DNA of 64,000 nucleotides from positions 1-64,000 of the forward strand of contig JAKITK010000002.1 in NCBI GenBank assembly GCA_021648125.1. The letters run 5' to 3'. Under the pieces are notes generated by a model, which made no database searches, was not told the origin of the DNA, and was given only the letters and a program-made list of their open reading frames with translations. A program made the translations under genes and the position numbers. The stretch is from Lysobacterales bacterium (lineage in GTDB: Bacteria; Pseudomonadota; Gammaproteobacteria; Xanthomonadales; SZUA-36). Shown piece by piece: positions 1 to 64,000 of this stretch; position 1 is the stretch's first letter; every line of letters begins with the position of its first letter.

Positions 1-141
1 ATTGGACGAGATTGTTCAAAAATCAAACAAGTTCTTTTTGTGTTGTAATTGTTCGGGAGAAATAATGATACGGTTAAAAATTTTAAGGAGTTGTTTTTGA
101 AAATACTGTGTTTTCGGTCTGGCACTAACTAACAAACCGTG

Positions 142-318
142 GTGTGGCGCTGGGATAGCAGGGCGTTTGGCAACAGCACCCCCAATGAAGACCCGGATGG
201 GGATAGTCAGAGTTTTAATCCGAATCAGCGTTTTCCGAGGCAGTATTTCGATACTGCCCAAAATACCCAGATTGGAAAGATAGCCCCTCAGCTACAGCAG
301 AAACATTTTCCGGACTGA
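142..318 (+). pseudogene. RHS-repeat protein fragment
   Basis: This frame reads V-W-R-W-D-S then a PNEDPDGD-type segment, FNPNQRFP and QYFDTA. That order matches the conserved RHS/YD-repeat core (WRWDS-PFG, NEDPDGDG, FNLRFPGQYYD) found near the end of RHS toxins. The frame stays open to a TGA at 316-318, but the usual following YFRDYDP...SDPIGL part is absent. Upstream, a second frame (about 107-138) gives GLALTNKP, resembling the preceding LGTPRLLTN part, so a frameshift separates the two pieces. There is no start codon and no toxin tip. It is a relic of an RHS element, not a working gene. The family assignment rests on motif recognition alone. Confidence 0.72.
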
Positions 319-342
319 CTATCGGCAAAACATTGGGGCTCT

Positions 343-358
343 ATCGGGCGCCTGCTCT
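343..358 (+). repeat. Diverged copy of the ATCGGGTGCCTGTCCT motif
   Basis: The stretch ATCGGGCGCCTGCTCT differs little from the motif found exactly at 1374-1389, 4199-4214 and 6415-6430 and approximately at 7075-7090. It lies just after the RHS fragment. Nothing else is recognisable between 319 and 418. Confidence 0.45.
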
Positions 359-418
359 TAAAATTATCCTCAAAACTCATCTCCTTAAAGCTTCCTCAAG
401 CCTACTAAACACCATGCC

Positions 419-1198
419 TTAAGGTTCGAACCCGTCAGCAAACACCAACTCTTGTGGAACCCCTAGCGCGGTATACTCAATAGCATCACAAGTACCAACG
501 TATGGGATTCCAGTGCTGCCCTGCGCATAAGTTATCAAGCCGATGTAGACAGTATTTGCATACACAGGCGCTGTACCTGGCAACTCTCCATCACCTCGAT
601 ATAATTGCCATGAGTCGGCGACTATACCGGGAGACAGGTTTGGTTGTTGCCAGTAAATTGTAAGAGTGTTGTCGGCATTGCCAAGCACTCTTATATCAGC
701 ACGCCCGAGAGGTGAGGCATTAGGGCCTTCATCGCTCACACTTGAGCTGCCGTCGACTGTATTTTTTCCTTCAACAGTTAATTCCGTGCCACCGCGATGG
801 CCAACCACTATATGCGATGAATTTCTTAATTCAAGGTCAAGATCATGAACCTGGATGCCAGCAAATATGTAAGGATTATTGGCATAGGACGGAAATGCCT
901 GACTATCCGCTTGTGTACCAATACCAATATTCCTGGCGATATAGTCAAAGGGGAATGTAACTTCCTTGGCATCAAGCCTTCCTTGGCGTTGATTGAAATG
1001 TAGGGTAATATTCCCCGCATTATTGACCAGATCAGCTCTGTATCGGCCATTAACCCTGGCTACATCGGGCAGACTTAGTGGATTGTTTGTGGTGTAGTTC
1101 AACAACGCCCCATTACCCGCGAAGTCATCATCAACCTGCGCCAAAGAGGTGCCTGGATAGATTATTAATATTGCGCCTAACAGTAAAGCTGATTTCAT
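419..1198 (-). CDS. Secreted protein with C-terminal FADGFEP motif
   Basis: The protein has 259 residues. The start is set at the ATG at 1198, which follows an AGGAG site; an upstream TTG at 1213 is less likely. Residues 1-20 form a signal peptide (MKS, hydrophobic core, SLAQ), so the product is exported. The body contains repeated beta-rich segments such as LRNSSHIVVGHRGGTELTVEG and ends with ELVFADGFEP. The same FADGFE tail closes the FG-GAP protein near 53.18 kb and is found as a stub at 51501. I do not recognise a catalytic domain. A surface or extracellular role is inferred from the signal peptide. The C-terminal motif may be a sorting or family signature. Confidence 0.75.
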   Translation of the reverse strand: MKSALLLGAILIIYPGTSLAQVDDDFAGNGALLNYTTNNPLSLPDVARVNGRYRADLVNNAGNITLHFNQRQGRLDAKEVTFPFDYIARNIGIGTQADSQAFPSYANNPYIFAGIQVHDLDLELRNSSHIVVGHRGGTELTVEGKNTVDGSSSVSDEGPNASPLGRADIRVLGNADNTLTIYWQQPNLSPGIVADSWQLYRGDGELPGTAPVYANTVYIGLITYAQGSTGIPYVGTCDAIEYTALGVPQELVFADGFEP

Positions 1199-1206
1199 TA
1201 AATCTC

Positions 1207-1277
1207 CTCTCAAGTCACTTCGTTGTAGTTAATGATTGTGGCTAAAGTGTAATCTGTATAAACCAAGCTGGAAAGCC
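1207..1277 (+). repeat. 71-bp direct repeat, copy 1 (5' region of the FADGFE gene)
   Basis: These 71 bp match 5244-5314 at 68 positions. Copy 1 covers the DNA just upstream of the FADGFE gene start, so it probably includes its leader or promoter. Copy 2 has no such gene next to it. The pair brackets about 4 kb containing the AraC regulator, the aldehyde dehydrogenase and a secreted protein. Confidence 0.85.
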
Positions 1278-1371
1278 ACACATCCCTGAATTGATGCCGC
1301 CTGGAGATTCATATATTCAGGAGCTTCCGGAATTACAGATTGGGAGTTGCGGCGTTAGTTGACAATCGGGG

Positions 1372-1398
1372 ACAATCGGGTGCCTGTCCTCAGCAATC
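1372..1398 (+). repeat. 27-bp perfect direct repeat, copy 1
   Basis: This is identical over 27 bp to 4197-4223 and contains the core ATCGGGTGCCTGTCCT followed by CAGCAATC. It lies just after the 3' end of the AraC-type gene. The second copy lies after the aldehyde dehydrogenase, so the pair brackets the two genes. Confidence 0.85.
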
Positions 1399-1408
1399 TC
1401 TCAGAATC

Positions 1409-2419
1409 TCAGCAATCTCGTTTCAACAAATGATGTCTCTTTCGGTACTGATTCGGCGTACAATTATAGAGTGATACAAATCTACGACTGAAGTGACTGA
1501 GTGCTTTAAAACCAACTTCAAAACAAGCCTGAGTCACCGTTTTTCCTTCTTCTAACAATATTGCAGCCTTCTTTAAGCGCAATTGGTGTAGATATTCATT
1601 AGGTGAGCGGCCTAATTGCTTTTTAAATTCCGTATAGAGCTTACTTCGGCTCAGGCAAGCTGTTTTACAAAGGGTTTCGATGGTTAAAGATTGGGCAGAG
1701 TTTTTTTCTAAGTAATCTATTACCGCTGTTATTCCCGTTGCATCGGGATTTTTCTTAGCATAACTTAATAATACCTCGCTACCTTGTTGACGCAGCAGCC
1801 GGACAATTAATTCTGACACACCTAAACCAATCATCATTTCTCTATCAGAATGATCAAGGGTGTATAAATGGACTAACTTTTCAATCAGAAATTGGGTCGC
1901 TGATGAGTGATGAGTGTGAATAACATGCGGCTGGTACTGCCAATCATAGTCGATCCCTTCAAAAGGAACCAAATCATTCATTTGTTCAGAAATAGTCTCA
2001 ATGCGTTCTTTTGGGATTTCGATTGTGAGACATGTGGTGGGTTGTAGCTCAGAGGTATCTGGAAAATCAATCTCAACATATTCTCCGGGTGGAATTACAA
2101 ATGATTCGTTAGGCAAAAATATTTTTGCTTGACTCTTTTTTTCATTTTTGAAATGGCTATGCATTATTTTTCGGCCAGTCACCATGCCGCAATAGGTTAG
2201 TTGATCTGCATTAAGCCTGACTCGCTTTGCGCTTCGGTAGGTATCGTAAATACTTAGCTCAGATTTCGGCCCAAAAAATGATACTTTGTTTTCGATAAGG
2301 CGTTTTCTTTTATTTAATCGCAGTGCATTGTTAACAACACTTGATTTATCAAGGTAACTGGAAGGAGGTTTAGATCTTAAATTAGGATTCTCAGTCAAGC
2401 TCTTTGGACTCTCAGTCAT
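1409..2419 (-). CDS. AraC-family transcriptional regulator
   Basis: The protein has 336 residues. The C-terminal ~100 residues are a typical AraC double helix-turn-helix: helix TIETLCKTACLSRSKLYTEFKK, then SPNEYLHQLRLKKAA, then VTQACFEVGFKALSHFSRRF and PNQYRKR. Residues 40-230 resemble an AraC-binding-like sensory domain, with FVIPPGEYVEIDFP typical of its cupin-like strand. The gene is transcribed away from the aldehyde dehydrogenase gene across a 63-bp gap, the usual arrangement for a local activator of the adjacent gene. The inducer cannot be told from sequence; an alcohol or aldehyde is plausible. Low GC and the flanking repeats suggest that the pair was acquired together. Confidence 0.88.
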   Translation of the reverse strand: MTESPKSLTENPNLRSKPPSSYLDKSSVVNNALRLNKRKRLIENKVSFFGPKSELSIYDTYRSAKRVRLNADQLTYCGMVTGRKIMHSHFKNEKKSQAKIFLPNESFVIPPGEYVEIDFPDTSELQPTTCLTIEIPKERIETISEQMNDLVPFEGIDYDWQYQPHVIHTHHSSATQFLIEKLVHLYTLDHSDREMMIGLGVSELIVRLLRQQGSEVLLSYAKKNPDATGITAVIDYLEKNSAQSLTIETLCKTACLSRSKLYTEFKKQLGRSPNEYLHQLRLKKAAILLEEGKTVTQACFEVGFKALSHFSRRFVSLYNCTPNQYRKRHHLLKRDC

Positions 2420-2482
2420 GCAATTAAGTTAGTTATCAATGTACTATAAAAAATCATTTTACACCCCAATGGAGAAAATACC

Positions 2483-4003
2483 ATGATATACGCTATTCCG
2501 GGAACCGAAAGTTCCGTTGTTTCATTCAAAGAATGTTATGGAAATTACATTAATGGCGGTTGGGTTGCTCCAATTAAAGGGGAATACTTCCAAAACATCT
2601 CGCCGGTTAACGGTGAAGTGATTTGTGAAATACCTCGTTCATCATCCGAAGATATCAACTTTGCGCTAGATGCTGCACACGCGGCTAAAAGTGCGTGGGG
2701 GAAAACCTCTGTCGCCGAACGTTCTAATTTAATGTTAAAAATAGCGGACAGAATGGAGCAAAATATTGAAATGTTAGCCGTTGCTGACACTTGGGACAAT
2801 GGTAAAGCCGTCCGTGAAACTTTAGCGGCCGATGTGCCGCTTTGTATCGACCATTTCCGATACTATGCTGGGTGTATTCGTGCGCAGGAAGGTACTATGG
2901 GTGAATTGGATGAAAACACGGTTTCCTACCAATTTCATGAGCCGTTAGGTGTCGTCGGCCAAATTATTCCATGGAACTTCCCTTTACTCATGGCGGTGTG
3001 GAAAATTGCTCCTGCACTTGCGACTGGAAACTGTATTGTCTTAAAGCCTGCAGAACAAACTCCCGCTTCAATCTTGGTTTTCATGGAGTTAATAGGTGAT
3101 TTATTGCCTCCTGGTGTGTTGAATATTGTTAATGGTTATGGAAATGAAGCGGGTCAAGCATTGGCGAGTAGTAAGCGCATTGCAAAAATTGCATTTACAG
3201 GCTCAACCCCAGTTGGTTCTAAAATATTGCATTGTGCGGCTGAAAACATTATTCCATCAACCGTAGAGTTAGGTGGGAAATCACCGAACATCTTTTTTGA
3301 AGACATAATGTCACAAGAAGATGATTATCTTAATAAGTGTGCTGAGGGTCTTGTGTTAGCCTTTTTCAATCAAGGAGAAATCTGTAGTTGCCCATCTCGG
3401 GCATTAATCCAAGAGAGTATTTATGATGAATTTATTTCAATAGTGATTGAACGCGCAAAAAAAATCACGCGCGGAAATCCCCTAGATACAGAAACTATGG
3501 TCGGTGCACAAGCATCTAAGCAGCAGTTTGATAAGATTCTTGGTTATTTTGACATAGCGAAACAAGAAGGCGCTCAACTTTTATTAGGCGGTAAAGTTGC
3601 AAAACTTTCTGAGGATTTCGATAGCGGTTTTTATATTGAGCCTACCTTATTGAAGGGTGATAACTCTATGCGAATATTTCAAGAGGAAATCTTTGGTCCC
3701 GTGGTGTCGGTAACAACTTTCAAAGATGAGGCAGAAGCCTTAGCTATTGCAAATGATTCTGAATTTGGATTAGCAGCAGGATTGTGGACTCGAGATATGA
3801 ACAGGGCTTACCGAATGGGGAGAGGCATTGAGGCAGGACGCGTATGGACCAATTGCTATCATTTATATCCAGCACATGCTGCATTTGGTGGTTATAAAAA
3901 ATCAGGTGTTGGCCGAGAAACCCATAAAATGATGTTAGATCATTATCAACAAACCAAAAATCTATTAGTCAGTTATAGTACAAGTCCTCTTGGCTTTTTC
4001 TGA
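2483..4003 (+). CDS. NAD(P)-dependent aldehyde dehydrogenase (AldB-like)
   Basis: The protein has 506 residues, the usual length of the cytosolic AldB/ExaC-type enzymes that oxidise acetaldehyde and similar aldehydes to acids. Visible features are the cofactor region [17 protein letters not shown], the FTGSTPVG nucleotide loop, the general base Glu in VELGGKSPN, the nucleophile Cys in [11 protein letters not shown], and EEIFGPVV and [12 protein letters not shown] near the end. All catalytic residues appear intact. The start ATG at 2483 follows GGAG at 2471-2474. The gene is divergent from the AraC regulator and is followed by a strong terminator, so it is probably monocistronic and controlled by that regulator. 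The exact substrate is unknown. Confidence 0.92.
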
Positions 4004-4019
4004 TTAGCTGGATTAAATT

Positions 4020-4053
4020 CCATGCTCTTGATTGGCTGGAGCATGGTTTTTTT
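4020..4053 (+). terminator. Rho-independent terminator after aldehyde dehydrogenase
   Basis: CCATGCTC pairs with GAGCATGG around an 11-nt loop and is followed by seven T residues. It lies 17 bp after the stop codon. Confidence 0.88.
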
Positions 4054-4196
4054 GTAAAGTTTAATCCAATAAAAAAAATTGGAGTTTTTCCAGCCTCGTT
4101 AGCCTTCTTGGAAGTTTATGCATAATATCCTAGAGTCGTATGCATGCGCTGTGAAGAAAAACATGAGAACGACAACGACCTTAGATTTCCCCGAGA

Positions 4197-4223
4197 ACAA
4201 TCGGGTGCCTGTCCTCAGCAATC
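4197..4223 (+). repeat. 27-bp perfect direct repeat, copy 2
   Basis: This is identical to 1372-1398. After the shared 27 bp both copies continue with related CTCAGAAT-type sequence, so the ancestral repeat was longer. No convincing gene occupies 4054-4292. Confidence 0.85.
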
Positions 4224-4292
4224 CTCAGAATTTATCAGAATTTACTATCTGGGGATTTGGGGTTTTAACAAGACTGTACTTTCAATTTAGGA

Positions 4293-5060
4293 ATGACTAG
4301 AATTAGCGATATGCAATATATTTACGCTATTTTTTTATTATTGTTTTCCACCTTGCAAAGTTTAAGTGCAGCCACAGTCATTAATAAACCAACAGGCCTT
4401 CTATCTCCACAAAATCATAAACCCGGTCCACCAGGAACGAAAGCTATTAATTATCAAATTAAAATTTATGACTCCGCTAAGGGAAAGAAGCTTCTAGGTG
4501 ATTGCAAGGCCGATTCATATTTTAAAGTGCCAACGGGAAACTATAAAAACAGAGGCAAAGCATTCGCAATAAAATGCCTCGTCGACTATCCCTTTACTCG
4601 TATTCAAACGGATTATGAGTTTTATGAATTGGTTAGTTGGGGCGAAAAAAATAATCGATATAAAGTCAAGCTCTCTCAACATCTATCAAGTTCTACAGTC
4701 GAATATCTTTGGGTCGAAATAGAACCTCGATTAAATTTCTCTAACTATGAGCAAAGAATCACAAAAGATGCTGACGCTTTTACTAAAGAGTGGGATCAAA
4801 TTCTTTTTTCAGCTCCTGACAGCAAAAAACAAATAAAAATAAAATTTTCTAAAAACTTAGAAAGCTTTAATTTTGATATAAAAAAAACTATTGAAATCGA
4901 TGATAAAGTTTGGATACAAATAGAGAAAATCTATGACTATGAGTCCGAATGTGAAGGAGAAAGGTCAAAGCCTTTGCTACATCGAAACTTATGGGTGCCA
5001 CTGTTTAATAAGCAGGGGCAATATAATATTACAGGCTTCTCAAACCCAAGAGGCTGTTAA
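4293..5060 (+). CDS. Hypothetical secreted protein
   Basis: The protein has up to 255 residues, or 249 if translation begins at the second ATG at 4311. A hydrophobic segment (IYAIFLLLFSTLQSLSA) forms a signal peptide, so export is expected. The mature part is rich in Lys, Asn and aromatic residues, with four Cys (in GDCKAD, IKCLVD, SECEG and the C-terminal PRGC) that could form disulphides. I recognise no domain. The base composition is strongly AT-rich compared with the core genes to the right, which fits recent acquisition. It stands alone between repeats. Confidence 0.65.
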   Translation: MTRISDMQYIYAIFLLLFSTLQSLSAATVINKPTGLLSPQNHKPGPPGTKAINYQIKIYDSAKGKKLLGDCKADSYFKVPTGNYKNRGKAFAIKCLVDYPFTRIQTDYEFYELVSWGEKNNRYKVKLSQHLSSSTVEYLWVEIEPRLNFSNYEQRITKDADAFTKEWDQILFSAPDSKKQIKIKFSKNLESFNFDIKKTIEIDDKVWIQIEKIYDYESECEGERSKPLLHRNLWVPLFNKQGQYNITGFSNPRGC

Positions 5061-5194
5061 TAGAGGTACACGAGTCCTTTTTACAAAAACAACAACTTAG
5101 ATCACACAGATTCTACTTTGAATGTGATGGCATATGCTATCGCAGTCGCGCGCGCCTTGACCTTAGTTGTTCTTCATCCCTATATGACTGAAAG

Positions 5195-5245
5195 AGTGCC
5201 ATTCGGGACAGACTGGAATGGCACGGGACAGACTGGAATGGCACT
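5195..5245 (+). repeat. REP-like palindrome with tandem unit
   Basis: GTGCCATTC and GAATGGCAC form a 9-bp inverted repeat around GGGACAGACTG. The unit GGGACAGACTGGAATGGCAC is then repeated once more in tandem. The same arms occur at 7.1, 7.9, 51.26 and 53.29 kb. The rest of 5061-5408 holds only this element and the 71-bp repeat. Confidence 0.7.
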
Positions 5246-5314
5246 CTCAAGTCACTTCGTTGTAGTTATTGATTGTGACTAAAGTGTAATCTGTATAAAT
5301 CAAGCTGGAAAGCC
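5244..5314 (+). repeat. 71-bp direct repeat, copy 2
   Basis: This matches 1207-1277 at 68 of 71 positions. Here it follows directly on the REP-like palindrome and is not followed by a FADGFE-type gene. It is probably a scar of recombination or the leader of a lost paralogue. Confidence 0.85.
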
Positions 5315-5408
5315 GCCTGTCCTTGAATTGCTTGAATTGATGTTAGTTTTTGGAAAAATTGGGGCCTGCTCCCGGTTGTCGTGATATTAGCCGAAATGTT
5401 TTTGACTA

Positions 5409-6095
5409 CTAATGTGAGCTTTTAAATTTTTCCCATACCGCATGTTCAAACACACCACACATCTCTAAATCAGCCGCCCTTATAACCCGGTTAAAGCTTT
5501 CTAGTGGAATAGGCTTCTTTTCGTCCTGAACACTGCTTTCAATTATGTCCGCATACTCAGTTGTGATAGTTATATTTTTAGTAGCATGGTCCCTATACCC
5601 TGAAAAATACGGAACGATAGTTAGCCATTGAGTAGTTCCGGCTAGGTTGGCAGGCACATCAATAACGATACCAATGTAGACTTTTCCAGAGCTTAGTGAA
5701 AATATTAACACCTCATCAAAATAAAAAGCCGTTGCAATAGTTTTCTCTAAATTATCACCATACTTCATGATAGCCAAATAGTTTGCTTCATCCTCATCAA
5801 CCCACTGGTTTAATATAAAAGCAAGCACAGGCCCTATTACAAACGCTACCAATGCAGTGCCAGTATATGGCACATTTGGCATAATCTGAACCACTAAACT
5901 AACTGTGTTCGGCATCAGCTGTTCAGTGACCAGGGTGATTAGCCATGCAAGCACCGCTAAGCCCACAGCCACGGTTGCTGAATAAAAAATTAGTCGTTCG
6001 CGACTAAGCTGAATAGTTTTGAATTTGGTCGGATAATATTTGGTTATAAACCAGAAGCCACCAAGTAGTGGTAAAAGAACGAGGTTCCAAGGCAT
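5409..6095 (-). CDS. Hypothetical membrane protein
   Basis: The protein has 228 residues. Three hydrophobic segments are visible: residues 1-17, about 35-60 (FYSATVAVGLAVLAWLITLV) and about 78-96 (GTALVAFVIGPVLAFIL). A soluble C-terminal domain of about 130 residues follows and contains DEVLIFSLSSGKVYIGIVID, a short beta-barrel-like stretch of a kind seen in small regulatory or LSm/SH3-like folds. No family name is recognised. It lies 15 bp downstream of a 51-residue gene with a strong ribosome site, so the two probably form an operon and may act together. Confidence 0.7.
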   Translation of the reverse strand: MPWNLVLLPLLGGFWFITKYYPTKFKTIQLSRERLIFYSATVAVGLAVLAWLITLVTEQLMPNTVSLVVQIMPNVPYTGTALVAFVIGPVLAFILNQWVDEDEANYLAIMKYGDNLEKTIATAFYFDEVLIFSLSSGKVYIGIVIDVPANLAGTTQWLTIVPYFSGYRDHATKNITITTEYADIIESSVQDEKKPIPLESFNRVIRAADLEMCGVFEHAVWEKFKSSH

Positions 6096-6110
6096 CTTTA
6101 AAGCGCCTGA

Positions 6111-6266
6111 CTACAAAGATGCCGCTAGCTTTTTGTATTGTGCGAATTTGCCAGAGTTTATCTGCCTTTTTACCACATCCTCTAACTTAACGCTTCGAGA
6201 ACCAGTAGGGCCGGTCTTAATGACAATCTCAGGCTTCCGTGTCTGTTTAAGTGCTTTCTTGTCCAT
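6111..6266 (-). CDS. Small basic protein, 51 residues
   Basis: The ATG at 6266 is preceded by AGGAGGG at 9-nt spacing, the best ribosome site in this part of the window. The product starts MDKKALKQTRKPEIVIKTG and ends FAQYKKLAASL. It is strongly basic (about 12 Lys/Arg) and has no membrane segment. The stop lies 15 bp before the membrane protein gene, so co-transcription and possibly translational coupling are likely. I do not recognise a family. Its good start signal and tight spacing make it more likely real than chance. Confidence 0.62.
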   Translation of the reverse strand: MDKKALKQTRKPEIVIKTGPTGSRSVKLEDVVKRQINSGKFAQYKKLAASL

Positions 6267-6337
6267 ATTGCATCCCTCCTACAATGTGTGATTATAGACG
6301 ATTCCTGCTCGTAAGACATATGTTCGACGGAATTGTT

Positions 6338-6430
6338 GCATTTTTAAGTAAATTTACTCGTCTTTCTATCAGCAGTCTTCGATTTTTACTCGTGGTAAAA
6401 ACGGGAATGGCTCTATCGGGTGCCTGTCCT
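6338..6430 (+). repeat. 92-bp imperfect direct repeat, copy 1
   Basis: This aligns with 6999-7090 over its full length, with an identical 28-bp block (6384-6411 against 7044-7071, TTTTACTCGTGGTAAAAACG...). Its right end carries the ATCGGGTGCCTGTCCT motif. It covers the 3' end of the truncated XRE gene and supplies that gene's last codons and stop. Confidence 0.82.
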
Positions 6431-6922
6431 AAGAATTTTGATCAGCGCACCTAAAAAGTCTGTCCAGCTTCGTACACTTAGCCGAAACTCGTGATCTATT
6501 CCTAGTGTTTGTGTAATATCTTGGGCAACTGCAAAAATATCACTATCTGTAGAAAACCGACCTATAAATGGTGGCGATCTCAGCCCGCTCTCAATTGCGT
6601 AGTCTTTGTACCAGGCTTGCCTCCGAAGCGCATCATTAATAACATCACGCAAATCCGGGCTGAACTCTCCTGGAGCTCGATCACCAATAGTTCTCAAATC
6701 TGGTAGAAGAGTAGCCTCTTCCGGGGGTTCTCTGAGAAATAGATAGCCAAATGGGATATGAAGAATTTTAGCAATGCGCTGTGCCTGCTTAAATGTGGGG
6801 GCTGCATCACCAGATTCCCACAACAGTGCTCTCGGGCTAACAGCTGTAAGCCTGGATATAGGGACCTGTGCGCGTTCAAGCGCCCAATTCAATACCTGTG
6901 GAGAAATTAGTGCTTCAGTCAT
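6413..6922 (-). pseudogene. Truncated XRE/ImmA-IrrE-type regulator
   Basis: The 169 residues begin with an XRE-type helix-turn-helix (PQVLNWALERAQVPISRLTA, LLWESGDAAPTFKQAQRIAK). They continue with IPFGYLFLREPPEEATLLPDLRT, the linker typical of XRE-ImmA/IrrE proteins. Full-length members are usually 350-400 residues and carry a HExxH zinc peptidase domain. Here that domain is missing: after WTDFLGALIKIL the frame runs into the repeat motif and ends in RTGTR. The C-terminal ~200 residues have therefore been replaced by repeat DNA. The remaining DNA-binding part could still be made. Complete members often pair with toxin or stress genes, but no partner is visible here. Confidence 0.78.
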
Positions 6923-6998
6923 CGTCCTTTACCCCTGAAAGCATAGTTTAGCATAAAATAAATTTAAGCCTGCTAGGGTCGTGCTATCAACGAGAAGA

Positions 6999-7090
6999 GC
7001 ATTTTGAGTAAAGTTACGAGCCTTTCTGTAGGCAGTTTTCAGATTTTACTCGTGGTAAAAACGGGAATGGCCCAATCGGGTGGTTGTCCT
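6999..7090 (+). repeat. 92-bp imperfect direct repeat, copy 2
   Basis: This is the partner of 6338-6430, lying upstream of the truncated XRE gene. It abuts the 116-bp MITE-like element that begins at 7091. The 6923-7312 spacer holds only this repeat, the MITE-like element and a GTGCCATTCAGACCTGACCCC motif near 7261; no gene is visible there. Confidence 0.82.
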
Positions 7091-7206
7091 GAATGGCACT
7101 AAGTTAAGGGGTTTTATCATGTGATCTATCAATGACTTAACCCTTATTTAAAGCCAAATTAGAAGGTGTTGATTCAATGCAAGAATGGCTTAACTTAGTG
7201 TCATTC
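7091..7206 (+). repeat. 116-bp MITE-like element, copy A
   Basis: The terminal inverted repeats are GAATGGCACTAAGTTAAG and CTTAACTTAGTGTCATTC (17 of 18 pair). The ~80-bp interior is nearly identical to that of copy B at 7892-8007, which has the same length. There is no coding capacity. The GAATGGCAC end matches the REP-like palindromes elsewhere in the accessory DNA, so mobilisation by a RAYT-type or other transposase in trans is plausible. Confidence 0.8.
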
Positions 7207-7312
7207 GTGTCTGTCCTTATTTACTTTACTATATATTTCAATAAGTTACTTATTAAGTAAGTGCCATTCAGACCTGACCCCTTTCTTTTCTTTCTTTTGT
7301 TATTTATTTTTA

Positions 7313-7724
7313 TTAGTTAAGATTTTCCAACCCACTGGTATCTATACCTTTAAGTAGCTGCTTTTCTAAATGCCGTTCTTCTTCCCAATTATTACGTTTT
7401 TTCTCTTCTGACAATCGCTGTTGCTCTATACCCATCCGTATCTGTCTTTGTAAAGCTTCTTGTTCTGTTTCACATTGCCTAAAGCCATCAGACCATCCTT
7501 GTGAATATTGTGGAGTATCCTCAAAGCGCCTGACATCTTTCTTAAACTGGTCAAACATGCTGCCACCCGCCTTGTTCCCGCTATGGCACCCATCATCGAA
7601 ACCATTCAACATACGCGAGTGGGTAGCCTTCCTTGATCATCATTTCCTTTTGAGAAACACAACCTGAAAGAACAGCAACAATAGAAATTACTGTCGCGGT
7701 AAATATACATTTAGTTATTTTCAT
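7313..7724 (-). pseudogene. Frameshifted lipoprotein gene
   Basis: From an ATG at 7724 with a GGAG ribosome site, the frame gives a lipoprotein signal (MKITKCIFTATVISIVAVL then lipobox SGC), followed by VSQKEMMIKEGYPLAY, then a TGA at 7593-7595. The +1 frame continues without a break in the expected register as NGFDDGCHSGNKAGG, FDQFKKDVRRFED, QYSQGWSDGFRQCETEQEA and a charged helical tail ending at 7313. One extra base near 7605-7610 separates the halves. The combined ~136-residue product would be an outer-membrane or periplasmic lipoprotein with conserved GF-DGC and GW-DGF-C motifs. The insertion is not in a homopolymer. It could be a real mutation or an assembly error. Confidence 0.75.
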
Positions 7725-7795
7725 GGTTTTTCTCCTTTGCTAGTGAATGTAAGTATTTCAAATAAGCTTATATCTCTCCCCTTATTTCTTCGCCC

Positions 7796-7873
7796 TAGTT
7801 AATCACGCCAAAACGCCGGTGTAAACAACACCAACAGGGTGAAAATTTCCAATCGTCCCAACAACATAGCAAA
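7796..7873 (+). repeat. 78-bp perfect copy of the trkH 3' end
   Basis: This is base-for-base identical to 10260-10337, which contains the last codons and stop of trkH. Here it is detached from any trkH body. It marks the left end of the RloA/RloB-like island and looks like an attachment-site duplication. Confidence 0.93.
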
Positions 7874-7891
7874 AGAATAGTGGTCTGTCCC

Positions 7892-8007
7892 GAATGGCAC
7901 TAAGATAAGAGGTCTTATCATGTGACCTATCAACGACTTAACCCTTATTTAAAGCCAAATTAGAAGGTGTTGATTCAATGCAAGAATGGCTTATCTTAGT
8001 GCCATTC
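7892..8007 (+). repeat. 116-bp MITE-like element, copy B
   Basis: The ends are perfect 18-bp inverted repeats (GAATGGCACTAAGATAAG and its complement). The length equals that of copy A. Compared with A, a T-to-A change in the left arm is matched by A-to-T in the right arm, so the stem is preserved. It is flanked on the right by GTCTGTCCCC and a duplicated GATTCTATT. The 7725-8104 spacer otherwise holds only the trkH-end copy. Confidence 0.82.
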
Positions 8008-8104
8008 GGGTCTGTCCCCGATTCTATTGTCCCCGATTCTATTATTTATTTCCCAGACAAGAAATACAAGCTTAGATGTGGTGAGTTACACTGGTTACTC
8101 CACT

Positions 8105-8782
8105 CTACGGATTAGTGCTTCCCAAACCTTGCAAATACTCTACCAGCTCGTGAACCAGGGTAGTGGGATTATCAGTTCCATTTTCATTGGCGGAATGTAA
8201 GGCTCGCTTTGAATTTTCCATTGCCTGTGGTAATTGATCAATCAACAGATCAAAACACCCATGGTTGCCCTTGGCATAGCTTGGAATATATTTCCTCAAC
8301 CTATCTAACACCTGGTCTCCTGCACTGTTGCTGCTTTCCGTACCACAAAAAGGACTTGTGGTATAAGTGAAGTGCAACAGCAACCAAAATTCAAAACAAG
8401 GAATGGAGTTAACCACAAAGAAAGTTGCTTTTGGTTTGGCATTGTTCACCGCTTGCAATGCAGCTTCATAGGTGCGATGAGAATCCTTATCAAACACACA
8501 GTAAACACGATCGAATGGGATACCACTGCGCTTTTCAGCCCGGTAGAGTTCCTTTGCCCGCTCAACAACGTTTATTGGTGCCGAACCACAATCACCACAA
8601 ATTTCAATGTTTGCAGAATTCAGCCGGTAATAGTCGCAAAGGCCCTGAAAGTAATTAGGTTCAGTCTTTTCACCTTCACAAACAATCAGAACCCTGTCAT
8701 AAGCCGCACGCTTAGCGCGTTTGCGCTCCAAGTTCCGGGCTTGTTTAGCTTTATGCTTATGAAAAAGATTCTCTGACCCCAT
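8105..8782 (-). CDS. RloB-like protein, putative TOPRIM-type nuclease partner
   Basis: The protein has 225 residues. After a basic N-terminus (residues 1-30, many Lys/Arg), the segment RVLIVCEGEKTEPNYF (Glu36, Glu38) and then DRVYCVFDKDSH (Asp98, Asp100) match the acidic pattern of RloB proteins. This pattern resembles the TOPRIM metal site seen in OLD-family nucleases and in AriB. A further block, SIPCFEFWLLLHF (about 126-138), is highly characteristic of RloB. The gene starts 4 bp after the ATPase stop, so the two are co-translated. RloA/RloB pairs are known from restriction-modification and phage-defence loci. Nuclease or effector function here is inferred from family resemblance, not shown. 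Confidence 0.82.
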   Translation of the reverse strand: MGSENLFHKHKAKQARNLERKRAKRAAYDRVLIVCEGEKTEPNYFQGLCDYYRLNSANIEICGDCGSAPINVVERAKELYRAEKRSGIPFDRVYCVFDKDSHRTYEAALQAVNNAKPKATFFVVNSIPCFEFWLLLHFTYTTSPFCGTESSNSAGDQVLDRLRKYIPSYAKGNHGCFDLLIDQLPQAMENSKRALHSANENGTDNPTTLVHELVEYLQGLGSTNP

Positions 8783-8786
8783 CGCC

Positions 8787-10076
8787 TTAATATGCCCTTT
8801 TCAATTCACTAATATAAGGCAAAGCACCAAAACGCCCAGCCAAGTAAGCCATCTCCAGATTTTCCCGGGTTCTGTAGTTAAAATCCGTCAACGGAAACAA
8901 TTGTGTTGCCTGTGACTGATCCTTTTCACAAAACCAAACCTGATCACGGCGAAATGTCTCACTGCTGAGGATCGAGGTTTCATGGGTAGTGAATACCAAT
9001 TGCGCATTGTTAGGGTTGGTCTTATCGCTGTGAAAAAGCCGTACTAAAAAACGCACCAACTGCGGATGTAAATTGTCATGCAACTCGTCAATAATCAGTA
9101 CATAGCCATTTTCCAATACATCCAGCCAAGGCCCAGCAAAAGAGAATAGTTTTTGCGTACCGTGAGACTCATCTTCATGGAAATCAAAGAGCATTGGCTT
9201 GCCTTCATTATCCAAGTGAACCATACTCAACTTCGACAATAACTCTTTACCCTCAAGTTGTTCCACAATCTGAGAACGGACTTCATCAGGCATTTCAGTC
9301 GGCAAGTCTTTACTGTCGAACACCTTCTTTTTGACAACCACATCATCGATATCGATGTCCGCTGCCTTCAGAAAGCCCATCACTTTATCCTTGTACTCTT
9401 TCTTATCGCAGAGTGATGCGGTAAACCTAGGGTTCCAACCGGTAACGCTGGTCATGCGCAGAGCATCCGCAAACCAATCGTATACAGGCTGCAATTGCTG
9501 ACTATTGAGCTGTACTGCAGTGGAAAGGAACAACGCATTGGAGCGGGTGGATTCCGTCCAAAGTTGCTTCTGACCCTTTAAACTATTGCCCATTTGCCAC
9601 TGATATTTTTCTTCTTTCTCATCCCAATGACGGGCAAACCAGTGCTGCGCTTTCGCTTTAGGAAAGGCAATCAACCATTCCTCGACAATCCTTGTCCGGG
9701 TTGCCGAAAAACCGTATTGATAACGCACTCCTTCGCTAATAAAAACCACTTCAAATTCAGTGGGTGCTGTACGGCTTGCGACATCCAGGCGAAAAGCCTG
9801 CATTGAGAGTTCATCACCACGCTGCATCTCCGTGGCCGACTCCTTTACCACTTGTACCATTTTTCCCAAGGCCAAAAGCAAGTTGCTCTTACCAGCGGCA
9901 TTAGAGCCATAAATCACACAGGAGCGGAGCAGCTCTAGCCCAGTTAACCCACTGCTTGAAAAGCTATTTTCATCTAAGGTGTCCGACTCTTTGAGTTTTG
10001 ACTTAGCCAAACTAAGAGTTTGCCGCTCACGGATTGACCTAAAATTGCTTACACTGAACTCAACCAACATGGCCAT
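8787..10076 (-). CDS. RloA-like AAA/ABC-type ATPase
   Basis: The protein has 429 residues. It starts LVEFSVSNFRSI, the usual opening of AAA15/AAA21 SMC-like ATPases. Walker A is GSNAAGKS (57-64), a signature-like block is ESHGTQKL (303-310), and Walker B is VLIIDELHDNLHP (326-338). A switch His lies in VFTTHETSIL (about 361-370). The combination is typical of defence ATPases that sense and switch on a nuclease partner, as in RloA, AriA of PARIS and GajA/OLD relatives. It is the first gene of a two-gene operon with the RloB-like gene. The 183 bp between it and trkH are AT-rich and presumably hold the promoter. No restriction or methylase genes accompany it. Confidence 0.88.
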   Translation of the reverse strand: MAMLVEFSVSNFRSIRERQTLSLAKSKLKESDTLDENSFSSSGLTGLELLRSCVIYGSNAAGKSNLLLALGKMVQVVKESATEMQRGDELSMQAFRLDVASRTAPTEFEVVFISEGVRYQYGFSATRTRIVEEWLIAFPKAKAQHWFARHWDEKEEKYQWQMGNSLKGQKQLWTESTRSNALFLSTAVQLNSQQLQPVYDWFADALRMTSVTGWNPRFTASLCDKKEYKDKVMGFLKAADIDIDDVVVKKKVFDSKDLPTEMPDEVRSQIVEQLEGKELLSKLSMVHLDNEGKPMLFDFHEDESHGTQKLFSFAGPWLDVLENGYVLIIDELHDNLHPQLVRFLVRLFHSDKTNPNNAQLVFTTHETSILSSETFRRDQVWFCEKDQSQATQLFPLTDFNYRTRENLEMAYLAGRFGALPYISELKRAY

Positions 10077-10259
10077 ATCTCCTATTTGACTATATTTGAC
10101 TAGTTTACCTCTTTATTATTCGTTAATAGCTAATATAGAGAGGAAATTTGTCAAATTTAGACAAATTATACACAAAAAACCATTCCCTTGAAAGGCAACG
10201 TTTTTTGATTGTCCTTTCCACCGACCATTTATACAATTTTGAGTATATTCACAATTTTT

Positions 10260-10337
10260 TAGTTAATCACGCCAAAACGCCGGTGTAAACAACACCAACA
10301 GGGTGAAAATTTCCAATCGTCCCAACAACATAGCAAA
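10260..10337 (+). repeat. 78-bp trkH 3'-end repeat, in-gene copy
   Basis: This is identical to 7796-7873. It contains the last 25 codons and stop of trkH (stop at 10263-10265) plus three bases beyond. Identity ends exactly at 10338 on the right and 10259 on the left. Confidence 0.93.
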
Positions 10338-11714
10338 GGCGAGGATGACTTTAGCGGCATCGTTGATACTGGCGTAGTTTTCGCCGGCTTCACCCATGGC
10401 AGGGCCTAGGTTGGCGAGGCTGGCGCCGACGGTAGAAAAGGCGGTCAACGGATCGACCCCGGTGGTGGTAACCAGCAGTGAGAGAATGGCGAAGCTGGCC
10501 ATGTAGAGGAAGAAAAACCCCCAGACGGCGTACATTACTTTGCCGGAAATGGTTTTACCGCCCATCTTTGTGGGAATAGTGGCATTGGGGTGGATTAGGT
10601 GATGGATTTCGCGTACAGATTGTCGATACAGCATCATCACCCGCATCACTTTCATGCCCCCGCCGGTCGAGCCGGCACAGCCACCGATGGTAGCCATCAT
10701 CATTAATATAACTGGCAATGTACCAGGCCACATATAACTGGGGGCGGTGGTATAGCCGGTGGTTGTTAGAAACGACACCGCTTGAAACAGGCCGTAGCGC
10801 ATCGACTCGCCAACCGAGCCAAAGGTGTTGGTTAAATACAGGCCGGCACTGACGACCACGCCGGCAAACAGCAGCAGGGTCAGGTAGACCTTTACTTCAG
10901 CATCTTGACGATAGGGTAGGGTTGTGGCATTGCGCCAGGCGATGAAGTGTAAGGCAAAATTCATTCCTGAAATCACCATAAACACCATGGCGATGGACTC
11001 AATCAACGGGCTGTTGAACCAGGCGATACTGCTGTCGTGGGTTGAGAATCCGCCGATAGATACGGTGGAAAAGGCGTGACTGATGGCATCAAAACCACTC
11101 ATGCCGGCGAGCCAGTAGGCGAGTGCGCAGGTGATGGTCAGGCCCAAATAAATAAGCCATAGTGCCTTGGCGGTTTCGGTAATCCGTGGGGTCAGTTTGC
11201 TGTCTTTCATCGGCCCTGGAGTTTCTGCCCGGAATAATTGCATACCTCCTATTCGCAGCATCGGCAGTACTGCAACGGCTAATACAATAATGCCCATGCC
11301 GCCAAACCATTGGGTCTGCTGGCGGTAAAATTGAATCCCGCGTGGCAGGTTGTCGATTTGGGTAAGCACCGTAGCGCCGGTGGTGGTCAGACCTGAGACG
11401 GCTTCAAAAAAAGCATCTACAACCCCTATATGGTTGCCTTCCAGTAACAGGAAAGGGATAGACCCGCCGATACATAAGGTTAACCAGGATACTGCAACAA
11501 CCAAGAAACCATCCCGCAGACGAAGGTCATATTGGGCCTGTCGAACCGGCAGGTAGAGCATCCCTCCAAGTAATATCTGAATAGCAAAACTCTTGAGGAA
11601 TGCGCTATGAGTCTGGTCCTGATAAAGATAACTTACCAGCGCAGGCGGGAGCATCATCAAACCTGAAAGCAGCAGCAAAATACCGATGATGCTCTGGATG
11701 GAGTGGCGTCTCAT
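10263..11714 (-). CDS. trkH: Trk potassium uptake membrane subunit TrkH
   Basis: The protein has 483 residues, the same length as the E. coli protein. It is the ion-conducting inner-membrane subunit of the K+ uptake system gated by TrkA. The four pore-loop filter segments are visible as TTTGATV, SIGGFSTHD, TTTGYTT and STVGASLANLGP, with GCAGSTGGGMKVMR between the last two. About ten hydrophobic helices are present. It lies 8 bp downstream of trkA in the same operon. Its last 75 bases including the stop are duplicated at 7796, indicating that the 3' end served as an insertion target while the gene itself stayed complete. Confidence 0.96.
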   Translation of the reverse strand: MRRHSIQSIIGILLLLSGLMMLPPALVSYLYQDQTHSAFLKSFAIQILLGGMLYLPVRQAQYDLRLRDGFLVVAVSWLTLCIGGSIPFLLLEGNHIGVVDAFFEAVSGLTTTGATVLTQIDNLPRGIQFYRQQTQWFGGMGIIVLAVAVLPMLRIGGMQLFRAETPGPMKDSKLTPRITETAKALWLIYLGLTITCALAYWLAGMSGFDAISHAFSTVSIGGFSTHDSSIAWFNSPLIESIAMVFMVISGMNFALHFIAWRNATTLPYRQDAEVKVYLTLLLFAGVVVSAGLYLTNTFGSVGESMRYGLFQAVSFLTTTGYTTAPSYMWPGTLPVILMMMATIGGCAGSTGGGMKVMRVMMLYRQSVREIHHLIHPNATIPTKMGGKTISGKVMYAVWGFFFLYMASFAILSLLVTTTGVDPLTAFSTVGASLANLGPAMGEAGENYASINDAAKVILAFAMLLGRLEIFTLLVLFTPAFWRD

Positions 11715-11722
11715 GGCTTAGC

Positions 11723-13099
11723 CTAAATAAAGCTGACGCTAGGTTGAAACAGTTTTTCAACGGCTGAAATTTGTTTTTTATCGAGCACAAACAAAATGAT
11801 GTGGTCGTCTTTTTCAATAACAAAGTCGTGATGTGCCATCAGCACTGCATCACCACGAACGACACCACCGATGGTGGTTTCCGGTGGTAGTTTAATTTCA
11901 TCGATGCGGCGACCAATTACCTTCGAGCTGCTGCGGTCGCCGACGGCTACCGCCTCAATAGCTTCGGCCTTACCTCCACTTAGTGAATGCACCCTCACCA
12001 TTTCGCCACGGCGCACATGGGTTAGCAAGGCGCCAATAGTGACCTGTTGCGGGGAGATGGCAATATCGATACTGCCGGCTTCAACAAGGTCTATATACGC
12101 GGGGCGGTTTATCAAAGTAATGACCTTGCGGGCACCGAGTTTTTTTGCCAACATGGAAGATAGAATGTTGGCTTCATCATCATTGGTCAGGGCTACATAC
12201 ACATCGGTTTTTTCGATGCTTTCTTCTTGTAACAATTCTACATCCGAACAATCACCGACCAGCACGATGGCAGTTTCCAGATTTTCAGCAATGCCTGCGG
12301 CGCGTTCACGGCTGCGTTCGATCAGCTTGGTGTGGAATTTGTTTTCCAGCGCACGCGCCAGAGAAAAGCCAATATTGCCACCACCGGCAAGAATGATGCG
12401 TTTTACCGGAGCCTCTAGTCGGCGCATTTCTGAGATGACTGTCTGAATATCTTTACGGGCGGCAAGGAAGTAAACGATGTCATCATCTTCAATAATGGTG
12501 CCGGCATGTGGGATAAAGGCTTCTTTTCCACGAAATATTGCGGCTACCCGGGTTTCAACGCCTGTCGGTAGATGGGAGGTCATTTCCCGGATGCGTTTAC
12601 CCACCAGCCAGCCGCCCTCGCTGGCGCGGACGGTTACCAGCTGCGCCCGGCCCTCGGCAAAATCCAGTACCTGCAGGGCGCTGGGGAATTCAATCAGGCT
12701 CTTTATATAATCGGTTACTTCCTGTTCCGGGCTGATATGGTGGTCAACTGGGCAGTCGTGGGAGGTAAACAGTTCGGGATGCTCCAGATATTCACTGGCC
12801 CGGATGCGGGCAATTTTTAGCGGTGTGTTAAACAGGGAAAAGGCCACCTGTGCCGCCATCATATTGATCTCATCGCTGTTGGTAACTGCAATCAGCAAGT
12901 CAGCATCTTCAATCCCGGCGCGCATTAATACGGTTGGCCATGAGGCATAACCTTGCACTGTACGAATATCGAGGCGGTCCTGCAGTTCCCGCAGGCGCAA
13001 TTCATCCATATCGACGACGGTAATATCATTGGCTTCGATGGCCAGTTGTGCGGCCACCGATGAACCGACTTGACCCGCACCTAAAATTACAATTTTCAT
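11723..13099 (-). CDS. trkA: Trk potassium uptake regulatory subunit TrkA
   Basis: The protein has 458 residues, the usual size. It is a cytoplasmic NAD(H)-binding ring protein that controls TrkH. Two RCK modules are present. The first begins MKIVILGAGQVGSSVA and the second begins near residue 233 with RIILAGGGNIGFSLA; both carry the GxGxxG dinucleotide loop. Each is followed by a TrkA-C ligand-binding domain. The gene sits between ntrX (8 bp upstream) and trkH, an order common in Gammaproteobacteria. Co-expression with the NtrYX system is therefore likely. Confidence 0.96.
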   Translation of the reverse strand: MKIVILGAGQVGSSVAAQLAIEANDITVVDMDELRLRELQDRLDIRTVQGYASWPTVLMRAGIEDADLLIAVTNSDEINMMAAQVAFSLFNTPLKIARIRASEYLEHPELFTSHDCPVDHHISPEQEVTDYIKSLIEFPSALQVLDFAEGRAQLVTVRASEGGWLVGKRIREMTSHLPTGVETRVAAIFRGKEAFIPHAGTIIEDDDIVYFLAARKDIQTVISEMRRLEAPVKRIILAGGGNIGFSLARALENKFHTKLIERSRERAAGIAENLETAIVLVGDCSDVELLQEESIEKTDVYVALTNDDEANILSSMLAKKLGARKVITLINRPAYIDLVEAGSIDIAISPQQVTIGALLTHVRRGEMVRVHSLSGGKAEAIEAVAVGDRSSSKVIGRRIDEIKLPPETTIGGVVRGDAVLMAHHDFVIEKDDHIILFVLDKKQISAVEKLFQPSVSFI

Positions 13100-13106
13100 G
13101 TTGGTC

Positions 13107-14453
13107 TCAGTTTTTTACCGATTTGGGATCGATGCCCAGAGCCCGCAATTTACGATAAAGATGGGTGCGTTCCATGCCCACAGCGGCTGCGAGTTTACCT
13201 ACGCTACCACCGGCTTCACGCAATTGGTGGGTCAGGTATTCGCGCTCAAATTGCTCTCTGGCTTCACGCAGTGGTAACTCAAACACTTTGCTCAGACGGT
13301 TGTTGCCGGCAACGGGTATCACAACGCTGTGTTTAATCGCGCTGTCGACTTCCTGCGCACTAACTTCTGAACCTTGCCCCATGATGAGCAGGCGTTTCAC
13401 CATATTCCGCAGCTCGCGCACATTACCCGGCCAGTCATAGTGGCGTAGCCGATTTTGAGCAGCCACCGAAAAATGCCGGTAGGGGAGTTTCTCCCGGCTG
13501 GGAAAATATTCTGTGTAATAACGTAGCAACTCGATGATATCTTCCTGGCGTTCCCGTAGTGAGGGTACTGCCAACGGCAAAACATTGAGGCGGAAATACA
13601 GCTCTTTATTTAGGTCGCCAGTTTTCATTAGCTGTTCCGGTTGGGCGCTACTGGCAGCAATAATACGGGCGTTGAATGGGCGGCCACTACTGATTAGACC
13701 GCTTTCCAAGACGGTGTTAATGATCTGCTGTGCCAATGCTGGCACCTGTCCCAGATCGTTGATATAAAGACTGCCGCCGTTAGCTGCTTCGAGTATTCCG
13801 CTTTCGCCGGAGCCGCCGAGTAGTAACTGTCGCAACTGGTTTTCGGCACTGCCGTTAAAGTCGAGCACAATAAAGTCGCCATCGGATTGCTTGCTAAGGT
13901 GGTGAATATAACGCGCCAGGGTTTCTTTGCCGGAACCCGCTTCACCGGAAATCAACACCGCCTCGCTTACAGCTGCAACTTGCTCGGCTTTAGCCCTGAG
14001 CTCTGCCATTACCGCGCTGCTGCCTAAGGGCTCGGAGGCGGCTTGTGAGCGGGTAGGTAACGCGTCGGCATTGGCCGCATTGCGGCCGCTTTCCAGTGCC
14101 TTCTCCACCGTCATAATAAGCTTACCCAGCGATAAAGGTTTTTCCACAAAGTCGAAGGCTCCCGCGCGGGTTGCCTCCACTGCGGTTTCCACTGTGCCAT
14201 GGCCGGATATCATCACGATCGGGCAACATTGGCTGTTTTGAGCCTGCCATTCGTGCAGCAGAGAAATACCATCGGTATCCGGCATCCATATGTCGAGCAA
14301 TACCAGATCCGGCATTTCTGCGCCAAATTTTGCCCGGGCGGTTTCCCCGTTCTCGGCGGTATCAACTTGATAGCCTTCATCTTCGAGAATATCTTTTACC
14401 AACTCGCAGATATCGGCTTCATCATCTACAACGAGGATTCTAGGATCGGTCAT
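13107..14453 (-). CDS. ntrX: NtrX-like response regulator without the GAFTGA loop
   Basis: The ATG at 14453 starts directly at the receiver domain (MTDPRILVVDDEAD; phospho-Asp in LVLLDIWMPD). The open frame extends 18 codons further up to a less likely start at 14507. The central AAA domain keeps Walker A (GEAGSGKE), and Walker B is altered (GGSLYINDLG rather than the usual LFLDEIG). The GAFTGA loop that contacts sigma-54 is absent: the region reads LLLGGSGESGILEAANGG. A Fis-type helix-turn-helix ends the protein (GGSVGKLAAAVGMERTHLYRKL). It is probably a DNA-binding regulator responding to NtrY that does not activate sigma-54 in the classical way. It leads the ntrX-trkA-trkH operon. Confidence 0.88.
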   Translation of the reverse strand: MTDPRILVVDDEADICELVKDILEDEGYQVDTAENGETARAKFGAEMPDLVLLDIWMPDTDGISLLHEWQAQNSQCCPIVMISGHGTVETAVEATRAGAFDFVEKPLSLGKLIMTVEKALESGRNAANADALPTRSQAASEPLGSSAVMAELRAKAEQVAAVSEAVLISGEAGSGKETLARYIHHLSKQSDGDFIVLDFNGSAENQLRQLLLGGSGESGILEAANGGSLYINDLGQVPALAQQIINTVLESGLISSGRPFNARIIAASSAQPEQLMKTGDLNKELYFRLNVLPLAVPSLRERQEDIIELLRYYTEYFPSREKLPYRHFSVAAQNRLRHYDWPGNVRELRNMVKRLLIMGQGSEVSAQEVDSAIKHSVVIPVAGNNRLSKVFELPLREAREQFEREYLTHQLREAGGSVGKLAAAVGMERTHLYRKLRALGIDPKSVKN

Positions 14454-14675
14454 TTGCTTGCATTGCTCTGAATGGATTGTTGTTGTTTTCATGCAACAGA
14501 ATACCAAAATTGCCGACCACTGTCAGTCTCTCAGTGGAATGGTGGTGTCAATAGCGGTAAATTTGCTGATTGTGGACTAGAAGAGATAGCTTTGTAAAGA
14601 AAGGTAACAGATAAGCCTGATAAATTACTTGCAATAGGATAAAGTTAGGCTCCCGAATTCAAAAGCCTCTTTTAT

Positions 14676-16319
14676 ATGCCTTTCAACACCCTGAAGTTTT
14701 TCATTATTATTCTATTTTCTTGCCTGCTTATGGCCTGTATTGGTGGGGAATCTAAAGTCACCACAGGCAACCGCGATGGCATTTTGCACCTAGGTAACGG
14801 CACCGAGCCGCAAGGGCTAGACCCGCATGTGGTCACCGGCGTTCCTGAAAGTCGTATATTGCGCGCCTTATTTGAAGGCTTGGCAGTCAAAAACCCGTAC
14901 ACTCTGGAGTCAGAACCCGGGGTGGCCGAGCGTTGGGAGTATAGCGAAGACGGTCTTGTGCTCACTTTTTATATCAATCCTGCAGCCCGTTGGTCTAACG
15001 GCGATCCTGTTACCGCACATGACTATGTCTGGTCCTGGCAGCGGGCGCTTAATCCTAACATGGGTAATTTATATGCTTATATGCTCTTTCCCATGGTAAA
15101 TGCGGAGGCCTATGCCACCGGTAAACTAGAAAACCCTGACGATTTAGGCGTGAAGGCATTGGACGACCTCACCTTGCAGGTAAGCCTGAATGCACCCACC
15201 CCTTACTTTTTACAATTGATGGATCACTACAGCACTTATGCGGTGCATCGCGCTACTCTCGAAAAATTCGGTAAGGCTACCGACCGTTTTACCAAATGGA
15301 CCCGGGCCAAAAACATCGTTAGCAATGGTCCCTTTAAACTTACCGAATGGTTGCTTAATCGCCGTATTGTAGTGGAGAAAAGCGAAACCTACTGGGATGC
15401 CGATAAAGTAAAGCTGAATGGAATTGTGTTCTATCCCACAGAGAATATTGTCAGCGAAGAGCGCATGTTTCGAGCGGGGCAGCTGCACCTAACCAACGAT
15501 ACACCGCTAGAAAAAATCCCCGGTTATCGAGAGATGGAAAACACCCCCTTTATGCAAGCGCCTTACCTCGGCACCTACTACTACATGCTCAATACCCAAC
15601 GCGCGCCTATGGATGATGTGCGGGTTCGCAAGGCCTTATCGATGGCGGTTGACCGGGAAAAACTAACCCGCACAGTGATGCAAGGCCTGGTTTTTCCCGC
15701 ATATGCCATTACCCCGCCGGGAACGCTGGGCTACCAGCCCCCTAAGCTGTTTAACTACGATGTTGAAAAAGCCAAAGCCCTGCTGGCAGAGGCCGGCTAC
15801 CCCAACGGTGAAGGCTGGCCCGGTCTGGAATTGGTCTATAACACCAGCGAAAGTCATCGCAAAGTAGCCGTGGCGATACAGCAGATGTGGAAAGATGCAC
15901 TCAATATTGAGGTCACCCTCGCCAACCAAGAGTGGAAAGTGTACCTCGACTCTCTTACCCAGATGGAGTATCAGGTTGCTCGACGGGGTTGGATCGGTGA
16001 TTATGTGGATCCGAATAATTTTCTCGACATGTTCCTCACGGGTGGTGGTAATAATAAAACCGGTTATGCCGACCCTCTTTATGATGAACTCATTTTAACT
16101 AAAGCACCGCAGGCCAAATCCAAGCAAGAGCGCTTTGCACTATTTTATCAAGCCGAGACCATGCTGATGGAAGAAATGCCCATTATTCCGATCTATACCT
16201 ACTCTACCAAACGCTTGGTGGATCCTGCAGTAAAAGGCTTGCCATCCAATTTAATGGATTCGTTCAACTTCAAATATGTGTGGCTGCAAGCTGTAAATAA
16301 TTCAAAGGAAGGTGAGTAG
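14676..16319 (+). CDS. Oligopeptide-binding lipoprotein (OppA family)
   Basis: The protein has 547 residues. A lipoprotein signal ends in LLMACIGG (lipobox around residue 21), so the protein is anchored on the periplasmic side. The start of the mature domain reads LGNGTEPQGLDPHVVTG. The family signature region ARWSNGDPVTAHDYVWSWQRALNP is present, with RRGWIGDYVDPNNFLDMF near the end. This is a full-length SBP family 5 peptide receptor. It is the first gene of a four-gene peptide ABC transporter operon, 3 bp before the permease gene, and is divergent from ntrX across about 220 bp. Peptide uptake for nutrition or recycling is the expected role. Confidence 0.92.
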   Translation: MPFNTLKFFIIILFSCLLMACIGGESKVTTGNRDGILHLGNGTEPQGLDPHVVTGVPESRILRALFEGLAVKNPYTLESEPGVAERWEYSEDGLVLTFYINPAARWSNGDPVTAHDYVWSWQRALNPNMGNLYAYMLFPMVNAEAYATGKLENPDDLGVKALDDLTLQVSLNAPTPYFLQLMDHYSTYAVHRATLEKFGKATDRFTKWTRAKNIVSNGPFKLTEWLLNRRIVVEKSETYWDADKVKLNGIVFYPTENIVSEERMFRAGQLHLTNDTPLEKIPGYREMENTPFMQAPYLGTYYYMLNTQRAPMDDVRVRKALSMAVDREKLTRTVMQGLVFPAYAITPPGTLGYQPPKLFNYDVEKAKALLAEAGYPNGEGWPGLELVYNTSESHRKVAVAIQQMWKDALNIEVTLANQEWKVYLDSLTQMEYQVARRGWIGDYVDPNNFLDMFLTGGGNNKTGYADPLYDELILTKAPQAKSKQERFALFYQAETMLMEEMPIIPIYTYSTKRLVDPAVKGLPSNLMDSFNFKYVWLQAVNNSKEGE

Positions 16320-16322
16320 ATT

Positions 16323-17258
16323 ATGTTGCGATTTATCTTTCTAAGATTATTACAGGCCATCCCGGTGATTTTGGTGGTGATAACCGTGACTTTTTTTCTG
16401 GTGCGCGCAGCACCCGGGGGCCCCTTTGATAGCGATAAGGCAGTAATGCCTGAGGTAAAGGCGGCACTGGAAGCGCAGTACCGACTTGACCTGCCGATAT
16501 CACAACAATATTTTGCCTATTTAGGCGATCTTGCTAAAGGCGATCTTGGGCCTTCGTTTAAATACCCCGGCCGTGATGTTAACGAATTAATATCAGCCGG
16601 TTTGCCGGTGACAGCCGAGCTCGGTGCTTACGCATTATTGGTGGCATTAATTCTGGGGGGCTTGGCAGGGATAATGGCGGCCTTAAAACCAAATACGGCC
16701 CAAGACTACATTCCTATGTCATTCGCCATGATCGGTATCTGCATGCCTACCTTTTTGCTCGGGCCGCTATTGGTGTTGGTGTTCGGAATTTATCTGGAGT
16801 GGTTACCGGTAGCTGGTTGGGGTGATATTCCGGGGGATAAAATCCTTCCCAGCCTGACCTTGGGAGCAGCCTACGCCGCCTATATTGCCCGCTTGGGAAG
16901 GGCCGGCATGTTGGAGGTAATGTCCCAAGATTATATTCGCACAGCGCGCGCTAAAGGCTTGCCGGAATGGCGCATTGTGGTAAAACATGCCTTGCGCGGC
17001 GGCATGATCCCCGTGGTAGCGTTTTTAGGCCCGGCTTTTGCTGGTTTGTTGGCAGGTTCGTTTGTGGTGGAAACCATTTTTCAAATCCCGGGTCTTGGGC
17101 GCTTTTATGTTCAGGCCGCTTTTAATCGTGATTACACCATGATATTGGGTACCACCGTATTTCTCTCAACGCTGATTATTTTATTCAATCTGCTCGCAGA
17201 TATTCTTGCCGCATGGATGAATCCCAGGCTGCGAGCCCAACTGGGAGAGTCAAAATGA
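16323..17258 (+). CDS. Peptide ABC transporter permease (OppB type)
   Basis: The protein has 311 residues and six predicted membrane segments, beginning MLRFIFLRLLQAIPVILVV. The permease EAA loop is visible as DYIRTARAKGLPEWRIVVKHAL, which docks to the ATPase. The end YTMILGTTVFLSTLIILFNLLADILAAWMNPR is typical of OppB/DppB. The stop codon overlaps the start of the next permease gene by 4 bp (ATGA), indicating translational coupling. Confidence 0.94.
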   Translation: MLRFIFLRLLQAIPVILVVITVTFFLVRAAPGGPFDSDKAVMPEVKAALEAQYRLDLPISQQYFAYLGDLAKGDLGPSFKYPGRDVNELISAGLPVTAELGAYALLVALILGGLAGIMAALKPNTAQDYIPMSFAMIGICMPTFLLGPLLVLVFGIYLEWLPVAGWGDIPGDKILPSLTLGAAYAAYIARLGRAGMLEVMSQDYIRTARAKGLPEWRIVVKHALRGGMIPVVAFLGPAFAGLLAGSFVVETIFQIPGLGRFYVQAAFNRDYTMILGTTVFLSTLIILFNLLADILAAWMNPRLRAQLGESK

Positions 17259-18178
17259 CATCAGTTGAAAATACCAGTGCTGAGAATAATGTGCCGAAAA
17301 ATAAAATCAGTGACATTGCCATGGCTGAACAAGGCACTTCCTTGTGGAAGGATGCTTGGACCCGGCTGAAAAAGAACCGCATGGCGCTGTTCGGCCTGGC
17401 GGTGCTGATGCTGTTTAGTATTATTGCCCTGCTAACCCCCTGGATTGCACCTTATGGTTATGAACAACAAAACCTCGATTTGGGTGCTTCCCCGCCATCG
17501 GCTCAACATTGGCTGGGTACGGATATTTTTGGTCGGGACCTACTGACTCTAATTATGTATGGCGGGCGAATTTCACTGGCGGTGGGTTTTGTAGCAACCG
17601 CCGTAGCCTTGATTATCGGGGTTAGCTATGGTGCTATTGCAGGTTATGTTGGCGGTAGAACTGATGCCTTTATGATGCGCATGGTAGATATACTTTATGC
17701 CCTGCCATTTATGATTTTTATCATCTTGTTAATGGTGGTGTTTGGACGCAATTTGTTGTTGCTGTTTTTGGCCATTGGCATGGTCGAGTGGCTCACCATG
17801 GCGCGTATTATGCGCAGCCAGGTGCAAGCCCTCAGACAACAAGAATTTGTCGAAGCAGCGGTTTCTCTGGGGCTTGGGCCGGTGGCTATTATTCGTAAGC
17901 ACTTGGTGCCTAATGCCTTGGGTCCAATTATTGTTTACACCACGCTGACCATTCCCGGGGTGATGTTGCTGGAGGCTTTTTTAAGCTTTTTAGGCCTGGG
18001 AATACAACCACCACAAACCTCTTGGGGCCTGTTAATTTCCTACGGTGCAGAAACCATGGAAGAGTTTCCCTGGTTGTTGATTTTCCCCGGGTTGGCACTC
18101 GCGCTAACCTTATTTTCCCTGAACTTTTTAGGTGATGGCCTACGCGATGCGCTCGATGTGCGTAGCTCTAAAGATTAG
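17255..18178 (+). CDS. Peptide ABC transporter permease (OppC type)
   Basis: The protein has 307 residues starting at the ATG at 17255, inside the ATGA overlap with the upstream permease. The N-terminus carries the OppC signature SLWKDAWTRLKKNRMALFGLAVLMLF, followed by HWLGTDIFGRDLLTLIMYGGRISLAVGF. The EAA loop is FVEAAVSLGLGPVAIIRKHLVPNAL. The conserved EAFLSFLGLGIQPPQTSWG is also present. It forms the membrane channel together with the OppB-type subunit. The ATPase gene follows after 18 bp. Confidence 0.94.
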   Translation: MTSVENTSAENNVPKNKISDIAMAEQGTSLWKDAWTRLKKNRMALFGLAVLMLFSIIALLTPWIAPYGYEQQNLDLGASPPSAQHWLGTDIFGRDLLTLIMYGGRISLAVGFVATAVALIIGVSYGAIAGYVGGRTDAFMMRMVDILYALPFMIFIILLMVVFGRNLLLLFLAIGMVEWLTMARIMRSQVQALRQQEFVEAAVSLGLGPVAIIRKHLVPNALGPIIVYTTLTIPGVMLLEAFLSFLGLGIQPPQTSWGLLISYGAETMEEFPWLLIFPGLALALTLFSLNFLGDGLRDALDVRSSKD

Positions 18179-18196
18179 GCCGAGGAAAAATTTGCT

Positions 18197-19786
18197 ATGT
18201 CATTATTGAATGTTCAAAATCTAAAAGTCAGTTTCCACACGCGTAACGGCGAGGTTAAAGCAGTAGACGATATCAGTTTTACTGTAGAAACTGGAAAAAT
18301 CACTGCCATCATCGGCGAGTCAGGCTCTGGAAAATCAGTTGCCTGTTACAGCTTGTTAGGCTTGATACCGACACCACCGGGTAAAATCGAAGGGGGTAGC
18401 GCGGTGTTTGAAGGCAATGATTTATTACAGTTGTCGGAAGCGGAATTACGCCATATTCGTGGCCGCGATATCGCCATGATATTTCAGGACCCGATGACCT
18501 GTCTCAACCCTTATATGACCGTTGGCCATCAGCTGATGGAGCCTATTATTTACCATAAAGGAGTGGCTAAAAAAGAGGCTCGACAGCACGCCATTGAACT
18601 GATGGAAGAGGTCGGTATCCGCGACCCAGATTCTACTATCGACAGCTATCCCCACGAGTTCTCTGGCGGCATGCGTCAGCGGGTGATGATCGCAATGGCG
18701 CTTATCAATGAACCTAAATTATTGATAGCCGATGAACCCACTACTGCATTAGATGTAACCATACAGGCACAAATTTTGAAGCTGATGGCTGATCTGCAAA
18801 AAAAGCACAGCATCGGAATAATATTTATTAGCCACGATCTTGCCGTAGTAGCCGATATTGCAGATCAGATTATTGTGATGAAAAAAGGCAAAATCGTTGA
18901 GCACGGTGACCGCCAGAAAATTTTCAAAAATGCACAGCACCCATATACTCGGTCGTTATTGGCAGCTATTCCAGCAGGCACTAAAGTGGTTTCTGGGAGC
19001 CAGTCCGAAGCCCTTATTTCTATCCGAAATCTAAACACTTGGTTTGGTCAAGGCAAGCATAAAGAACCGGTAAAAGCCATTAAAGATGTCACTTTGGATA
19101 TTCGCAGAGGTGAAATTTTGGGCCTGGTGGGCGAGTCTGGCAGTGGTAAATCAACCTTGGGGCGCTCCATTTTAAGGCTGGTTCCTATTACCTCCGGAAG
19201 CATTAGTTTTGATGGTGTTGATCTCACCGAGCTGCAGGGTAAGGACTTGAAAAAAATGCGCAGACGCATGCAAATGATTTTTCAGGACCCGTATGCCTCG
19301 CTGAACCCGCGTATGTCGGTTTATGACACTCTCGCCGAGCCTTTGCTGCTGCACAAAATTGAGACCAAGAAAACCGTCGAGCAAGGGGTTCTAAAATTAA
19401 TGGATGATGTCGGTTTAGCGCGGGCGTTTGTGCGTAAATATCCCCATGAATTTTCAGGTGGTCAGCGCCAGCGTATCGCTATTGGCAGGGCGCTTGCAAC
19501 CCGGCCTGAATTCATTGTGGCCGATGAGCCGGTGTCTGCACTTGATGTAACTATTCAAGCTCAAATACTAGATTTAATGCTGGATTTAGGCAAAGAGTAT
19601 GGCCTGACCATGCTGTTTGTATCCCACGATCTGGCGGTGGTAAAGCACATTGCTGACCGTATTGTGGTGTTGTACAAAGGTGAAATTGTGGAACAGGGCA
19701 GTGGTCGGGATTTGTTCGAGAACCCGCAACAGGAATATACCCGTCAGTTGTTGCAATCGATACCCGGTAGAGCGCTGCTGGGCTAA
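18197..19786 (+). CDS. Fused double ABC ATPase for peptide uptake (OppDF/YejF type)
   Basis: The 529 residues contain two complete ABC cassettes. The first has Walker A GESGSGKS near residue 41, signature FSGGMRQRVMIAMAL and Walker B LLIADEPTTALD. The second, from about residue 275, has GESGSGKS, FSGGQRQRIAIGRAL and FIVADEPVSALD. In many Opp systems these are separate proteins (OppD, OppF); here they are one chain, as in E. coli YejF of the same length. Both catalytic sites look intact. It is the last gene of the operon and converges on ntrY, with 75 bp between the stops. Confidence 0.94.
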   Translation: MSLLNVQNLKVSFHTRNGEVKAVDDISFTVETGKITAIIGESGSGKSVACYSLLGLIPTPPGKIEGGSAVFEGNDLLQLSEAELRHIRGRDIAMIFQDPMTCLNPYMTVGHQLMEPIIYHKGVAKKEARQHAIELMEEVGIRDPDSTIDSYPHEFSGGMRQRVMIAMALINEPKLLIADEPTTALDVTIQAQILKLMADLQKKHSIGIIFISHDLAVVADIADQIIVMKKGKIVEHGDRQKIFKNAQHPYTRSLLAAIPAGTKVVSGSQSEALISIRNLNTWFGQGKHKEPVKAIKDVTLDIRRGEILGLVGESGSGKSTLGRSILRLVPITSGSISFDGVDLTELQGKDLKKMRRRMQMIFQDPYASLNPRMSVYDTLAEPLLLHKIETKKTVEQGVLKLMDDVGLARAFVRKYPHEFSGGQRQRIAIGRALATRPEFIVADEPVSALDVTIQAQILDLMLDLGKEYGLTMLFVSHDLAVVKHIADRIVVLYKGEIVEQGSGRDLFENPQQEYTRQLLQSIPGRALLG

Positions 19787-19861
19787 ATTTTAATCACTGA
19801 GAGTGGGGCCCGGTTTACCGACAAGTGCGGGGAAAATAAATTTGATGATTTCAGGTTTGCA

Positions 19862-22066
19862 TCAGGCTTGTAACGGAAAACAGACTTCAACCACAGCCCC
19901 GCCATGCGCTCGATTACGCAGCTGAATACTACCCTTGTGGGCGCTGACGATTTTATGCGATATAACCAGGCCCAGGCCGCTGCCGCCGGGCTTGATGGTT
20001 GTGCCGGGCTGAAAAAGTCGCTCGCCTATGGCTTTGTCGATTCCGTTACCGTTATCGAGAATTTCAAGGACTATATTTGCCAGAGAGTGTTTGCTGCTGG
20101 GCTGGCTGGTGATATTGCTGCGAATCTCAATTCTGGCATCAGCCTTGCCGTTGACCGCTTCGGTGGCATTACGGATTAAATTATGCAGAAGTTGCCGCAG
20201 TTGGCCGCTGTTTCCGGTCATTGGCTGGGCACCGGCTGCCAGTTGCAGGCTGATGAGATCCGGTCGCTGCGGATCAGCATACATGCCGGCAACTTCCCGA
20301 ATTAATGCGTCGAGATTAAGTTTTGCCAGCCCCTGACTGAGGCCAACATTGGTGGCGGTATCCTGGGCGTAATCGCCAAAATCATCGACCAGATCCTTGA
20401 GCGCATCCACTTGGTTGACGATGGTGTCGGTGGCCCTTTCGAGCATGGCCCGGTCTTTTTCATCCAGCTTGCTCGCCAGTTTATATTGCAGACGCTCGGC
20501 GGACAGGCGTATCGGCGTTAGCGGGTTTTTCACTTCGTGCGCCATTCTTCTGGCGGCTTCTGCCCAGGCGGCTTCACGCTGGGCCTGATCGAGCACGGTA
20601 ACATCATCGAATACCACCACCAGCCCCGCTACCTCGCTATCGTGCTCCGGCAACAAAGAGCCGCGGCACATCAATACCAAAGGGGCGCCATCCCGGGTTA
20701 ATTTAAGCTCTTCACGCCAAGTATTTTCGCTTAATTCGATAGCCTTCTGAATGCGTTCAGCGAGTGGTTTTATCAGCGGGTAGCGGGTTGAAATATCAGC
20801 CAAGGTATTACCCTCAAGCTGTTGTAACGGGATAGCCAGTATGTTGCCGCTGCTTTCATTGCTGGTAATCAGGCGACCGCCACCATCAATGGACATCACC
20901 CCGGCAGAAAGTCGGCTGAGAACGGTGCGCAGGTATTCGCGCTGGCGTTGCAGCAAGTCATGAGACTGTTTGTTTTGCCGACTGGCTTGTTTTAGTTCGG
21001 TGGTCATCAAGTTGAACGAATGAACAAGGAAGCCTAGCTCATCTTGTTGTTTACTCACAATCACGCGTTCAAGGTCGCCCCCGGCGACCGATTCGGTGGC
21101 CGCCGCAAGTTCTGAAATAGGTCGAACCATACGCCTGGCTGCATTCAATGCAGCCAAGATGGTAAGTAGTATGCTGATCATCATTACCAGCGAAAGAATC
21201 AGGGTAAAGCTGCGTTTAAGTGAGTCGCGCAGGTAGTCAACCCGTTGGAAGCGTTCATACTCTGACTGGATATTACCCGCCAGCTCGGTAAAGTTCTGCG
21301 GCAGCGGATAGAGTGCCTGAATCAGATATTTAGTACCTTCTCGCGACTCTGGTAGCTGGCTGAGCACGCGTACCTGTAAATTACCGTCGCTAGCGGGTTC
21401 GGCTGCCGCATAGGTACCGCGTTCGGCGGCCTGCAGCAGAGCAAAGTCATTTGGCCGACTGGGTACCAGTTCGTTGGGGTCGATATTGGCTGTGCGGAAA
21501 ATTCGCCCACGGTAGTCCATCACCGATAACTCTACCGGACCAGCAGCACTCACTCGGCGTAGCAGTTGGGTTGCTAGCTGGCTGCCTGGGGTCATATCTA
21601 TGTCCCTGGCAATTTCATGCACCCGGTTGCGCGCCTGTAAAGTTTGCATATCCAGAAATTTTTGTCCGAGCTCTATTGAATCCGATAAAGCCGATTCTAC
21701 TTTGACATCGAACCAGCCATTGATAGTTTCATTCAAAAACTGAATGGAAAATAAAAACACGATCAGTGCCGGGGGGATAGTCAGCACCAGAAAACTCCGC
21801 ACCATAGTGGCAGTCAGTCGTGCGCCCGGTTTTTCCTGGCGTACCTGGCGGTAGAGCTTAATCAGTCGTGCGCCGATAGATACCAACATGACTACCAGTG
21901 CAGCAATAGTGAGCACCAGCACCCAGACATAGTGTCGGGCGAAGCGGTCAGAGCCTTCTTTAACATCCGCGATCAGGAATAAGGCCCCCAACAGCAGGAT
22001 CAGTCCGGCAGCGATCGGCAGGGTTTTAAACAGCAGGCGTCTTATTTTGTTATCTGAAACGGCCAT
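19862..22066 (-). CDS. ntrY: NtrY-like membrane sensor histidine kinase
   Basis: The protein has 734 residues. Membrane helices lie near the N-terminus (three before residue 110) and at about 285-310, with a periplasmic or extracytoplasmic segment between. A HAMP domain (VRPISELAAATESVAGGDLE) follows, then a PAS domain from about residue 390. The H-box is AHEVKNPLTPIRLSAERL and the ATP-binding part ends in DNGNGIDKAIGERLF and GGSGLGLVISHKIV. This is the NtrY architecture. Its partner ntrX lies on the far side of the peptide transporter operon, more than 5 kb away, instead of adjacent. The N-terminus overlaps the DUF4390 gene by 25 bp. Confidence 0.93.
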   Translation of the reverse strand: MAVSDNKIRRLLFKTLPIAAGLILLLGALFLIADVKEGSDRFARHYVWVLVLTIAALVVMLVSIGARLIKLYRQVRQEKPGARLTATMVRSFLVLTIPPALIVFLFSIQFLNETINGWFDVKVESALSDSIELGQKFLDMQTLQARNRVHEIARDIDMTPGSQLATQLLRRVSAAGPVELSVMDYRGRIFRTANIDPNELVPSRPNDFALLQAAERGTYAAAEPASDGNLQVRVLSQLPESREGTKYLIQALYPLPQNFTELAGNIQSEYERFQRVDYLRDSLKRSFTLILSLVMMISILLTILAALNAARRMVRPISELAAATESVAGGDLERVIVSKQQDELGFLVHSFNLMTTELKQASRQNKQSHDLLQRQREYLRTVLSRLSAGVMSIDGGGRLITSNESSGNILAIPLQQLEGNTLADISTRYPLIKPLAERIQKAIELSENTWREELKLTRDGAPLVLMCRGSLLPEHDSEVAGLVVVFDDVTVLDQAQREAAWAEAARRMAHEVKNPLTPIRLSAERLQYKLASKLDEKDRAMLERATDTIVNQVDALKDLVDDFGDYAQDTATNVGLSQGLAKLNLDALIREVAGMYADPQRPDLISLQLAAGAQPMTGNSGQLRQLLHNLIRNATEAVNGKADARIEIRSNITSQPSSKHSLANIVLEILDNGNGIDKAIGERLFQPGTTIKPGGSGLGLVISHKIVSAHKGSIQLRNRAHGGAVVEVCFPLQA

Positions 22067-22605
22067 TGATACCAGTTAGTCTCCAGTTGCCAGCCTGATG
22101 ATACCAGTGACGGCAAGCGCATAGGGGCCGGTAATTTTCTGCGATCGAGGAAAATTTTAAACTCAATGCGGTAATTTCCGGGCGCAAGTTCAGTCGGCGG
22201 TAATTCAATTGTGATTCGCCGCAGCGCCCCAAGCGCATGTCGTAGGCGCGGCCAGGTAGTGGTTTTTTTGCTGTGTAGGTCTTTTAGTTGATAATGCCGG
22301 GATAAGGGTAGATAGTGAATTTCCCAGCGTTGACCATGATCAACAATGGTCCAGCCGAGGCGGTTATCAGCAGTAACTCTGGCAATGGCTTTAAGTGGAA
22401 TGCTCACGCCCTTGTTCAATGCTTCCTCAACCGCTGGGGAGAATTTCAGTTCCAGTTCAGCATAAACTTTGATGGGTTGGGTGTTTACATCAGCCTCAAC
22501 AGACTTGACCTTAAAAAATGGATCGCTGTGTTCGCCGTGATTACAGGCCCCCAGTAACAAGGTGGCTGCCAGCATCAACAACAGCTTGGTTTTGCAGGTT
22601 TTCAT
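22042..22605 (-). CDS. DUF4390 family lipoprotein
   Basis: The protein has 187 residues, starting at the ATG at 22605. A signal MKTCKTKLLLMLAATLLLGAC carries a lipobox-like LGAC. The mature part (VYAELELKFSPAVEEALNKGVSIPL, RLGWTIVDHGQRWEIHYLPLSRHYQL, LRRITIELPP) matches DUF4390 proteins, which are regularly encoded between rsmB and ntrY. The gene overlaps both neighbours slightly, showing tight coupling. The molecular role is unknown. A periplasmic accessory to NtrY sensing is a reasonable guess from context only. Confidence 0.85.
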   Translation of the reverse strand: MKTCKTKLLLMLAATLLLGACNHGEHSDPFFKVKSVEADVNTQPIKVYAELELKFSPAVEEALNKGVSIPLKAIARVTADNRLGWTIVDHGQRWEIHYLPLSRHYQLKDLHSKKTTTWPRLRHALGALRRITIELPPTELAPGNYRIEFKIFLDRRKLPAPMRLPSLVSSGWQLETNWYQWPFQITK

Positions 22606-23930
22606 TGTTTGTTCTTTTCCAGCAGGCAATAGAAAAAACCATCACCATCGTTTCCATGCTCATCCTCGCCCGGTAAAATTTGACGCCCAGCACCGGCGCT
22701 CAAACCCCAGTCGTTACTGAGCGGGAGGGTGCGGGCATTGTCGACCGTAGCTAGCCAGCGCTCAATCACCGCTTGGTTTTCTGTTGGTAACACAGAACAG
22801 GTGACATACAGCAGTTTGCCGCTGGGTTTTAGTAATTTCCAGCAACTGCTGAGGATTTCAAATTGAATCTGTTGCACTGTGTCGATATCGGCAGGTTGGC
22901 GACGCCAGTTGATATCCGGGTGTCGACGAATAACCCCGAGGGATGAGCAGGGGGCATCGAGCAGGATGCGGTCATAACTTTGCCCGTCCCACCAGTCTGA
23001 GGGTTTAGTTGCGTCACCGGTGAGCACCTTGGCATCTAGACTAAGGCGTTGAAGGTTTTCGCTGACCCGCACCAGCCTTGTGCCGCTGTTGTCGAGCGCG
23101 GTTACTGCTGAAATTTTTGGTTCAAGCTCCAGCAGGTGACAGGTTTTGCTGCCTGGCGCGGCGCAGGCATCAAGCAGTCGCTCCCCGGCTTGCGGGTTAA
23201 GAATTTCTGCCGCTAGCTGAGCCGCCGAATCCTGTACCGATACCGCGCCCTCACTAAAACCGGGCAAACGATTGACCGGACAGGCTTGTTCAAGGCGAAT
23301 CGCGGCTTTTGTCCAGCCACCGGCAGTCGCAGCAATGCCTTCTGCTTGCAATTGCTTTAGGTAATCTTCACGACTGTGCTTACTCAAATTAACTCGCAGC
23401 CACATCGGTGCCTGTTGGCTATTGGCGCTCAAAATAGCCTGCCAGTGCTCTGGCCAGGCTGCTTGTAGACGCTGGATTAACCAGTCCGGGGACGACCAGC
23501 GCGCCGTAGATTGTGCTAATCCTGCTTCCAAGGCTTCGCGCTGGCGTTGAAAGTTTCTTAAGACCCCATTAATCAGTGAAACCGCCCAGGGTTTACCCAG
23601 CCCGCGGGCGACAGCAGCCGTTTCATGCACGGCTGCATGTGCCGGAATTTCTTCGCGCCAGAGCTGAGCCAGACCGAGCTGGATCAATAAGTAGATATCC
23701 CGGTCTTTGTTTTTTAATGGCTTTTTTAATAATTTTCCGCTGAAATATTCTGTGGCCCCTAGCCAGCGCAAGGTGGCATAGGCAAGTCGCTGGGTTAGCG
23801 CCCGGTCGCGGGGCTCTTCCAGTTTTGGCAGGTAGTTGGCGAGCGCAGCATCCAGGGACATGCTCTTTTTGCCTTTTGCCGGAGAAGTGGCTAGCAGCAC
23901 CCGAAGGCATGTTAGTCGGGCGGTTTTCAT
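22602..23930 (-). CDS. rsmB: 16S rRNA m5C967 methyltransferase RsmB
   Basis: The protein has 442 residues. The N-terminal NusB-like RNA-binding domain (about 1-140, AHAAVHETAAVARGLGKPWAVSLINGVLRN) is followed by a SAM-dependent methyltransferase domain with LLDACAAPGSKTCHLLE. The two catalytic cysteines lie in LLDAPCSSLGVIRRHPDI and LYVTCSVLPTEN. It uses SAM to methylate cytosine 967 of 16S rRNA. It overlaps fmt upstream by 4 bp, the normal fmt-rsmB arrangement. Confidence 0.95.
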   Translation of the reverse strand: MKTARLTCLRVLLATSPAKGKKSMSLDAALANYLPKLEEPRDRALTQRLAYATLRWLGATEYFSGKLLKKPLKNKDRDIYLLIQLGLAQLWREEIPAHAAVHETAAVARGLGKPWAVSLINGVLRNFQRQREALEAGLAQSTARWSSPDWLIQRLQAAWPEHWQAILSANSQQAPMWLRVNLSKHSREDYLKQLQAEGIAATAGGWTKAAIRLEQACPVNRLPGFSEGAVSVQDSAAQLAAEILNPQAGERLLDACAAPGSKTCHLLELEPKISAVTALDNSGTRLVRVSENLQRLSLDAKVLTGDATKPSDWWDGQSYDRILLDAPCSSLGVIRRHPDINWRRQPADIDTVQQIQFEILSSCWKLLKPSGKLLYVTCSVLPTENQAVIERWLATVDNARTLPLSNDWGLSAGAGRQILPGEDEHGNDGDGFFYCLLEKNKQ

Positions 23931-24895
23931 AATTTGACCTGTTGTTTAGCGGCGTTTTGCCGGCTGGCATTGTAATAGTCAGCGGCACTTATCTTTTTGC
24001 CCCCAGCTTTTTGTAAGCAGCTTATTTCCAGTTGATCCACAGCACAGGCAACACGGATGCCGGTTTCGCTGACGGCAAGGATAGTGCCGGGTGTTGAATC
24101 GCTAGTGGTGGCTATTACCCGCGCGCTAAAGATCCGGATTCGTTCTGCATCCAACATTGCCCAGGCCACCGGCCAGGGGTCAAAAGCGCGAATGCTTCTC
24201 TCGATAACTTCAGCCGGTTGATTCCAGTCGATGTGGGCATCCGCCTTGCTAAGTTTGTGTGCGTAACTGATGCCTTGCTCAGGCTGTATCTCAGCTTGCG
24301 GTAGTTCTCCGCGATCTGCTGCACTGAGGGTTTCCAGTAGTGCTTGGCTGCCTAGTTGTGCCAGTCGGTCGTGCAGGCTGCCGCCAGTTTCGTTGGTTGA
24401 TATTGCGGTGCTGATGCGATGCAGCACTGGACCGGTGTCGAGGCCGGTATCCATTTGCATAATGCACACCCCAGTGTGTTGATCACCCGCCTGGATCGCG
24501 CGCTGGATGGGTGCGGCACCCCGCCAACGCGGTAGCAAAGAGGCATGTACATTCCAACAGCCCATTTTTGGAACATTCAGGACTTCTTCAGGGAGGATCA
24601 GTCCGTAGGCAACAACAATCAGTAAATCCAGATTCAGCGCTTTTAATTCTGCAATCGCGTTGGTATCTCGCAGGCTTTGCGGTTGATAAACAGGAATCTG
24701 GTGTTGGTTGGCCAGTTGCTTAACCGGGCTCGCGCTCAGCGCCCGCCCACGCCCGGCAGGGCGGTCAGGCTGAGTGTGGGCGGCAACTAGTTGGTAATTG
24801 CTTTGCAGCAGCGCCTGGAGGCTTTGAGCGGCAAAATCCGGGGTGCCGGCAAAGCCGATCCTCAGTGGCGCAGTTTTATTTGAATTAGTTTTCAT
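23927..24895 (-). CDS. fmt: Methionyl-tRNA formyltransferase
   Basis: The protein has 322 residues. It formylates initiator Met-tRNA using 10-formyltetrahydrofolate. The N-terminal catalytic domain starts LRIGFAGTPDFAAQSLQALL and contains VVAYGLILPEEVLNVP, NVHASLLPRWRGAAPIQRAI (folate/formyl site) and MQMDTGLDTGPVL. The C-terminal tRNA-binding barrel begins around residue 205. It sits 3 bp after def, forming the classic def-fmt-rsmB cluster. Confidence 0.96.
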   Translation of the reverse strand: MKTNSNKTAPLRIGFAGTPDFAAQSLQALLQSNYQLVAAHTQPDRPAGRGRALSASPVKQLANQHQIPVYQPQSLRDTNAIAELKALNLDLLIVVAYGLILPEEVLNVPKMGCWNVHASLLPRWRGAAPIQRAIQAGDQHTGVCIMQMDTGLDTGPVLHRISTAISTNETGGSLHDRLAQLGSQALLETLSAADRGELPQAEIQPEQGISYAHKLSKADAHIDWNQPAEVIERSIRAFDPWPVAWAMLDAERIRIFSARVIATTSDSTPGTILAVSETGIRVACAVDQLEISCLQKAGGKKISAADYYNASRQNAAKQQVKL

Positions 24896-24898
24896 CGA

Positions 24899-25423
24899 TT
24901 AAAGTTGTTTCTGGGCTTCCAGTTTATCGGCCTTATGTTGTTTTTCCAGTTTTTTCTTCAAGCGCAGGCGTTTCAGTGGCGACAGGTAATCAACAAACAG
25001 TTTGCCCTTGAGGTGATCCATTTCATGTTGGATACAAATTGCGAGCAGTCCGTGTGCTTCAAGTTCAAAAGATTCACCCTTTTCGTTGGTGGCTTTTACC
25101 CGGATTTCTTCGGCTCGTTGAACTTCGGCGGTAAATCCGGGCACAGATAAGCAACCTTCTGCATAAATTTGAATGCCATCTTTGACTAAAATTTCCGGAT
25201 TTATAAAAACCATCGGTTGGTCGCCTTCATCACTGACATCGAGCACCAAAAGTTGTTTGTGAATGTTGACTTGAGTAGCTGCAAGGCCGATACCAGGCGC
25301 GTCGTACATGGTTTCCAGCATGTTGGCGGCGAGTTGGCGAATGTCCTCATTTACCGTCTCAATCGCTTTAGCAACGGTGCGTAAACGCTGATCTGGGAAC
25401 TCGATAATGTTAAGTATTGCCAT
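24899..25423 (-). CDS. def: Peptide deformylase
   Basis: The protein has 174 residues starting at the ATG at 25423 ([19 protein letters not shown]); the frame is open 31 codons further upstream but those lie outside the family. All three motifs are present: [17 protein letters not shown] and QHEMDHLKG, giving Cys and two His metal ligands plus the catalytic Glu. It removes formyl from nascent proteins. The tail is Lys-rich. It is divergent from the lysM gene across about 190 bp, which must hold both promoters. Confidence 0.95.
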
Positions 25424-25613
25424 AGATTTCCAATATAATAGGTGAAGTTTTTCAGCTAACGAATTATGATGATAAGTGAGGATTATGGCTAGATGCCATG
25501 AAATAACAAGAAGCAAGCCTGATTTTATGCAGTATTTGCTCCATATTTCCTCATTTAAACGAGCGATTTATAGGTAATTTTATCTTAACCCAACCGATCC
25601 GGGGGATTGTAAA

Positions 25614-26795
25614 GTGAAAAGGAATATGACTGGACTCAAATTAACTGTGCTTATTTTTGCACTGGCGTGGTTTTCAACAGTTCAAGCACAGGATGTGCAA
25701 TTACGAGCCGATCATCCACAGGAGTATGTCGTTGTTAAAGGCGATACGCTATGGGATATTTCGGGCAGATTTCTACAACACCCGTGGCAATGGCCCGCTA
25801 TTTGGCAGGCCAACCCGCAAATTGCGGATCCGCACTGGATTTATCCCGGTGACCGGATTTCGTTAATTTATGTAGACGGGAAACCGCAGTTAGTGGTGAA
25901 CCGTGTTCAGCCGCAAATTCGCAAGGATGCTGAACCCATCAACACCATACCGTTAGATGTGATTGACGACATCTTGCTGAAGCCGCGGGTGATCAGTGCA
26001 GAAGAGTTTGATCAACTGCCCTATATCGTTTCCAACAACGAAGATCAGATGAATGCGGTTCGCGGCGATCGCACCTATGCCCGCGGAATTAGCGGTGATT
26101 ATGGGAAAGAGTTTGTGGTTGTTGGGCTGAGTTTTATTTATGAAGCCAAACAACACAAAGAGGGTGGTTTAGAATGGCGCAAGCAAGGGAACACGCGCTT
26201 CGGTGGTTATGTGCCCAAGAGTGAGACAGGCTTCTTCAGCTCTAAAGATGCGGTCATTGTCGATTATGAGCTGTATGAAGTTGCCAGAGTAAGAGTGGTT
26301 AAAAGCGGAGACCCTGCGATACTTGAAGTCTTAGGTGGTAAGCGCGCAGTGAAGCCCGGTGATCGGCTGCTTCCGGTTGATGCTTTTGTCTATGAAAATA
26401 ATTTTTACCCACGCGTTCTAGATCAAGTGCCTGCCGATATGCATGTGCTGAGCATTAGCGATAAAGTGATGAATGCTGGGCATTTCCGGGTTGTCGCTTT
26501 GAGCGCGGGTAGCTCACAGGGCGTTAAAGCCGGCCATGTTTTCTCAGTATTCCACCCTGGCGTAGAGATAACCGATAAAGCGAAATATATCAAAGGTACT
26601 CCCGCCTACGACACCAGATATGCTAACGAAAAAGTCACTCTGCCGGATGAGTTTGTCGGTCAGTTGATGGTGTTCCGCAGCTTTAACAATATCAGTTACG
26701 GCCTGATAGTCGGTGGCCAACATAAGGCTGTCGAAGGCGGCTCGCGTGAGATCAAACAAGGCGATCTGCTTAAACACGGGGATTTGCGTCTCTGA
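25614..26795 (+). CDS. Secreted LysM-domain protein
   Basis: The protein has 393 residues starting at a GTG at 25614 preceded by GGGGGA. A signal peptide (residues 1-26, ending VQAQ) is followed by one LysM domain: EYVVVKGDTLWDISGRFLQHPWQWPAIWQANPQI...IYPGDRISL. LysM binds peptidoglycan. The remaining 300 residues are beta-rich with repeated glycine-turn segments and are conserved in proteins found just upstream of dprA in many Gammaproteobacteria. A cell-wall association is clear; the enzymatic role, if any, is unknown. Its stop overlaps the probable CTG start of dprA. Confidence 0.88.
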   Translation: MKRNMTGLKLTVLIFALAWFSTVQAQDVQLRADHPQEYVVVKGDTLWDISGRFLQHPWQWPAIWQANPQIADPHWIYPGDRISLIYVDGKPQLVVNRVQPQIRKDAEPINTIPLDVIDDILLKPRVISAEEFDQLPYIVSNNEDQMNAVRGDRTYARGISGDYGKEFVVVGLSFIYEAKQHKEGGLEWRKQGNTRFGGYVPKSETGFFSSKDAVIVDYELYEVARVRVVKSGDPAILEVLGGKRAVKPGDRLLPVDAFVYENNFYPRVLDQVPADMHVLSISDKVMNAGHFRVVALSAGSSQGVKAGHVFSVFHPGVEITDKAKYIKGTPAYDTRYANEKVTLPDEFVGQLMVFRSFNNISYGLIVGGQHKAVEGGSREIKQGDLLKHGDLRL

Positions 26796-27976
26796 GCACG
26801 CCTTTATCCGAATGGTGTATTGCACTGCGCGCCCCGAAACTGGGGCGTGCAGATATTCTCGCAGCACTGGAGGCAGGCGGTATTGCCTCAGTATTTTCAA
26901 ACTCCCGGCTCCCCTCGGTTACTCGGCGCTATCTGAATCAAGCAAATAGTCAACGGCTCAAGGACGATCTTGACTGGCTGTCTGCCCCTGAGCACCATTT
27001 GTTGACCATTGATGATCCTGACTACCCGTCATTATTAAAACGCATTCCTGATCCCCCAGTGGCCTTGTGGCTGGTGGGCGACCCGATGTTATTGTGGCAG
27101 CCACAGCTTGCTGTTGTTGGCTCCAGAAACCCGACTCGCGGGGGGCTGGAAAACGCCACTGCCTTTGCCGCTTATCTCAGCCAGCAGGGCTTGCTGATGA
27201 CCTCAGGCCTTGCTGATGGGATTGATGCAGCGGTACATAAGGCGGCGCTGAAGCAGGCTGCCACTATTGCTGTTTTGGGTACCGGTGTGGATGTGATTTA
27301 TCCAGCCTGTAATCGCGCACTGGCGGCACAAATTGCCACCCAAGGCTTGCTGGTTTCCGAGTTTCCGCCGGGGACCGAAGCGCGCCCTTCACACTTTCCC
27401 TCCCGTAATCGAATTATCAGCGGGCTTTCATTAGGAACACTCGTGGTTGAAGCCGGCTATCGTAGTGGTTCATTAATCACAGCAAGGCTGGCATCCGAGC
27501 AGGGCCGCGAAATATTTGCGATCCCAGGGTCAATCCATAACCCCATGGCGCGCGGTTGCCATCGGTTGATCCGTGATGGAGCCAAGCTGGTGGAAACCGG
27601 CAAAGACGTGCTCCAGGAACTTACCTCGGTTGCCGCTGAGCTGGCCGCAGAATTACGCCAGCGACTGATCGAGGAAGAAGGTGGGGGTGAAGATAAGGGC
27701 GAAGCTTGGGCGGAAGGTAGAGGCCAGACCTTGTTTGCGGAGACAAGTACACCCATATCTGCTGATAATAAGCGGAATTTCGAGGTCTCTGGCATGCCGG
27801 ATGACCCGGAATACCGACAACTGTGGGATTGTTTGAGCTATGACCCTCAGCATATGGATAAAATTAGTAGCGCTTGCGGATTGACACCGCAGGCTGTGTC
27901 TTCCATGCTACTCATGTTGGAGTTGAGAGGATTGGTCGAAACTTATCCCGGTGGCGCTTTCAGCCGTAAAGCATAA
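26792..27976 (+). CDS. dprA: DNA-processing protein DprA, probable CTG start
   Basis: DprA loads RecA on single-stranded DNA during natural transformation. The Rossmann core is plain: LAVVGSRNPTRGG, MTSGLADGIDAAVHKAAL, VLGTGVDVIYPACNR, FPSRNRIISGLSLGTLVVEA and GSLITARLASEQGREIFAIPG. The N-terminal helical part (LSEWCIALRAPKLGRADILAALEAGG) is in frame only from about 26774 and contains no ATG or GTG. The best start is CTG at 26792, overlapping the TGA of lysM (CTGA), giving 394 residues. A TTG at 26999 would delete the SAM-like N-terminal domain. A winged-helix C-terminal domain (CGLTPQAVSSMLLMLELRGLVE) is present. Confidence 0.88.
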   Translation: MSTPLSEWCIALRAPKLGRADILAALEAGGIASVFSNSRLPSVTRRYLNQANSQRLKDDLDWLSAPEHHLLTIDDPDYPSLLKRIPDPPVALWLVGDPMLLWQPQLAVVGSRNPTRGGLENATAFAAYLSQQGLLMTSGLADGIDAAVHKAALKQAATIAVLGTGVDVIYPACNRALAAQIATQGLLVSEFPPGTEARPSHFPSRNRIISGLSLGTLVVEAGYRSGSLITARLASEQGREIFAIPGSIHNPMARGCHRLIRDGAKLVETGKDVLQELTSVAAELAAELRQRLIEEEGGGEDKGEAWAEGRGQTLFAETSTPISADNKRNFEVSGMPDDPEYRQLWDCLSYDPQHMDKISSACGLTPQAVSSMLLMLELRGLVETYPGGAFSRKA

Positions 27977-27999
27977 TTTTTTTGAGAAACTGAAAGATA

Positions 28000-28476
28000 A
28001 TGAAAGAAAATGTACTTGAGGTGCTGATGTACCTGTTTGAAAACTACATCTACGAGCAACCTAGCACTGCCGATGATCGGCAGTCGATGGAGGAATCGCT
28101 ACACCAGGCTGGCTTTACCAATATTGAAATTGATAAGGCTTTTCACTGGCTTGATGTGTTGGCTGAGCAGCGGGACAGCTCGGCAGCAGTCGTCAGTAAC
28201 AATCAGCCGATGCGGGTCTACACTGCCGATGAACTGGATCGGCTGGATGCAGATTGTCGTGGTTTTTTGTTATATTTGGAGAACACCGCGGTGCTCGACA
28301 CCCATTGCCGCGAGCTAGTTTTAGACCGATTACAGGCGCTGGAAAACGAGGATATTGACCTCGAAGATGTGAAGTGGGTGGTGCTGATGGTACTCTTCAA
28401 TCAACCCGGTCAGGAGGCAAATTTTGCCTCCATGGAAGATTTGATGTTTGACAACGAGGGGGAATACCTGCATTAA
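28000..28476 (+). CDS. smg: Smg family protein (DUF494)
   Basis: The protein has 158 residues, typical for the family: MKENVLEVLMYLFENYI, then an acidic helical body with LDTHCRELVLDRLQALENEDIDLEDVKWVVLMVLFNQPG and a DLMFDNEGEYLH end. Its place between dprA and topA is the standard smg position. The biochemical role is not established. It follows dprA by 23 bp and is likely co-transcribed. Confidence 0.92.
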   Translation: MKENVLEVLMYLFENYIYEQPSTADDRQSMEESLHQAGFTNIEIDKAFHWLDVLAEQRDSSAAVVSNNQPMRVYTADELDRLDADCRGFLLYLENTAVLDTHCRELVLDRLQALENEDIDLEDVKWVVLMVLFNQPGQEANFASMEDLMFDNEGEYLH

Positions 28477-28544
28477 TAATAAGGAGAGCCTGTTTTGGCC
28501 GTCGTTTACGGCAGTATTTTCTAATAACAGGATAAACATCACGC

Positions 28545-28575
28545 ACAACCGACGATCGCGAAGGTCGTCGGTTGT
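28545..28575 (+). terminator. Hairpin between smg and topA
   Basis: An 11-bp perfect stem (ACAACCGACGA / TCGTCGGTTGT) with a 9-nt loop is followed by CGTTTAG. It lies 69 bp after the smg stop and 23 bp before the topA start. The short T-run makes termination plausible but incomplete. It could also be a structured topA leader. Confidence 0.6.
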
Positions 28576-28598
28576 CGTTTAGTTAGGCAAAAAAAAGA

Positions 28599-31064
28599 AT
28601 GGCAAAAAATCTGTTGATCGTGGAGTCGCCGGCAAAAGCGACCACCATTAATAAATATCTAGGTAAGGACTTCAAAGTGCTTGCATCCTTCGGTCATGTG
28701 CGTGATCTGATCAAAGGCGATGGGGCAATTGAAACCGATGCGGACTTCAAAATGCATTATCGGCGGATTCCCCGCAGTAAAAAAAATATCGATGCAATTA
28801 TTCGTGAAGCTAAAAAAGCCGAGGCTATTTACCTAGCAACTGATTTGGATCGCGAGGGAGAAGCCATATCCTGGCATGTGGCAGAAATTCTGCGGGATAA
28901 AAAATTACTCAAAAATAAAAAAGTTTTTCGGGTGGTGTTTTCAGAAATCACCAAAAAAGCCATCCAGGGTGCGGTCGCCAACCCTCGCGAGTTGGATATG
29001 AACCTAGTGAATGCCCAACAGGGTCGCCGGGCACTCGATCGCTTGGTAGGTTTTAATCTTTCACCGCTGTTATGGCGCAAGGTTAACCCAGGGCTTTCAG
29101 CTGGTCGGGTGCAGTCACCCGCATTACGCCTAATTGTTGAACGCGAAGCTGAAATTGAGGCCTTCGACCCGCAGGAATACTGGACCATTGAGGCCGACCT
29201 CAGTAAAGACGGCAAAGGGTTTATTGCTAATCTGGATATTCTTGATGGCAATAAAGTTAAAAAATTCGATATCAATAATGCCTCCCAAGCGAATGGCATC
29301 CGCGATCGATTAGCACTCGCTGCCGCTGGCAAACTCAAGGTAGCCCGGATTACCCGTCGGGAAAAACAACGCCGCCCGGCACCGCCGTTTATCACTTCTA
29401 CGCTGCAGGTTGATGCCGCCAGAAAAATTGGTTTTACCGCACAGCGCACCATGCGCACCGCACAAAAGCTCTATGAAGGCGTGCCGGTAGAAGGTAGCAA
29501 CGAGGGTTTAATTACCTATATGCGTACCGATTCGGTATCGCTGTCAGCCGATGCGCTGAGCGATATCCGCCGACAAATCAGCAGCCAATACGGGGCTGAA
29601 AATGTACCGGAAAAACCCAATTATTATAAAACCAAAGCCAAAAATGCTCAGGAAGCGCACGAAGCCATCCGCGTGACTTCAGCCAGCCTGACCCCATCCA
29701 GGGTGAGGCCATTCCTGGATGATGACCAATTTAAGCTCTATAGCTTGATCTGGCAACGAACCATAGCATCGCAGATGATTCCCGCGCTGATGCATCTGGT
29801 GGCCGCAGAGTTTGATGTCGACGGCGCAACCTTTCGGGCTAGCGGCTCGACTATTGCCCGCCCCGGTTTTCTAGCCGCTTACGAAGAAAGTGTTGCCCAG
29901 TCAGAAAAGAAAGACGAAAAACGCCTGCCGGCGCTAACCGAGGGTGAAACAGTTGGCCTTGCAACAATTCGTTCAGAGCAACACTTTACCTCACCGCCGC
30001 CACGGTATTCCGAGGCTAGTCTGGTAAAAGTGCTAGAAGAATATGGTATCGGCCGACCTTCAACTTATGCCAATATTATTTCAACCCTGGTTAACCGGGA
30101 TTATGTGTTGCTCGATCGCAAACGCTTTCATCCCACCGATACTGGCATAGTGGTAGCAACCTTCCTAACCAAACATTTTGAAAATTATGTTGATTACGGC
30201 TTTACTGCTAGGCTGGAAGACGAACTGGATGCGGTGTCCCGCGGTGAGAAAGATTGGGTACCCTTGATGAAGTCTTTTTGGAAGCCCTTCATCGCCTTAG
30301 TTAAAGAAAAAGAAGAAAGCGTATCCCGCAGCGAAGCTAAAATGAAACGCTTGTTGGGCAATGTGCCCCCGAGCCATGTAAAAAATAAGCTGGGAGAAGC
30401 GCTGGAACTATCCGTTCGGCTGGGCCGCTACGGGCCGTACGCACAGATCGGTACGCGTGAGGACTTTGAAAATACTGACGGCAAGCCGGAATTTGCCGGG
30501 CTTCGTTTCGGTCAACGAATCAGCACTATTACTTACGGTGAGGCATTGGAACTGTTTAAGTTGCCACGGCAACTGGGCGACACCGCCGATGGCGAGTCGG
30601 TTACTACCAATATCGGTCGCTTCGGGCCATATATTCGCTATGGCAGTAAATTTGTGTCGCTTAAGGGCGAGGATGACCCTTACACGGTTGAATTACCGCG
30701 GGCACTGGAGCTGATCAAAGAAAAAATTGCTGCAGATTTAGCTAAAATCCTCAAAGTTATTAAAGACACCCCCATGGGCGAAATCCAGATTGTCAAAGGT
30801 CGCTGGGGGCCTTTCGTTACCGACGGACATAAAAACGCCAGGCTGGGACCGAAAGATGTCGACTGGGAAGCTTTTAGTCTGGAACAACTATTAAAAATGC
30901 TGGAAGCCGCGCCCGAACCCAAAGGCCGTAAAAAGAAGTCCAGCAAGAAAAAAACTGCGAAGAAGAAAACCCGGAAAAAGAAAACCAGTAAGAAAAAACG
31001 CAGCAAGAAGAAAGCTAGCAAAAAGAAGACTACAGGAAAAGGCGCCGCTAAAGCGACTGTATAG
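28599..31064 (+). CDS. topA: DNA topoisomerase I with Lys-rich C-terminal tail
   Basis: The protein has 821 residues. It relaxes negative supercoils by single-strand passage. The TOPRIM domain begins NLLIVESPAKATTINKYLG, with ATDLDREGEAISWH carrying the acidic metal residues. The active-site Tyr is in EGLITYMRTDSVSL. In place of the zinc ribbons of the E. coli enzyme, the C-terminal part has TopoI-C repeats (GRYGPYAQIG, GRFGPYIRYGSKFVSLK, GRWGPFVTDG). It ends with about 45 residues made almost wholly of K, S, T, R and A, resembling a histone-H1-like DNA-binding tail. Confidence 0.96.
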   Translation: MAKNLLIVESPAKATTINKYLGKDFKVLASFGHVRDLIKGDGAIETDADFKMHYRRIPRSKKNIDAIIREAKKAEAIYLATDLDREGEAISWHVAEILRDKKLLKNKKVFRVVFSEITKKAIQGAVANPRELDMNLVNAQQGRRALDRLVGFNLSPLLWRKVNPGLSAGRVQSPALRLIVEREAEIEAFDPQEYWTIEADLSKDGKGFIANLDILDGNKVKKFDINNASQANGIRDRLALAAAGKLKVARITRREKQRRPAPPFITSTLQVDAARKIGFTAQRTMRTAQKLYEGVPVEGSNEGLITYMRTDSVSLSADALSDIRRQISSQYGAENVPEKPNYYKTKAKNAQEAHEAIRVTSASLTPSRVRPFLDDDQFKLYSLIWQRTIASQMIPALMHLVAAEFDVDGATFRASGSTIARPGFLAAYEESVAQSEKKDEKRLPALTEGETVGLATIRSEQHFTSPPPRYSEASLVKVLEEYGIGRPSTYANIISTLVNRDYVLLDRKRFHPTDTGIVVATFLTKHFENYVDYGFTARLEDELDAVSRGEKDWVPLMKSFWKPFIALVKEKEESVSRSEAKMKRLLGNVPPSHVKNKLGEALELSVRLGRYGPYAQIGTREDFENTDGKPEFAGLRFGQRISTITYGEALELFKLPRQLGDTADGESVTTNIGRFGPYIRYGSKFVSLKGEDDPYTVELPRALELIKEKIAADLAKILKVIKDTPMGEIQIVKGRWGPFVTDGHKNARLGPKDVDWEAFSLEQLLKMLEAAPEPKGRKKKSSKKKTAKKKTRKKKTSKKKRSKKKASKKKTTGKGAAKATV

Positions 31065-31067
31065 ACC

Positions 31068-31637
31068 ATGAGCGGATCTTTGCCTGAATTGTCGACTGAG
31101 GGAGCAGTAGACGCATTAATTGCAGGAGAAGTTATTGCATGGCCTACAGAAGCCGTCTGGGGGCTGGGTTGTGACCCGTACAATCCCAAGGCAGTAGCAA
31201 AGCTCCTGAGCATCAAACAACGCCCGGTTGAGATGGGCTTGATTCTGATCGCCGCAGATTTCGAACAATTGCAAAACCTACTGTCGCCGGTCACGGTCTG
31301 TGAAATGCGCCGTGCGCTTGGTAGTTGGCCGGGTCCGGTGAGTTGGTTATTTCCGGTAAAATCCGACACCCCTGACTGGCTGCGTGGCAAACATCAAACG
31401 CTGGCAGTACGCGTTACCGACCATCCTTTAAGTCGGCGTTTGTGCCGAGCTTTTGGGGGCCCGCTTGTATCTACCAGTGCCAACCCAACAGCGTCTGCGG
31501 CAGCGACCAGCCTTGATGAGCTTAAAAAATATTTCAGCGGTTCTGAGTTGGCAGGTTATCTCGATGGAGATCTCGGTGAGCAAAGCAATGTCAGCGAAAT
31601 TCGTGACCTCATCAGCAATACATTAATTCGCGGTTAG
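31068..31637 (+). CDS. tsaC: Threonylcarbamoyl-AMP synthase TsaC/YrdC
   Basis: The protein has 189 residues, the short single-domain form. It makes threonylcarbamoyl-AMP from threonine, bicarbonate and ATP for the t6A modification of tRNA. The YrdC-like fold is shown by VIAWPTEAVWGLGCDP, KLLSIKQRP, WPGPVSWLFP, LAVRVTDHPL and GPLVSTSANPTASAAA. It begins 3 bp after the topA stop and is followed by hemF, an arrangement common in this group. Confidence 0.94.
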   Translation: MSGSLPELSTEGAVDALIAGEVIAWPTEAVWGLGCDPYNPKAVAKLLSIKQRPVEMGLILIAADFEQLQNLLSPVTVCEMRRALGSWPGPVSWLFPVKSDTPDWLRGKHQTLAVRVTDHPLSRRLCRAFGGPLVSTSANPTASAAATSLDELKKYFSGSELAGYLDGDLGEQSNVSEIRDLISNTLIRG

Positions 31638-31650
31638 AAGATTCAGTTAG

Positions 31651-32592
<942 letters not shown>

Positions 32593-32637
32593 AAAACCGC
32601 AAGTTTATATTAATATTATTTAATATATAAAACAGAG

Positions 32638-32674
32638 GCTTAGCCATTTTAGGTAAAGAAAACTAAGCTTTTTT
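32638..32674 (+). terminator. Weak terminator after hemF
   Basis: GCTTAG pairs with CTAAGC around a 19-nt loop, followed by six T residues, 46 bp after the hemF stop. The stem is short, so efficiency is uncertain. Confidence 0.45.
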
Positions 32675-32807
32675 ACTTATTTGCGGAACAAATCGAAAAA
32701 ACCCCGGTCATAACTACCGTCACTCCCTATGTGGCGAGATCCGTTAACCCTCCCTCGACGGATCGAATACGGATTTGGTCTGTCCCCCAACGACCAATCC
32801 ATTTATT

Positions 32808-32840
32808 AACCTCGAGCCATTTTGGTTCGAGGTTTTTTTT
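32808..32840 (+). terminator. Strong rho-independent terminator in the hemF-polA spacer
   Basis: AACCTCGA pairs with TCGAGGTT around CCATTTTGG-type loop sequence and is followed by eight T residues. It lies 216 bp after hemF. It has the shape of a terminator ending a stable transcript, but no RNA gene was recognised before it. Confidence 0.8.
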
Positions 32841-32865
32841 AGCGGGTTGATCGGGTCGGGTGACG

Positions 32866-32952
32866 GCCCCTGGCTTGATCTGAATCTGCATGGCTTGGTC
32901 TTCCCTCGGCCAATAGCTATGGCTATTGGCCCTCAGTCCAGCCCTGCGCCCT
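32866..32952 (+). repeat. 87-bp direct repeat, copy 1
   Basis: This is identical to 33129-33215 at 86 of 87 positions. Each copy carries a palindrome with the arms GGCCAATAGC and GCTATTGGCC. Copy 1 is also bracketed by a 12-bp inverted repeat (TCGGGTCGGGTG at 32851-32862 and its complement at 32982-32993). No protein or known RNA was recognised. The 32593-33303 spacer consists of these repeats, terminators and no gene. Confidence 0.85.
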
Positions 32953-33032
32953 GCAAATTAATTTCAGCGCCATGTGCTCGCCACCCGACCCGACCATCCC
33001 GCCCTGGATGTAGGTAGATCGCGAGCGCATGG

Positions 33033-33135
33033 ACGCGCAAGAGCGATCCTTTCACGCTGCCCCAGTGTTTCTCAGTGCCCCTGCACGCGCAAGAGCGATC
33101 CTTTCACTCTACCCCAGTGTTTCTCAGTGCCCCTG
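33033..33135 (+). repeat. Tandem 52-bp repeat, two units
   Basis: The unit ACGCGCAAGAGCGATCCTTT... at 33033-33083 is repeated at 33085-33135 with two differences. The second unit runs directly into copy 2 of the 87-bp repeat. Confidence 0.85.
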
Positions 33136-33215
33136 GCTTGATCTGAATCTGCATGGCTTGGTCTTCCCTCGGCCAATAGCTATGGCTATTGGTCCTCAGT
33201 CCAGCCCTGCGCCCT
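33129..33215 (+). repeat. 87-bp direct repeat, copy 2
   Basis: This is the partner of 32866-32952. The single difference (GGCC to GGTC) breaks the last pair of the internal palindrome. Confidence 0.85.
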
Positions 33216-33250
33216 CCACGCTACCCCGTCTTAGGTGCTCTGTATGTTAG

Positions 33251-33274
33251 CGCGTGGGCATTTATGCCCACGCG
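33251..33274 (-). terminator. Perfect hairpin downstream of polA
   Basis: CGCGTGGGCA and TGCCCACGCG form a 10-bp GC-rich stem with a TTTA loop, 30 bp past the polA stop. There is no T-run on the polA-sense strand. It may act as a 3'-end stabiliser or a weak terminator. Confidence 0.5.
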
Positions 33275-33303
33275 TTAAAAGCTAGCCAACCCAGAACTGT
33301 TCG

Positions 33304-36024
33304 TTAATGCGCAGCTTCCCAATTCGCGCCAAAATCAGAATCGACTTTTAATGGCACACTGAGCTCGGCTGCCGCTTCCATGCGTGAAATAACTTCCCGG
33401 GTAAAGTCCTGTAACTGATCTTCTGCTACTTCAAACACCAGCTCATCATGCACTTGCATAATCATCAATGCGGCGGGTTTTTCCGTCTGCATCCATGCAT
33501 CTACACTCAACATGGCGCGTTTAATAATGTCGGCGGCAGTGCCCTGCATAGGTGCGTTAATTGCGGCGCGTTCGGCGGCCTGGCGGCGCATGGGGTTGCG
33601 GGCGTTGATTTCTTTTAACCACAGGCGGCGGCCGAACAGGGTTTCTACATATTCTTGCTGGCGTGCCAGTTCGCGGGTTTTTTCCATAAACTCGAAAACA
33701 CCAGGGTAGCGGGAAAAATAGGTGTCGATATATTCCTGGGCCTCTCCGCGTTTAATATCCAGCTGCTTAGCCAGACCAAAGGCCGACATACCGTACATTA
33801 AACCGAAATTAATGGCCTTGGCAGCGCGGCGTTGATCTTGGCTGACTTCATCCAGACTTACCGCAAAGACTTCAGCAGCGGTGGCGCTGTGGATATCAAG
33901 ATCGTTATGAAAAGCTTCCAGAAGGGTTTTGTCAGCGGATAAATGCGCCATGATGCGTAGTTCGATTTGGGAATAATCACAAGCAAGAATAACCCGGCCC
34001 GGGGGGGCAATAAAGGCTTCACGAATACGCCGGCCTTCAGCGGTACGCACCGGAATGTTTTGCAGATTAGGCTCTGAGGATGACAGCCGCCCGGTCGTTG
34101 CTACGGCCTGGTGGTAGCTGGTGTGTACCCGTCCACTGCGTTCATCAATGCGTTCGGGCAGGGTGTCGGTATAGGTTGATTTTAGTTTGGAAGTGCTGCG
34201 GTATTCGAGGATTAAGCGGGGTAATTCATAATCCTGTCCCAATTCATTCAGCACATCTTCCGCTGTGGATGGTTGTCCTTTCGGGGTTTTACGGATAACT
34301 GGTAATTCCAGTTCTACAAATAAAATATGTTGCAATTGTTTGGGTGAAGCCAGATTAAAGCTGTGGCCGGCCAGCTCATAGGCGCGTTGCTCCTGTTCCA
34401 GCATTTTTTTAGCCAGTTCCTGGCTTTGCACGCGTAGCAATGCACCATCAATCAGCACACCGGTAGTTTCCATCCGCGAGAGTACTGAAATCAGAGGGAT
34501 TTCGATTTCCTGATAGAGTTTTTCCAAGTTGGGGAGCTGTTGTAGTTGCGGCCATAAATGTTGATGCAGTTGCAGGGTAATATCGGCATCTTCGGCGGCA
34601 TAGGGTGCGGCGTTTTCAATTTCCACCTGATCAAAGGTCAGCTGGTTTTTACCCTTGCCGGCGACATCACTGAATTTGATCGTATCCCTGCCGAGATTGC
34701 GCTTGGCTAAGGAATCCATATCGTGGCGGCCGGCGGTGCTGTCTAGAATATAACTTTCCAACATGGTGTCATGGGCAATGCCGTTAAGCTCAATGCCGTG
34801 GTTGAGAAGTACATTACGGTCGTATTTCAGGTGTTGCCCGACTTTGGTTTTACTGGGGTTTTCCAACAAAGGCTTAAAGCGCTGCAAAACCTCATCCCGA
34901 TCCAATTGCTGCGGGCAGCCGGGGTAGTTGTGCGCTAGTGGTAGGTAGGCGGCTTCATTTGCCGTAACCGCAAAGCTGAGACCAACAACTTCTGCCTGCA
35001 TATAGTTCAGGCTGGTGGTTTCGGTATCGAAGGCAAACAACTCGGCTGATTTTAGTTTTTGCAGCCATTGTTCTAGTGTGTCGTTATCTAATATGGTGAT
35101 GTAATCAACATCTGCTGCGGCCTGATCCGGCTGTTTTTCAGTATTCTCGCCCTGTTGCAACTCATCCACCCAACGATGAAAATCATAGCGCTGCAGGATT
35201 TTCAGCAAATCTTTTTCATCCACCGGCTGCATCAATAAATCATTTGCGCTGACATCCAGAGGAACATCCAGTTTGATGGTGGTTAATGCTTGCGATAGCG
35301 GTAACTGCGGCAAGAATTCGCGCAAGTTTTCACCTACCTTGCCCTTGAACTCAGCCGCCCTTGCAATGATTTCATTCACATTGTCATATTGTTGCAGCCA
35401 CTTGACGGCGGTTTTTGCCCCTACCTTGGGAACCCCGGGAATATTGTCGGAAGTGTCGCCTACCAGTGCCAGGTAATCAATGATTTGGTCCGGGCGGACA
35501 CCGAATTTTTCAAGCACAGCATCCGGGGTAAGGCGTGCATTTTTCATCGTGTCCACAAGCGTCACGCTGTTATTCACTAATTGGGCGAGATCCTTATCAC
35601 CGGTAGATACAACACAGCTTAATCCTTGTTTTGCAGCCTCCTCGCATAGTGTGCCAATAACATCGTCTGCCTCAACCCCGCTGATTTCAAGCAGCGGGAA
35701 ACCCATGGCATTAATCAGTTCTTTTAAACCGGTAAGTTGTTCACGCAACTCATCGGGCATGGGTGGACGGTTGGCTTTGTAGTCGGCATATTGCTCATGC
35801 CGGAAGGTTTTACCTTTTGCATCAAACACCACAGCAGCCCGCTGCGGACTGGACTCTTTCAACAATCGGCGCAACATATTGGCCACCCCGTAGATCGCTC
35901 CGGTAGGGTCGCCCTGACTATTGCTCAGTGATGGTAGGGCATGAAACGCCCGGTAGAGATAGGATGAGCCATCGACCAGGTATAAAGTGTTGGAGTTCTC
36001 TGCTGCAGGGGAATTGTTGTTCAT
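33304..36024 (-). CDS. polA: DNA polymerase I
   Basis: The protein has 906 residues. Three domains are complete. The 5'-3' exonuclease occupies residues 1-290 (LVDGSSYLYRAFHALP, GVEADDVIGTL, STGDKDLAQLV, GDTSDNIPGVPKVG). The 3'-5' proofreading domain follows from about residue 310 (FAFDTETTSLNY). The polymerase domain has ACDYSQIELRIMAHLS, RRAAKAINFGLMYGMS and MQVHDELVFEV. It serves repair and Okazaki fragment processing. The gene is divergent from the DUF2782 gene across 77 bp. Confidence 0.97.
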   Translation of the reverse strand: MNNNSPAAENSNTLYLVDGSSYLYRAFHALPSLSNSQGDPTGAIYGVANMLRRLLKESSPQRAAVVFDAKGKTFRHEQYADYKANRPPMPDELREQLTGLKELINAMGFPLLEISGVEADDVIGTLCEEAAKQGLSCVVSTGDKDLAQLVNNSVTLVDTMKNARLTPDAVLEKFGVRPDQIIDYLALVGDTSDNIPGVPKVGAKTAVKWLQQYDNVNEIIARAAEFKGKVGENLREFLPQLPLSQALTTIKLDVPLDVSANDLLMQPVDEKDLLKILQRYDFHRWVDELQQGENTEKQPDQAAADVDYITILDNDTLEQWLQKLKSAELFAFDTETTSLNYMQAEVVGLSFAVTANEAAYLPLAHNYPGCPQQLDRDEVLQRFKPLLENPSKTKVGQHLKYDRNVLLNHGIELNGIAHDTMLESYILDSTAGRHDMDSLAKRNLGRDTIKFSDVAGKGKNQLTFDQVEIENAAPYAAEDADITLQLHQHLWPQLQQLPNLEKLYQEIEIPLISVLSRMETTGVLIDGALLRVQSQELAKKMLEQEQRAYELAGHSFNLASPKQLQHILFVELELPVIRKTPKGQPSTAEDVLNELGQDYELPRLILEYRSTSKLKSTYTDTLPERIDERSGRVHTSYHQAVATTGRLSSSEPNLQNIPVRTAEGRRIREAFIAPPGRVILACDYSQIELRIMAHLSADKTLLEAFHNDLDIHSATAAEVFAVSLDEVSQDQRRAAKAINFGLMYGMSAFGLAKQLDIKRGEAQEYIDTYFSRYPGVFEFMEKTRELARQQEYVETLFGRRLWLKEINARNPMRRQAAERAAINAPMQGTAADIIKRAMLSVDAWMQTEKPAALMIMQVHDELVFEVAEDQLQDFTREVISRMEAAAELSVPLKVDSDFGANWEAAH

Positions 36025-36101
36025 AGAATATTTGCCGTCTGTGGTATTCTTAGCTTAGAAATGATTTTACTCCATAGATTTTACCCCACAGGGCAGCCGC
36101 T

Positions 36102-36470
36102 ATGCAGAACACTCGGAAATTAATATTACTATTCTTTGGCGCAGTTTTGTTTCTGTTGTCCACTTCCGCACAAGCGCAGGAAAACAAAACTTTCGAAAAA
36201 GCACCGCCACCACCGCCGATTCCTGAGCCCCTACCACCTAAAGTTCGTGGTAATGAAGAACCACCCGTCGTTAGCATCCGTACCGAGGAAGGTAAAACTA
36301 TTGAGGAATATCGGCAAAACGGCAAACTTTATATGGTTAAAATCACACCGATGAAAGGCGTTTCTTACTATTACATGGACCTGGATGGTGATGGCAACCT
36401 GGAATTACAGCCGCATGAGGACGGACTTAACCCTATTGCTCCGGCAATGTGGAGGCTCAAAGAATGGTAG
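36102..36470 (+). CDS. DUF2782 family secreted protein
   Basis: The protein has 122 residues with a signal peptide (residues 1-25, ending AQAQ). A proline-rich stretch (KAPPPPPIPEPLPPK) precedes the conserved domain VSIRTEEGKTIEEYRQNGKLYMVKITPMKGVSYYYMDLDGDG. Proteins of this family are regularly encoded next to polA in Pseudomonadales and relatives. It is periplasmic and its function is unknown. Confidence 0.85.
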   Translation: MQNTRKLILLFFGAVLFLLSTSAQAQENKTFEKAPPPPPIPEPLPPKVRGNEEPPVVSIRTEEGKTIEEYRQNGKLYMVKITPMKGVSYYYMDLDGDGNLELQPHEDGLNPIAPAMWRLKEW

Positions 36471-36496
36471 TTGTCCTCTAGTGTGCCGCTGTAAGA

Positions 36497-36988
36497 ATGG
36501 AAATTTTAGCCAACATTATTAATAAAATTGGCCGTAGTATTGCCTGGCTCGTGCTGGCAATGGTGCTGCTGATTTTTCTAATTGTGCTTGGTCGCTATGT
36601 ATTTAATGCAGGCTCGATTGCGATACAGGAAGCTGCCACATACTTGCATGCCATGGTATTTATGTTAGCGGCAGCCTGGACACTTTCTGAAGACGGGCAT
36701 GTACGCGTAGATATTTTTTATCGCGATGCCAGCCCCCGGCATAAAGCCTGGGTTAATTTTCTGGGTAGTCTGGTTTTTCTACTGCCTTTCGCCATCTTTA
36801 TATTAGTCACTAGCTGGAATTATGTCGCCGCTTCCTGGGCCGTGTATGAGGGTTCGCGTGAAGCGGGAGGTTTGCCGCTGGTGTGGCTGCTTAAATCTTT
36901 GATGCCGCTGTTTGCTCTACTGCTGATCAGTCAGGGTTTGTTGCTCGCATTAAAATCTTTAGACCAAATTCGCATCTCTAGCCCTTGA
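36497..36988 (+). CDS. TRAP transporter small permease (DctQ type), apparently orphan
   Basis: The protein has 163 residues with four membrane helices. The family pattern VLGRYVFNAGSIAIQEAATYLHAMVFMLAAAWTLSEDGHVRVDIFY matches DctQ, the small membrane subunit of TRAP carriers for organic acids. A working carrier also needs the large permease DctM and the binding protein DctP. Neither lies next to it: downstream is an opposing DUF998 gene whose end overlaps it by 11 bp. The partners may be elsewhere in the genome, or the gene may be a survivor of a lost operon. The protein itself looks full length. Confidence 0.85.
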   Translation: MEILANIINKIGRSIAWLVLAMVLLIFLIVLGRYVFNAGSIAIQEAATYLHAMVFMLAAAWTLSEDGHVRVDIFYRDASPRHKAWVNFLGSLVFLLPFAIFILVTSWNYVAASWAVYEGSREAGGLPLVWLLKSLMPLFALLLISQGLLLALKSLDQIRISSP

Positions 36989-37697
36989 GTAAATTTGATT
37001 CTGATCTTTCACCGGTAACTTTCAACAAGGGCGTTGACCCGCCCTCTCTTTTATGTCGTTCCATTGCAAGCTCTGTGTTGTCGGTGTTCTGGTGGTTTAG
37101 CGGCCGGATTAGCTGATTAATTATCCAGATTTCCCAGAGCATAAAAGCGCCCAGAGCTGACCGTTCTGCCAAACCCAGCATTACGCCGTTATCTTCGGCG
37201 ACTAGAAACCACACCACAGCCAACGCTGAAATAATCGCTAGTGACAATGAAATGTATTTTTGTTGCTGCCAATGGTGATTGCGATCCCGGGCAAAGGCTA
37301 CTGAAAATATAAAAAAAGATATAAGTTCGAGCACAAAGGCACCGCTGGCCAAGGTTCTGTGGATGCGCCCGCTTAGAGTGACCGCTGCTCCAATGGGGTC
37401 AATCGGGAACATCGCGGTTAGCAAAATGCCAACCGCGGCTGCTGCAAACAGGCTGACTGCCCAGTCGCGCAAGCGCCCGGGCTGTAGCACTGCCCGCAAT
37501 CCAAAAGCCAGTGCCAAGTTACCCAGGCCATGCACAAAAGCACCAAAACCGAATAACCAGCCCTGCGGCTCATTCGCCAGATAGCTGACATAATCATCTA
37601 CCCAGTTAATCTCAACACTGAGTATGTGCAGCATTGTGATTGATAGCAGGAATGTACTAAGCCCGACCAGGGCGATCAGTCCGAAATAGCGTTGCAT
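36978..37697 (-). CDS. DUF998 family membrane protein
   Basis: The protein has 239 residues with six or more hydrophobic helices. The family features are visible: DDYVSYLANEPQGWLFGFGAFVHGLGNLALAFGL, then AMFPIDP and GRIHRTLASGAFV. The last 30 residues are hydrophilic and run into the convergent TRAP gene end. The function of the family is unknown. Confidence 0.8.
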   Translation of the reverse strand: MQRYFGLIALVGLSTFLLSITMLHILSVEINWVDDYVSYLANEPQGWLFGFGAFVHGLGNLALAFGLRAVLQPGRLRDWAVSLFAAAAVGILLTAMFPIDPIGAAVTLSGRIHRTLASGAFVLELISFFIFSVAFARDRNHHWQQQKYISLSLAIISALAVVWFLVAEDNGVMLGLAERSALGAFMLWEIWIINQLIRPLNHQNTDNTELAMERHKREGGSTPLLKVTGERSESNLLKG

Positions 37698-37717
37698 TAT
37701 TCTGAGTGACCTGCTTC

Positions 37718-38200
37718 TTAATGATGGTTTTGCGCATCCATACCGGGTTTTGTTTTCATCTCAGATGGCATCATTTTAGAACACTTGGCATGCATCTTCA
37801 TCATCGACTTCATTTCCGGGTTTTTCATCATTGCCTGCATGTCTTCCTTACTCATGCCCTCAGAATTCAACATGGTTTGCATCATTTTAATGTGCTTTTC
37901 CATGCGTGCTTTCATTTCCGGATTAGCCATCATTTTTTGCATATCCATAGCAGAATTCATATCAGAACCCATATCCGAATTCATAGGCATGGTTTGCATC
38001 ATGGCTGTCATCATTTGATCTCTCATTTCAGGGTTGGCAGCGATAGTATTCATCAACTTGGTGCGTGATTCAGAATCAGCCATCATGCCTGACATATAGC
38101 CCTCGCTGTCTTGTTGATGTTGGTGGTCTTGTGCCAATACTGTACTTGCAGTAATAGCTGCCAGAATTGTTGCTAATAAAAACAAGTTTAATTTTTTCAT
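37718..38200 (-). CDS. Secreted methionine-rich protein, possibly metal binding
   Basis: The protein has 160 residues, starting at the ATG at 38200 after GGAG. A signal peptide (MKKLNLFLLATILAAITASTVLAQ) is followed by a mature chain with about 30 Met, spaced as MxxM and MMxxM, plus His at both ends (DHQHQQ, QNHH) and one Cys. Repeated units NPEMR/KDQMM, NPEMKARM and NPEMKSMMKM recur. Met/His-rich periplasmic proteins commonly bind Cu(I) or Ag(I). The neighbouring YHS, DUF5676 and DUF2933 genes support a metal-handling role, which remains inference. Confidence 0.75.
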   Translation of the reverse strand: MKKLNLFLLATILAAITASTVLAQDHQHQQDSEGYMSGMMADSESRTKLMNTIAANPEMRDQMMTAMMQTMPMNSDMGSDMNSAMDMQKMMANPEMKARMEKHIKMMQTMLNSEGMSKEDMQAMMKNPEMKSMMKMHAKCSKMMPSEMKTKPGMDAQNHH

Positions 38201-38267
38201 AATATTATTCTCCAATAGATAATTTTAAATTTCCCAGCGAGCTTATAAACAAGCCCGCTGGTAGTGC

Positions 38268-38474
38268 CTAAGCTGGGTTGCCAGGCGGCATGCCATGTTG
38301 GCGATGTTGGTGAAGATACTGTTGTGGTTCCGCATCAAAGGCCTGTCGACATGAATGGGCGCAGAAATAATAAGTTTTGCCCTTGTATTCACTAGTATCA
38401 GCGGCGCTTAGATAGCTCACTTCCATACCACAAACCGGGTCTTTATAAGTTTGCTCATGACTTGCTCTTTTCAT
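38268..38474 (-). CDS. YHS-domain protein
   Basis: The 68 residues consist almost only of a YHS domain: KDPVCGMEVSYLSAADTSEYKGKTYYFCAHSCRQAFDAEPQQYL. The Cys pair arrangement (DPVCGM, YFCAHSC) is that of metal-binding YHS modules linked to copper P-type ATPases and mercury or copper resistance loci. Its start overlaps the DUF5676 stop by one base, so the genes are translationally coupled. Confidence 0.9.
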   Translation of the reverse strand: MKRASHEQTYKDPVCGMEVSYLSAADTSEYKGKTYYFCAHSCRQAFDAEPQQYLHQHRQHGMPPGNPA

Positions 38475-38749
38475 TACATTGCTCCTCGGGGGTCATTGCC
38501 CCAGCGTTTATGCACGAAGTTATAGATCGGAACATAGACTATTCCGATGTAAAAACCCCACAGGAAGCTTTCTATCAGCCCAAGCGGGAAACTCCACCAG
38601 GTCAGCCATTTGAATCCCGGCAAGACCATTTCAAGAAACCCATGCATATGCACAGCCTGCGGTGTAAGCAGCCCCCAGGTGACGCAAATAATAAAAGACA
38701 CGGCGGTAGTTAAGCCGAGCGACCAAGATATAATTTTCCAATTCAACAT
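38474..38749 (-). CDS. DUF5676 family membrane protein
   Basis: The protein has 91 residues with two membrane spans: about 8-28 (SLGLTTAVSFIICVTWGLL) and 52-78 (WWSFPLGLIESFLWGFYIGIVYVPIYNFVHKRW). This matches DUF5676 small membrane proteins, often found beside YHS and copper efflux genes. It starts 3 bp after the DUF2933 stop. The function is unknown; membrane-bound assistance in metal handling is suggested by context. Confidence 0.78.
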   Translation of the reverse strand: MLNWKIISWSLGLTTAVSFIICVTWGLLTPQAVHMHGFLEMVLPGFKWLTWWSFPLGLIESFLWGFYIGIVYVPIYNFVHKRWGNDPRGAM

Positions 38750-38752
38750 GAT

Positions 38753-38911
38753 TCACATCCTCTTTTTAGTGTTGTCGTCAGGATGTTTGCTAACGACAGA
38801 GTCGTGTTTACGGGAGCCGTGGGATTTTCCATGCCCGTGTCCGAAAAAGTGCATTCCGACACATGCCAGCAAAATTAAAATAATAAAAGAATTACCAATT
38901 AACCAATCCAT
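38753..38911 (-). CDS. DUF2933-like small membrane protein
   Basis: The 52 residues start at the ATG at 38911 with a strong GGAGGA site. The N-terminal helix (DWLIGNSFIILILLACVGMHFF) is followed by a His/Gly/Lys-rich tail (GHGHGKSHGSRKHD). That pattern, a short helix with a nearby Cys/Met-His and a HGHG tail, is typical of DUF2933 proteins in metal resistance clusters. It leads the DUF2933-DUF5676-YHS operon. Confidence 0.72.
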   Translation of the reverse strand: MDWLIGNSFIILILLACVGMHFFGHGHGKSHGSRKHDSVVSKHPDDNTKKRM

Positions 38912-38988
38912 AATGTTGTTCCTCCAAAAAGTGACTAATTTACCCGGGTAAAAAGGGTATCCAGAAAATTCGTCAGATCAGCAGGGTT

Positions 38989-39453
38989 TTAAAGCAGATA
39001 GGATTGATGCAGGTCGATAATGGCAGGGCCAGGAGGGAAATTTTCGGGCGCTGTAGCCTGCAAAAAAGCGTTAAGGTCAAAATGACTTTTGACAAGTAGT
39101 GCGGTATTTGAAGTTAATGCCGCAAACTTTTCAGCATTGGTTTTTTGTTCAAATGCTGCTGCGCTATCCAGGCTAACAACAGCAATCGATTGGGAACACA
39201 TTTTTCCCGCAAGACAATTACAGTCTTGGCAGTCGAATGCCGGGCTTTGGCATGTCCTAGCGGTATCAGTGTTGTGCTCAATATGGGTCGTTTGAGTAGT
39301 GCTCGGATCGGAATAACCGGAATCGGTAGGGTCGATAGAACCAGCCATCAAGCAAGACTGAGCCAGTACGGAAAGCCAAACAACAGACAAAAACAGGCCG
39401 ATGTACCGTCGCCAGGGTTTTAAAGTCTTAAATTTTGTGGCTCGCTGTTGCAT
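38989..39453 (-). CDS. Cysteine-containing secreted protein near metal cluster
   Basis: The protein has about 154 residues if the ATG at 39453 is used. The N-terminus has a basic stretch and a hydrophobic helix (YIGLFLSVVWLSVLAQSCLMAG) that looks like a signal peptide or lipobox-like end. The mature part has a CQSPAFDCQDCNCLAGKMC cluster (five Cys in about 19 residues), suggesting metal or disulphide chemistry. No family is recognised. It is transcribed in the same direction as the DUF2933-YHS operon, about 80 bp upstream of it. Confidence 0.6.
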   Translation of the reverse strand: MQQRATKFKTLKPWRRYIGLFLSVVWLSVLAQSCLMAGSIDPTDSGYSDPSTTQTTHIEHNTDTARTCQSPAFDCQDCNCLAGKMCSQSIAVVSLDSAAAFEQKTNAEKFAALTSNTALLVKSHFDLNAFLQATAPENFPPGPAIIDLHQSYLL

Positions 39454-39521
39454 AAAATAGAAAAGTTCTCCTGCTGTCTCGAACAATCAGACCTTCAAAT
39501 GACAGATAAGTTCTGTTTGAC

Positions 39522-39725
39522 TTGGGTCAAGCAGATAAAGCAGATAAAGCTTTTAGGCGGATACGGCAAGCTGGCTTTTTCGCTGGCCTTGCCGGGGCCT
39601 TTATCTCTCAACAGATGGGCTATCACGACGGCGGTTTGAACAACTATTTTACCTACGCAGCCGGAGCGACTTTTGGCGGTGCCATTGGTGGTATGATTCG
39701 CAAGCGTCAGGGTAAGGTCAGTTAG
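39522..39725 (+). CDS. Possible small membrane protein
   Basis: The frame gives GFFAGLAGAFISQQMGYHDGG and YFTYAAGATFGGAIGGMIRKRQ, two glycine-rich helices of the glycine-zipper sort. Only TTG (39522) or CTG (39513) starts are available and no clear ribosome site is seen. A tandem GCAGATAAA duplication at the N-terminus may have displaced the true start. It could be a real gene, a decayed one or chance. The rest of 39726-39858 shows nothing beyond a ribosome site for the next gene. Confidence 0.35.
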   Translation: MGQADKADKAFRRIRQAGFFAGLAGAFISQQMGYHDGGLNNYFTYAAGATFGGAIGGMIRKRQGKVS

Positions 39726-39858
39726 TTTCCAGAGCAGTTAATTTAGAGTTTTCTAATAAAAAACAAAGCATCCCAGACAACTACCGGCTGTGGTGGTTTT
39801 ATGAATATTATTCCGGTATCAGAGGCAGGCTCCATTAGCCAAAGCCAGAGGTGAGTTT

Positions 39859-41049
39859 ATGTCCAAAATCACAGAAGCACTTTGCGCAGATGAAGCACTG
39901 AAGGCACAAAAACTGGCGCGCAAGCTGATTGCAGAGCATGCATCACCATGGCAACAGCCAGGCCTTCAGGAATATTGCAGAATGCGCTGGACCAGCCGCT
40001 TTTTGACGGCAGCGGAACAAAACAAAAAAGCTATGGGTGCCGCTGGGCGAGCAGCCAAAAAAGAACCGCGCGAGGCATTACTGCGGCGCTTTTTAAGTGG
40101 CCACGACTTTGATGTGCCGCTTTATGATGCACCTCTCGAACGGGTTAAAACCGATGTAACTTTTTTGTTTGTGCCGGGCATGCTCAATGGAATGCTGCCG
40201 GTACGCGCCTTTGTGCCCGCGATGGAGACAGTTGCAGCCCAGACTGGCATTCGTTTTTTGCGCGCTGATGTGCATCCGCTTGCGACCCCTGATGCCAACT
40301 CGGTGGATATCGCACGGGCCATAGAAGAAGGTGTAGGCTTGGACTCTGGTGGCAGGATAATCCCCAAGGTGCAACGCCAGCCGGTGACCGGAAAGATTGT
40401 GCTTATGGGTTATTCTAAAGGCATGCCCGATATCACCGCATTTTTGGTGAATTACCCAGAGCTGGCTGAACGCGTTGTGGCAGTAATTAGTTGGGCGGGT
40501 GCCAATGGTGGTGCATATGCTGCCGATAGCGCGCCGACCGAGTTGTTGTCCATGGTTGAGGTCAGCGATCACAAACAATTGCAAACTTTGCTGCATTTAG
40601 TCGGGATGGTACCACTTGCCGGTAATTACCAGCCCCTGCGCCGGTCCGAAGAAGCCAGACCGGGTGCGTGCTTTGCTGCACTGCAGACCGCTGCACGGGA
40701 GGCTTTTTGGAAGGCGCACAGCACAACTCTAGATGACCTCGGTATTCCGTTTTTCACTTTTGCTGGTTGCGAGTCACCTCTGAGTGTGCCCTGGTTCCAA
40801 CTTAAAGACAGTTTGTCCTTGCTGACTCACTCAGCGGAAAACGATATGCAGCTTACCCGGGCGCAAGCTAATGTGCCCTTGGCCAATCGGGTCGAGATGC
40901 CCTTGTTACACGGGCATCACTGGGATCTTTCATATCCCGCATTTCCGATGCTCTGGAGCGGTGGTTCGCGCAAACTTTCCCACCCTTTCCCCAAGTCTGC
41001 CGCACTCGGTGCGCATGTCGGGCTACTGGCTGATCTCGGTTTGTGGTGA
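39859..41049 (+). CDS. Alpha/beta-hydrolase-fold protein of unknown substrate
   Basis: The protein has 396 residues and no signal peptide, so it is probably cytosolic. After a helical N-terminus of about 100 residues, VTFLFVPGMLNGMLPV resembles the oxyanion strand. The nucleophile elbow appears as KIVLMGYSKGMPDITAFL (GYSKG). A candidate catalytic His lies in LLHGHHWDLSYP near residue 350, and VVAVISWAGANGG follows the nucleophile helix. It may be an esterase or lipase-like hydrolase; the substrate cannot be told. It stands alone between the metal-linked genes and aroE, which converges on it. Confidence 0.7.
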   Translation: MSKITEALCADEALKAQKLARKLIAEHASPWQQPGLQEYCRMRWTSRFLTAAEQNKKAMGAAGRAAKKEPREALLRRFLSGHDFDVPLYDAPLERVKTDVTFLFVPGMLNGMLPVRAFVPAMETVAAQTGIRFLRADVHPLATPDANSVDIARAIEEGVGLDSGGRIIPKVQRQPVTGKIVLMGYSKGMPDITAFLVNYPELAERVVAVISWAGANGGAYAADSAPTELLSMVEVSDHKQLQTLLHLVGMVPLAGNYQPLRRSEEARPGACFAALQTAAREAFWKAHSTTLDDLGIPFFTFAGCESPLSVPWFQLKDSLSLLTHSAENDMQLTRAQANVPLANRVEMPLLHGHHWDLSYPAFPMLWSGGSRKLSHPFPKSAALGAHVGLLADLGLW

Positions 41050-41074
41050 TTTAGCAGGTTGCTGCCCACCAAAC

Positions 41075-41908
41075 TTAACTCTTCTGGCGAAGCTTTGCTC
41101 GCAAGTCACTCAGCACGGCCTGAGTTTCTGGCGATTGACCTGTCCATAAAGTAAACGCCAGTGCTGCTTGCTCTACCAGCATTCCAAGACCATCACGGTA
41201 ACGGATGCCGTTGTTGTCACACCAGTTTTTTAGTGGTTGGGCAGCCGTGCCGTAATTGAGGTCGTACAAAAGTGCTTCGGGATTAAATAATCCCGGAAAT
41301 AATTCCGGGTGTTTGCCCTGATGGCCGATGGAGGTGGCGTTGACCAGCAAGTCAAATTTGGGCAGACCTGGTTGGCGCAGTTGTTGCAGACTAATACTGC
41401 GAAAGTTTGGGTTTAGTTGCTGCTGAAGTAAGCCTGCGGCTTTCTCCGGGCTGCGGTTGGCGATAACCAGCGTATCTGGAGATTGCGCAAGTATAATCGG
41501 AGTGATACCGGCTGCCGCACCGCCGGCCCCAATAATTGCAACCGACTTCCCCTTGATGCTTACATCTGCCCGGGTAAGATCTTTCAGCCACCCCAGACCA
41601 TCGGTGTTATCTGCAAAGACACCGTTTTGCTGGAAAACTAAAGTATTGGCGGCACCGGCTGTTCCAGCGGCTGTTGATAATGTATCGGCTATGTTATGTG
41701 CCGGGACTTTTAACGGTACGGTGATATTGCAGCCGCGGGCACCGAGCGATTGCAGCTGTCCCAGTTGCTCTGGGAATGTTTTCTCGGTGGAAACAATCAG
41801 CTTATAATTGAGTTTCAGCCCATATTGATCGGCAAAAGCCTGATGGATTTCCGGCGACAAGCTATGTGCTACCGGATTACCGAATAAGGCCAGATGCAGC
41901 GTTTCCAA
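41075..41908 (-). CDS. aroE: Shikimate dehydrogenase, probable TTG start
   Basis: AroE reduces 3-dehydroshikimate with NADPH in aromatic amino acid synthesis. The TTG at 41908, with AGGA about 10 bases upstream, gives 277 residues starting LETLHLALFGNPVAHSLSPEIHQ, matching the family N-terminus. The longer open frame would start inside hemB. Substrate site residues are seen in NITVPLK, DNTDGLGW and the NADP loop GAGGAAAG. ANRSPEKA and YDLNYGTAAQPL complete it. It lies 7 bp after hemB. Confidence 0.93.
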   Translation of the reverse strand: METLHLALFGNPVAHSLSPEIHQAFADQYGLKLNYKLIVSTEKTFPEQLGQLQSLGARGCNITVPLKVPAHNIADTLSTAAGTAGAANTLVFQQNGVFADNTDGLGWLKDLTRADVSIKGKSVAIIGAGGAAAGITPIILAQSPDTLVIANRSPEKAAGLLQQQLNPNFRSISLQQLRQPGLPKFDLLVNATSIGHQGKHPELFPGLFNPEALLYDLNYGTAAQPLKNWCDNNGIRYRDGLGMLVEQAALAFTLWTGQSPETQAVLSDLRAKLRQKS

Positions 41909-41915
41909 GTGCTGA

Positions 41916-43824
<1,909 letters not shown>

Positions 43825-43857
43825 CGGAAGGTAATGTTTTTAGCGGCATAACGGCTA

Positions 43858-43888
43858 TAAAAAAACCCGCTAGCCGGCAGGTTTTTTT
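43858..43888 (-). terminator. Terminator after rpmG
   Basis: AAAAACC pairs with GGTTTTT through an imperfect GC-rich centre (CGCTAGCCGGC). On the minus strand, the rpmG sense, it ends in seven T residues. It lies 42 bp past the rpmG stop and before mutM. Confidence 0.65.
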
Positions 43889-43930
43889 AAAACATATTTT
43901 TTTAGAACCTGGGTAAACCATCAAGCTAAA

Positions 43931-44086
43931 TTACTTGATTTTGGCTTCCTTATAGATGACATGCTTACGCACCCGTGGGTCGTATTTTTTGTATTCCATC
44001 TTTTCAGGGGTGTTCTTTTTGTTTTTGTCGGTAGTGTAATAATGACCGGTACCGGCTGAAGACACTAATTTAATTTTATCACGCAT
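43931..44086 (-). CDS. rpmG: 50S ribosomal protein L33
   Basis: The 51 residues start [24 protein letters not shown] and end [16 protein letters not shown], matching L33. The sequence has no zinc-binding CxxC pairs, so it is the zinc-independent form. A GGAG site precedes the ATG at 44086. It follows rpmB by 26 bp, the usual rpmB-rpmG pair. Confidence 0.95.
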
Positions 44087-44112
44087 ATTATACTCTCCTG
44101 TTTAACCGGAAT

Positions 44113-44349
44113 TTAGAACTTTTCGCCGCGGGAACGCAGATCTACAAGCACGGCATCAATGCCTTTTTTGTCGATAATGCGCAAACCTTTGGTAGTAATA
44201 CGCAGTTTAACCCAACGCTTCTCAGACTCTACCCAAAAACGGTGGCTGTGAAGGTTAGGGAGAAACCGGCGCCTGGTTCTATTGTTGGCGTGGGATACAT
44301 TGTTGCCCGTTGCGGGGCGCTTACCTGTTACCTGGCATACTCTGGCCAT
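44113..44349 (-). CDS. rpmB: 50S ribosomal protein L28
   Basis: The 78 residues begin at the ATG at 44349 ([23 protein letters not shown]) and end [14 protein letters not shown]. This is a full-length L28. The ribosome site GGAA lies just upstream. It is the first gene of the rpmB-rpmG operon. Confidence 0.96.
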
Positions 44350-44541
44350 CGGAATTTCCTTGCAAAAAATGAAATTTGAAAAAAGTAAAAACGAGCCGCA
44401 CTTTATACCCGATATTGCGTTTAAATGCAAGAAATTTCAATAATATTGTCGACAAAACTGAACTATCTGCGAGAAATTGCAACTTCTGCCGAGTGCGGCG
44501 GGCAGTCCCTTATTATAATCGATTTCAGCTGTATAAGTCGC

Positions 44542-45216
44542 TCATAAAATACCGCGCTCTGCTAATGATACTGGCCTGCCGTCGCCGATCACAAAATGGT
44601 CCAACAGGCGGATATCCAGCAAGGCCAGAGCATCGCGTAAACGGCGGGTGATAGCTTCATCAGCACTGCTAGGTTCCGAGACCCCCGATGGATGGTTATG
44701 GGCAACGATGATAGCTGCAGCATTGTGACTGAGCGCGCGTTCGGCCACCACCCGCGGGTAAACTGCAGCCCCATCGATGGTGCCCTTAAAAAGTTCTTCA
44801 TGGCAAATAACCCGGTGGCGATTATCCAGATAAAGGGCAAGGAACACTTCTCGCCGGCGGTCACGCAGAAGGCTAATTAGATAGTTGCGCGTGTTTTCAG
44901 GGTCGGATAACGCGGCTTGGCGCTGTAGTTGTTCTTTAAGATAGCGCTGGTTGAGTTCGGTAATGGCCGATAATTGGGCAAACTTTGCCGGGCCGATGCC
45001 GCGAATACGGGTAAGTCGGGATTCATTGCTGTTAAACAAAGGTCGCAAGCCCCCTAGGCTATCAAGCATCTCGCTTGCAAGCTCTAACGCACTAACACCG
45101 GCAAGACCGGTGCGCAGGAAGATGGCTAATAGTTCAGCATCGGAAAGAGAAGCCGCCCCTGAGGCCAGTAGTTTTTCGCGTGGTTGTAGTTGCTCTGGCC
45201 AGTCTTTAATACTCAT
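44542..45216 (-). CDS. radC: RadC family JAB/MPN-domain protein
   Basis: The protein has 224 residues from the ATG at 45216 ([37 protein letters not shown]). A helix-hairpin-helix part precedes the JAMM metal motif [14 protein letters not shown] with upstream Glu, as in RadC. The cellular role of RadC is still unclear. It is divergent from dut. The coaBC gene that often sits between radC and dut in Pseudomonas-like genomes is absent here. Confidence 0.94.
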
Positions 45217-45337
45217 TGGATTTTGCCTGTATTTTGATGAAGTTAATTGTCGGAAATTTATGATTGCAAGCAAAGGGGCAATCATCGTGCTGGCATGTAG
45301 TCTATAATCTTTAAATCAGGTAGGTTACAAAACAGGG

Positions 45338-45802
45338 ATGTTAGTCTTGAATCAAATACAATTAAAAATAATCGACCCGCGCATCGGTACAGAAATTGCA
45401 CTGCCGGAGTATGCCACTGGCGGTTCTGCCGGGATGGATCTGCGTGCTTGTGTGGATGCAGCTCTGCTGTTGGCGCCGGGAGAAACCACGCTGATTCCCA
45501 CCGGGCTGGCAATCCATGTAGCAGATCCGCAATTGGCCGCTATAATTTTGCCGCGATCCGGATTAGGCCATAAACATGGCATCGTATTAGGCAATCTGGT
45601 TGGGTTAATCGACAGCGATTACCAGGGGCAGTTATTTGTTTCCTGCTGGAATCGCGGCAGTAAACCATTCACTATTGAGGTGGGTGAGAGAATTGCCCAG
45701 CTTGTATTTGTCCCAGTAGTTCAGGCAAAATGGGAAATTGTCACCGAGTTCGATACCAGTCACAGGGGTGAAGGCGGTTTCGGGCATACGGGTAAGCAGT
45801 AA
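45338..45802 (+). CDS. dut: Deoxyuridine 5'-triphosphate nucleotidohydrolase
   Basis: The protein has 154 residues, trimeric dUTPase size. It hydrolyses dUTP to dUMP. The five motifs are visible: [39 protein letters not shown] and [11 protein letters not shown]. It is followed 15 bp later by the algC-type gene and probably shares its transcript. Confidence 0.96.
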
Positions 45803-45817
45803 TTTTTGGGGAAATTA

Positions 45818-48319
45818 ATGACGCTTGAACAAAAAAAAATGAATAAAGAAGGGCTGCCCAAAGCTTGGCAGCGATTTGTAAGAAAACATAACTTCAAACC
45901 ACCTCCATTGCCTCGCTGGCTGGCGTATACTTTCTTTGGTCTGGGCTTGACGCTGATGTTTCTGGGTAGTTTTGTATATTACCTGAGCATGGGGATTGAA
46001 TCTGAGTACCGGGCTTTGGTCCGTACGGCGGAAGGCCTGCATAAGGAATCTGAAACCACGGTGCGTCGGATGCAATCAATTTTACGCTCTCCCTCGGCAA
46101 TTGAAAGCGGGCGTGCGCGGGTAGATAAACAAATTGATTACCGTACATTACTTACGGCATTGCGTGAAACCGACAGTAGCATTGTCGATGTGCGAACTTT
46201 CGACGCTGACTTGCTGGAAAAACCGGTCAAAGACCTTGCCAGCTCAATTTACCCTCAGGAATATGTGATCTACGACATGCTGCTGGAGGCGGACAAAAGC
46301 GGTACCGCAGCTATTCAGGTATTACAGGATGACGGTCGAAATTTAGTGGTGGGTGTCACCAAGCTGAAAGATGAGCAGGGGGACATAGGTTATTTGCTGG
46401 TTAGTTGGAAGGCCGAGGAACTTTTCGAACGCATTGATGCTGTCGGCACAGTGAAGGGCTTTTTAAGTTTGCAGCAGGCTGCAGGCGCTAGCCATTTTGT
46501 CAGTTTGGAGTCTATTGGCAGAGCGCCAGAAGGCTGGGTTGGTGCTGATCGCCGGGCAGTTCGAGGTTCACTTTTTTATATCAGTTGGTCACAACCGCCC
46601 CTGCCAGGACTGGAGTCTTCAAAAAATGCCAAATTATTACTTTTGCTAGGATTACTGATTTTTGTCATCGGCTGGTTGCGGAAACCTAAGGCACGGGTAG
46701 TTGATGAGCCCGCACCTGAGCTTGTTGCTGATACAAAAGAACAAAATGAGTTAGTACTTCCCGATACTGAAAAACAACGCGAAGCTGAAGAAATGGCTAA
46801 CTTTAATAGTCAGCAATTGGGTGTCGAAAACTCGGCCCCGGGGGCTGAGTCAGAGCCCGCACCTGAACCTGAGCCTGAACTATATCAACAATTACACCAA
46901 CCGATCCCTGTTGCCAAAATCCCTGAGGTTGAATTACACCAGCGGGTCAAGCCGGTCGCGAGCATATTCAAGGCATATGATATTCGCGGTATTGTCAACG
47001 AAACCCTGACCGAGGATGCGGCCTGGTTTATTGGTCGGGCTGTCGGTACGGTTGCTATCAGGAGGGATGCTGCCCCGGTTGTAGTTGCCCGTGATGGCAG
47101 AATCTCAGGCCCAGCATTAATCAAAGCCCTCAAGCAGGGGATATTAAGTACTGGCTGTGATGTTATAGAAATCGGTATGGTGCCTACCGGGGTACTGTAT
47201 TATGCCGCAGCTGAGTTTGGTTCCGGTTCCGGGGTAATGGTCACAGGCAGTCATAACCCACCTGAATATAATGGCTTGAAAATGGTTGTCGGCGGGGTAA
47301 CGCTGGCCAGCGAAGAGATCCAGAATCTTTATCGAATGATAAACGAGGATGACTTTGAAGATGGTGTTGGTGTGACCAGCATCGAGGGTGTGTTATCGAG
47401 TTACCAGGAACGGATTTCTAACGACATTCAGTTAGCAAGGCCACTCAAAATTGTTGCCGATTGCGGCAACGGGGTAGGCGGCGTGAATGCGGTTTCCGTA
47501 TTGCAATCAATTGGTGCGGAAGTCTCCGCTCTTTATGATGATGTGGACGGCACTTTCCCGAACCACCACCCTGACCCCAGCGTGCCGGAGAATCTTGAAG
47601 ACTTAATCAAAGCAGTGAAGGGCACAAATGCCGATCTGGGTGTTGCCTTCGATGGCGATGCGGATCGCCTTGGGGTGGTAACTCCGTCCGGTGAAATAAT
47701 TTATTCCGATCGACTGATGATTCTTTTTGTTCAGGATATCCTTTCGCGCAATCCCGGCGCTACCATCATTTATGATGTGAAGTGCTCTCGGCATTTGACC
47801 GATGCGATTCGGGAAGCAGGCGGAGTTCCGCTGATGTGGAAAACCGGGCACTCGTTTATTAAGAATAAAATGCCGGAAATGAAATCACCCTTTGCCGGCG
47901 AAATGTCGGGGCACTTTTTCTTTAAGGAGCGCTGGTATGGGGTTGATGACGGTATTTATTCCGCCTGTCGTTTGTTGGAAATACTGGCCTGGAAAAATGA
48001 ATCACCGGAAGAAGTATTAAGTGCCTTGCCACATGGTGTTAGCACGCCTGAACTTAAAGTTGAAATGGCGGAAGGCGAGAACCATGCCTTTATCGACCTG
48101 CTACAAGATCGCGCCCATTTTGATGATGCTGAAATCAACACCATAGACGGCTTGCGGGTAGATTTTGACGATGGATGGGGTTTAGTCAGAGCATCCAATA
48201 CCACGCCAATACTGGTGCTGCGCTTTGATGCTGATACGGAAGAGGCCCTGCATCACATTCAAAATGCTTTCCGCGATTTAATCATGTCGCTGCGACCGGA
48301 TTTAGAACTGCCGTTTTAA
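45818..48319 (+). CDS. algC: Phosphomannomutase/phosphoglucomutase with N-terminal membrane module (AlgC)
   Basis: The protein has 833 residues from the ATG at 45818 after GGGGAA. Residues 1-380 form an N-terminal extension with two membrane helices (about 34-57 and 271-287) flanking an extracytoplasmic segment, then an acidic Pro/Glu-rich linker. From about residue 381 the mutase begins (SIFKAYDIRGIVNETL). The active-site Ser lies in VTGSHNPPEYNGLKMV, the metal loop is AFDGDADRLG, and the sugar loop is GEMSGHFFF. It makes mannose-1-P or glucose-1-P for LPS and exopolysaccharide. Long, anchored AlgC forms are known in Pseudomonas relatives. Confidence 0.93.
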   Translation: MTLEQKKMNKEGLPKAWQRFVRKHNFKPPPLPRWLAYTFFGLGLTLMFLGSFVYYLSMGIESEYRALVRTAEGLHKESETTVRRMQSILRSPSAIESGRARVDKQIDYRTLLTALRETDSSIVDVRTFDADLLEKPVKDLASSIYPQEYVIYDMLLEADKSGTAAIQVLQDDGRNLVVGVTKLKDEQGDIGYLLVSWKAEELFERIDAVGTVKGFLSLQQAAGASHFVSLESIGRAPEGWVGADRRAVRGSLFYISWSQPPLPGLESSKNAKLLLLLGLLIFVIGWLRKPKARVVDEPAPELVADTKEQNELVLPDTEKQREAEEMANFNSQQLGVENSAPGAESEPAPEPEPELYQQLHQPIPVAKIPEVELHQRVKPVASIFKAYDIRGIVNETLTEDAAWFIGRAVGTVAIRRDAAPVVVARDGRISGPALIKALKQGILSTGCDVIEIGMVPTGVLYYAAAEFGSGSGVMVTGSHNPPEYNGLKMVVGGVTLASEEIQNLYRMINEDDFEDGVGVTSIEGVLSSYQERISNDIQLARPLKIVADCGNGVGGVNAVSVLQSIGAEVSALYDDVDGTFPNHHPDPSVPENLEDLIKAVKGTNADLGVAFDGDADRLGVVTPSGEIIYSDRLMILFVQDILSRNPGATIIYDVKCSRHLTDAIREAGGVPLMWKTGHSFIKNKMPEMKSPFAGEMSGHFFFKERWYGVDDGIYSACRLLEILAWKNESPEEVLSALPHGVSTPELKVEMAEGENHAFIDLLQDRAHFDDAEINTIDGLRVDFDDGWGLVRASNTTPILVLRFDADTEEALHHIQNAFRDLIMSLRPDLELPF

Positions 48320-48334
48320 TTACGGAGCAGACTG

Positions 48335-48880
48335 ATGGCTGAAATTCTGTTGTTCAACAAACCTTACGGGGTGCTCAGTCAGTTTACCGATACTGAAAAT
48401 CGGCCGACATTGGCGCAGTGGATTGATCGCCCTGGGTTTTACCTCGCAGGGCGTTTGGATCGTGATAGTGAAGGCTTGGTAGTGCTGACCAATGATGGCG
48501 CATTGCAACAACGGATCAGTCATCCTCGCTATAAAAAAGAAAAGACCTACCTAGTTCAGGTAGAAGGAGTGCCAACGGCCCGTTCCCTGCAGCAACTTAC
48601 ATCAGGAGTACAGCTGAAAGATGGTCTTACTGGCCGCGCCAGCGTGCGGTTGCTGGCGCGTAAGCCCGGCTGGCTTTGGTCCCGTCAACCGCCGATTCGG
48701 CAACGCCGAAAAATACCGGTCAGCTGGATAGAGCTGGTAATTCGGGAAGGGAAAAACCGACAGGTTAGAAGAATGACCGCCGCTGTAGGTCTGCCTGCGC
48801 TGCGCTTGATCAGGATATCGATTGGTGATTGGCAACTGGATAAGCTCCAGCCGGGGGAATTACTGACACTGCAGGTTTGA
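48335..48880 (+). CDS. rluE: RsuA/RluE-type 23S rRNA pseudouridine synthase
   Basis: The protein has 181 residues with no S4 domain, as in RluE. FNKPYGVLSQFTD opens the catalytic domain. The catalytic Asp lies in AGRLDRDSEGLVVLTNDG. REGKNRQVRRMTAAVGLPALRLIRI is the conserved C-terminal block. It starts 15 bp after algC and may be co-transcribed. RluE modifies U2457 of 23S rRNA; the RluE assignment over RluB or RluF rests on size and missing S4. Confidence 0.88.
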   Translation: MAEILLFNKPYGVLSQFTDTENRPTLAQWIDRPGFYLAGRLDRDSEGLVVLTNDGALQQRISHPRYKKEKTYLVQVEGVPTARSLQQLTSGVQLKDGLTGRASVRLLARKPGWLWSRQPPIRQRRKIPVSWIELVIREGKNRQVRRMTAAVGLPALRLIRISIGDWQLDKLQPGELLTLQV

Positions 48881-49125
48881 AGCTGAGTGTCATTGGCAGG
48901 TTATAGTAGCTTTAGTTACAACGCATGCTCACTTTGCTCACCAGTTCTAATGCGAACGACTATACACCCCAACTGACCAGCAGCTTGGTCGAACTATCAT
49001 GCTCAGAGCATCTCATTGTCTACAAAAGGCGGGATATTATGGGGGTTTCAAACAATAGGGGCCAGCAAATTCCAGCCCCCAACGCATAACTTCCTATAAC
49101 CATGTGTACATATTTGCTTAATCGC

Positions 49126-50187
49126 CTACTTCTTAAGTTGGTCGGGATTGATTGAGGTATCTACTCCAAACGAGCGCTGGTACTCAGATTTCGCATCCTG
49201 CATATCGTATTCTATTAACGCGCTCCCCTGGATACGCGAAGTTTCTATGGGGGCTATGGCCTTAAAGGTGAAAGTTTCAGGTTCTTTCTTGCCAAATTTC
49301 TGGACAAATTCAAACTTAATTGGCTGCTGCAAAGCCCCACCAGAAATGCTTATACGAACCGGGCCGTCTAACTTGGTCAGCGGAGTAAACTTCCAGCGTT
49401 CTTTGAATTCTTTTCCTGCCAGCAGTGGCACTGGGAACTCTCTAACTATAAAGAAATCAGGATGTAAAATCCCACACCGCATCTCACGCGCACCTGCATC
49501 CTCAAAACAGCGACAAGCTGGAACAAGGTTGCTGATTGGCAGCTCCAGAGGCAATCCGGTTATCGGGTCAGTTCTGCCAGGAATCAGGCAATTACCTGAC
49601 CTACCGGATATAGAGCGATCTTCCATCAAGGTAAAGAACGCAAGGTCATTAAATCGATCGGGAACACCTTTAAATGATAGCCAGCCTGGTGGATTAGGCC
49701 GCGAATCAAAAAAACCATCGCCGCGTGAATAAGTATCCCCTGCAGGAGCAGTCGCATAACTGCAATAACTATCTACACCAATTGTTTGTACTGAGAAAGC
49801 TAACTTATCACCAACTGAAACGCCAACTGGTGTTGGAAAGAAAAAATCGGTAAACCCAGTATAGGCTGATGGAACATCAGAGCCAAAGACTATAAGAGCT
49901 CGCAATAGCAAGCCAGTTGGGCGGCCATCTACTTGCCGGGTAAGCTGAATTAACAAATCACCCCTACCACAACCTGCAACCGGAATCCTGAGTCCAGCTA
50001 GATCGCCGTCCATTCCAACAGTAAAAGTCTGGGCAAGTTTTTGTTCCGAATCACTACCAACACCAAGAAAGCCTGCGCTTTCGTTAATAAGCGGCTGTTG
50101 TTGATCAATGACATAGCTAGCGGCGTTTACGCTAAGCGGAGTGATAAATAGAACTATCGTGAATAAAAACAATCTTGGAACATACAT
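49126..50187 (-). CDS. Hypothetical secreted protein
   Basis: The protein has 353 residues with a signal peptide (MYVPRLFLFTIVLFITPLSVNA). The N-terminal half is a beta-sandwich-like stretch (QKLAQTFTVGMDGDLAGLRIPVAGCGRGDLLIQLT...RPTGLLL) resembling carbohydrate- or lectin-like jelly rolls. The middle has a Cys-rich segment (CRCFEDAGAREMRCGILHP). The end is rich in Lys and charged residues. No named family is assigned. The 245 bp between the rluE stop and this gene's stop show nothing recognisable. The gene marks the left edge of the second accessory region. Confidence 0.62.
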   Translation of the reverse strand: MYVPRLFLFTIVLFITPLSVNAASYVIDQQQPLINESAGFLGVGSDSEQKLAQTFTVGMDGDLAGLRIPVAGCGRGDLLIQLTRQVDGRPTGLLLRALIVFGSDVPSAYTGFTDFFFPTPVGVSVGDKLAFSVQTIGVDSYCSYATAPAGDTYSRGDGFFDSRPNPPGWLSFKGVPDRFNDLAFFTLMEDRSISGRSGNCLIPGRTDPITGLPLELPISNLVPACRCFEDAGAREMRCGILHPDFFIVREFPVPLLAGKEFKERWKFTPLTKLDGPVRISISGGALQQPIKFEFVQKFGKKEPETFTFKAIAPIETSRIQGSALIEYDMQDAKSEYQRSFGVDTSINPDQLKK

Positions 50188-50323
50188 AATTAAATCCTCT
50201 TTTGTTTATGGCGAGATTATAAAACTCTCGTATACTAGTGTACACCGCACACCCAAAATCAAGACAGAGAAGCTCAGGAGAAGCTCAGAACATGCACTTC
50301 TTAAAAGGAGAAACTCAGCTGAG

Positions 50324-50494
50324 ATGCCTCGAAGATCTCGCCTAGTAATACTGGGAGTCCCAATGCATATAGTTCAGCGTGGCAACAACCGCCAGGCCTG
50401 TTTTTATGCTGATCATTTTCGGCATTTTCGGGACAGACCCGAATTGGCATTTTCGGGACAGACCCGAATTAAATCGACCCGAATTAAACCCTAA
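50324..50494 (+). pseudogene. REP-associated tyrosine transposase (RAYT) stub
   Basis: From the ATG at 50324 the reading is MPRRSRLVILGVPMHIVQRG, then NNRQACFYADH. This matches the first ~31 residues of RAYT/Y1 transposases (TnpA_REP; MPRRPRLVLPGVPLHVVQRGNNRQ in kin). After about 50420 the similarity stops and the frame enters a tandem pair of GGACAGACCCGAATT units. The HUH motif and catalytic Tyr lie further on in real proteins and are absent. It is the only trace of a transposase in the window. Its family is the one that moves REP palindromes. Confidence 0.82.
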
Positions 50495-50555
50495 TTAAAT
50501 CCCTCTGACCAGCGCGTTGATCCGGCTGGTAATCCAGTGACACGTAAAAGCCCGG

Positions 50556-50598
50556 GGAATCACACTCTGCGGTGATTCCAGAGATTCCCAATCTCTGG
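50556..50598 (+). repeat. Two adjacent hairpins downstream of the RAYT stub
   Basis: GGAATCAC / GTGATTCC (8-bp stem, 50556-50579) overlaps CCAGAGATT / AATCTCTGG (9-bp stem, 50578-50598). Paired hairpins like these are typical of REP doublets near RAYT genes. Confidence 0.55.
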
Positions 50599-50621
50599 AA
50601 GACTGAGGATGTATATATTAG

Positions 50622-50884
50622 TCAGAGTCCTCTTACATCATCAGCAAGCCAAACTTTGATCAGAGACTGGTAAGGCATATCTCGTTTATTGGCTTCAATC
50701 TTTATGCGGTCCAGTAAGCCTTCTGGCAGTCTAAGCGAAATGGTTTTAGTTGAGGGTTTCAAGCTTGACATTAAAACTGATTGAGCCTGTTTCCAGTCAA
50801 TATAATCACTGGAGTCATTTTTTTCCAAAAGACTCGCTCTTCCGCCTCAGTTTTAAATTTAGAAGTGCTTTTAACTTTGTTCAT
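50622..50884 (-). pseudogene. CopG-type antitoxin, frameshifted
   Basis: The ATG at 50884 overlaps the end of the BrnT-like gene and gives MNKVKSTSKFKTEAEERVFW. After a run of seven A residues the frame is lost. The next frame continues NDSSDYIDWKQAQSVLMSSLKPSTKTISLRLPEGLLDRIK and PYQSLIKVWLADDV, the typical CopG/PF12441 antitoxin. One base is missing at the GG-A7 run near 50820. Without it the antitoxin would be about 87 residues. A shorter product from the ATG at 50828 may still be made and contains the ribbon-helix-helix DNA-binding part. Confidence 0.8.
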
Positions 50885-51089
50885 AAGTAATTCTCTCTTT
50901 CCGGTGCATATCACGAGCCGAAATTACGCGGATCAATGTATCGCCTGAGCGTAAGGTAAAAGTTATGTGCAGCAATCGATCTTCATTGGTTCTACCGAGG
51001 GCATGGTAGCGATATTCGATTTGGCTATGTTTTTTATCCATCAGTATCAGCAACGGTTGGTTAAAAAATATCTGTTCTGCCTCAAACCT
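50871..51089 (-). pseudogene. BrnT-type toxin, N-terminally truncated
   Basis: The frame reads FEAEQIFFNQPLLILMDKKHSQIEYRYHALGRTNEDRLLHITFTLRSGDTLIRVISARDMHRKERITYEQ. This is the body of a BrnT RelE-like ribonuclease (DUF497). The usual first ~25 residues (a WD-xxK-xxN-xxKHG type start) are missing. Upstream the frame turns non-homologous and meets a stop at 51135. The gene overlaps the antitoxin start, the normal toxin-antitoxin order for BrnT. A product from TTG at 51053 would be 60 residues and probably inactive. Confidence 0.78.
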
Positions 51090-51256
51090 ACGAATAATTG
51101 GGGTCGGAGTAATAATCGCAGGGGCAGGCGCAAATTAATCTCCTATGTCTAGACCATTATAAGCATTCAAAGGAATTACGATTGTAAATTGGTTGGAAAG
51201 TGCTGTATCTTATGGTTGGAGTTTGGGAAAGAACACTTAGGAAATAGCAATCTCAA

Positions 51257-51307
51257 GTGCCATTCAGGACAGACACGAATGGCACTAAGTGTAGCGAGCC
51301 ACTTAAC
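51257..51307 (+). repeat. REP-like palindrome and left 37-bp direct repeat
   Basis: AGTGCCATTC and GAATGGCACT form a 10-bp inverted repeat around AGGACAGACAC. The segment 51271-51307 matches 53287-53323 at 36 of 37 positions. This is the left boundary of the FG-GAP segment. Confidence 0.85.
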
Positions 51308-51315
51308 GAAATACA

Positions 51316-51402
51316 GGGTCAGGTCTTGTATTTTACATATTAAAGTGAAAATAAGACCTGGCCTATTTACTGTTGCAATGCAAATTACAAGACCTGACCC
51401 CT
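51316..51402 (+). repeat. 87-bp MITE-like hairpin
   Basis: GGGTCAGGTCTTGTATTTTA at the left and AATTACAAGACCTGACCC at the right are near-perfect inverted ends around a ~45-nt centre with a second internal AAGACCTGG. It has no coding capacity. It lies next to the REP-like palindrome in the 51090-51633 spacer, which otherwise holds the FADGFE stub and the FG-GAP leader. Confidence 0.72.
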
Positions 51403-51500
51403 TATACTGCTTTACTGTTGAACAGCAGTGACTAGCATTCAAAAAGTTTGCGCTTCAAATGAAAAAGTATGTTAGCGTAGTGAATTCGCGGGCAGACTAA

Positions 51501-51530
51501 TTGTTTGCCGATGGCTTTGAGGAGCCTTGG
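51501..51530 (+). pseudogene. FADGFE stub of a lost upstream gene
   Basis: Codons at 51501-51530 read LFADGFEEPW, directly after an in-frame TAA. They resemble the last codons of the FG-GAP gene (LFADGFEAP-stop) also at the DNA level (24 of 30 bases by eye). No body of a gene precedes them. They look like the end of a paralogue left behind by recombination within the motif. Confidence 0.6.
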
Positions 51531-51633
51531 GCCACTTTCAAGTGGTGCCGTGACCCTCCGTGTCGTTTCGTCGTCCACTTTCCGATATCAGGGCGTCCGC
51601 GCGGTGCAATGTTTGGCATTGGGAGAGAAAGCT

Positions 51634-53184
51634 ATGAATCGATGGTTTTACACAGGGTTGTTGTTGGCAGGCTTTCTGGTGCCTGGTGGCCAGGTGGCCG
51701 CGCAGCTGCAGGCGGCCGGGGCGCAACTCTGGCATCAAGCTTCGCCTAACTTGGGTCTCACGCCAGCGGTGAATCGCAGATTCGGCCATGCGCTGAGCAC
51801 CGGCGACTACAACTGCGACGGACTCGACGATGCCGCCATTAGCATGCCCGGCTCGATCTTCGGCGGGCCGGACGGTGGCCGCGTACTCGTGCTGTACGCC
51901 GCCGATAACGGCGGTGGTTTGAGCACCACCAATCGCCAGATCTGGTCGCAGTCGAGCCCGGGGGTGGCCGGCGTCGAGACTGGGTCCGATGACTTTGGGG
52001 ACGCGCTTGCCAGCGGCGACTTTGATAATGATGGTTGCGATGACCTGGCCATCGGCGTGCATTTTGACAACATCGAAGGTTTCCTTAACGCGGGTGCAGT
52101 GAACGTACTCTATGGATCCGCGGCGGGTGGCCTGACTGCAGACGACGATGACTACTGGCACCAGGGTCCAAGCAGTGCTGGCGGCGCGCTTGAGGCGCAG
52201 GACAGGTTCGGCAGCGCGCTCGCAGCTGGCGATTTTAACGGCGATGGCTTCGATGACCTCGCCATCGGCATCCCTGGCGAGGACATCGGCAGCGGCGCGG
52301 CGCAAGTCGAAAACGCCGGAGCAATCCAGGTGTTGTTTGGGCGCGGATCGGGGCTGAGCACAGCCCGTAGCGTAATCCTGCGCCGAGGCACCAATCTATC
52401 TGGTTCGCCCGTGACCGATGAATTTATCGGTGGGGTTCTGGCCGCTGGCAATGCCAACGCCTCCTTTGGCGATGAACTGATAATTGGTATTCCAAACTTC
52501 AGCATCTCAGCGACCTTGGACAATGCTGGCGCAATCATCATCGTCAGCGATGTAGATGGCGCCGTCCTTGATCAAACGATTACCCAGGCCAGCACCGGTA
52601 TTCCCGGCGTTGCAGAGGCTGACGATCGTTTTGGCGCTGCGCTTGCGCTGGGTGATTTCGACGGCAATGGTTTCGCAGAGGTGGCAGTTGGTGTTCCTGG
52701 AGAGGGCGTTGGTGTCATTGCTGGCGCGGGAGCGATCAACATCATCGACATTACCGCGAGCAACCATACAATTTGGACGCAGGACGATCTGCCGCCAGAG
52801 CAAGCAGAGGTTGTCGATAGTTTCGGCAGCGCGCTGGCCACCGCCGACTTCAACGGCGACGGCATCGATGATCTCGCCATCGGCGCCAGTGGTGAGAATC
52901 TCGGTATTTCGGTGAACAACGCCGGCTTGGTGCACGTGATACAGGGCAGCGCGGCCGCTGGTCTAACATCGGTTGGACGGCAGATATGGTCGCTGCCATT
53001 TGACCCCGCCAATAGCGGAAGTTTATTTGGATCGGCGTTGGCGGCTGGCCGGATCAATTCCGGTGCTGCCGACCTGATTATCGGCGCGCCAAATAATTCG
53101 GTGTCGGTGAACCGGGGAGGTAGTGCTACGGTGCTGTATTCGCCGAGAGATGAGCTGTTCGCTGATGGTTTTGAGGCACCTTGA
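51634..53184 (+). CDS. Secreted FG-GAP (integrin alpha-like) repeat protein with FADGFE tail
   Basis: The protein has 516 residues. The start at 51634 follows GGGAGAGAAAG. A signal peptide (MNRWFYTGLLLAGFLVPGGQVAAQ) leads into seven FG-GAP blades. Each has the Ca-binding motif, for example DYNCDGLDDAAI, DFDNDGCDDLAIG, DFNGDGFDDLAIG, DFDGNGFAEVAVG and DFNGDGIDDLAIG, followed by a VLYG/VLFG strand. It should fold as an extracellular beta-propeller that may bind glycans or proteins. The C-terminus ends DELFADGFEAP. The DNA is far more GC-rich than its surroundings and is bracketed by 37-bp direct repeats, which indicates transfer. Confidence 0.9.
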   Translation: MNRWFYTGLLLAGFLVPGGQVAAQLQAAGAQLWHQASPNLGLTPAVNRRFGHALSTGDYNCDGLDDAAISMPGSIFGGPDGGRVLVLYAADNGGGLSTTNRQIWSQSSPGVAGVETGSDDFGDALASGDFDNDGCDDLAIGVHFDNIEGFLNAGAVNVLYGSAAGGLTADDDDYWHQGPSSAGGALEAQDRFGSALAAGDFNGDGFDDLAIGIPGEDIGSGAAQVENAGAIQVLFGRGSGLSTARSVILRRGTNLSGSPVTDEFIGGVLAAGNANASFGDELIIGIPNFSISATLDNAGAIIIVSDVDGAVLDQTITQASTGIPGVAEADDRFGAALALGDFDGNGFAEVAVGVPGEGVGVIAGAGAINIIDITASNHTIWTQDDLPPEQAEVVDSFGSALATADFNGDGIDDLAIGASGENLGISVNNAGLVHVIQGSAAAGLTSVGRQIWSLPFDPANSGSLFGSALAAGRINSGAADLIIGAPNNSVSVNRGGSATVLYSPRDELFADGFEAP

Positions 53185-53286
53185 AGCTGTCCGCGTGCCG
53201 CGCCGCTGCTTTTCGATGAGGTCTTGATGCCCTTGTTTTTTTTGATGCTTGATCCTAGGCAAAACTCTCGCCTGAAACCCGAGGAT

Positions 53287-53323
53287 AGACACGAATGGCA
53301 CTAAGTGTAGCGAGTCACTTAAC
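53287..53323 (+). repeat. Right 37-bp direct repeat
   Basis: This matches 51271-51307 at 36 of 37 positions and carries the GAATGGCACTAAGTG motif. The 217 bp between the FG-GAP stop and the rhodanese stop contain only this and no gene. Confidence 0.85.
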
Positions 53324-53401
53324 ACACTTAACAACCAAATGACGGTTTATACAGGATAGCTCCGTCCAAAATGGCCAAAAATGAGTTTAAAACTCGAAAT
53401 C

Positions 53402-53797
53402 TTAGCGCCGGATCGCTTGTAGCCTCTTGAAGCCCAGACCATTAAATATATTGTAATAGCCGGCTTTAGCCAGCGCTTGCTGGGCAACCCCGGAGCGCTG
53501 GCCGCTACGGCAGTAGAGAACAACAGGGCGGGATTTATTCTCGCCGATCGCCTTAATCAGAGCTGCAGTATCAGTATGGGGAATATTAGCTGCTATCTCC
53601 AAGTGGCCTCCAGCGTATTCTTTGGGGCTACGAACATCAATGACTAAAGCACCATCATCAATCATTTGCCAGGCAGCTAAGGCAATCTCTTTACGCTCTG
53701 CGGAGCTATCGCAGGCGCTGATAAGAAGTGGCAATATTAAAATTAGCAGCGAGAATTTGAAAAAATGGCGGGTGTTTAAGGGCAAACGAAATTTCAT
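53402..53797 (-). CDS. Rhodanese-like lipoprotein
   Basis: The protein has 131 residues. A signal with lipobox LLISACDSS anchors it outside the cytoplasm. The single rhodanese domain has IDVRSPKEYAGGHLEIAANIPH and the active-site loop YCRSGQRSG with the catalytic Cys. It probably transfers sulphur or acts as a periplasmic thiol enzyme, as PspE-like proteins do. It lies alone downstream of tamB on the same strand. Confidence 0.88.
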   Translation of the reverse strand: MKFRLPLNTRHFFKFSLLILILPLLISACDSSAERKEIALAAWQMIDDGALVIDVRSPKEYAGGHLEIAANIPHTDTAALIKAIGENKSRPVVLYCRSGQRSGVAQQALAKAGYYNIFNGLGFKRLQAIRR

Positions 53798-53842
53798 CAG
53801 TATTGTTCCAATTCTAGGTGAAGCCTATGGCTTAATAATACA

Positions 53843-56800
53843 CTACCGGTCGATGGAATAGAGAACATCTACGCCAGAACCAGAATCAGCAGAGGTTCCC
53901 TGTACCGCCCAGTTACCAGTAAGCTCGTAGCGGGCGGAAACTTCGTTGCCGGTATCAAACAGACCAATGCCGTAGCTGACGAACAGTTTGGGATAGATGT
54001 AGGTGCCGATATTGAGACTGCCGACGCCGTTTCCATGGTCAAAACTACCGCCGGTGGCCAGATAAGCAACGGCAGACTCCTGATCGGTCTCCGGGTCAGT
54101 ATAAAGTTTTAGTCTGATATCATCAGGTCGCCCGCTGATGTGAATGCCGGCAAGCTTGACTTCCGGGTCGGCAAAAATATGCCGAACAGCATAAATATCT
54201 AAAACCGGGTTACTCGCCGCTTTACCATCGAATCTAATTTCTGAATTCAAAAAGTTCAGGTTCTGACCGTATTGACGGAAAAACCCATCCACTAACTGAA
54301 TGGAACCGCGTGCCGTGGGCATGGGCGAGTCACCCTCGAATAATAAATCAAGCCTGCCCGTTAATTGCGTTTCAATACTGGCCATTTCGAAGTGGACATC
54401 ATCACCGAGGCTTACTTTGACACTGCCGTGAATGCTCAATGGCAGTGTTTTTTCTTCTTCTACTACTACTACTATGGTTTCAAGGCCGGTAACCACCACA
54501 TCATCGGATAAAGGGGTACTACTGATCACTCCTGGTGGCGGCGTTATCCTCGCACTGGGAATCTCGATACTACCCTCAATGCTGAGTTGATCCTCTGACA
54601 ACACTAGGGCAAGGTCAGGCGTAATTTTGAGCTTTAAACCCGGAGCATTGAGTAACTGCAGATCAGTGCCGGTAATTCTAAGGTCAAGTTTAGTTTTCGC
54701 GCCTGAGTTATCGATGCCAACCTGAATATCACCTTGGCCTTCACCTACAATAAAGCTGCCTTCAAGTATTGAATTGCGATGACTTTGCAAGTTACCTTTT
54801 AGGTTAAGCTTGCTGATCTCTATTCCCAATGGAGTATAGGTCAGGCCAACATCGTTAATCGCTATACTACCTTCAAGTTCCGGCGTCAGCAGTCTGCCTT
54901 TGATTTGCATGTCCGTGGCAAATGTGCCTGAAAGGTCGTCTAGACCAGGTAACAACCATTTAAGGGCTATTAAATCATCCAGCACAACCTTTAACTTGCC
55001 CTCAATTCGAGCGTTTTCAATATCTGTTGTTTGCGCAATATTAAATTCCAAATTTAACCCTGTACCTACCTTGAAGGGCAGGTCAAAGCGCCCACTCAGG
55101 TTTTTCTCACGGTCGAAGTTGAATTCTAACAAGCCTTGTTCCGTTTCAAGCATGCCGGCATCAAGGTCGAGAGAAGCAACAATACCCGGGCTAAGTTCGA
55201 AGCGGCCATTGATGGAATGCACACTGCTGACAGGTGGGTCACCAGAGGCGCTTAGTTCACCGCTGATGCTCTGACCTACTGCCAGATCAACGGGTAGGAA
55301 TGCGGTAATCCATGCGAGTGGAAATTTGTCCAGTTTTAACTGACTGGTATATAGGTTTTGGTTTTCTTCGGGTTTTCTTTCCAAGCAGAACTCTGCTTGT
55401 ATAGCATCAGGCTGTTGCCGAAAACAGGTACTTGAAAGCTGTAATTGCATATCATTGAATAGCACTTTAGCAGGCGCCTGCAACGCCAGGGTGCCGGTCA
55501 CCGGGGTAGTAATATCCATTGATAGTAACTCACCATCCAGGCTGAATGTTTGCTGGTTCAGCCCAATTTCAGCGTTGAGCAGTGCCGAGAGGGAGTTTTT
55601 ATACGACTCAACATGAAGGCTGATATTGTGCTGCTTGCTACCGTTTTCTGGCTTAACGGCGTGGAGTTGAAGGCTGTCTATTGGTAACTCGAAAGCTGCA
55701 AGCTTAACCTTGCTTGCCTCTATTTGAGCGTCAAGTTGTAAGTTTTGACTATTGCTTGTGGGAATCAGCGTATCGATGCTCAAGCTGAGTTTTTCCAGGG
55801 ATGCCTCATCCGTGTTGATATTCTCTGCTTGCAGGTCGAGTAACAAGTTTTGACCCTCTGCCGATGGGCGCAGTTGGCCATTGGCATTGATTCGCCCTGA
55901 ACCACCACTGATAAACTGCCCTAGATCAGGAATGATAATCTTAAAGTCTGTAGTGCCCGCTAACGGATCCTCAAGGCTGACTTTGCCTTGCAGGTCTAGT
56001 AGTGCCTCACCACTGCTGGCCTTGATGCCCATTTCCAGATGGTTGCCGTCGAGTAAGTGTATATTGCCACTGGCCTGCAATGGATTATCCCGAAGTGTGC
56101 CGCTTAATTGCTGTATTTGCAGACTAAGTTGCTCTTCAGGGGTTTCTCCAGCGGCCTGCCATTGCAGGTTCATTTCTAGGCCGAGATCTCCGTTGTAGTC
56201 ATTCCAGTGACTGCCTGGGTTAATGTTGCTGCCGCTAACTTTCAATTTTGCTAGCAATTGTGGTTGCCATTGCAGTTCACCGCTGAGTGTCAGTTCACCC
56301 TCAAGTATCTGGCTGTTTAGCCGCTGCAAATGTAGCCCGCTTTGATTGCCTGTGCCCTCAAGCTGATATAAGCCGGTGGGGATGTTGCTGCCGGATACAT
56401 CAAACTGTCCCGCCAATTGGTAGTTATCCAGGCTGCCGGTGACGCTAAGATTTCCTGCGTTACTGCGGTAAGCAGGCGCCGGTGTCGCCAACGGCCAGCT
56501 GAGGTTTTCCCAATTCAGTTGGGCATCAATGGTGTCAGCCAGCAGTTTTATATTGCCTTCAACCCGGGTAATGGAATCATCAATAACAGCGAGTAAGTTG
56601 GTAATGGAAATGGCTTGGTTTTGGTAATCCACGGTAGCGTGACCGCTGCTGCTCACCTGGTTCGGCCAATCGGGAACAACTACCCCGGCTTTGAGTTGGC
56701 GCCACTTAAATACACCATTTATTGAAAGTTCATCTGGGTTGATGTTGCCCTGAAAGTCAAATTCACCAATGTCGCCACTTAAACCTAGGTGTGCGATTTC

Positions 56801-57823
56801 AATAGCCTGCATATCCCGTTTTGCACTCAGGGACCAGTTACCGTTAATGTTGTCAGCACCCGCTGCACTGAGGCTGAGTCCGGCACCACCATTAAGCTGC
56901 CAGTTTTGTAGTCCGCCACTAGCGTGAATATCCAGCTGTTGAAATTCAACACTGTTTTCAGCGGCCAGTGGCAAGTTCAATTGTTGGCTCTCAAGCTGTG
57001 CTTGCCAGCGCAGCTTATCCAGCAAGTCATCTAATTTTGCACTGAGAGTAAGGTTGATGTCGCCACGGCTTTCGAGTTGTATTTGCAGTTGTCGGGTATC
57101 GCCGCTGGAATTCAGCTTGATGATATCCTCACTGATCAGTTGCAGGTATACATCAGGGTTCGCCGGATCAATTTTTGGAATCAACTGCAATTCCAGCTGG
57201 TGCTTCCAGGGGGCTTTCAATTGGGCTAAGCCGGACAGGCTAAGCTCGGCGGTGAGGGCCTGGCTAGCTTCCTGATCGGTAGCTGTAGGTAAATAAGTCA
57301 GCCGAGTTTTCAGCTCGCGGAGATTGAGAGATTTACCAATTTGCAAGGAGGCACGGGTATTTCCAGCTGTTACCTTTGTCTCTGAGCCTGAATAGAGCAG
57401 CTGGGTAATTTGCAGGGATTTAAGCTCAACTTCCAGCGGCAGACTTAAGTCAGTCATCGTCGCTTCCTTGGTATCGGTATCGGTATCGGTATCGCCTTCA
57501 GCTACCTGTACTTGCAGCTTTTCAATCTTTAGCTGATTGATTAGGAGAGTGAACGGGAAGAGTCGGTAATCAACCTGTGTATTTAGATTATTTATAGTGA
57601 GATCAGTGCCGCTATTCCGATAACGCAGCTTGCCGATACGGATACCACTATTGATATTGCCTTTAATGTTATGCAAGGCAATCAGTGGTTTTTCCTTAGA
57701 CTCGGCAAAGCCCAGCAGCCAGCGGGTACCGGCATCGCTACGGGTCAGCCAAAAGTAGCCGGCCAACGCTAGCAGGAGTAAAACCCCGGCTGCTATTAAC
57801 AGATATTTGAGCCATGTTTTCAT
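53843..57823 (-). CDS. tamB: Translocation and assembly module subunit TamB
   Basis: The protein has 1326 residues, the usual size. One N-terminal anchor helix (WLKYLLIAAGVLLLLALAGYFW) is followed by a long beta-helical periplasmic chain. The C-terminal DUF490 domain shows IRFDGKAASNPVLDIYAVRH, AVAYLATGGSFDHGNG and PKLFVSYGIGLFDTGNEVSARYELT. It works with TamA in outer-membrane protein or lipid transport. The start overlaps the tamA stop by 4 bp. Four GGTATC hexamers at 57470-57493 encode a DTDTDTD stretch. Confidence 0.95.
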   Translation of the reverse strand: MKTWLKYLLIAAGVLLLLALAGYFWLTRSDAGTRWLLGFAESKEKPLIALHNIKGNINSGIRIGKLRYRNSGTDLTINNLNTQVDYRLFPFTLLINQLKIEKLQVQVAEGDTDTDTDTKEATMTDLSLPLEVELKSLQITQLLYSGSETKVTAGNTRASLQIGKSLNLRELKTRLTYLPTATDQEASQALTAELSLSGLAQLKAPWKHQLELQLIPKIDPANPDVYLQLISEDIIKLNSSGDTRQLQIQLESRGDINLTLSAKLDDLLDKLRWQAQLESQQLNLPLAAENSVEFQQLDIHASGGLQNWQLNGGAGLSLSAAGADNINGNWSLSAKRDMQAIEIAHLGLSGDIGEFDFQGNINPDELSINGVFKWRQLKAGVVVPDWPNQVSSSGHATVDYQNQAISITNLLAVIDDSITRVEGNIKLLADTIDAQLNWENLSWPLATPAPAYRSNAGNLSVTGSLDNYQLAGQFDVSGSNIPTGLYQLEGTGNQSGLHLQRLNSQILEGELTLSGELQWQPQLLAKLKVSGSNINPGSHWNDYNGDLGLEMNLQWQAAGETPEEQLSLQIQQLSGTLRDNPLQASGNIHLLDGNHLEMGIKASSGEALLDLQGKVSLEDPLAGTTDFKIIIPDLGQFISGGSGRINANGQLRPSAEGQNLLLDLQAENINTDEASLEKLSLSIDTLIPTSNSQNLQLDAQIEASKVKLAAFELPIDSLQLHAVKPENGSKQHNISLHVESYKNSLSALLNAEIGLNQQTFSLDGELLSMDITTPVTGTLALQAPAKVLFNDMQLQLSSTCFRQQPDAIQAEFCLERKPEENQNLYTSQLKLDKFPLAWITAFLPVDLAVGQSISGELSASGDPPVSSVHSINGRFELSPGIVASLDLDAGMLETEQGLLEFNFDREKNLSGRFDLPFKVGTGLNLEFNIAQTTDIENARIEGKLKVVLDDLIALKWLLPGLDDLSGTFATDMQIKGRLLTPELEGSIAINDVGLTYTPLGIEISKLNLKGNLQSHRNSILEGSFIVGEGQGDIQVGIDNSGAKTKLDLRITGTDLQLLNAPGLKLKITPDLALVLSEDQLSIEGSIEIPSARITPPPGVISSTPLSDDVVVTGLETIVVVVEEEKTLPLSIHGSVKVSLGDDVHFEMASIETQLTGRLDLLFEGDSPMPTARGSIQLVDGFFRQYGQNLNFLNSEIRFDGKAASNPVLDIYAVRHIFADPEVKLAGIHISGRPDDIRLKLYTDPETDQESAVAYLATGGSFDHGNGVGSLNIGTYIYPKLFVSYGIGLFDTGNEVSARYELTGNWAVQGTSADSGSGVDVLYSIDR

Positions 57824-59808
57824 GGAAGTAGCTTGCCTATATTCAGTATTGGCACACCCAGCGAGAAGTGGATCCGTAAACTGTTGTCGAAATCATCCAG
57901 AGGGTAGGCAAAATCCAAGCGCACCGGGCCAACCACAGTGTAATAACGGAAACCAATGCCCACACCGGCTTTAAGCTGGATGTCGGAAAAATTATTAAAG
58001 GCGTTACCAATATCAGCAAATGCAGCTACTGACCAATCATCTCCCACCAGGTATTCCAATTCGGTACTGGCGGCAATTAGGTTATTGGAGCCGTTTTCGT
58101 TGTTACTGAGTGATTCAAAGCCGTAACCCCGAACACTGTATGTACCACCGGCCTTAAAGCGAAACTGATATGGCAATTGGGTCATTGATAGTTGAACTTC
58201 TCCGCTATCGTCACTCACGAGGAGCTCCTCAACGGGTGCATTGGTATAACCCAATTCACCTCGAAGGGTGAGTTTCAGGCGTTCGCCGAATAATATAGAG
58301 AAATGGTTGCCAATATAGATTTGCTCAAAGCTGATGTCGGAGCCTGCATTCTCACTAGCGACCAATGCCCTGGCGCGGACATGCATTCCGCGGTTGGTAT
58401 AACCGCTGCCCTTCATGCTCAACCAGTTCCACTCCGCGCCCAAAGTTAGGCTGGTCTGGTTGGTATCGAGGAAATTTTCGAGCTCGGGATTCAATTCGAT
58501 CAGGTCACCGGCCTTAGAGTGGCTACTGCCCAGCGCATCGAAGTTTTCGCTTAAAAAGCCCAGGAACAAGGTTTGCGAAAGCGGCTGAGAGCTACCTGAC
58601 GGGTAAAATTCAGATAGTTTCCCTGCCCGCAGCCAGAGGCTTTGGCGTGGCCCGTCGATGGCCGGAAAAATAGATTGCCCGGTATTATCATTAATAAAAC
58701 TGAAGTCATCATTTTGAAATAGGTACTGACCGGTAGCGATAAAAAATTGCCCAGGATCAGGGGAAATCGGTAGCTTATAGTCTGTGCGAAAAGTAACTTC
58801 TGAGTATTGCTGCTGCATACCCAATCCGGTAAGTAGTCGACCACCCCGGGAAGATAATAAATGCCGCTCCCAGCCCAAAACAACCCGGGCACCTTTATCG
58901 GTACCATAACCAAGGGTTGCTTTATAGCTATCGCGTTCACGCAATTCCGGTTTTGCGCTGATGTTTACCCGGGGTGGAGTGCTTTCACGATCGACAAGGG
59001 TTTCAATATTCAATTGCTTGAAATAAAGCGAGTTTGCGAGAAGCTTACGCATCGCGTCCATTCGTTCTGCGGTATACGGGTCGCCACTATTAGCCAGCTT
59101 AAACCTGTTTAGCACCTTCGGCTGTAGCGCTTCAGACTCAAAACTGATATCGCCGAAAACAAACTGTGGGCCGGTCTCAAAATGCAACTTGATAGTCGCC
59201 TGATTGGATTTGGCATTAACATGAACTTCATGGGTTATTGTCTTGTGGTCTAAAAACCCGAGGGACTCTGCCAATATCCCAAAAGACTGTTTTCCATTTT
59301 CGTAACTTGAATGTATCAGTTGATTACCTTCAGCCAGCGGCCAGTCCAGTTGCCACTGCTTGAAGTCCTCAAGCTCACTGCCGTCACCGCCAATCTGTAG
59401 CTCGACTTCATTGATAATAACGGCGGCACCTTTGTCAACTTTCAGCTTCCATAACCAGCCGCTGTCGGTTGTGCTCGTGTCGATGGTAAGCCGTGGGTGG
59501 TAGTAACCGAAGGGTTGCAGAACCCGTTGAATTTCTAGGCTTGCATTATTGCGTAATGTGAGCATTCGACGGTGCGATATTATGCGTTCACCGATGTAAC
59601 CGAAAGCGGATAAATTGCTCTTGATATTGGCGGCCAAATCATCTTTCACACCGCTGATTTTAATCGCTAGGTTGCCGGTTAATCGGTGTGGGTTAGCTGC
59701 TGCGGGCGCCACATTTTCTGCTGCGCTCAGTACATGGTTAGACACTCCTGAATAGAGGATCAGGAGTGAAATTATCAGGGGTTTAGCAAGTCGGAATTTC
59801 ACTCCCAC
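57820..59808 (-). CDS. tamA: Translocation and assembly module subunit TamA
   Basis: The protein has 662 residues. A signal peptide (about residues 1-29) leads into three POTRA domains (for example PQFVFGDISFESEALQPKVLNRF) and a BamA-type 16-strand barrel. The barrel ends with the canonical beta-signal SLRIHFSLG. YSVRGYGFESL matches the VRGY/F loop of the Omp85 family. It inserts into the outer membrane and pairs with TamB. Confidence 0.95.
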   Translation of the reverse strand: MGVKFRLAKPLIISLLILYSGVSNHVLSAAENVAPAAANPHRLTGNLAIKISGVKDDLAANIKSNLSAFGYIGERIISHRRMLTLRNNASLEIQRVLQPFGYYHPRLTIDTSTTDSGWLWKLKVDKGAAVIINEVELQIGGDGSELEDFKQWQLDWPLAEGNQLIHSSYENGKQSFGILAESLGFLDHKTITHEVHVNAKSNQATIKLHFETGPQFVFGDISFESEALQPKVLNRFKLANSGDPYTAERMDAMRKLLANSLYFKQLNIETLVDRESTPPRVNISAKPELRERDSYKATLGYGTDKGARVVLGWERHLLSSRGGRLLTGLGMQQQYSEVTFRTDYKLPISPDPGQFFIATGQYLFQNDDFSFINDNTGQSIFPAIDGPRQSLWLRAGKLSEFYPSGSSQPLSQTLFLGFLSENFDALGSSHSKAGDLIELNPELENFLDTNQTSLTLGAEWNWLSMKGSGYTNRGMHVRARALVASENAGSDISFEQIYIGNHFSILFGERLKLTLRGELGYTNAPVEELLVSDDSGEVQLSMTQLPYQFRFKAGGTYSVRGYGFESLSNNENGSNNLIAASTELEYLVGDDWSVAAFADIGNAFNNFSDIQLKAGVGIGFRYYTVVGPVRLDFAYPLDDFDNSLRIHFSLGVPILNIGKLLP

Positions 59809-59867
59809 AGTCTGCCATAGTGGCTGGAATATATAAACCTTTCAATACTTGTCTGAAGATATAAAAT

Positions 59868-59911
59868 GGGGCCGACTGCAGACAGAGGGGATCAATTTGT
59901 CAGTCGGCCCC
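59868..59911 (-). terminator. Long perfect hairpin in the algR-tamA spacer
   Basis: GGGGCCGACTG and CAGTCGGCCCC form an 11-bp GC-rich stem with a 22-nt loop. On the minus strand it is followed by ATTTTATAT, fitting a terminator for the upstream response regulator gene. The rest of the 59809-60138 spacer has a short ATATAGAT tandem and a GGGGTCAGGT motif near 60113, but no gene. Confidence 0.65.
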
Positions 59912-60138
59912 GTTTCAGGCGAATCGCTACCATTCTATGATCAGGGAGAAAGCGCAGCAATTTGCCCGAAGATGATGTGCTGGTTTAGGCACAGAGCGAG
60001 TGTATTCGTTCAGTCAGATGTAATCGCATGTCAAAAGTCATGGCTTGCGCTGAAATGAAGTTATCTTGCGGTAAAGCGACGCTGGCCGCAGATATAGATT
60101 AGATATAGATAGGGGTCAGGTGGTTCCCCGCGCACGCT

Positions 60139-60975
60139 TTATTGACCCAATGTCTCTAGTTTGTGCTTATAGCTACGGGATAATTTAACCACTTCCCCGC
60201 AATTAAGAGTGAGGAAGTATTCGCCATTAATATGTGACTGCATCCGCTGAACCTTGTGAATATTAACAATGGTTGATCGATGAATGCGTTGCAGAATATC
60301 CGCGTTTAATTGTGCTTCCAGGGCTTTCATGGTAGTGCGCATAATATGAGTTTTACCATTTTCATGCACACACATATAATCTCCCGCGGCATCAATCCAG
60401 TCGATATTCTCCTGAATCACCCAGGTGGTGGTACCCGCATCACGGATAGCCAGCTTAGGAATTTGCTGTTGATTGCTACTGCGAAGAATTTTGTTTTTGT
60501 GCTGCTCAAGCTGTTGATAAGAATTCACATTTTCACCACTCAAATTACTGACGACCCGAAGTAACGATTTTTGCTGTTGCTGCGCGCGATTCTGACTGAG
60601 GCGTTCGCGGGTCTTAAAAAGTGCCTGATGCAAGCGGCTGTCATCAATAGGTTTAAGCAGGTAGTCAATGGCATTGGCGGCAAATGCCTTAATCGCATAT
60701 TGATCGAAGGCAGTAACAAATATTATCATCGGTAATTTAAGTGGATTAAGGCTACGAATTACCTCAAAGCCGTTCATTCCGGGCATCTGAATATCAAGAA
60801 ATACCAGTTCTGGAGACAGCTCAGTGATCATCTTCACCGCTTGTCGACCATTTTCGGCCTGGCCGATAATGTTTATTCCGGATTGTTTTGCCAGTCGCAA
60901 TTCCAGGCCGCGTCTGGCCAGGGACTCATCATCGACAATTAAAGTCCGAATCACTCTGGCGGGCTGCTTTGACAA
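60139..60975 (-). CDS. algR: LytTR-type response regulator (AlgR-like)
   Basis: The protein has 278 residues. The start is placed at TTG 60975, with AGGAG at 60983-60987 and 7-nt spacing; the open frame runs further up, into the kinase remnant. The receiver domain (VIRTLIVDDESLARRGLELRL; phospho-Asp in LVFLDIQMPGMNGFEV) is intact, followed by a LytTR DNA-binding domain (VIQENIDWIDAAGDYMCVH, LQRIHRSTIVNIHKV, LTLNCGEVVKLSRSYKHKL). AlgR-type regulators control alginate, pili and virulence genes. Its adjacent kinase is broken, so phosphorylation must come from elsewhere if at all. Confidence 0.9.
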   Translation of the reverse strand: MSKQPARVIRTLIVDDESLARRGLELRLAKQSGINIIGQAENGRQAVKMITELSPELVFLDIQMPGMNGFEVIRSLNPLKLPMIIFVTAFDQYAIKAFAANAIDYLLKPIDDSRLHQALFKTRERLSQNRAQQQQKSLLRVVSNLSGENVNSYQQLEQHKNKILRSSNQQQIPKLAIRDAGTTTWVIQENIDWIDAAGDYMCVHENGKTHIMRTTMKALEAQLNADILQRIHRSTIVNIHKVQRMQSHINGEYFLTLNCGEVVKLSRSYKHKLETLGQ

Positions 60976-60997
60976 ATTTAAACTCCTGATGCTTGGC

Positions 60998-61521
60998 TTA
61001 TTGGTATTCCAATGGTAGTCGAATACTGACTGCAAGGCCGTGAGGCTCGATGTTGTGGCTGCTAAGCTGGCCGTTTTCACCGTACAAAACCTGTAGTCTT
61101 TCGATGGTATTGCTTAATCCTACACCGCCTTTCGATGCCGTTGCCGGTTGCAGTTCATTAATCTTCTGTCCCTGGCTGAGGCCAGGGACATCATCAATAA
61201 CTTGTAGTAGCAAAATCTCACTGCTTTCAGCATCGTGATGCTTTTCAATTTCAGCTTTCAACGAAATACTACCACCGGTTTCACTTTCGGCGATGGCAAA
61301 TTTGACCGCGTTTTCTATCAATGGTTGCAAAATCAGACTGGGAACCAGTGTTTTCCATGCCTGTTGGTCAATTTCGGTATGTAAGCGCAGCCGCTCTTCA
61401 AAGCGAACTTTCTCGATAGAAAGATAGCGGTTGAGGTTATCCAGCTCGGTCTGCAAGCTGACTTTTGGGTTGGATTGCGGTCGAGTGAATGGCGTAAGAA
61501 GGCGCTTAATTCAGTAATCAT
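60998..61521 (-). pseudogene. Truncated and frameshifted LytS/AlgZ-type histidine kinase
   Basis: The first fragment (from 61521) reads MITELSAFLRHSLDRNPTQK. The next frame gives LQTELDNLNRYLSIEKVRFEERL, LIENAVKFAI, and GGVGLSNTIERLQVLYG. These are the end of the His_kinase domain and the ATP-binding domain. One A is missing in the AAAA run near 61464, splitting the frames. The N-terminal membrane part and the PHFLFN phospho-His segment are absent; the comM stop lies only 100 bp upstream. The gene cannot make a working kinase. Loss of function by deletion plus frameshift is clear unless this is an assembly error. Confidence 0.82.
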
Positions 61522-61621
61522 CCGGTTTCCAGTGTTTTTTGAAGCATGCCTAAATAGTACCCCAGAGTTGACGGTTTTGGCAGGTCAACTGTCGTAGTCT
61601 AGGTGCTATTTGTCGAGTTGA

Positions 61622-63130
61622 CTAAGAGTGGGTATTAAAAACCCTGCGATATCCGATCGCTTCTGCCAGATGCTGTGTCTGAATGTCGGCTACCGCCGCC
61701 ATATCAGCAATTGAACGCGCCAGCCTGAGTATTCTTGTGTAAGCTCGTGCTGACAGGTGTAGTTGCTCACAAGTTTGAATCAGAAAGTCCTGATCGCTTG
61801 GCGGTAGTTGACAGACATCCTGCAATTGCTCGTTACCCAGTTGTGCATTGACACATCCTTGTCGTTGAATTTGAACTGCTCGCGCGGCGCTTACTTGCTT
61901 TCGGGTAGCGGTGCTATTGGCTGAATATTCCTCGGGGTTTTTTAGCTTACCCAGCGCCAGCCTGGGCACTTCAACCTGCATATCAATTCGGTCCAGCAAA
62001 GGGCCTGAAATTCGTTGCCGGTAACGAACAATTTGCTCCCGGCTGCAACGACAGTTATTATCACGGTCACCGCTAAAACCGCAGGGACAGGGGTTCATAG
62101 CCGCCAAAAGTTGGAATTGCGCAGGGTAGGTTGACTGCCGAGCTGCACGGGATATTACGATCTGTCCGGACTCCAAAGGTTCGCGCAAAACCTCCAGTAC
62201 CTGACGCGGAAATTCGGGTAATTCGTCTAAAAAAAGCGTGCCACAATGGGCTAAAGAAATCTCACCAGGCCGCGGTTTTGAGCCGCCACCCACCATCGCC
62301 ACAGCAGATGCCGTATGGTGCGGATTTTGGAACGGCGGCTGTTTGAAACTGCTGGCATCGAAGGGTTTTCCCGCCACAGAACGAATCGCCATAACCTCCA
62401 GGGCTTCGGCTTCGGTTAAGTCCGGAAGTATCCCAGGCATACAACTGGCAAGTAGTGTTTTACCCGAGCCGGGTGGCCCGATAAATAATAAATTATGGGC
62501 GCCACTGGCAGCCACTGTTAATGCACGAATGGCATGTTGTTGTCCACATACATTTTTTAGGTCAGGTAGGTCTTTGGTAGGCATGATGCTGGTAGTGAGT
62601 TGTGCGGCTGATAAAGTTTCCCTGTCCAACAAGCCGGCAACCACATTCAATAAGCTTGCGGCACAAAAAACATCATCAGAATTCAGCAAGCCGGCTTCAT
62701 CCTGGTTAGCTTCGGGGATAATCAGCTTACGGCCCTTACGGGTTGCCGCCAGCGCCGTCGGCAGGATGCCGCTAACCGGCCGCAGTTCGCCGGCAAGTGA
62801 TAACTCACCAACAAATTCATAATCTTCCAGTGCTTGCTTTGGGATTTGTGCAGATGCCGCAAGAATTCCCAAAGCAATGGCAAGATCAAAGCGACTGCCG
62901 TCTTTGGGGAAGTCGGCGGGTGCCAGCGAAATTGTGATCCGACTGGCAGGAAAACTAAAACCGGAATTAATTAATGCCGAGCGCACCCGGTCGCGGGATT
63001 CCTTGACTGCAGCTTCCGGTAGCCCCACGATAAAAACCCGCGGCAAACCGCCACTAAGGTGGACTTCCACCCGGACTTCTGGCGCATCAATTTCTACTTG
63101 CGCACGGCTATATACAATGGCTAATCCCAT
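61622..63130 (-). CDS. comM: Mg-chelatase-like helicase ComM (YifB)
   Basis: The protein has 502 residues. It assists branch migration during natural transformation. The N-terminal part MGLAIVYSRAQVEIDAPEVRVEVHLSGGLP is diagnostic. The AAA+ core has Walker A GPPGSGKTLLASC, LFLDELPEF (Walker B) and NPCPCGFSGDRDNNCRCS, with Cys pairs that may bind zinc. It is complete. Together with dprA it suggests that the organism retains DNA uptake and processing genes. Confidence 0.95.
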   Translation of the reverse strand: MGLAIVYSRAQVEIDAPEVRVEVHLSGGLPRVFIVGLPEAAVKESRDRVRSALINSGFSFPASRITISLAPADFPKDGSRFDLAIALGILAASAQIPKQALEDYEFVGELSLAGELRPVSGILPTALAATRKGRKLIIPEANQDEAGLLNSDDVFCAASLLNVVAGLLDRETLSAAQLTTSIMPTKDLPDLKNVCGQQHAIRALTVAASGAHNLLFIGPPGSGKTLLASCMPGILPDLTEAEALEVMAIRSVAGKPFDASSFKQPPFQNPHHTASAVAMVGGGSKPRPGEISLAHCGTLFLDELPEFPRQVLEVLREPLESGQIVISRAARQSTYPAQFQLLAAMNPCPCGFSGDRDNNCRCSREQIVRYRQRISGPLLDRIDMQVEVPRLALGKLKNPEEYSANSTATRKQVSAARAVQIQRQGCVNAQLGNEQLQDVCQLPPSDQDFLIQTCEQLHLSARAYTRILRLARSIADMAAVADIQTQHLAEAIGYRRVFNTHS

Positions 63131-63265
63131 GTTAGATAGAATGCCTGCCTATAAGCGAATCAACCAGTCGTTAGAGTGCTGGTTGTAGCGTAGGTAAATT
63201 CCTTGTTGGCTGTAATACAATAGCTCAAAGGTGTTCAGCTGGGTTTGTTCAGTGATTGAAGCCGT

Positions 63266-64000
63266 CTAGTTAGTTGAATACCACACACCTCGACCTTTTC
63301 CGTGCATAACCAGGTGACCCTTGCTGATAAGGTTACGGAAATGTTCTTTGAGTGTGTTTCGACTGATACCCGTTAGTATTATTATCTCGCCTATAGTTAC
63401 CCGACCATACCCCCGCGCTTGTTCAAGGATTTGAACAGAAAGCTCTGGTAGTGAGGTAAGCAGTAGCCTTTCACGGTCAATTTTTTTACCCAGAATGGTT
63501 ACCTGCTGATGCAGGGATCTTAAAAAGAACAGCACCCAGGGCTGCCAGTCAGGTTTATCAGTTCTGATACTACCCTGAGTTTGCCTTAAACACAGGTAAT
63601 AACTTTCTTTGTTTTGCTCTATGATGTTTTCTAATGATGAATAAGGCACATAGGCATAACCTGAACGCAAAAGCAAAAGTGATGTTAACACCCGACTAAG
63701 CCGGCCGTTACCATCCTGGAATGGATGTATTTCAAGAAAGACAACAATGAAGATAGCGGTCACAATTAACGGGTGCAGGCTGTTGCTTGCAAGACTATCC
63801 TGAGTCCAGGCTACAAGTTCTTCCATTAACATTGGTGTATCAAAAGCTGTGGCCGTTTCAAAAACGATTCCTATCTGCTTTCCATTTTCATCAAAGGCAA
63901 CGACATTGTTAGAACTTGTTTTGTAATGGCCACGATGGCTTTCATCTTTTGAACTGTAGATCAGCAGATCTCGGTGGAGCTGTTTGATATGGTTTTCTGT
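63266..64000 (-). CDS. Fic family protein (5' end outside window)
   Basis: The last 244 residues are present and the frame is open to the window edge, so the N-terminus lies beyond it. The Fic motif IHPFQDGNGRLSR is complete (HPFxxGNGRxxR), so the protein should be able to AMPylate or otherwise modify targets. A C-terminal winged helix follows (GYGRVTIGEIIILTGISRNTLKEHF, HLVMHGKGRGVWYS). An N-terminal inhibitory helix cannot be seen in the part available. The 135 bp between it and comM contain no gene. Confidence 0.9.
   Translation of the reverse strand, partial: TENHIKQLHRDLLIYSSKDESHRGHYKTSSNNVVAFDENGKQIGIVFETATAFDTPMLMEELVAWTQDSLASNSLHPLIVTAIFIVVFLEIHPFQDGNGRLSRVLTSLLLLRSGYAYVPYSSLENIIEQNKESYYLCLRQTQGSIRTDKPDWQPWVLFFLRSLHQQVTILGKKIDRERLLLTSLPELSVQILEQARGYGRVTIGEIIILTGISRNTLKEHFRNLISKGHLVMHGKGRGVWYSTN

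Follow-up and report, generated by a model that had tools for sequence, protein, structure and literature searches.

A C-terminal FxDGFE tag on exported proteins of Lysobacterales and a PDZ-bearing second T2SS as its candidate reader

The stretch of DNA analysed here, 64 kb long and hereafter called the window, contains three coding sites for the motif FxDGFE, against a mean of 0.01 in 100 shuffles, none of which reached three. One of them, LFADGFEAP (53155–53181, forward strand, with the stop codon extending to 53184), forms in translation the C terminus of an exported FG-GAP repeat protein of 516 residues with a signal peptide, encoded at 51634–53184 on the same strand. This protein matches the Pfam FG-GAP model with an E value of 1.5e-43 (146.4 bits, cut-off 22.1), and its start is most likely the ATG at 51634, followed by the signal peptide, rather than the start of the frame at 51505. 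On the reverse strand, an unrelated secreted protein of 259 residues (419–1198), with a signal peptide and no Pfam match, ends in translation with VFADGFEP (422–445). The third site, LFADGFEEPW (51501–51530, forward strand), is a tag remnant, called the stub below; it lies at a step in GC content, and an alignment with the true tail gives 24 identical nucleotides of 33. The original prediction that the stub resembles the end of the FG-GAP protein, and that the same tail closes the secreted protein at 419–1198, proved right: the first two are both encoded on the forward strand, and the last ends with VFADGFE, a proline and a stop. Its description of the stub as a unit of ten codons did not hold, since the frame is not closed there; it lies directly after a TAA and runs on for 82 codons, with TGG at the position where the true tail has TGA. 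AlphaFold models of the two tagged proteins of the window, with mean pLDDT values of 38.6 and 29.5, were left unused.

The FG-GAP gene and the stub belong to a block with a GC content of 54–60% (60% in the gene itself), compared with 36–40% to its left. The step from 0.40 to 0.57 is located at 51503/51504, with the stub marking the left boundary of the GC-rich block, and 112 bp separate the end of the stub motif from the start codon of the FG-GAP gene. Outside the tags, the block is bracketed by two 42-bp direct repeats on the forward strand (51266–51307 and 53282–53323) that are 95% identical to each other. The left repeat, together with the bases to its left, completes a REP-like hairpin, the left half of which is missing from the right repeat. 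The space from the left repeat to the stub contains an inverted-repeat element (51311–51405) with 28-nt arms, 86% complementary. The 27-nt core of the 42-bp repeat occurs only twice in the genome of the window when up to three mismatches are allowed, and in none of the 38 other genomes of the family; because of this absence, no empty insertion site could be found among those 38. The search returned no full-length relative of the FG-GAP protein from its own genus or family; its relatives, 59–61% identical, come from other families of the order, one of them being a partial sequence at a contig end. Tagged FG-GAP genes in tandem, about 150–160 bp apart, are present elsewhere (L173). Since such pairs exist, the stub is better read, and is well explained, as the truncated tail of an upstream tagged neighbor carried in with the block. 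A foreign block would in this way have brought one tagged gene, along with the tail of the next, into the window.

The surroundings of the block include several other elements. An ORF at 50141–50494 has a start like that of a RAYT transposase (MPRRSRLVILGVPMHIVQRGNNRQACFYAD, recognized by eye; no Pfam match), and a 25-bp REP-like unit related to the 42-bp flanking repeat is found twice in tandem at 50421–50470. A CopG-type antitoxin (50622–51053, reverse strand; Pfam 1e-24) appears to have its N-terminal part in another frame, and the tail of a BrnT-like toxin (50871–51053, by eye) lies ahead of the CopG part, the two probably representing a broken toxin-antitoxin pair. Directly downstream of the block are the genes of a rhodanese-domain protein (53402–53797) and of a TamB homologue (53843–57823), both on the reverse strand.

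The tag pattern throughout the order can be written as [ILV]-F-x-[DN]-G-F-E-x(0-14)-stop, with a terminal consensus D-L-I-F-x-[DN]-G-F-E-COOH that comprises 7–9 residues and in which the leading Asp is optional. In the strict C-terminal set (n = 103), Asp is present at position −3 in 69 and Ile at −1 in 93 sequences; after the Ile come Phe, any residue, Asp or Asn, Gly, Phe, and Glu, usually with an immediate stop, the Ile, the Gly and the immediate stop of this set being biased by the search pattern. When one site per genome was sampled without requiring a stop, 24 of 28 sites were C-terminal. The Glu of the tag is followed by 0–14 residues, mostly by none, and neither a transmembrane helix nor a basic tail was found after it. 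Among the FG-GAP homologues, which were collected by protein similarity alone and are thus free of the pattern bias, most closed C termini carry the motif or a near variant in which the Gly is replaced by Arg, Asp, Ser, or Pro. In the tagged proteins that were searched, the tail lies outside every Pfam or NCBIfam match. On the DNA level, each position of the tag draws on its full range of synonymous codons in the set of tagged sites, and the number of distinct tag 18-mers is 90, compared with 101.7 obtained from shuffled codons; the sharing of 18-mers can be explained by related genomes within the sample. The sequences that follow the stub and the FG-GAP tag are no more alike than shuffled ones. 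Since the codons vary and nothing is conserved downstream of these two tags, selection acts on the peptide.

Some tags deviate from this arrangement. Doubled tags are present at the C terminus at three loci (L107, L179, and L232), as exemplified by LIFKNGFESDIIFKDGFE (L107) and LIFEDGFDPFIDLIFIDGFE, and a minority of tags are N-terminal or located between domains (L089, L092, L093, L094, and L096). At L089, L094, L096, and L051 the motif stands just after a signal peptide or a short leader and is followed by other sequence, and at L097:1-700 it is found within a frame assigned by eye as RHS-like, directly before a YFIHSDHLGTPRRVIDA core.

A signal peptide is recognizable in at least 59 of 85 complete tagged ORFs and, by eye, in several others, and no lipobox was present in any of these 59; by a crude measure, 49 of 74 tagged frames carry a signal peptide vs 137 of 639 control frames. 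Tagged proteins thus have the features of substrates of a type II secretion system (T2SS), namely a Sec signal peptide and a soluble, lipobox-free product. Their folds are unrelated (FG-GAP, GDSL lipase, reprolysin, β-helix, S8, M28, M64, GSDH, and amidase), with FG-GAP and β-helix proteins being frequent, and two tagged proteins have domains in common with M36 peptidases that depend on rhombosortase and myxosortase. Nine strict sites (F-x-D-G-F-E with x restricted) are present in the genome of the window, an assembly of 3.23 Mb in 111 contigs, and a wider search for DGFE yielded more ORFs that end with [IL]-[FM]-x-DGFE a few residues before the stop. The tagged ORFs of this genome encode FG-GAP, GDSL lipase, and reprolysin-type proteins, as well as proteins with no assigned fold. 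In its cytosolic DGFE proteins (an FtsH-like ATPase and response regulators, identified by eye), the motif lacks the preceding Phe and is not terminal. The sorting-signal reading in the original prediction, for which the tail should be neither rare nor a property of cytosolic proteins, is supported, since the motif is common, C-terminal, and carried by exported proteins.

The recurrent neighbors of tagged genes are housekeeping genes, an ECF sigma factor, and a probable protein kinase; no recurrent protease or membrane enzyme was recognized next to them at the tagged loci. The ECF sigma factor adjoins tagged genes at L123, L167, L175, L176, L190, L210, and L211, and the apparent kinase recurs at ten tagged loci. 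The sigma family TIGR02999 was considered as a partner of the tag and rejected, being found in all 63 genomes; its copies number 4–43 (mostly at least 13) in tag-rich vs 1–19 in tag-poor genomes, with genome size as a likely confounder.

Sites of the pattern TTYNNNRAYGGNTTYGAR reach 113 per genome and are found in many families of Lysobacterales, the order from which the window comes, with a reversed-pattern control giving mostly 0–2. In most genera of two families, f2 and f12, there are 0–7 such sites per genome, mostly 0–3, and a related C-terminal pattern stays at the control level in 271 genomes from other orders of the class. The tag is present in Marinicella, Dokdonella, Tahibacter, Pseudofulvimonas, and Chiayiivirga, as well as in Lysobacterales metagenome bins; two records labelled Sedimenticola contain long ORFs that also end with the motif. 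Literature searches for the motif returned only accidental letter matches, and searches that combined the genera with secretion terms returned no description of a tag. The tag is real, widespread, and apparently undescribed.

Two secretins matching TIGR02517 (GspD) are present in the genome of the window and in every tag-rich genome of the panel. T2SS in general was rejected as a partner of the tag; it is present in nearly all genomes, so that its presence is uninformative until the subtypes are split. A tree of 95 GspD sequences, quickly built and with its long branches flagged, has two deep clades, type A and type B. Nearly every genome has type B. All 29 tag-rich genomes have type A, as do five genomes of the genus g22, and it is missing from the tag-poor genomes of three families (f2, f12, and genus g11 of f1). 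Some f2 genomes, which we take to be Xanthomonas-like, have second secretins that represent separate lineages and not type A. The type A genes follow the order gspC-D-E-F; ftsEX lies close by at roughly half of the loci that were read, and the copy in the genome of the window (contig C40) adjoins ftsEX.

A type-A profile search was extended to 299 genomes of the order, with tag presence defined as at least ten sites. Among those at least 90% complete, 61 have both the tags and type A, 22 type A only, 6 tags only, and 160 neither; by genus, the corresponding numbers are 27, 4, 2, and 47, leaving six discordant genera. Most of the tags-only genomes are fragmented assemblies, but two of them (G015 and G020), with about 9–10 genuine tags each and no type-A GspD, are true exceptions. 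Conversely, g22 (family f9) has type A with only 0–6 strict sites, none of the four sites in one of its genomes (G071) being a tag, and four other genomes (G256, G274, G229, and G012) resemble it in having type A and few tags. The link between the tag and type A is weakened by both G015 and G020 and by g22. In a phylogeny-aware comparison, four of five independent contrasts were concordant and none was opposed (p 0.125); after allowing for ancestry, the association is thus suggestive and not significant.

The two types differ in their GspC, with a PDZ domain present in 27 of 28 type-A GspC proteins and in none of 19 type-B GspC-like proteins. PDZ domains classically bind free C-terminal peptides, and for this reason the type-A GspC is favored, albeit tentatively, as the protein that might read the tag. 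The PDZ domain of EpsC from Vibrio cholerae is required for one T2SS substrate (PMC12369372). The up to 14 residues that trail some tags, together with the internal and N-terminal ones, fit poorly with a strictly C-terminal PDZ ligand.

NpdA is described as an S-layer protein encoded next to a gsp cluster and reported from Dokdonella, Tahibacter, Chiayiivirga, and Sedimenticola (PMC10765051). An NpdA-like protein of 514 residues, secreted and lacking the tag at its end, is encoded in the genome of the window downstream of the type B T2SS (L405:11221-12762); its identity, as in the other genomes, is based on its place beside the gsp cluster and on the taxa listed for NpdA, and not on alignment to the published protein. 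The region around it (L405:10426-16373) also contains a conserved gene of a PPIC-type isomerase, as well as a gene of a 142-residue protein present in 14 of 14 tag-rich and 3 of 6 tag-poor loci.

Computation directly shows what the motif is and where it stands, that its carriers have export signals and diverse folds, that it is restricted to the order, and that it co-occurs with type A T2SS and NpdA; the reader is uncertain among the PDZ-bearing second T2SS, the S-layer, and another enzyme. The tag might instead be a label for surface retention that, once any T2SS has exported the protein, docks it to the NpdA-type S-layer or to a glycan linked to that layer. In favor of this, the loci read place the NpdA-like gene beside the type B T2SS in 29 of 29 tag-rich but only 10 of 25 tag-poor genomes. 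In G015 and G020, where type A is missing, retention might likewise apply; NpdA is present in four further genomes of their family. However, tags are few or absent in those ten tag-poor genomes with NpdA, NpdA itself is known from many Beta- and Gammaproteobacteria whereas the tag does not exceed chance in the sample of the class, and the state of NpdA differs in only two of the five independent contrasts, making us consider this explanation unlikely. Cleavage or modification of the tag by a putative sortase-like or protease enzyme, as for PEP-CTERM, GlyGly-CTERM, and MYXO-CTERM, would agree with the many-to-one pattern, with the C-terminal place, and with cargo domains like those of the rhombosortase- and myxosortase-dependent peptidases. 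It is quite unlikely, given the lack of a helix or a basic tail after the motif and of a recognizable enzyme among the recurrent neighbors.

The frequency of FG-GAP and β-helix proteins could mean that the tails were kept by descent in one expanded family, or as a structural last strand, with no role in sorting. Against this, the same 7–9 residues end unrelated folds, are doubled in some proteins, and are confined to a part of one order, and we find such an origin distinctly improbable. The original prediction had also offered a cassette junction, in which recombination within the coding tail inserts or swaps a gene; taken as a rival of the sorting signal, it would make the peptide incidental. 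The stub and the true tail do bracket the FG-GAP gene with their 24 shared nucleotides, and tag 18-mers are fewer than codon shuffling gives, but the free use of synonymous codons, the kinship of the sampled genomes, and the lack of likeness past the tags speak against it. The ends of the block are instead marked by the 42-bp repeats, which differ from the tag, lie outside it, and number two in the genome, and the gene end lacks the conserved DNA site for recombination that characterizes integron-type cassettes. The junction is thus largely refuted and very improbable.

Among known systems, the closest is that of GlyGly-CTERM and rhombosortase, where a short C-terminal signal is likewise found on many unrelated exported proteins of Gram-negative bacteria that have a T2SS (PMC3237569, PMC13393428), with some cargo domains in common. 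In contrast to GlyGly-CTERM, the tag lacks a Gly-rich stretch as well as a transmembrane helix and a basic tail, and no partner protease was identified. The rhombosortase study reported no T2SS subclass marked by rhombosortase, whereas the tag tracks one. MYXO-CTERM with myxosortase and PEP-CTERM with exosortase are similar in having dozens of tagged proteins per genome and a lineage-restricted or patchy occurrence, but both are tripartite, MYXO-CTERM with an invariant Cys (PMC11980579), whereas the tag is a bare end of 7–9 residues. Thus, of the features of tripartite signals (LPXTG, PEP-, GlyGly-, and MYXO-CTERM), a terminal motif on many exported proteins is present, and the helix with the basic tail is absent. 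The described T2SS determinants, such as the loops of PelI and Pel3 or the Ig fold of VesB acting via the PDZ domain of EpsC, also involve folded periplasmic cargo and GspC PDZ as a possible reader (PMC7949064, PMC12369372); they are composite or structural, whereas the tag would be a single linear C-terminal motif across the cargo. The NpdA S-layer and its adjacent T2SS (PMC10765051, as far as its available text goes) share the same kind of locus beside type B with the genome of the window and all tag-rich genomes, although that text describes no tag on other proteins and the NpdA-like protein found here has none.

Taken together, the FxDGFE tail is probably a C-terminal sorting signal of Lysobacterales. 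Tagged proteins would cross the inner membrane via Sec and fold on its periplasmic side; a machinery that either carries them over the outer membrane or keeps them on the cell surface may then recognize their terminal peptide, the likeliest candidate reader being the PDZ domain of GspC of the second T2SS. The model as a whole, with the tag as a sorting signal and the type-A GspC PDZ as its reader, stands about evenly balanced in our judgement. The broader proposal that, in S-layered Lysobacterales, much of the exported proteome is addressed by one linear C-terminal peptide via the GspC PDZ of a dedicated second T2SS is rather doubtful.

Recognition of cargo by T2SS has been described as elusive (PMC7949064). 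A tag of 7–9 residues that tracks a PDZ-bearing T2SS subtype would make it testable by deletion or transfer of the tail and, if true, would represent a sequence-defined T2SS export code, as opposed to the structural determinants known so far. Even without the link to T2SS, the tag provides a list of candidate exported proteins in many Lysobacterales, including the cultured Dokdonella, Tahibacter, and Marinicella.
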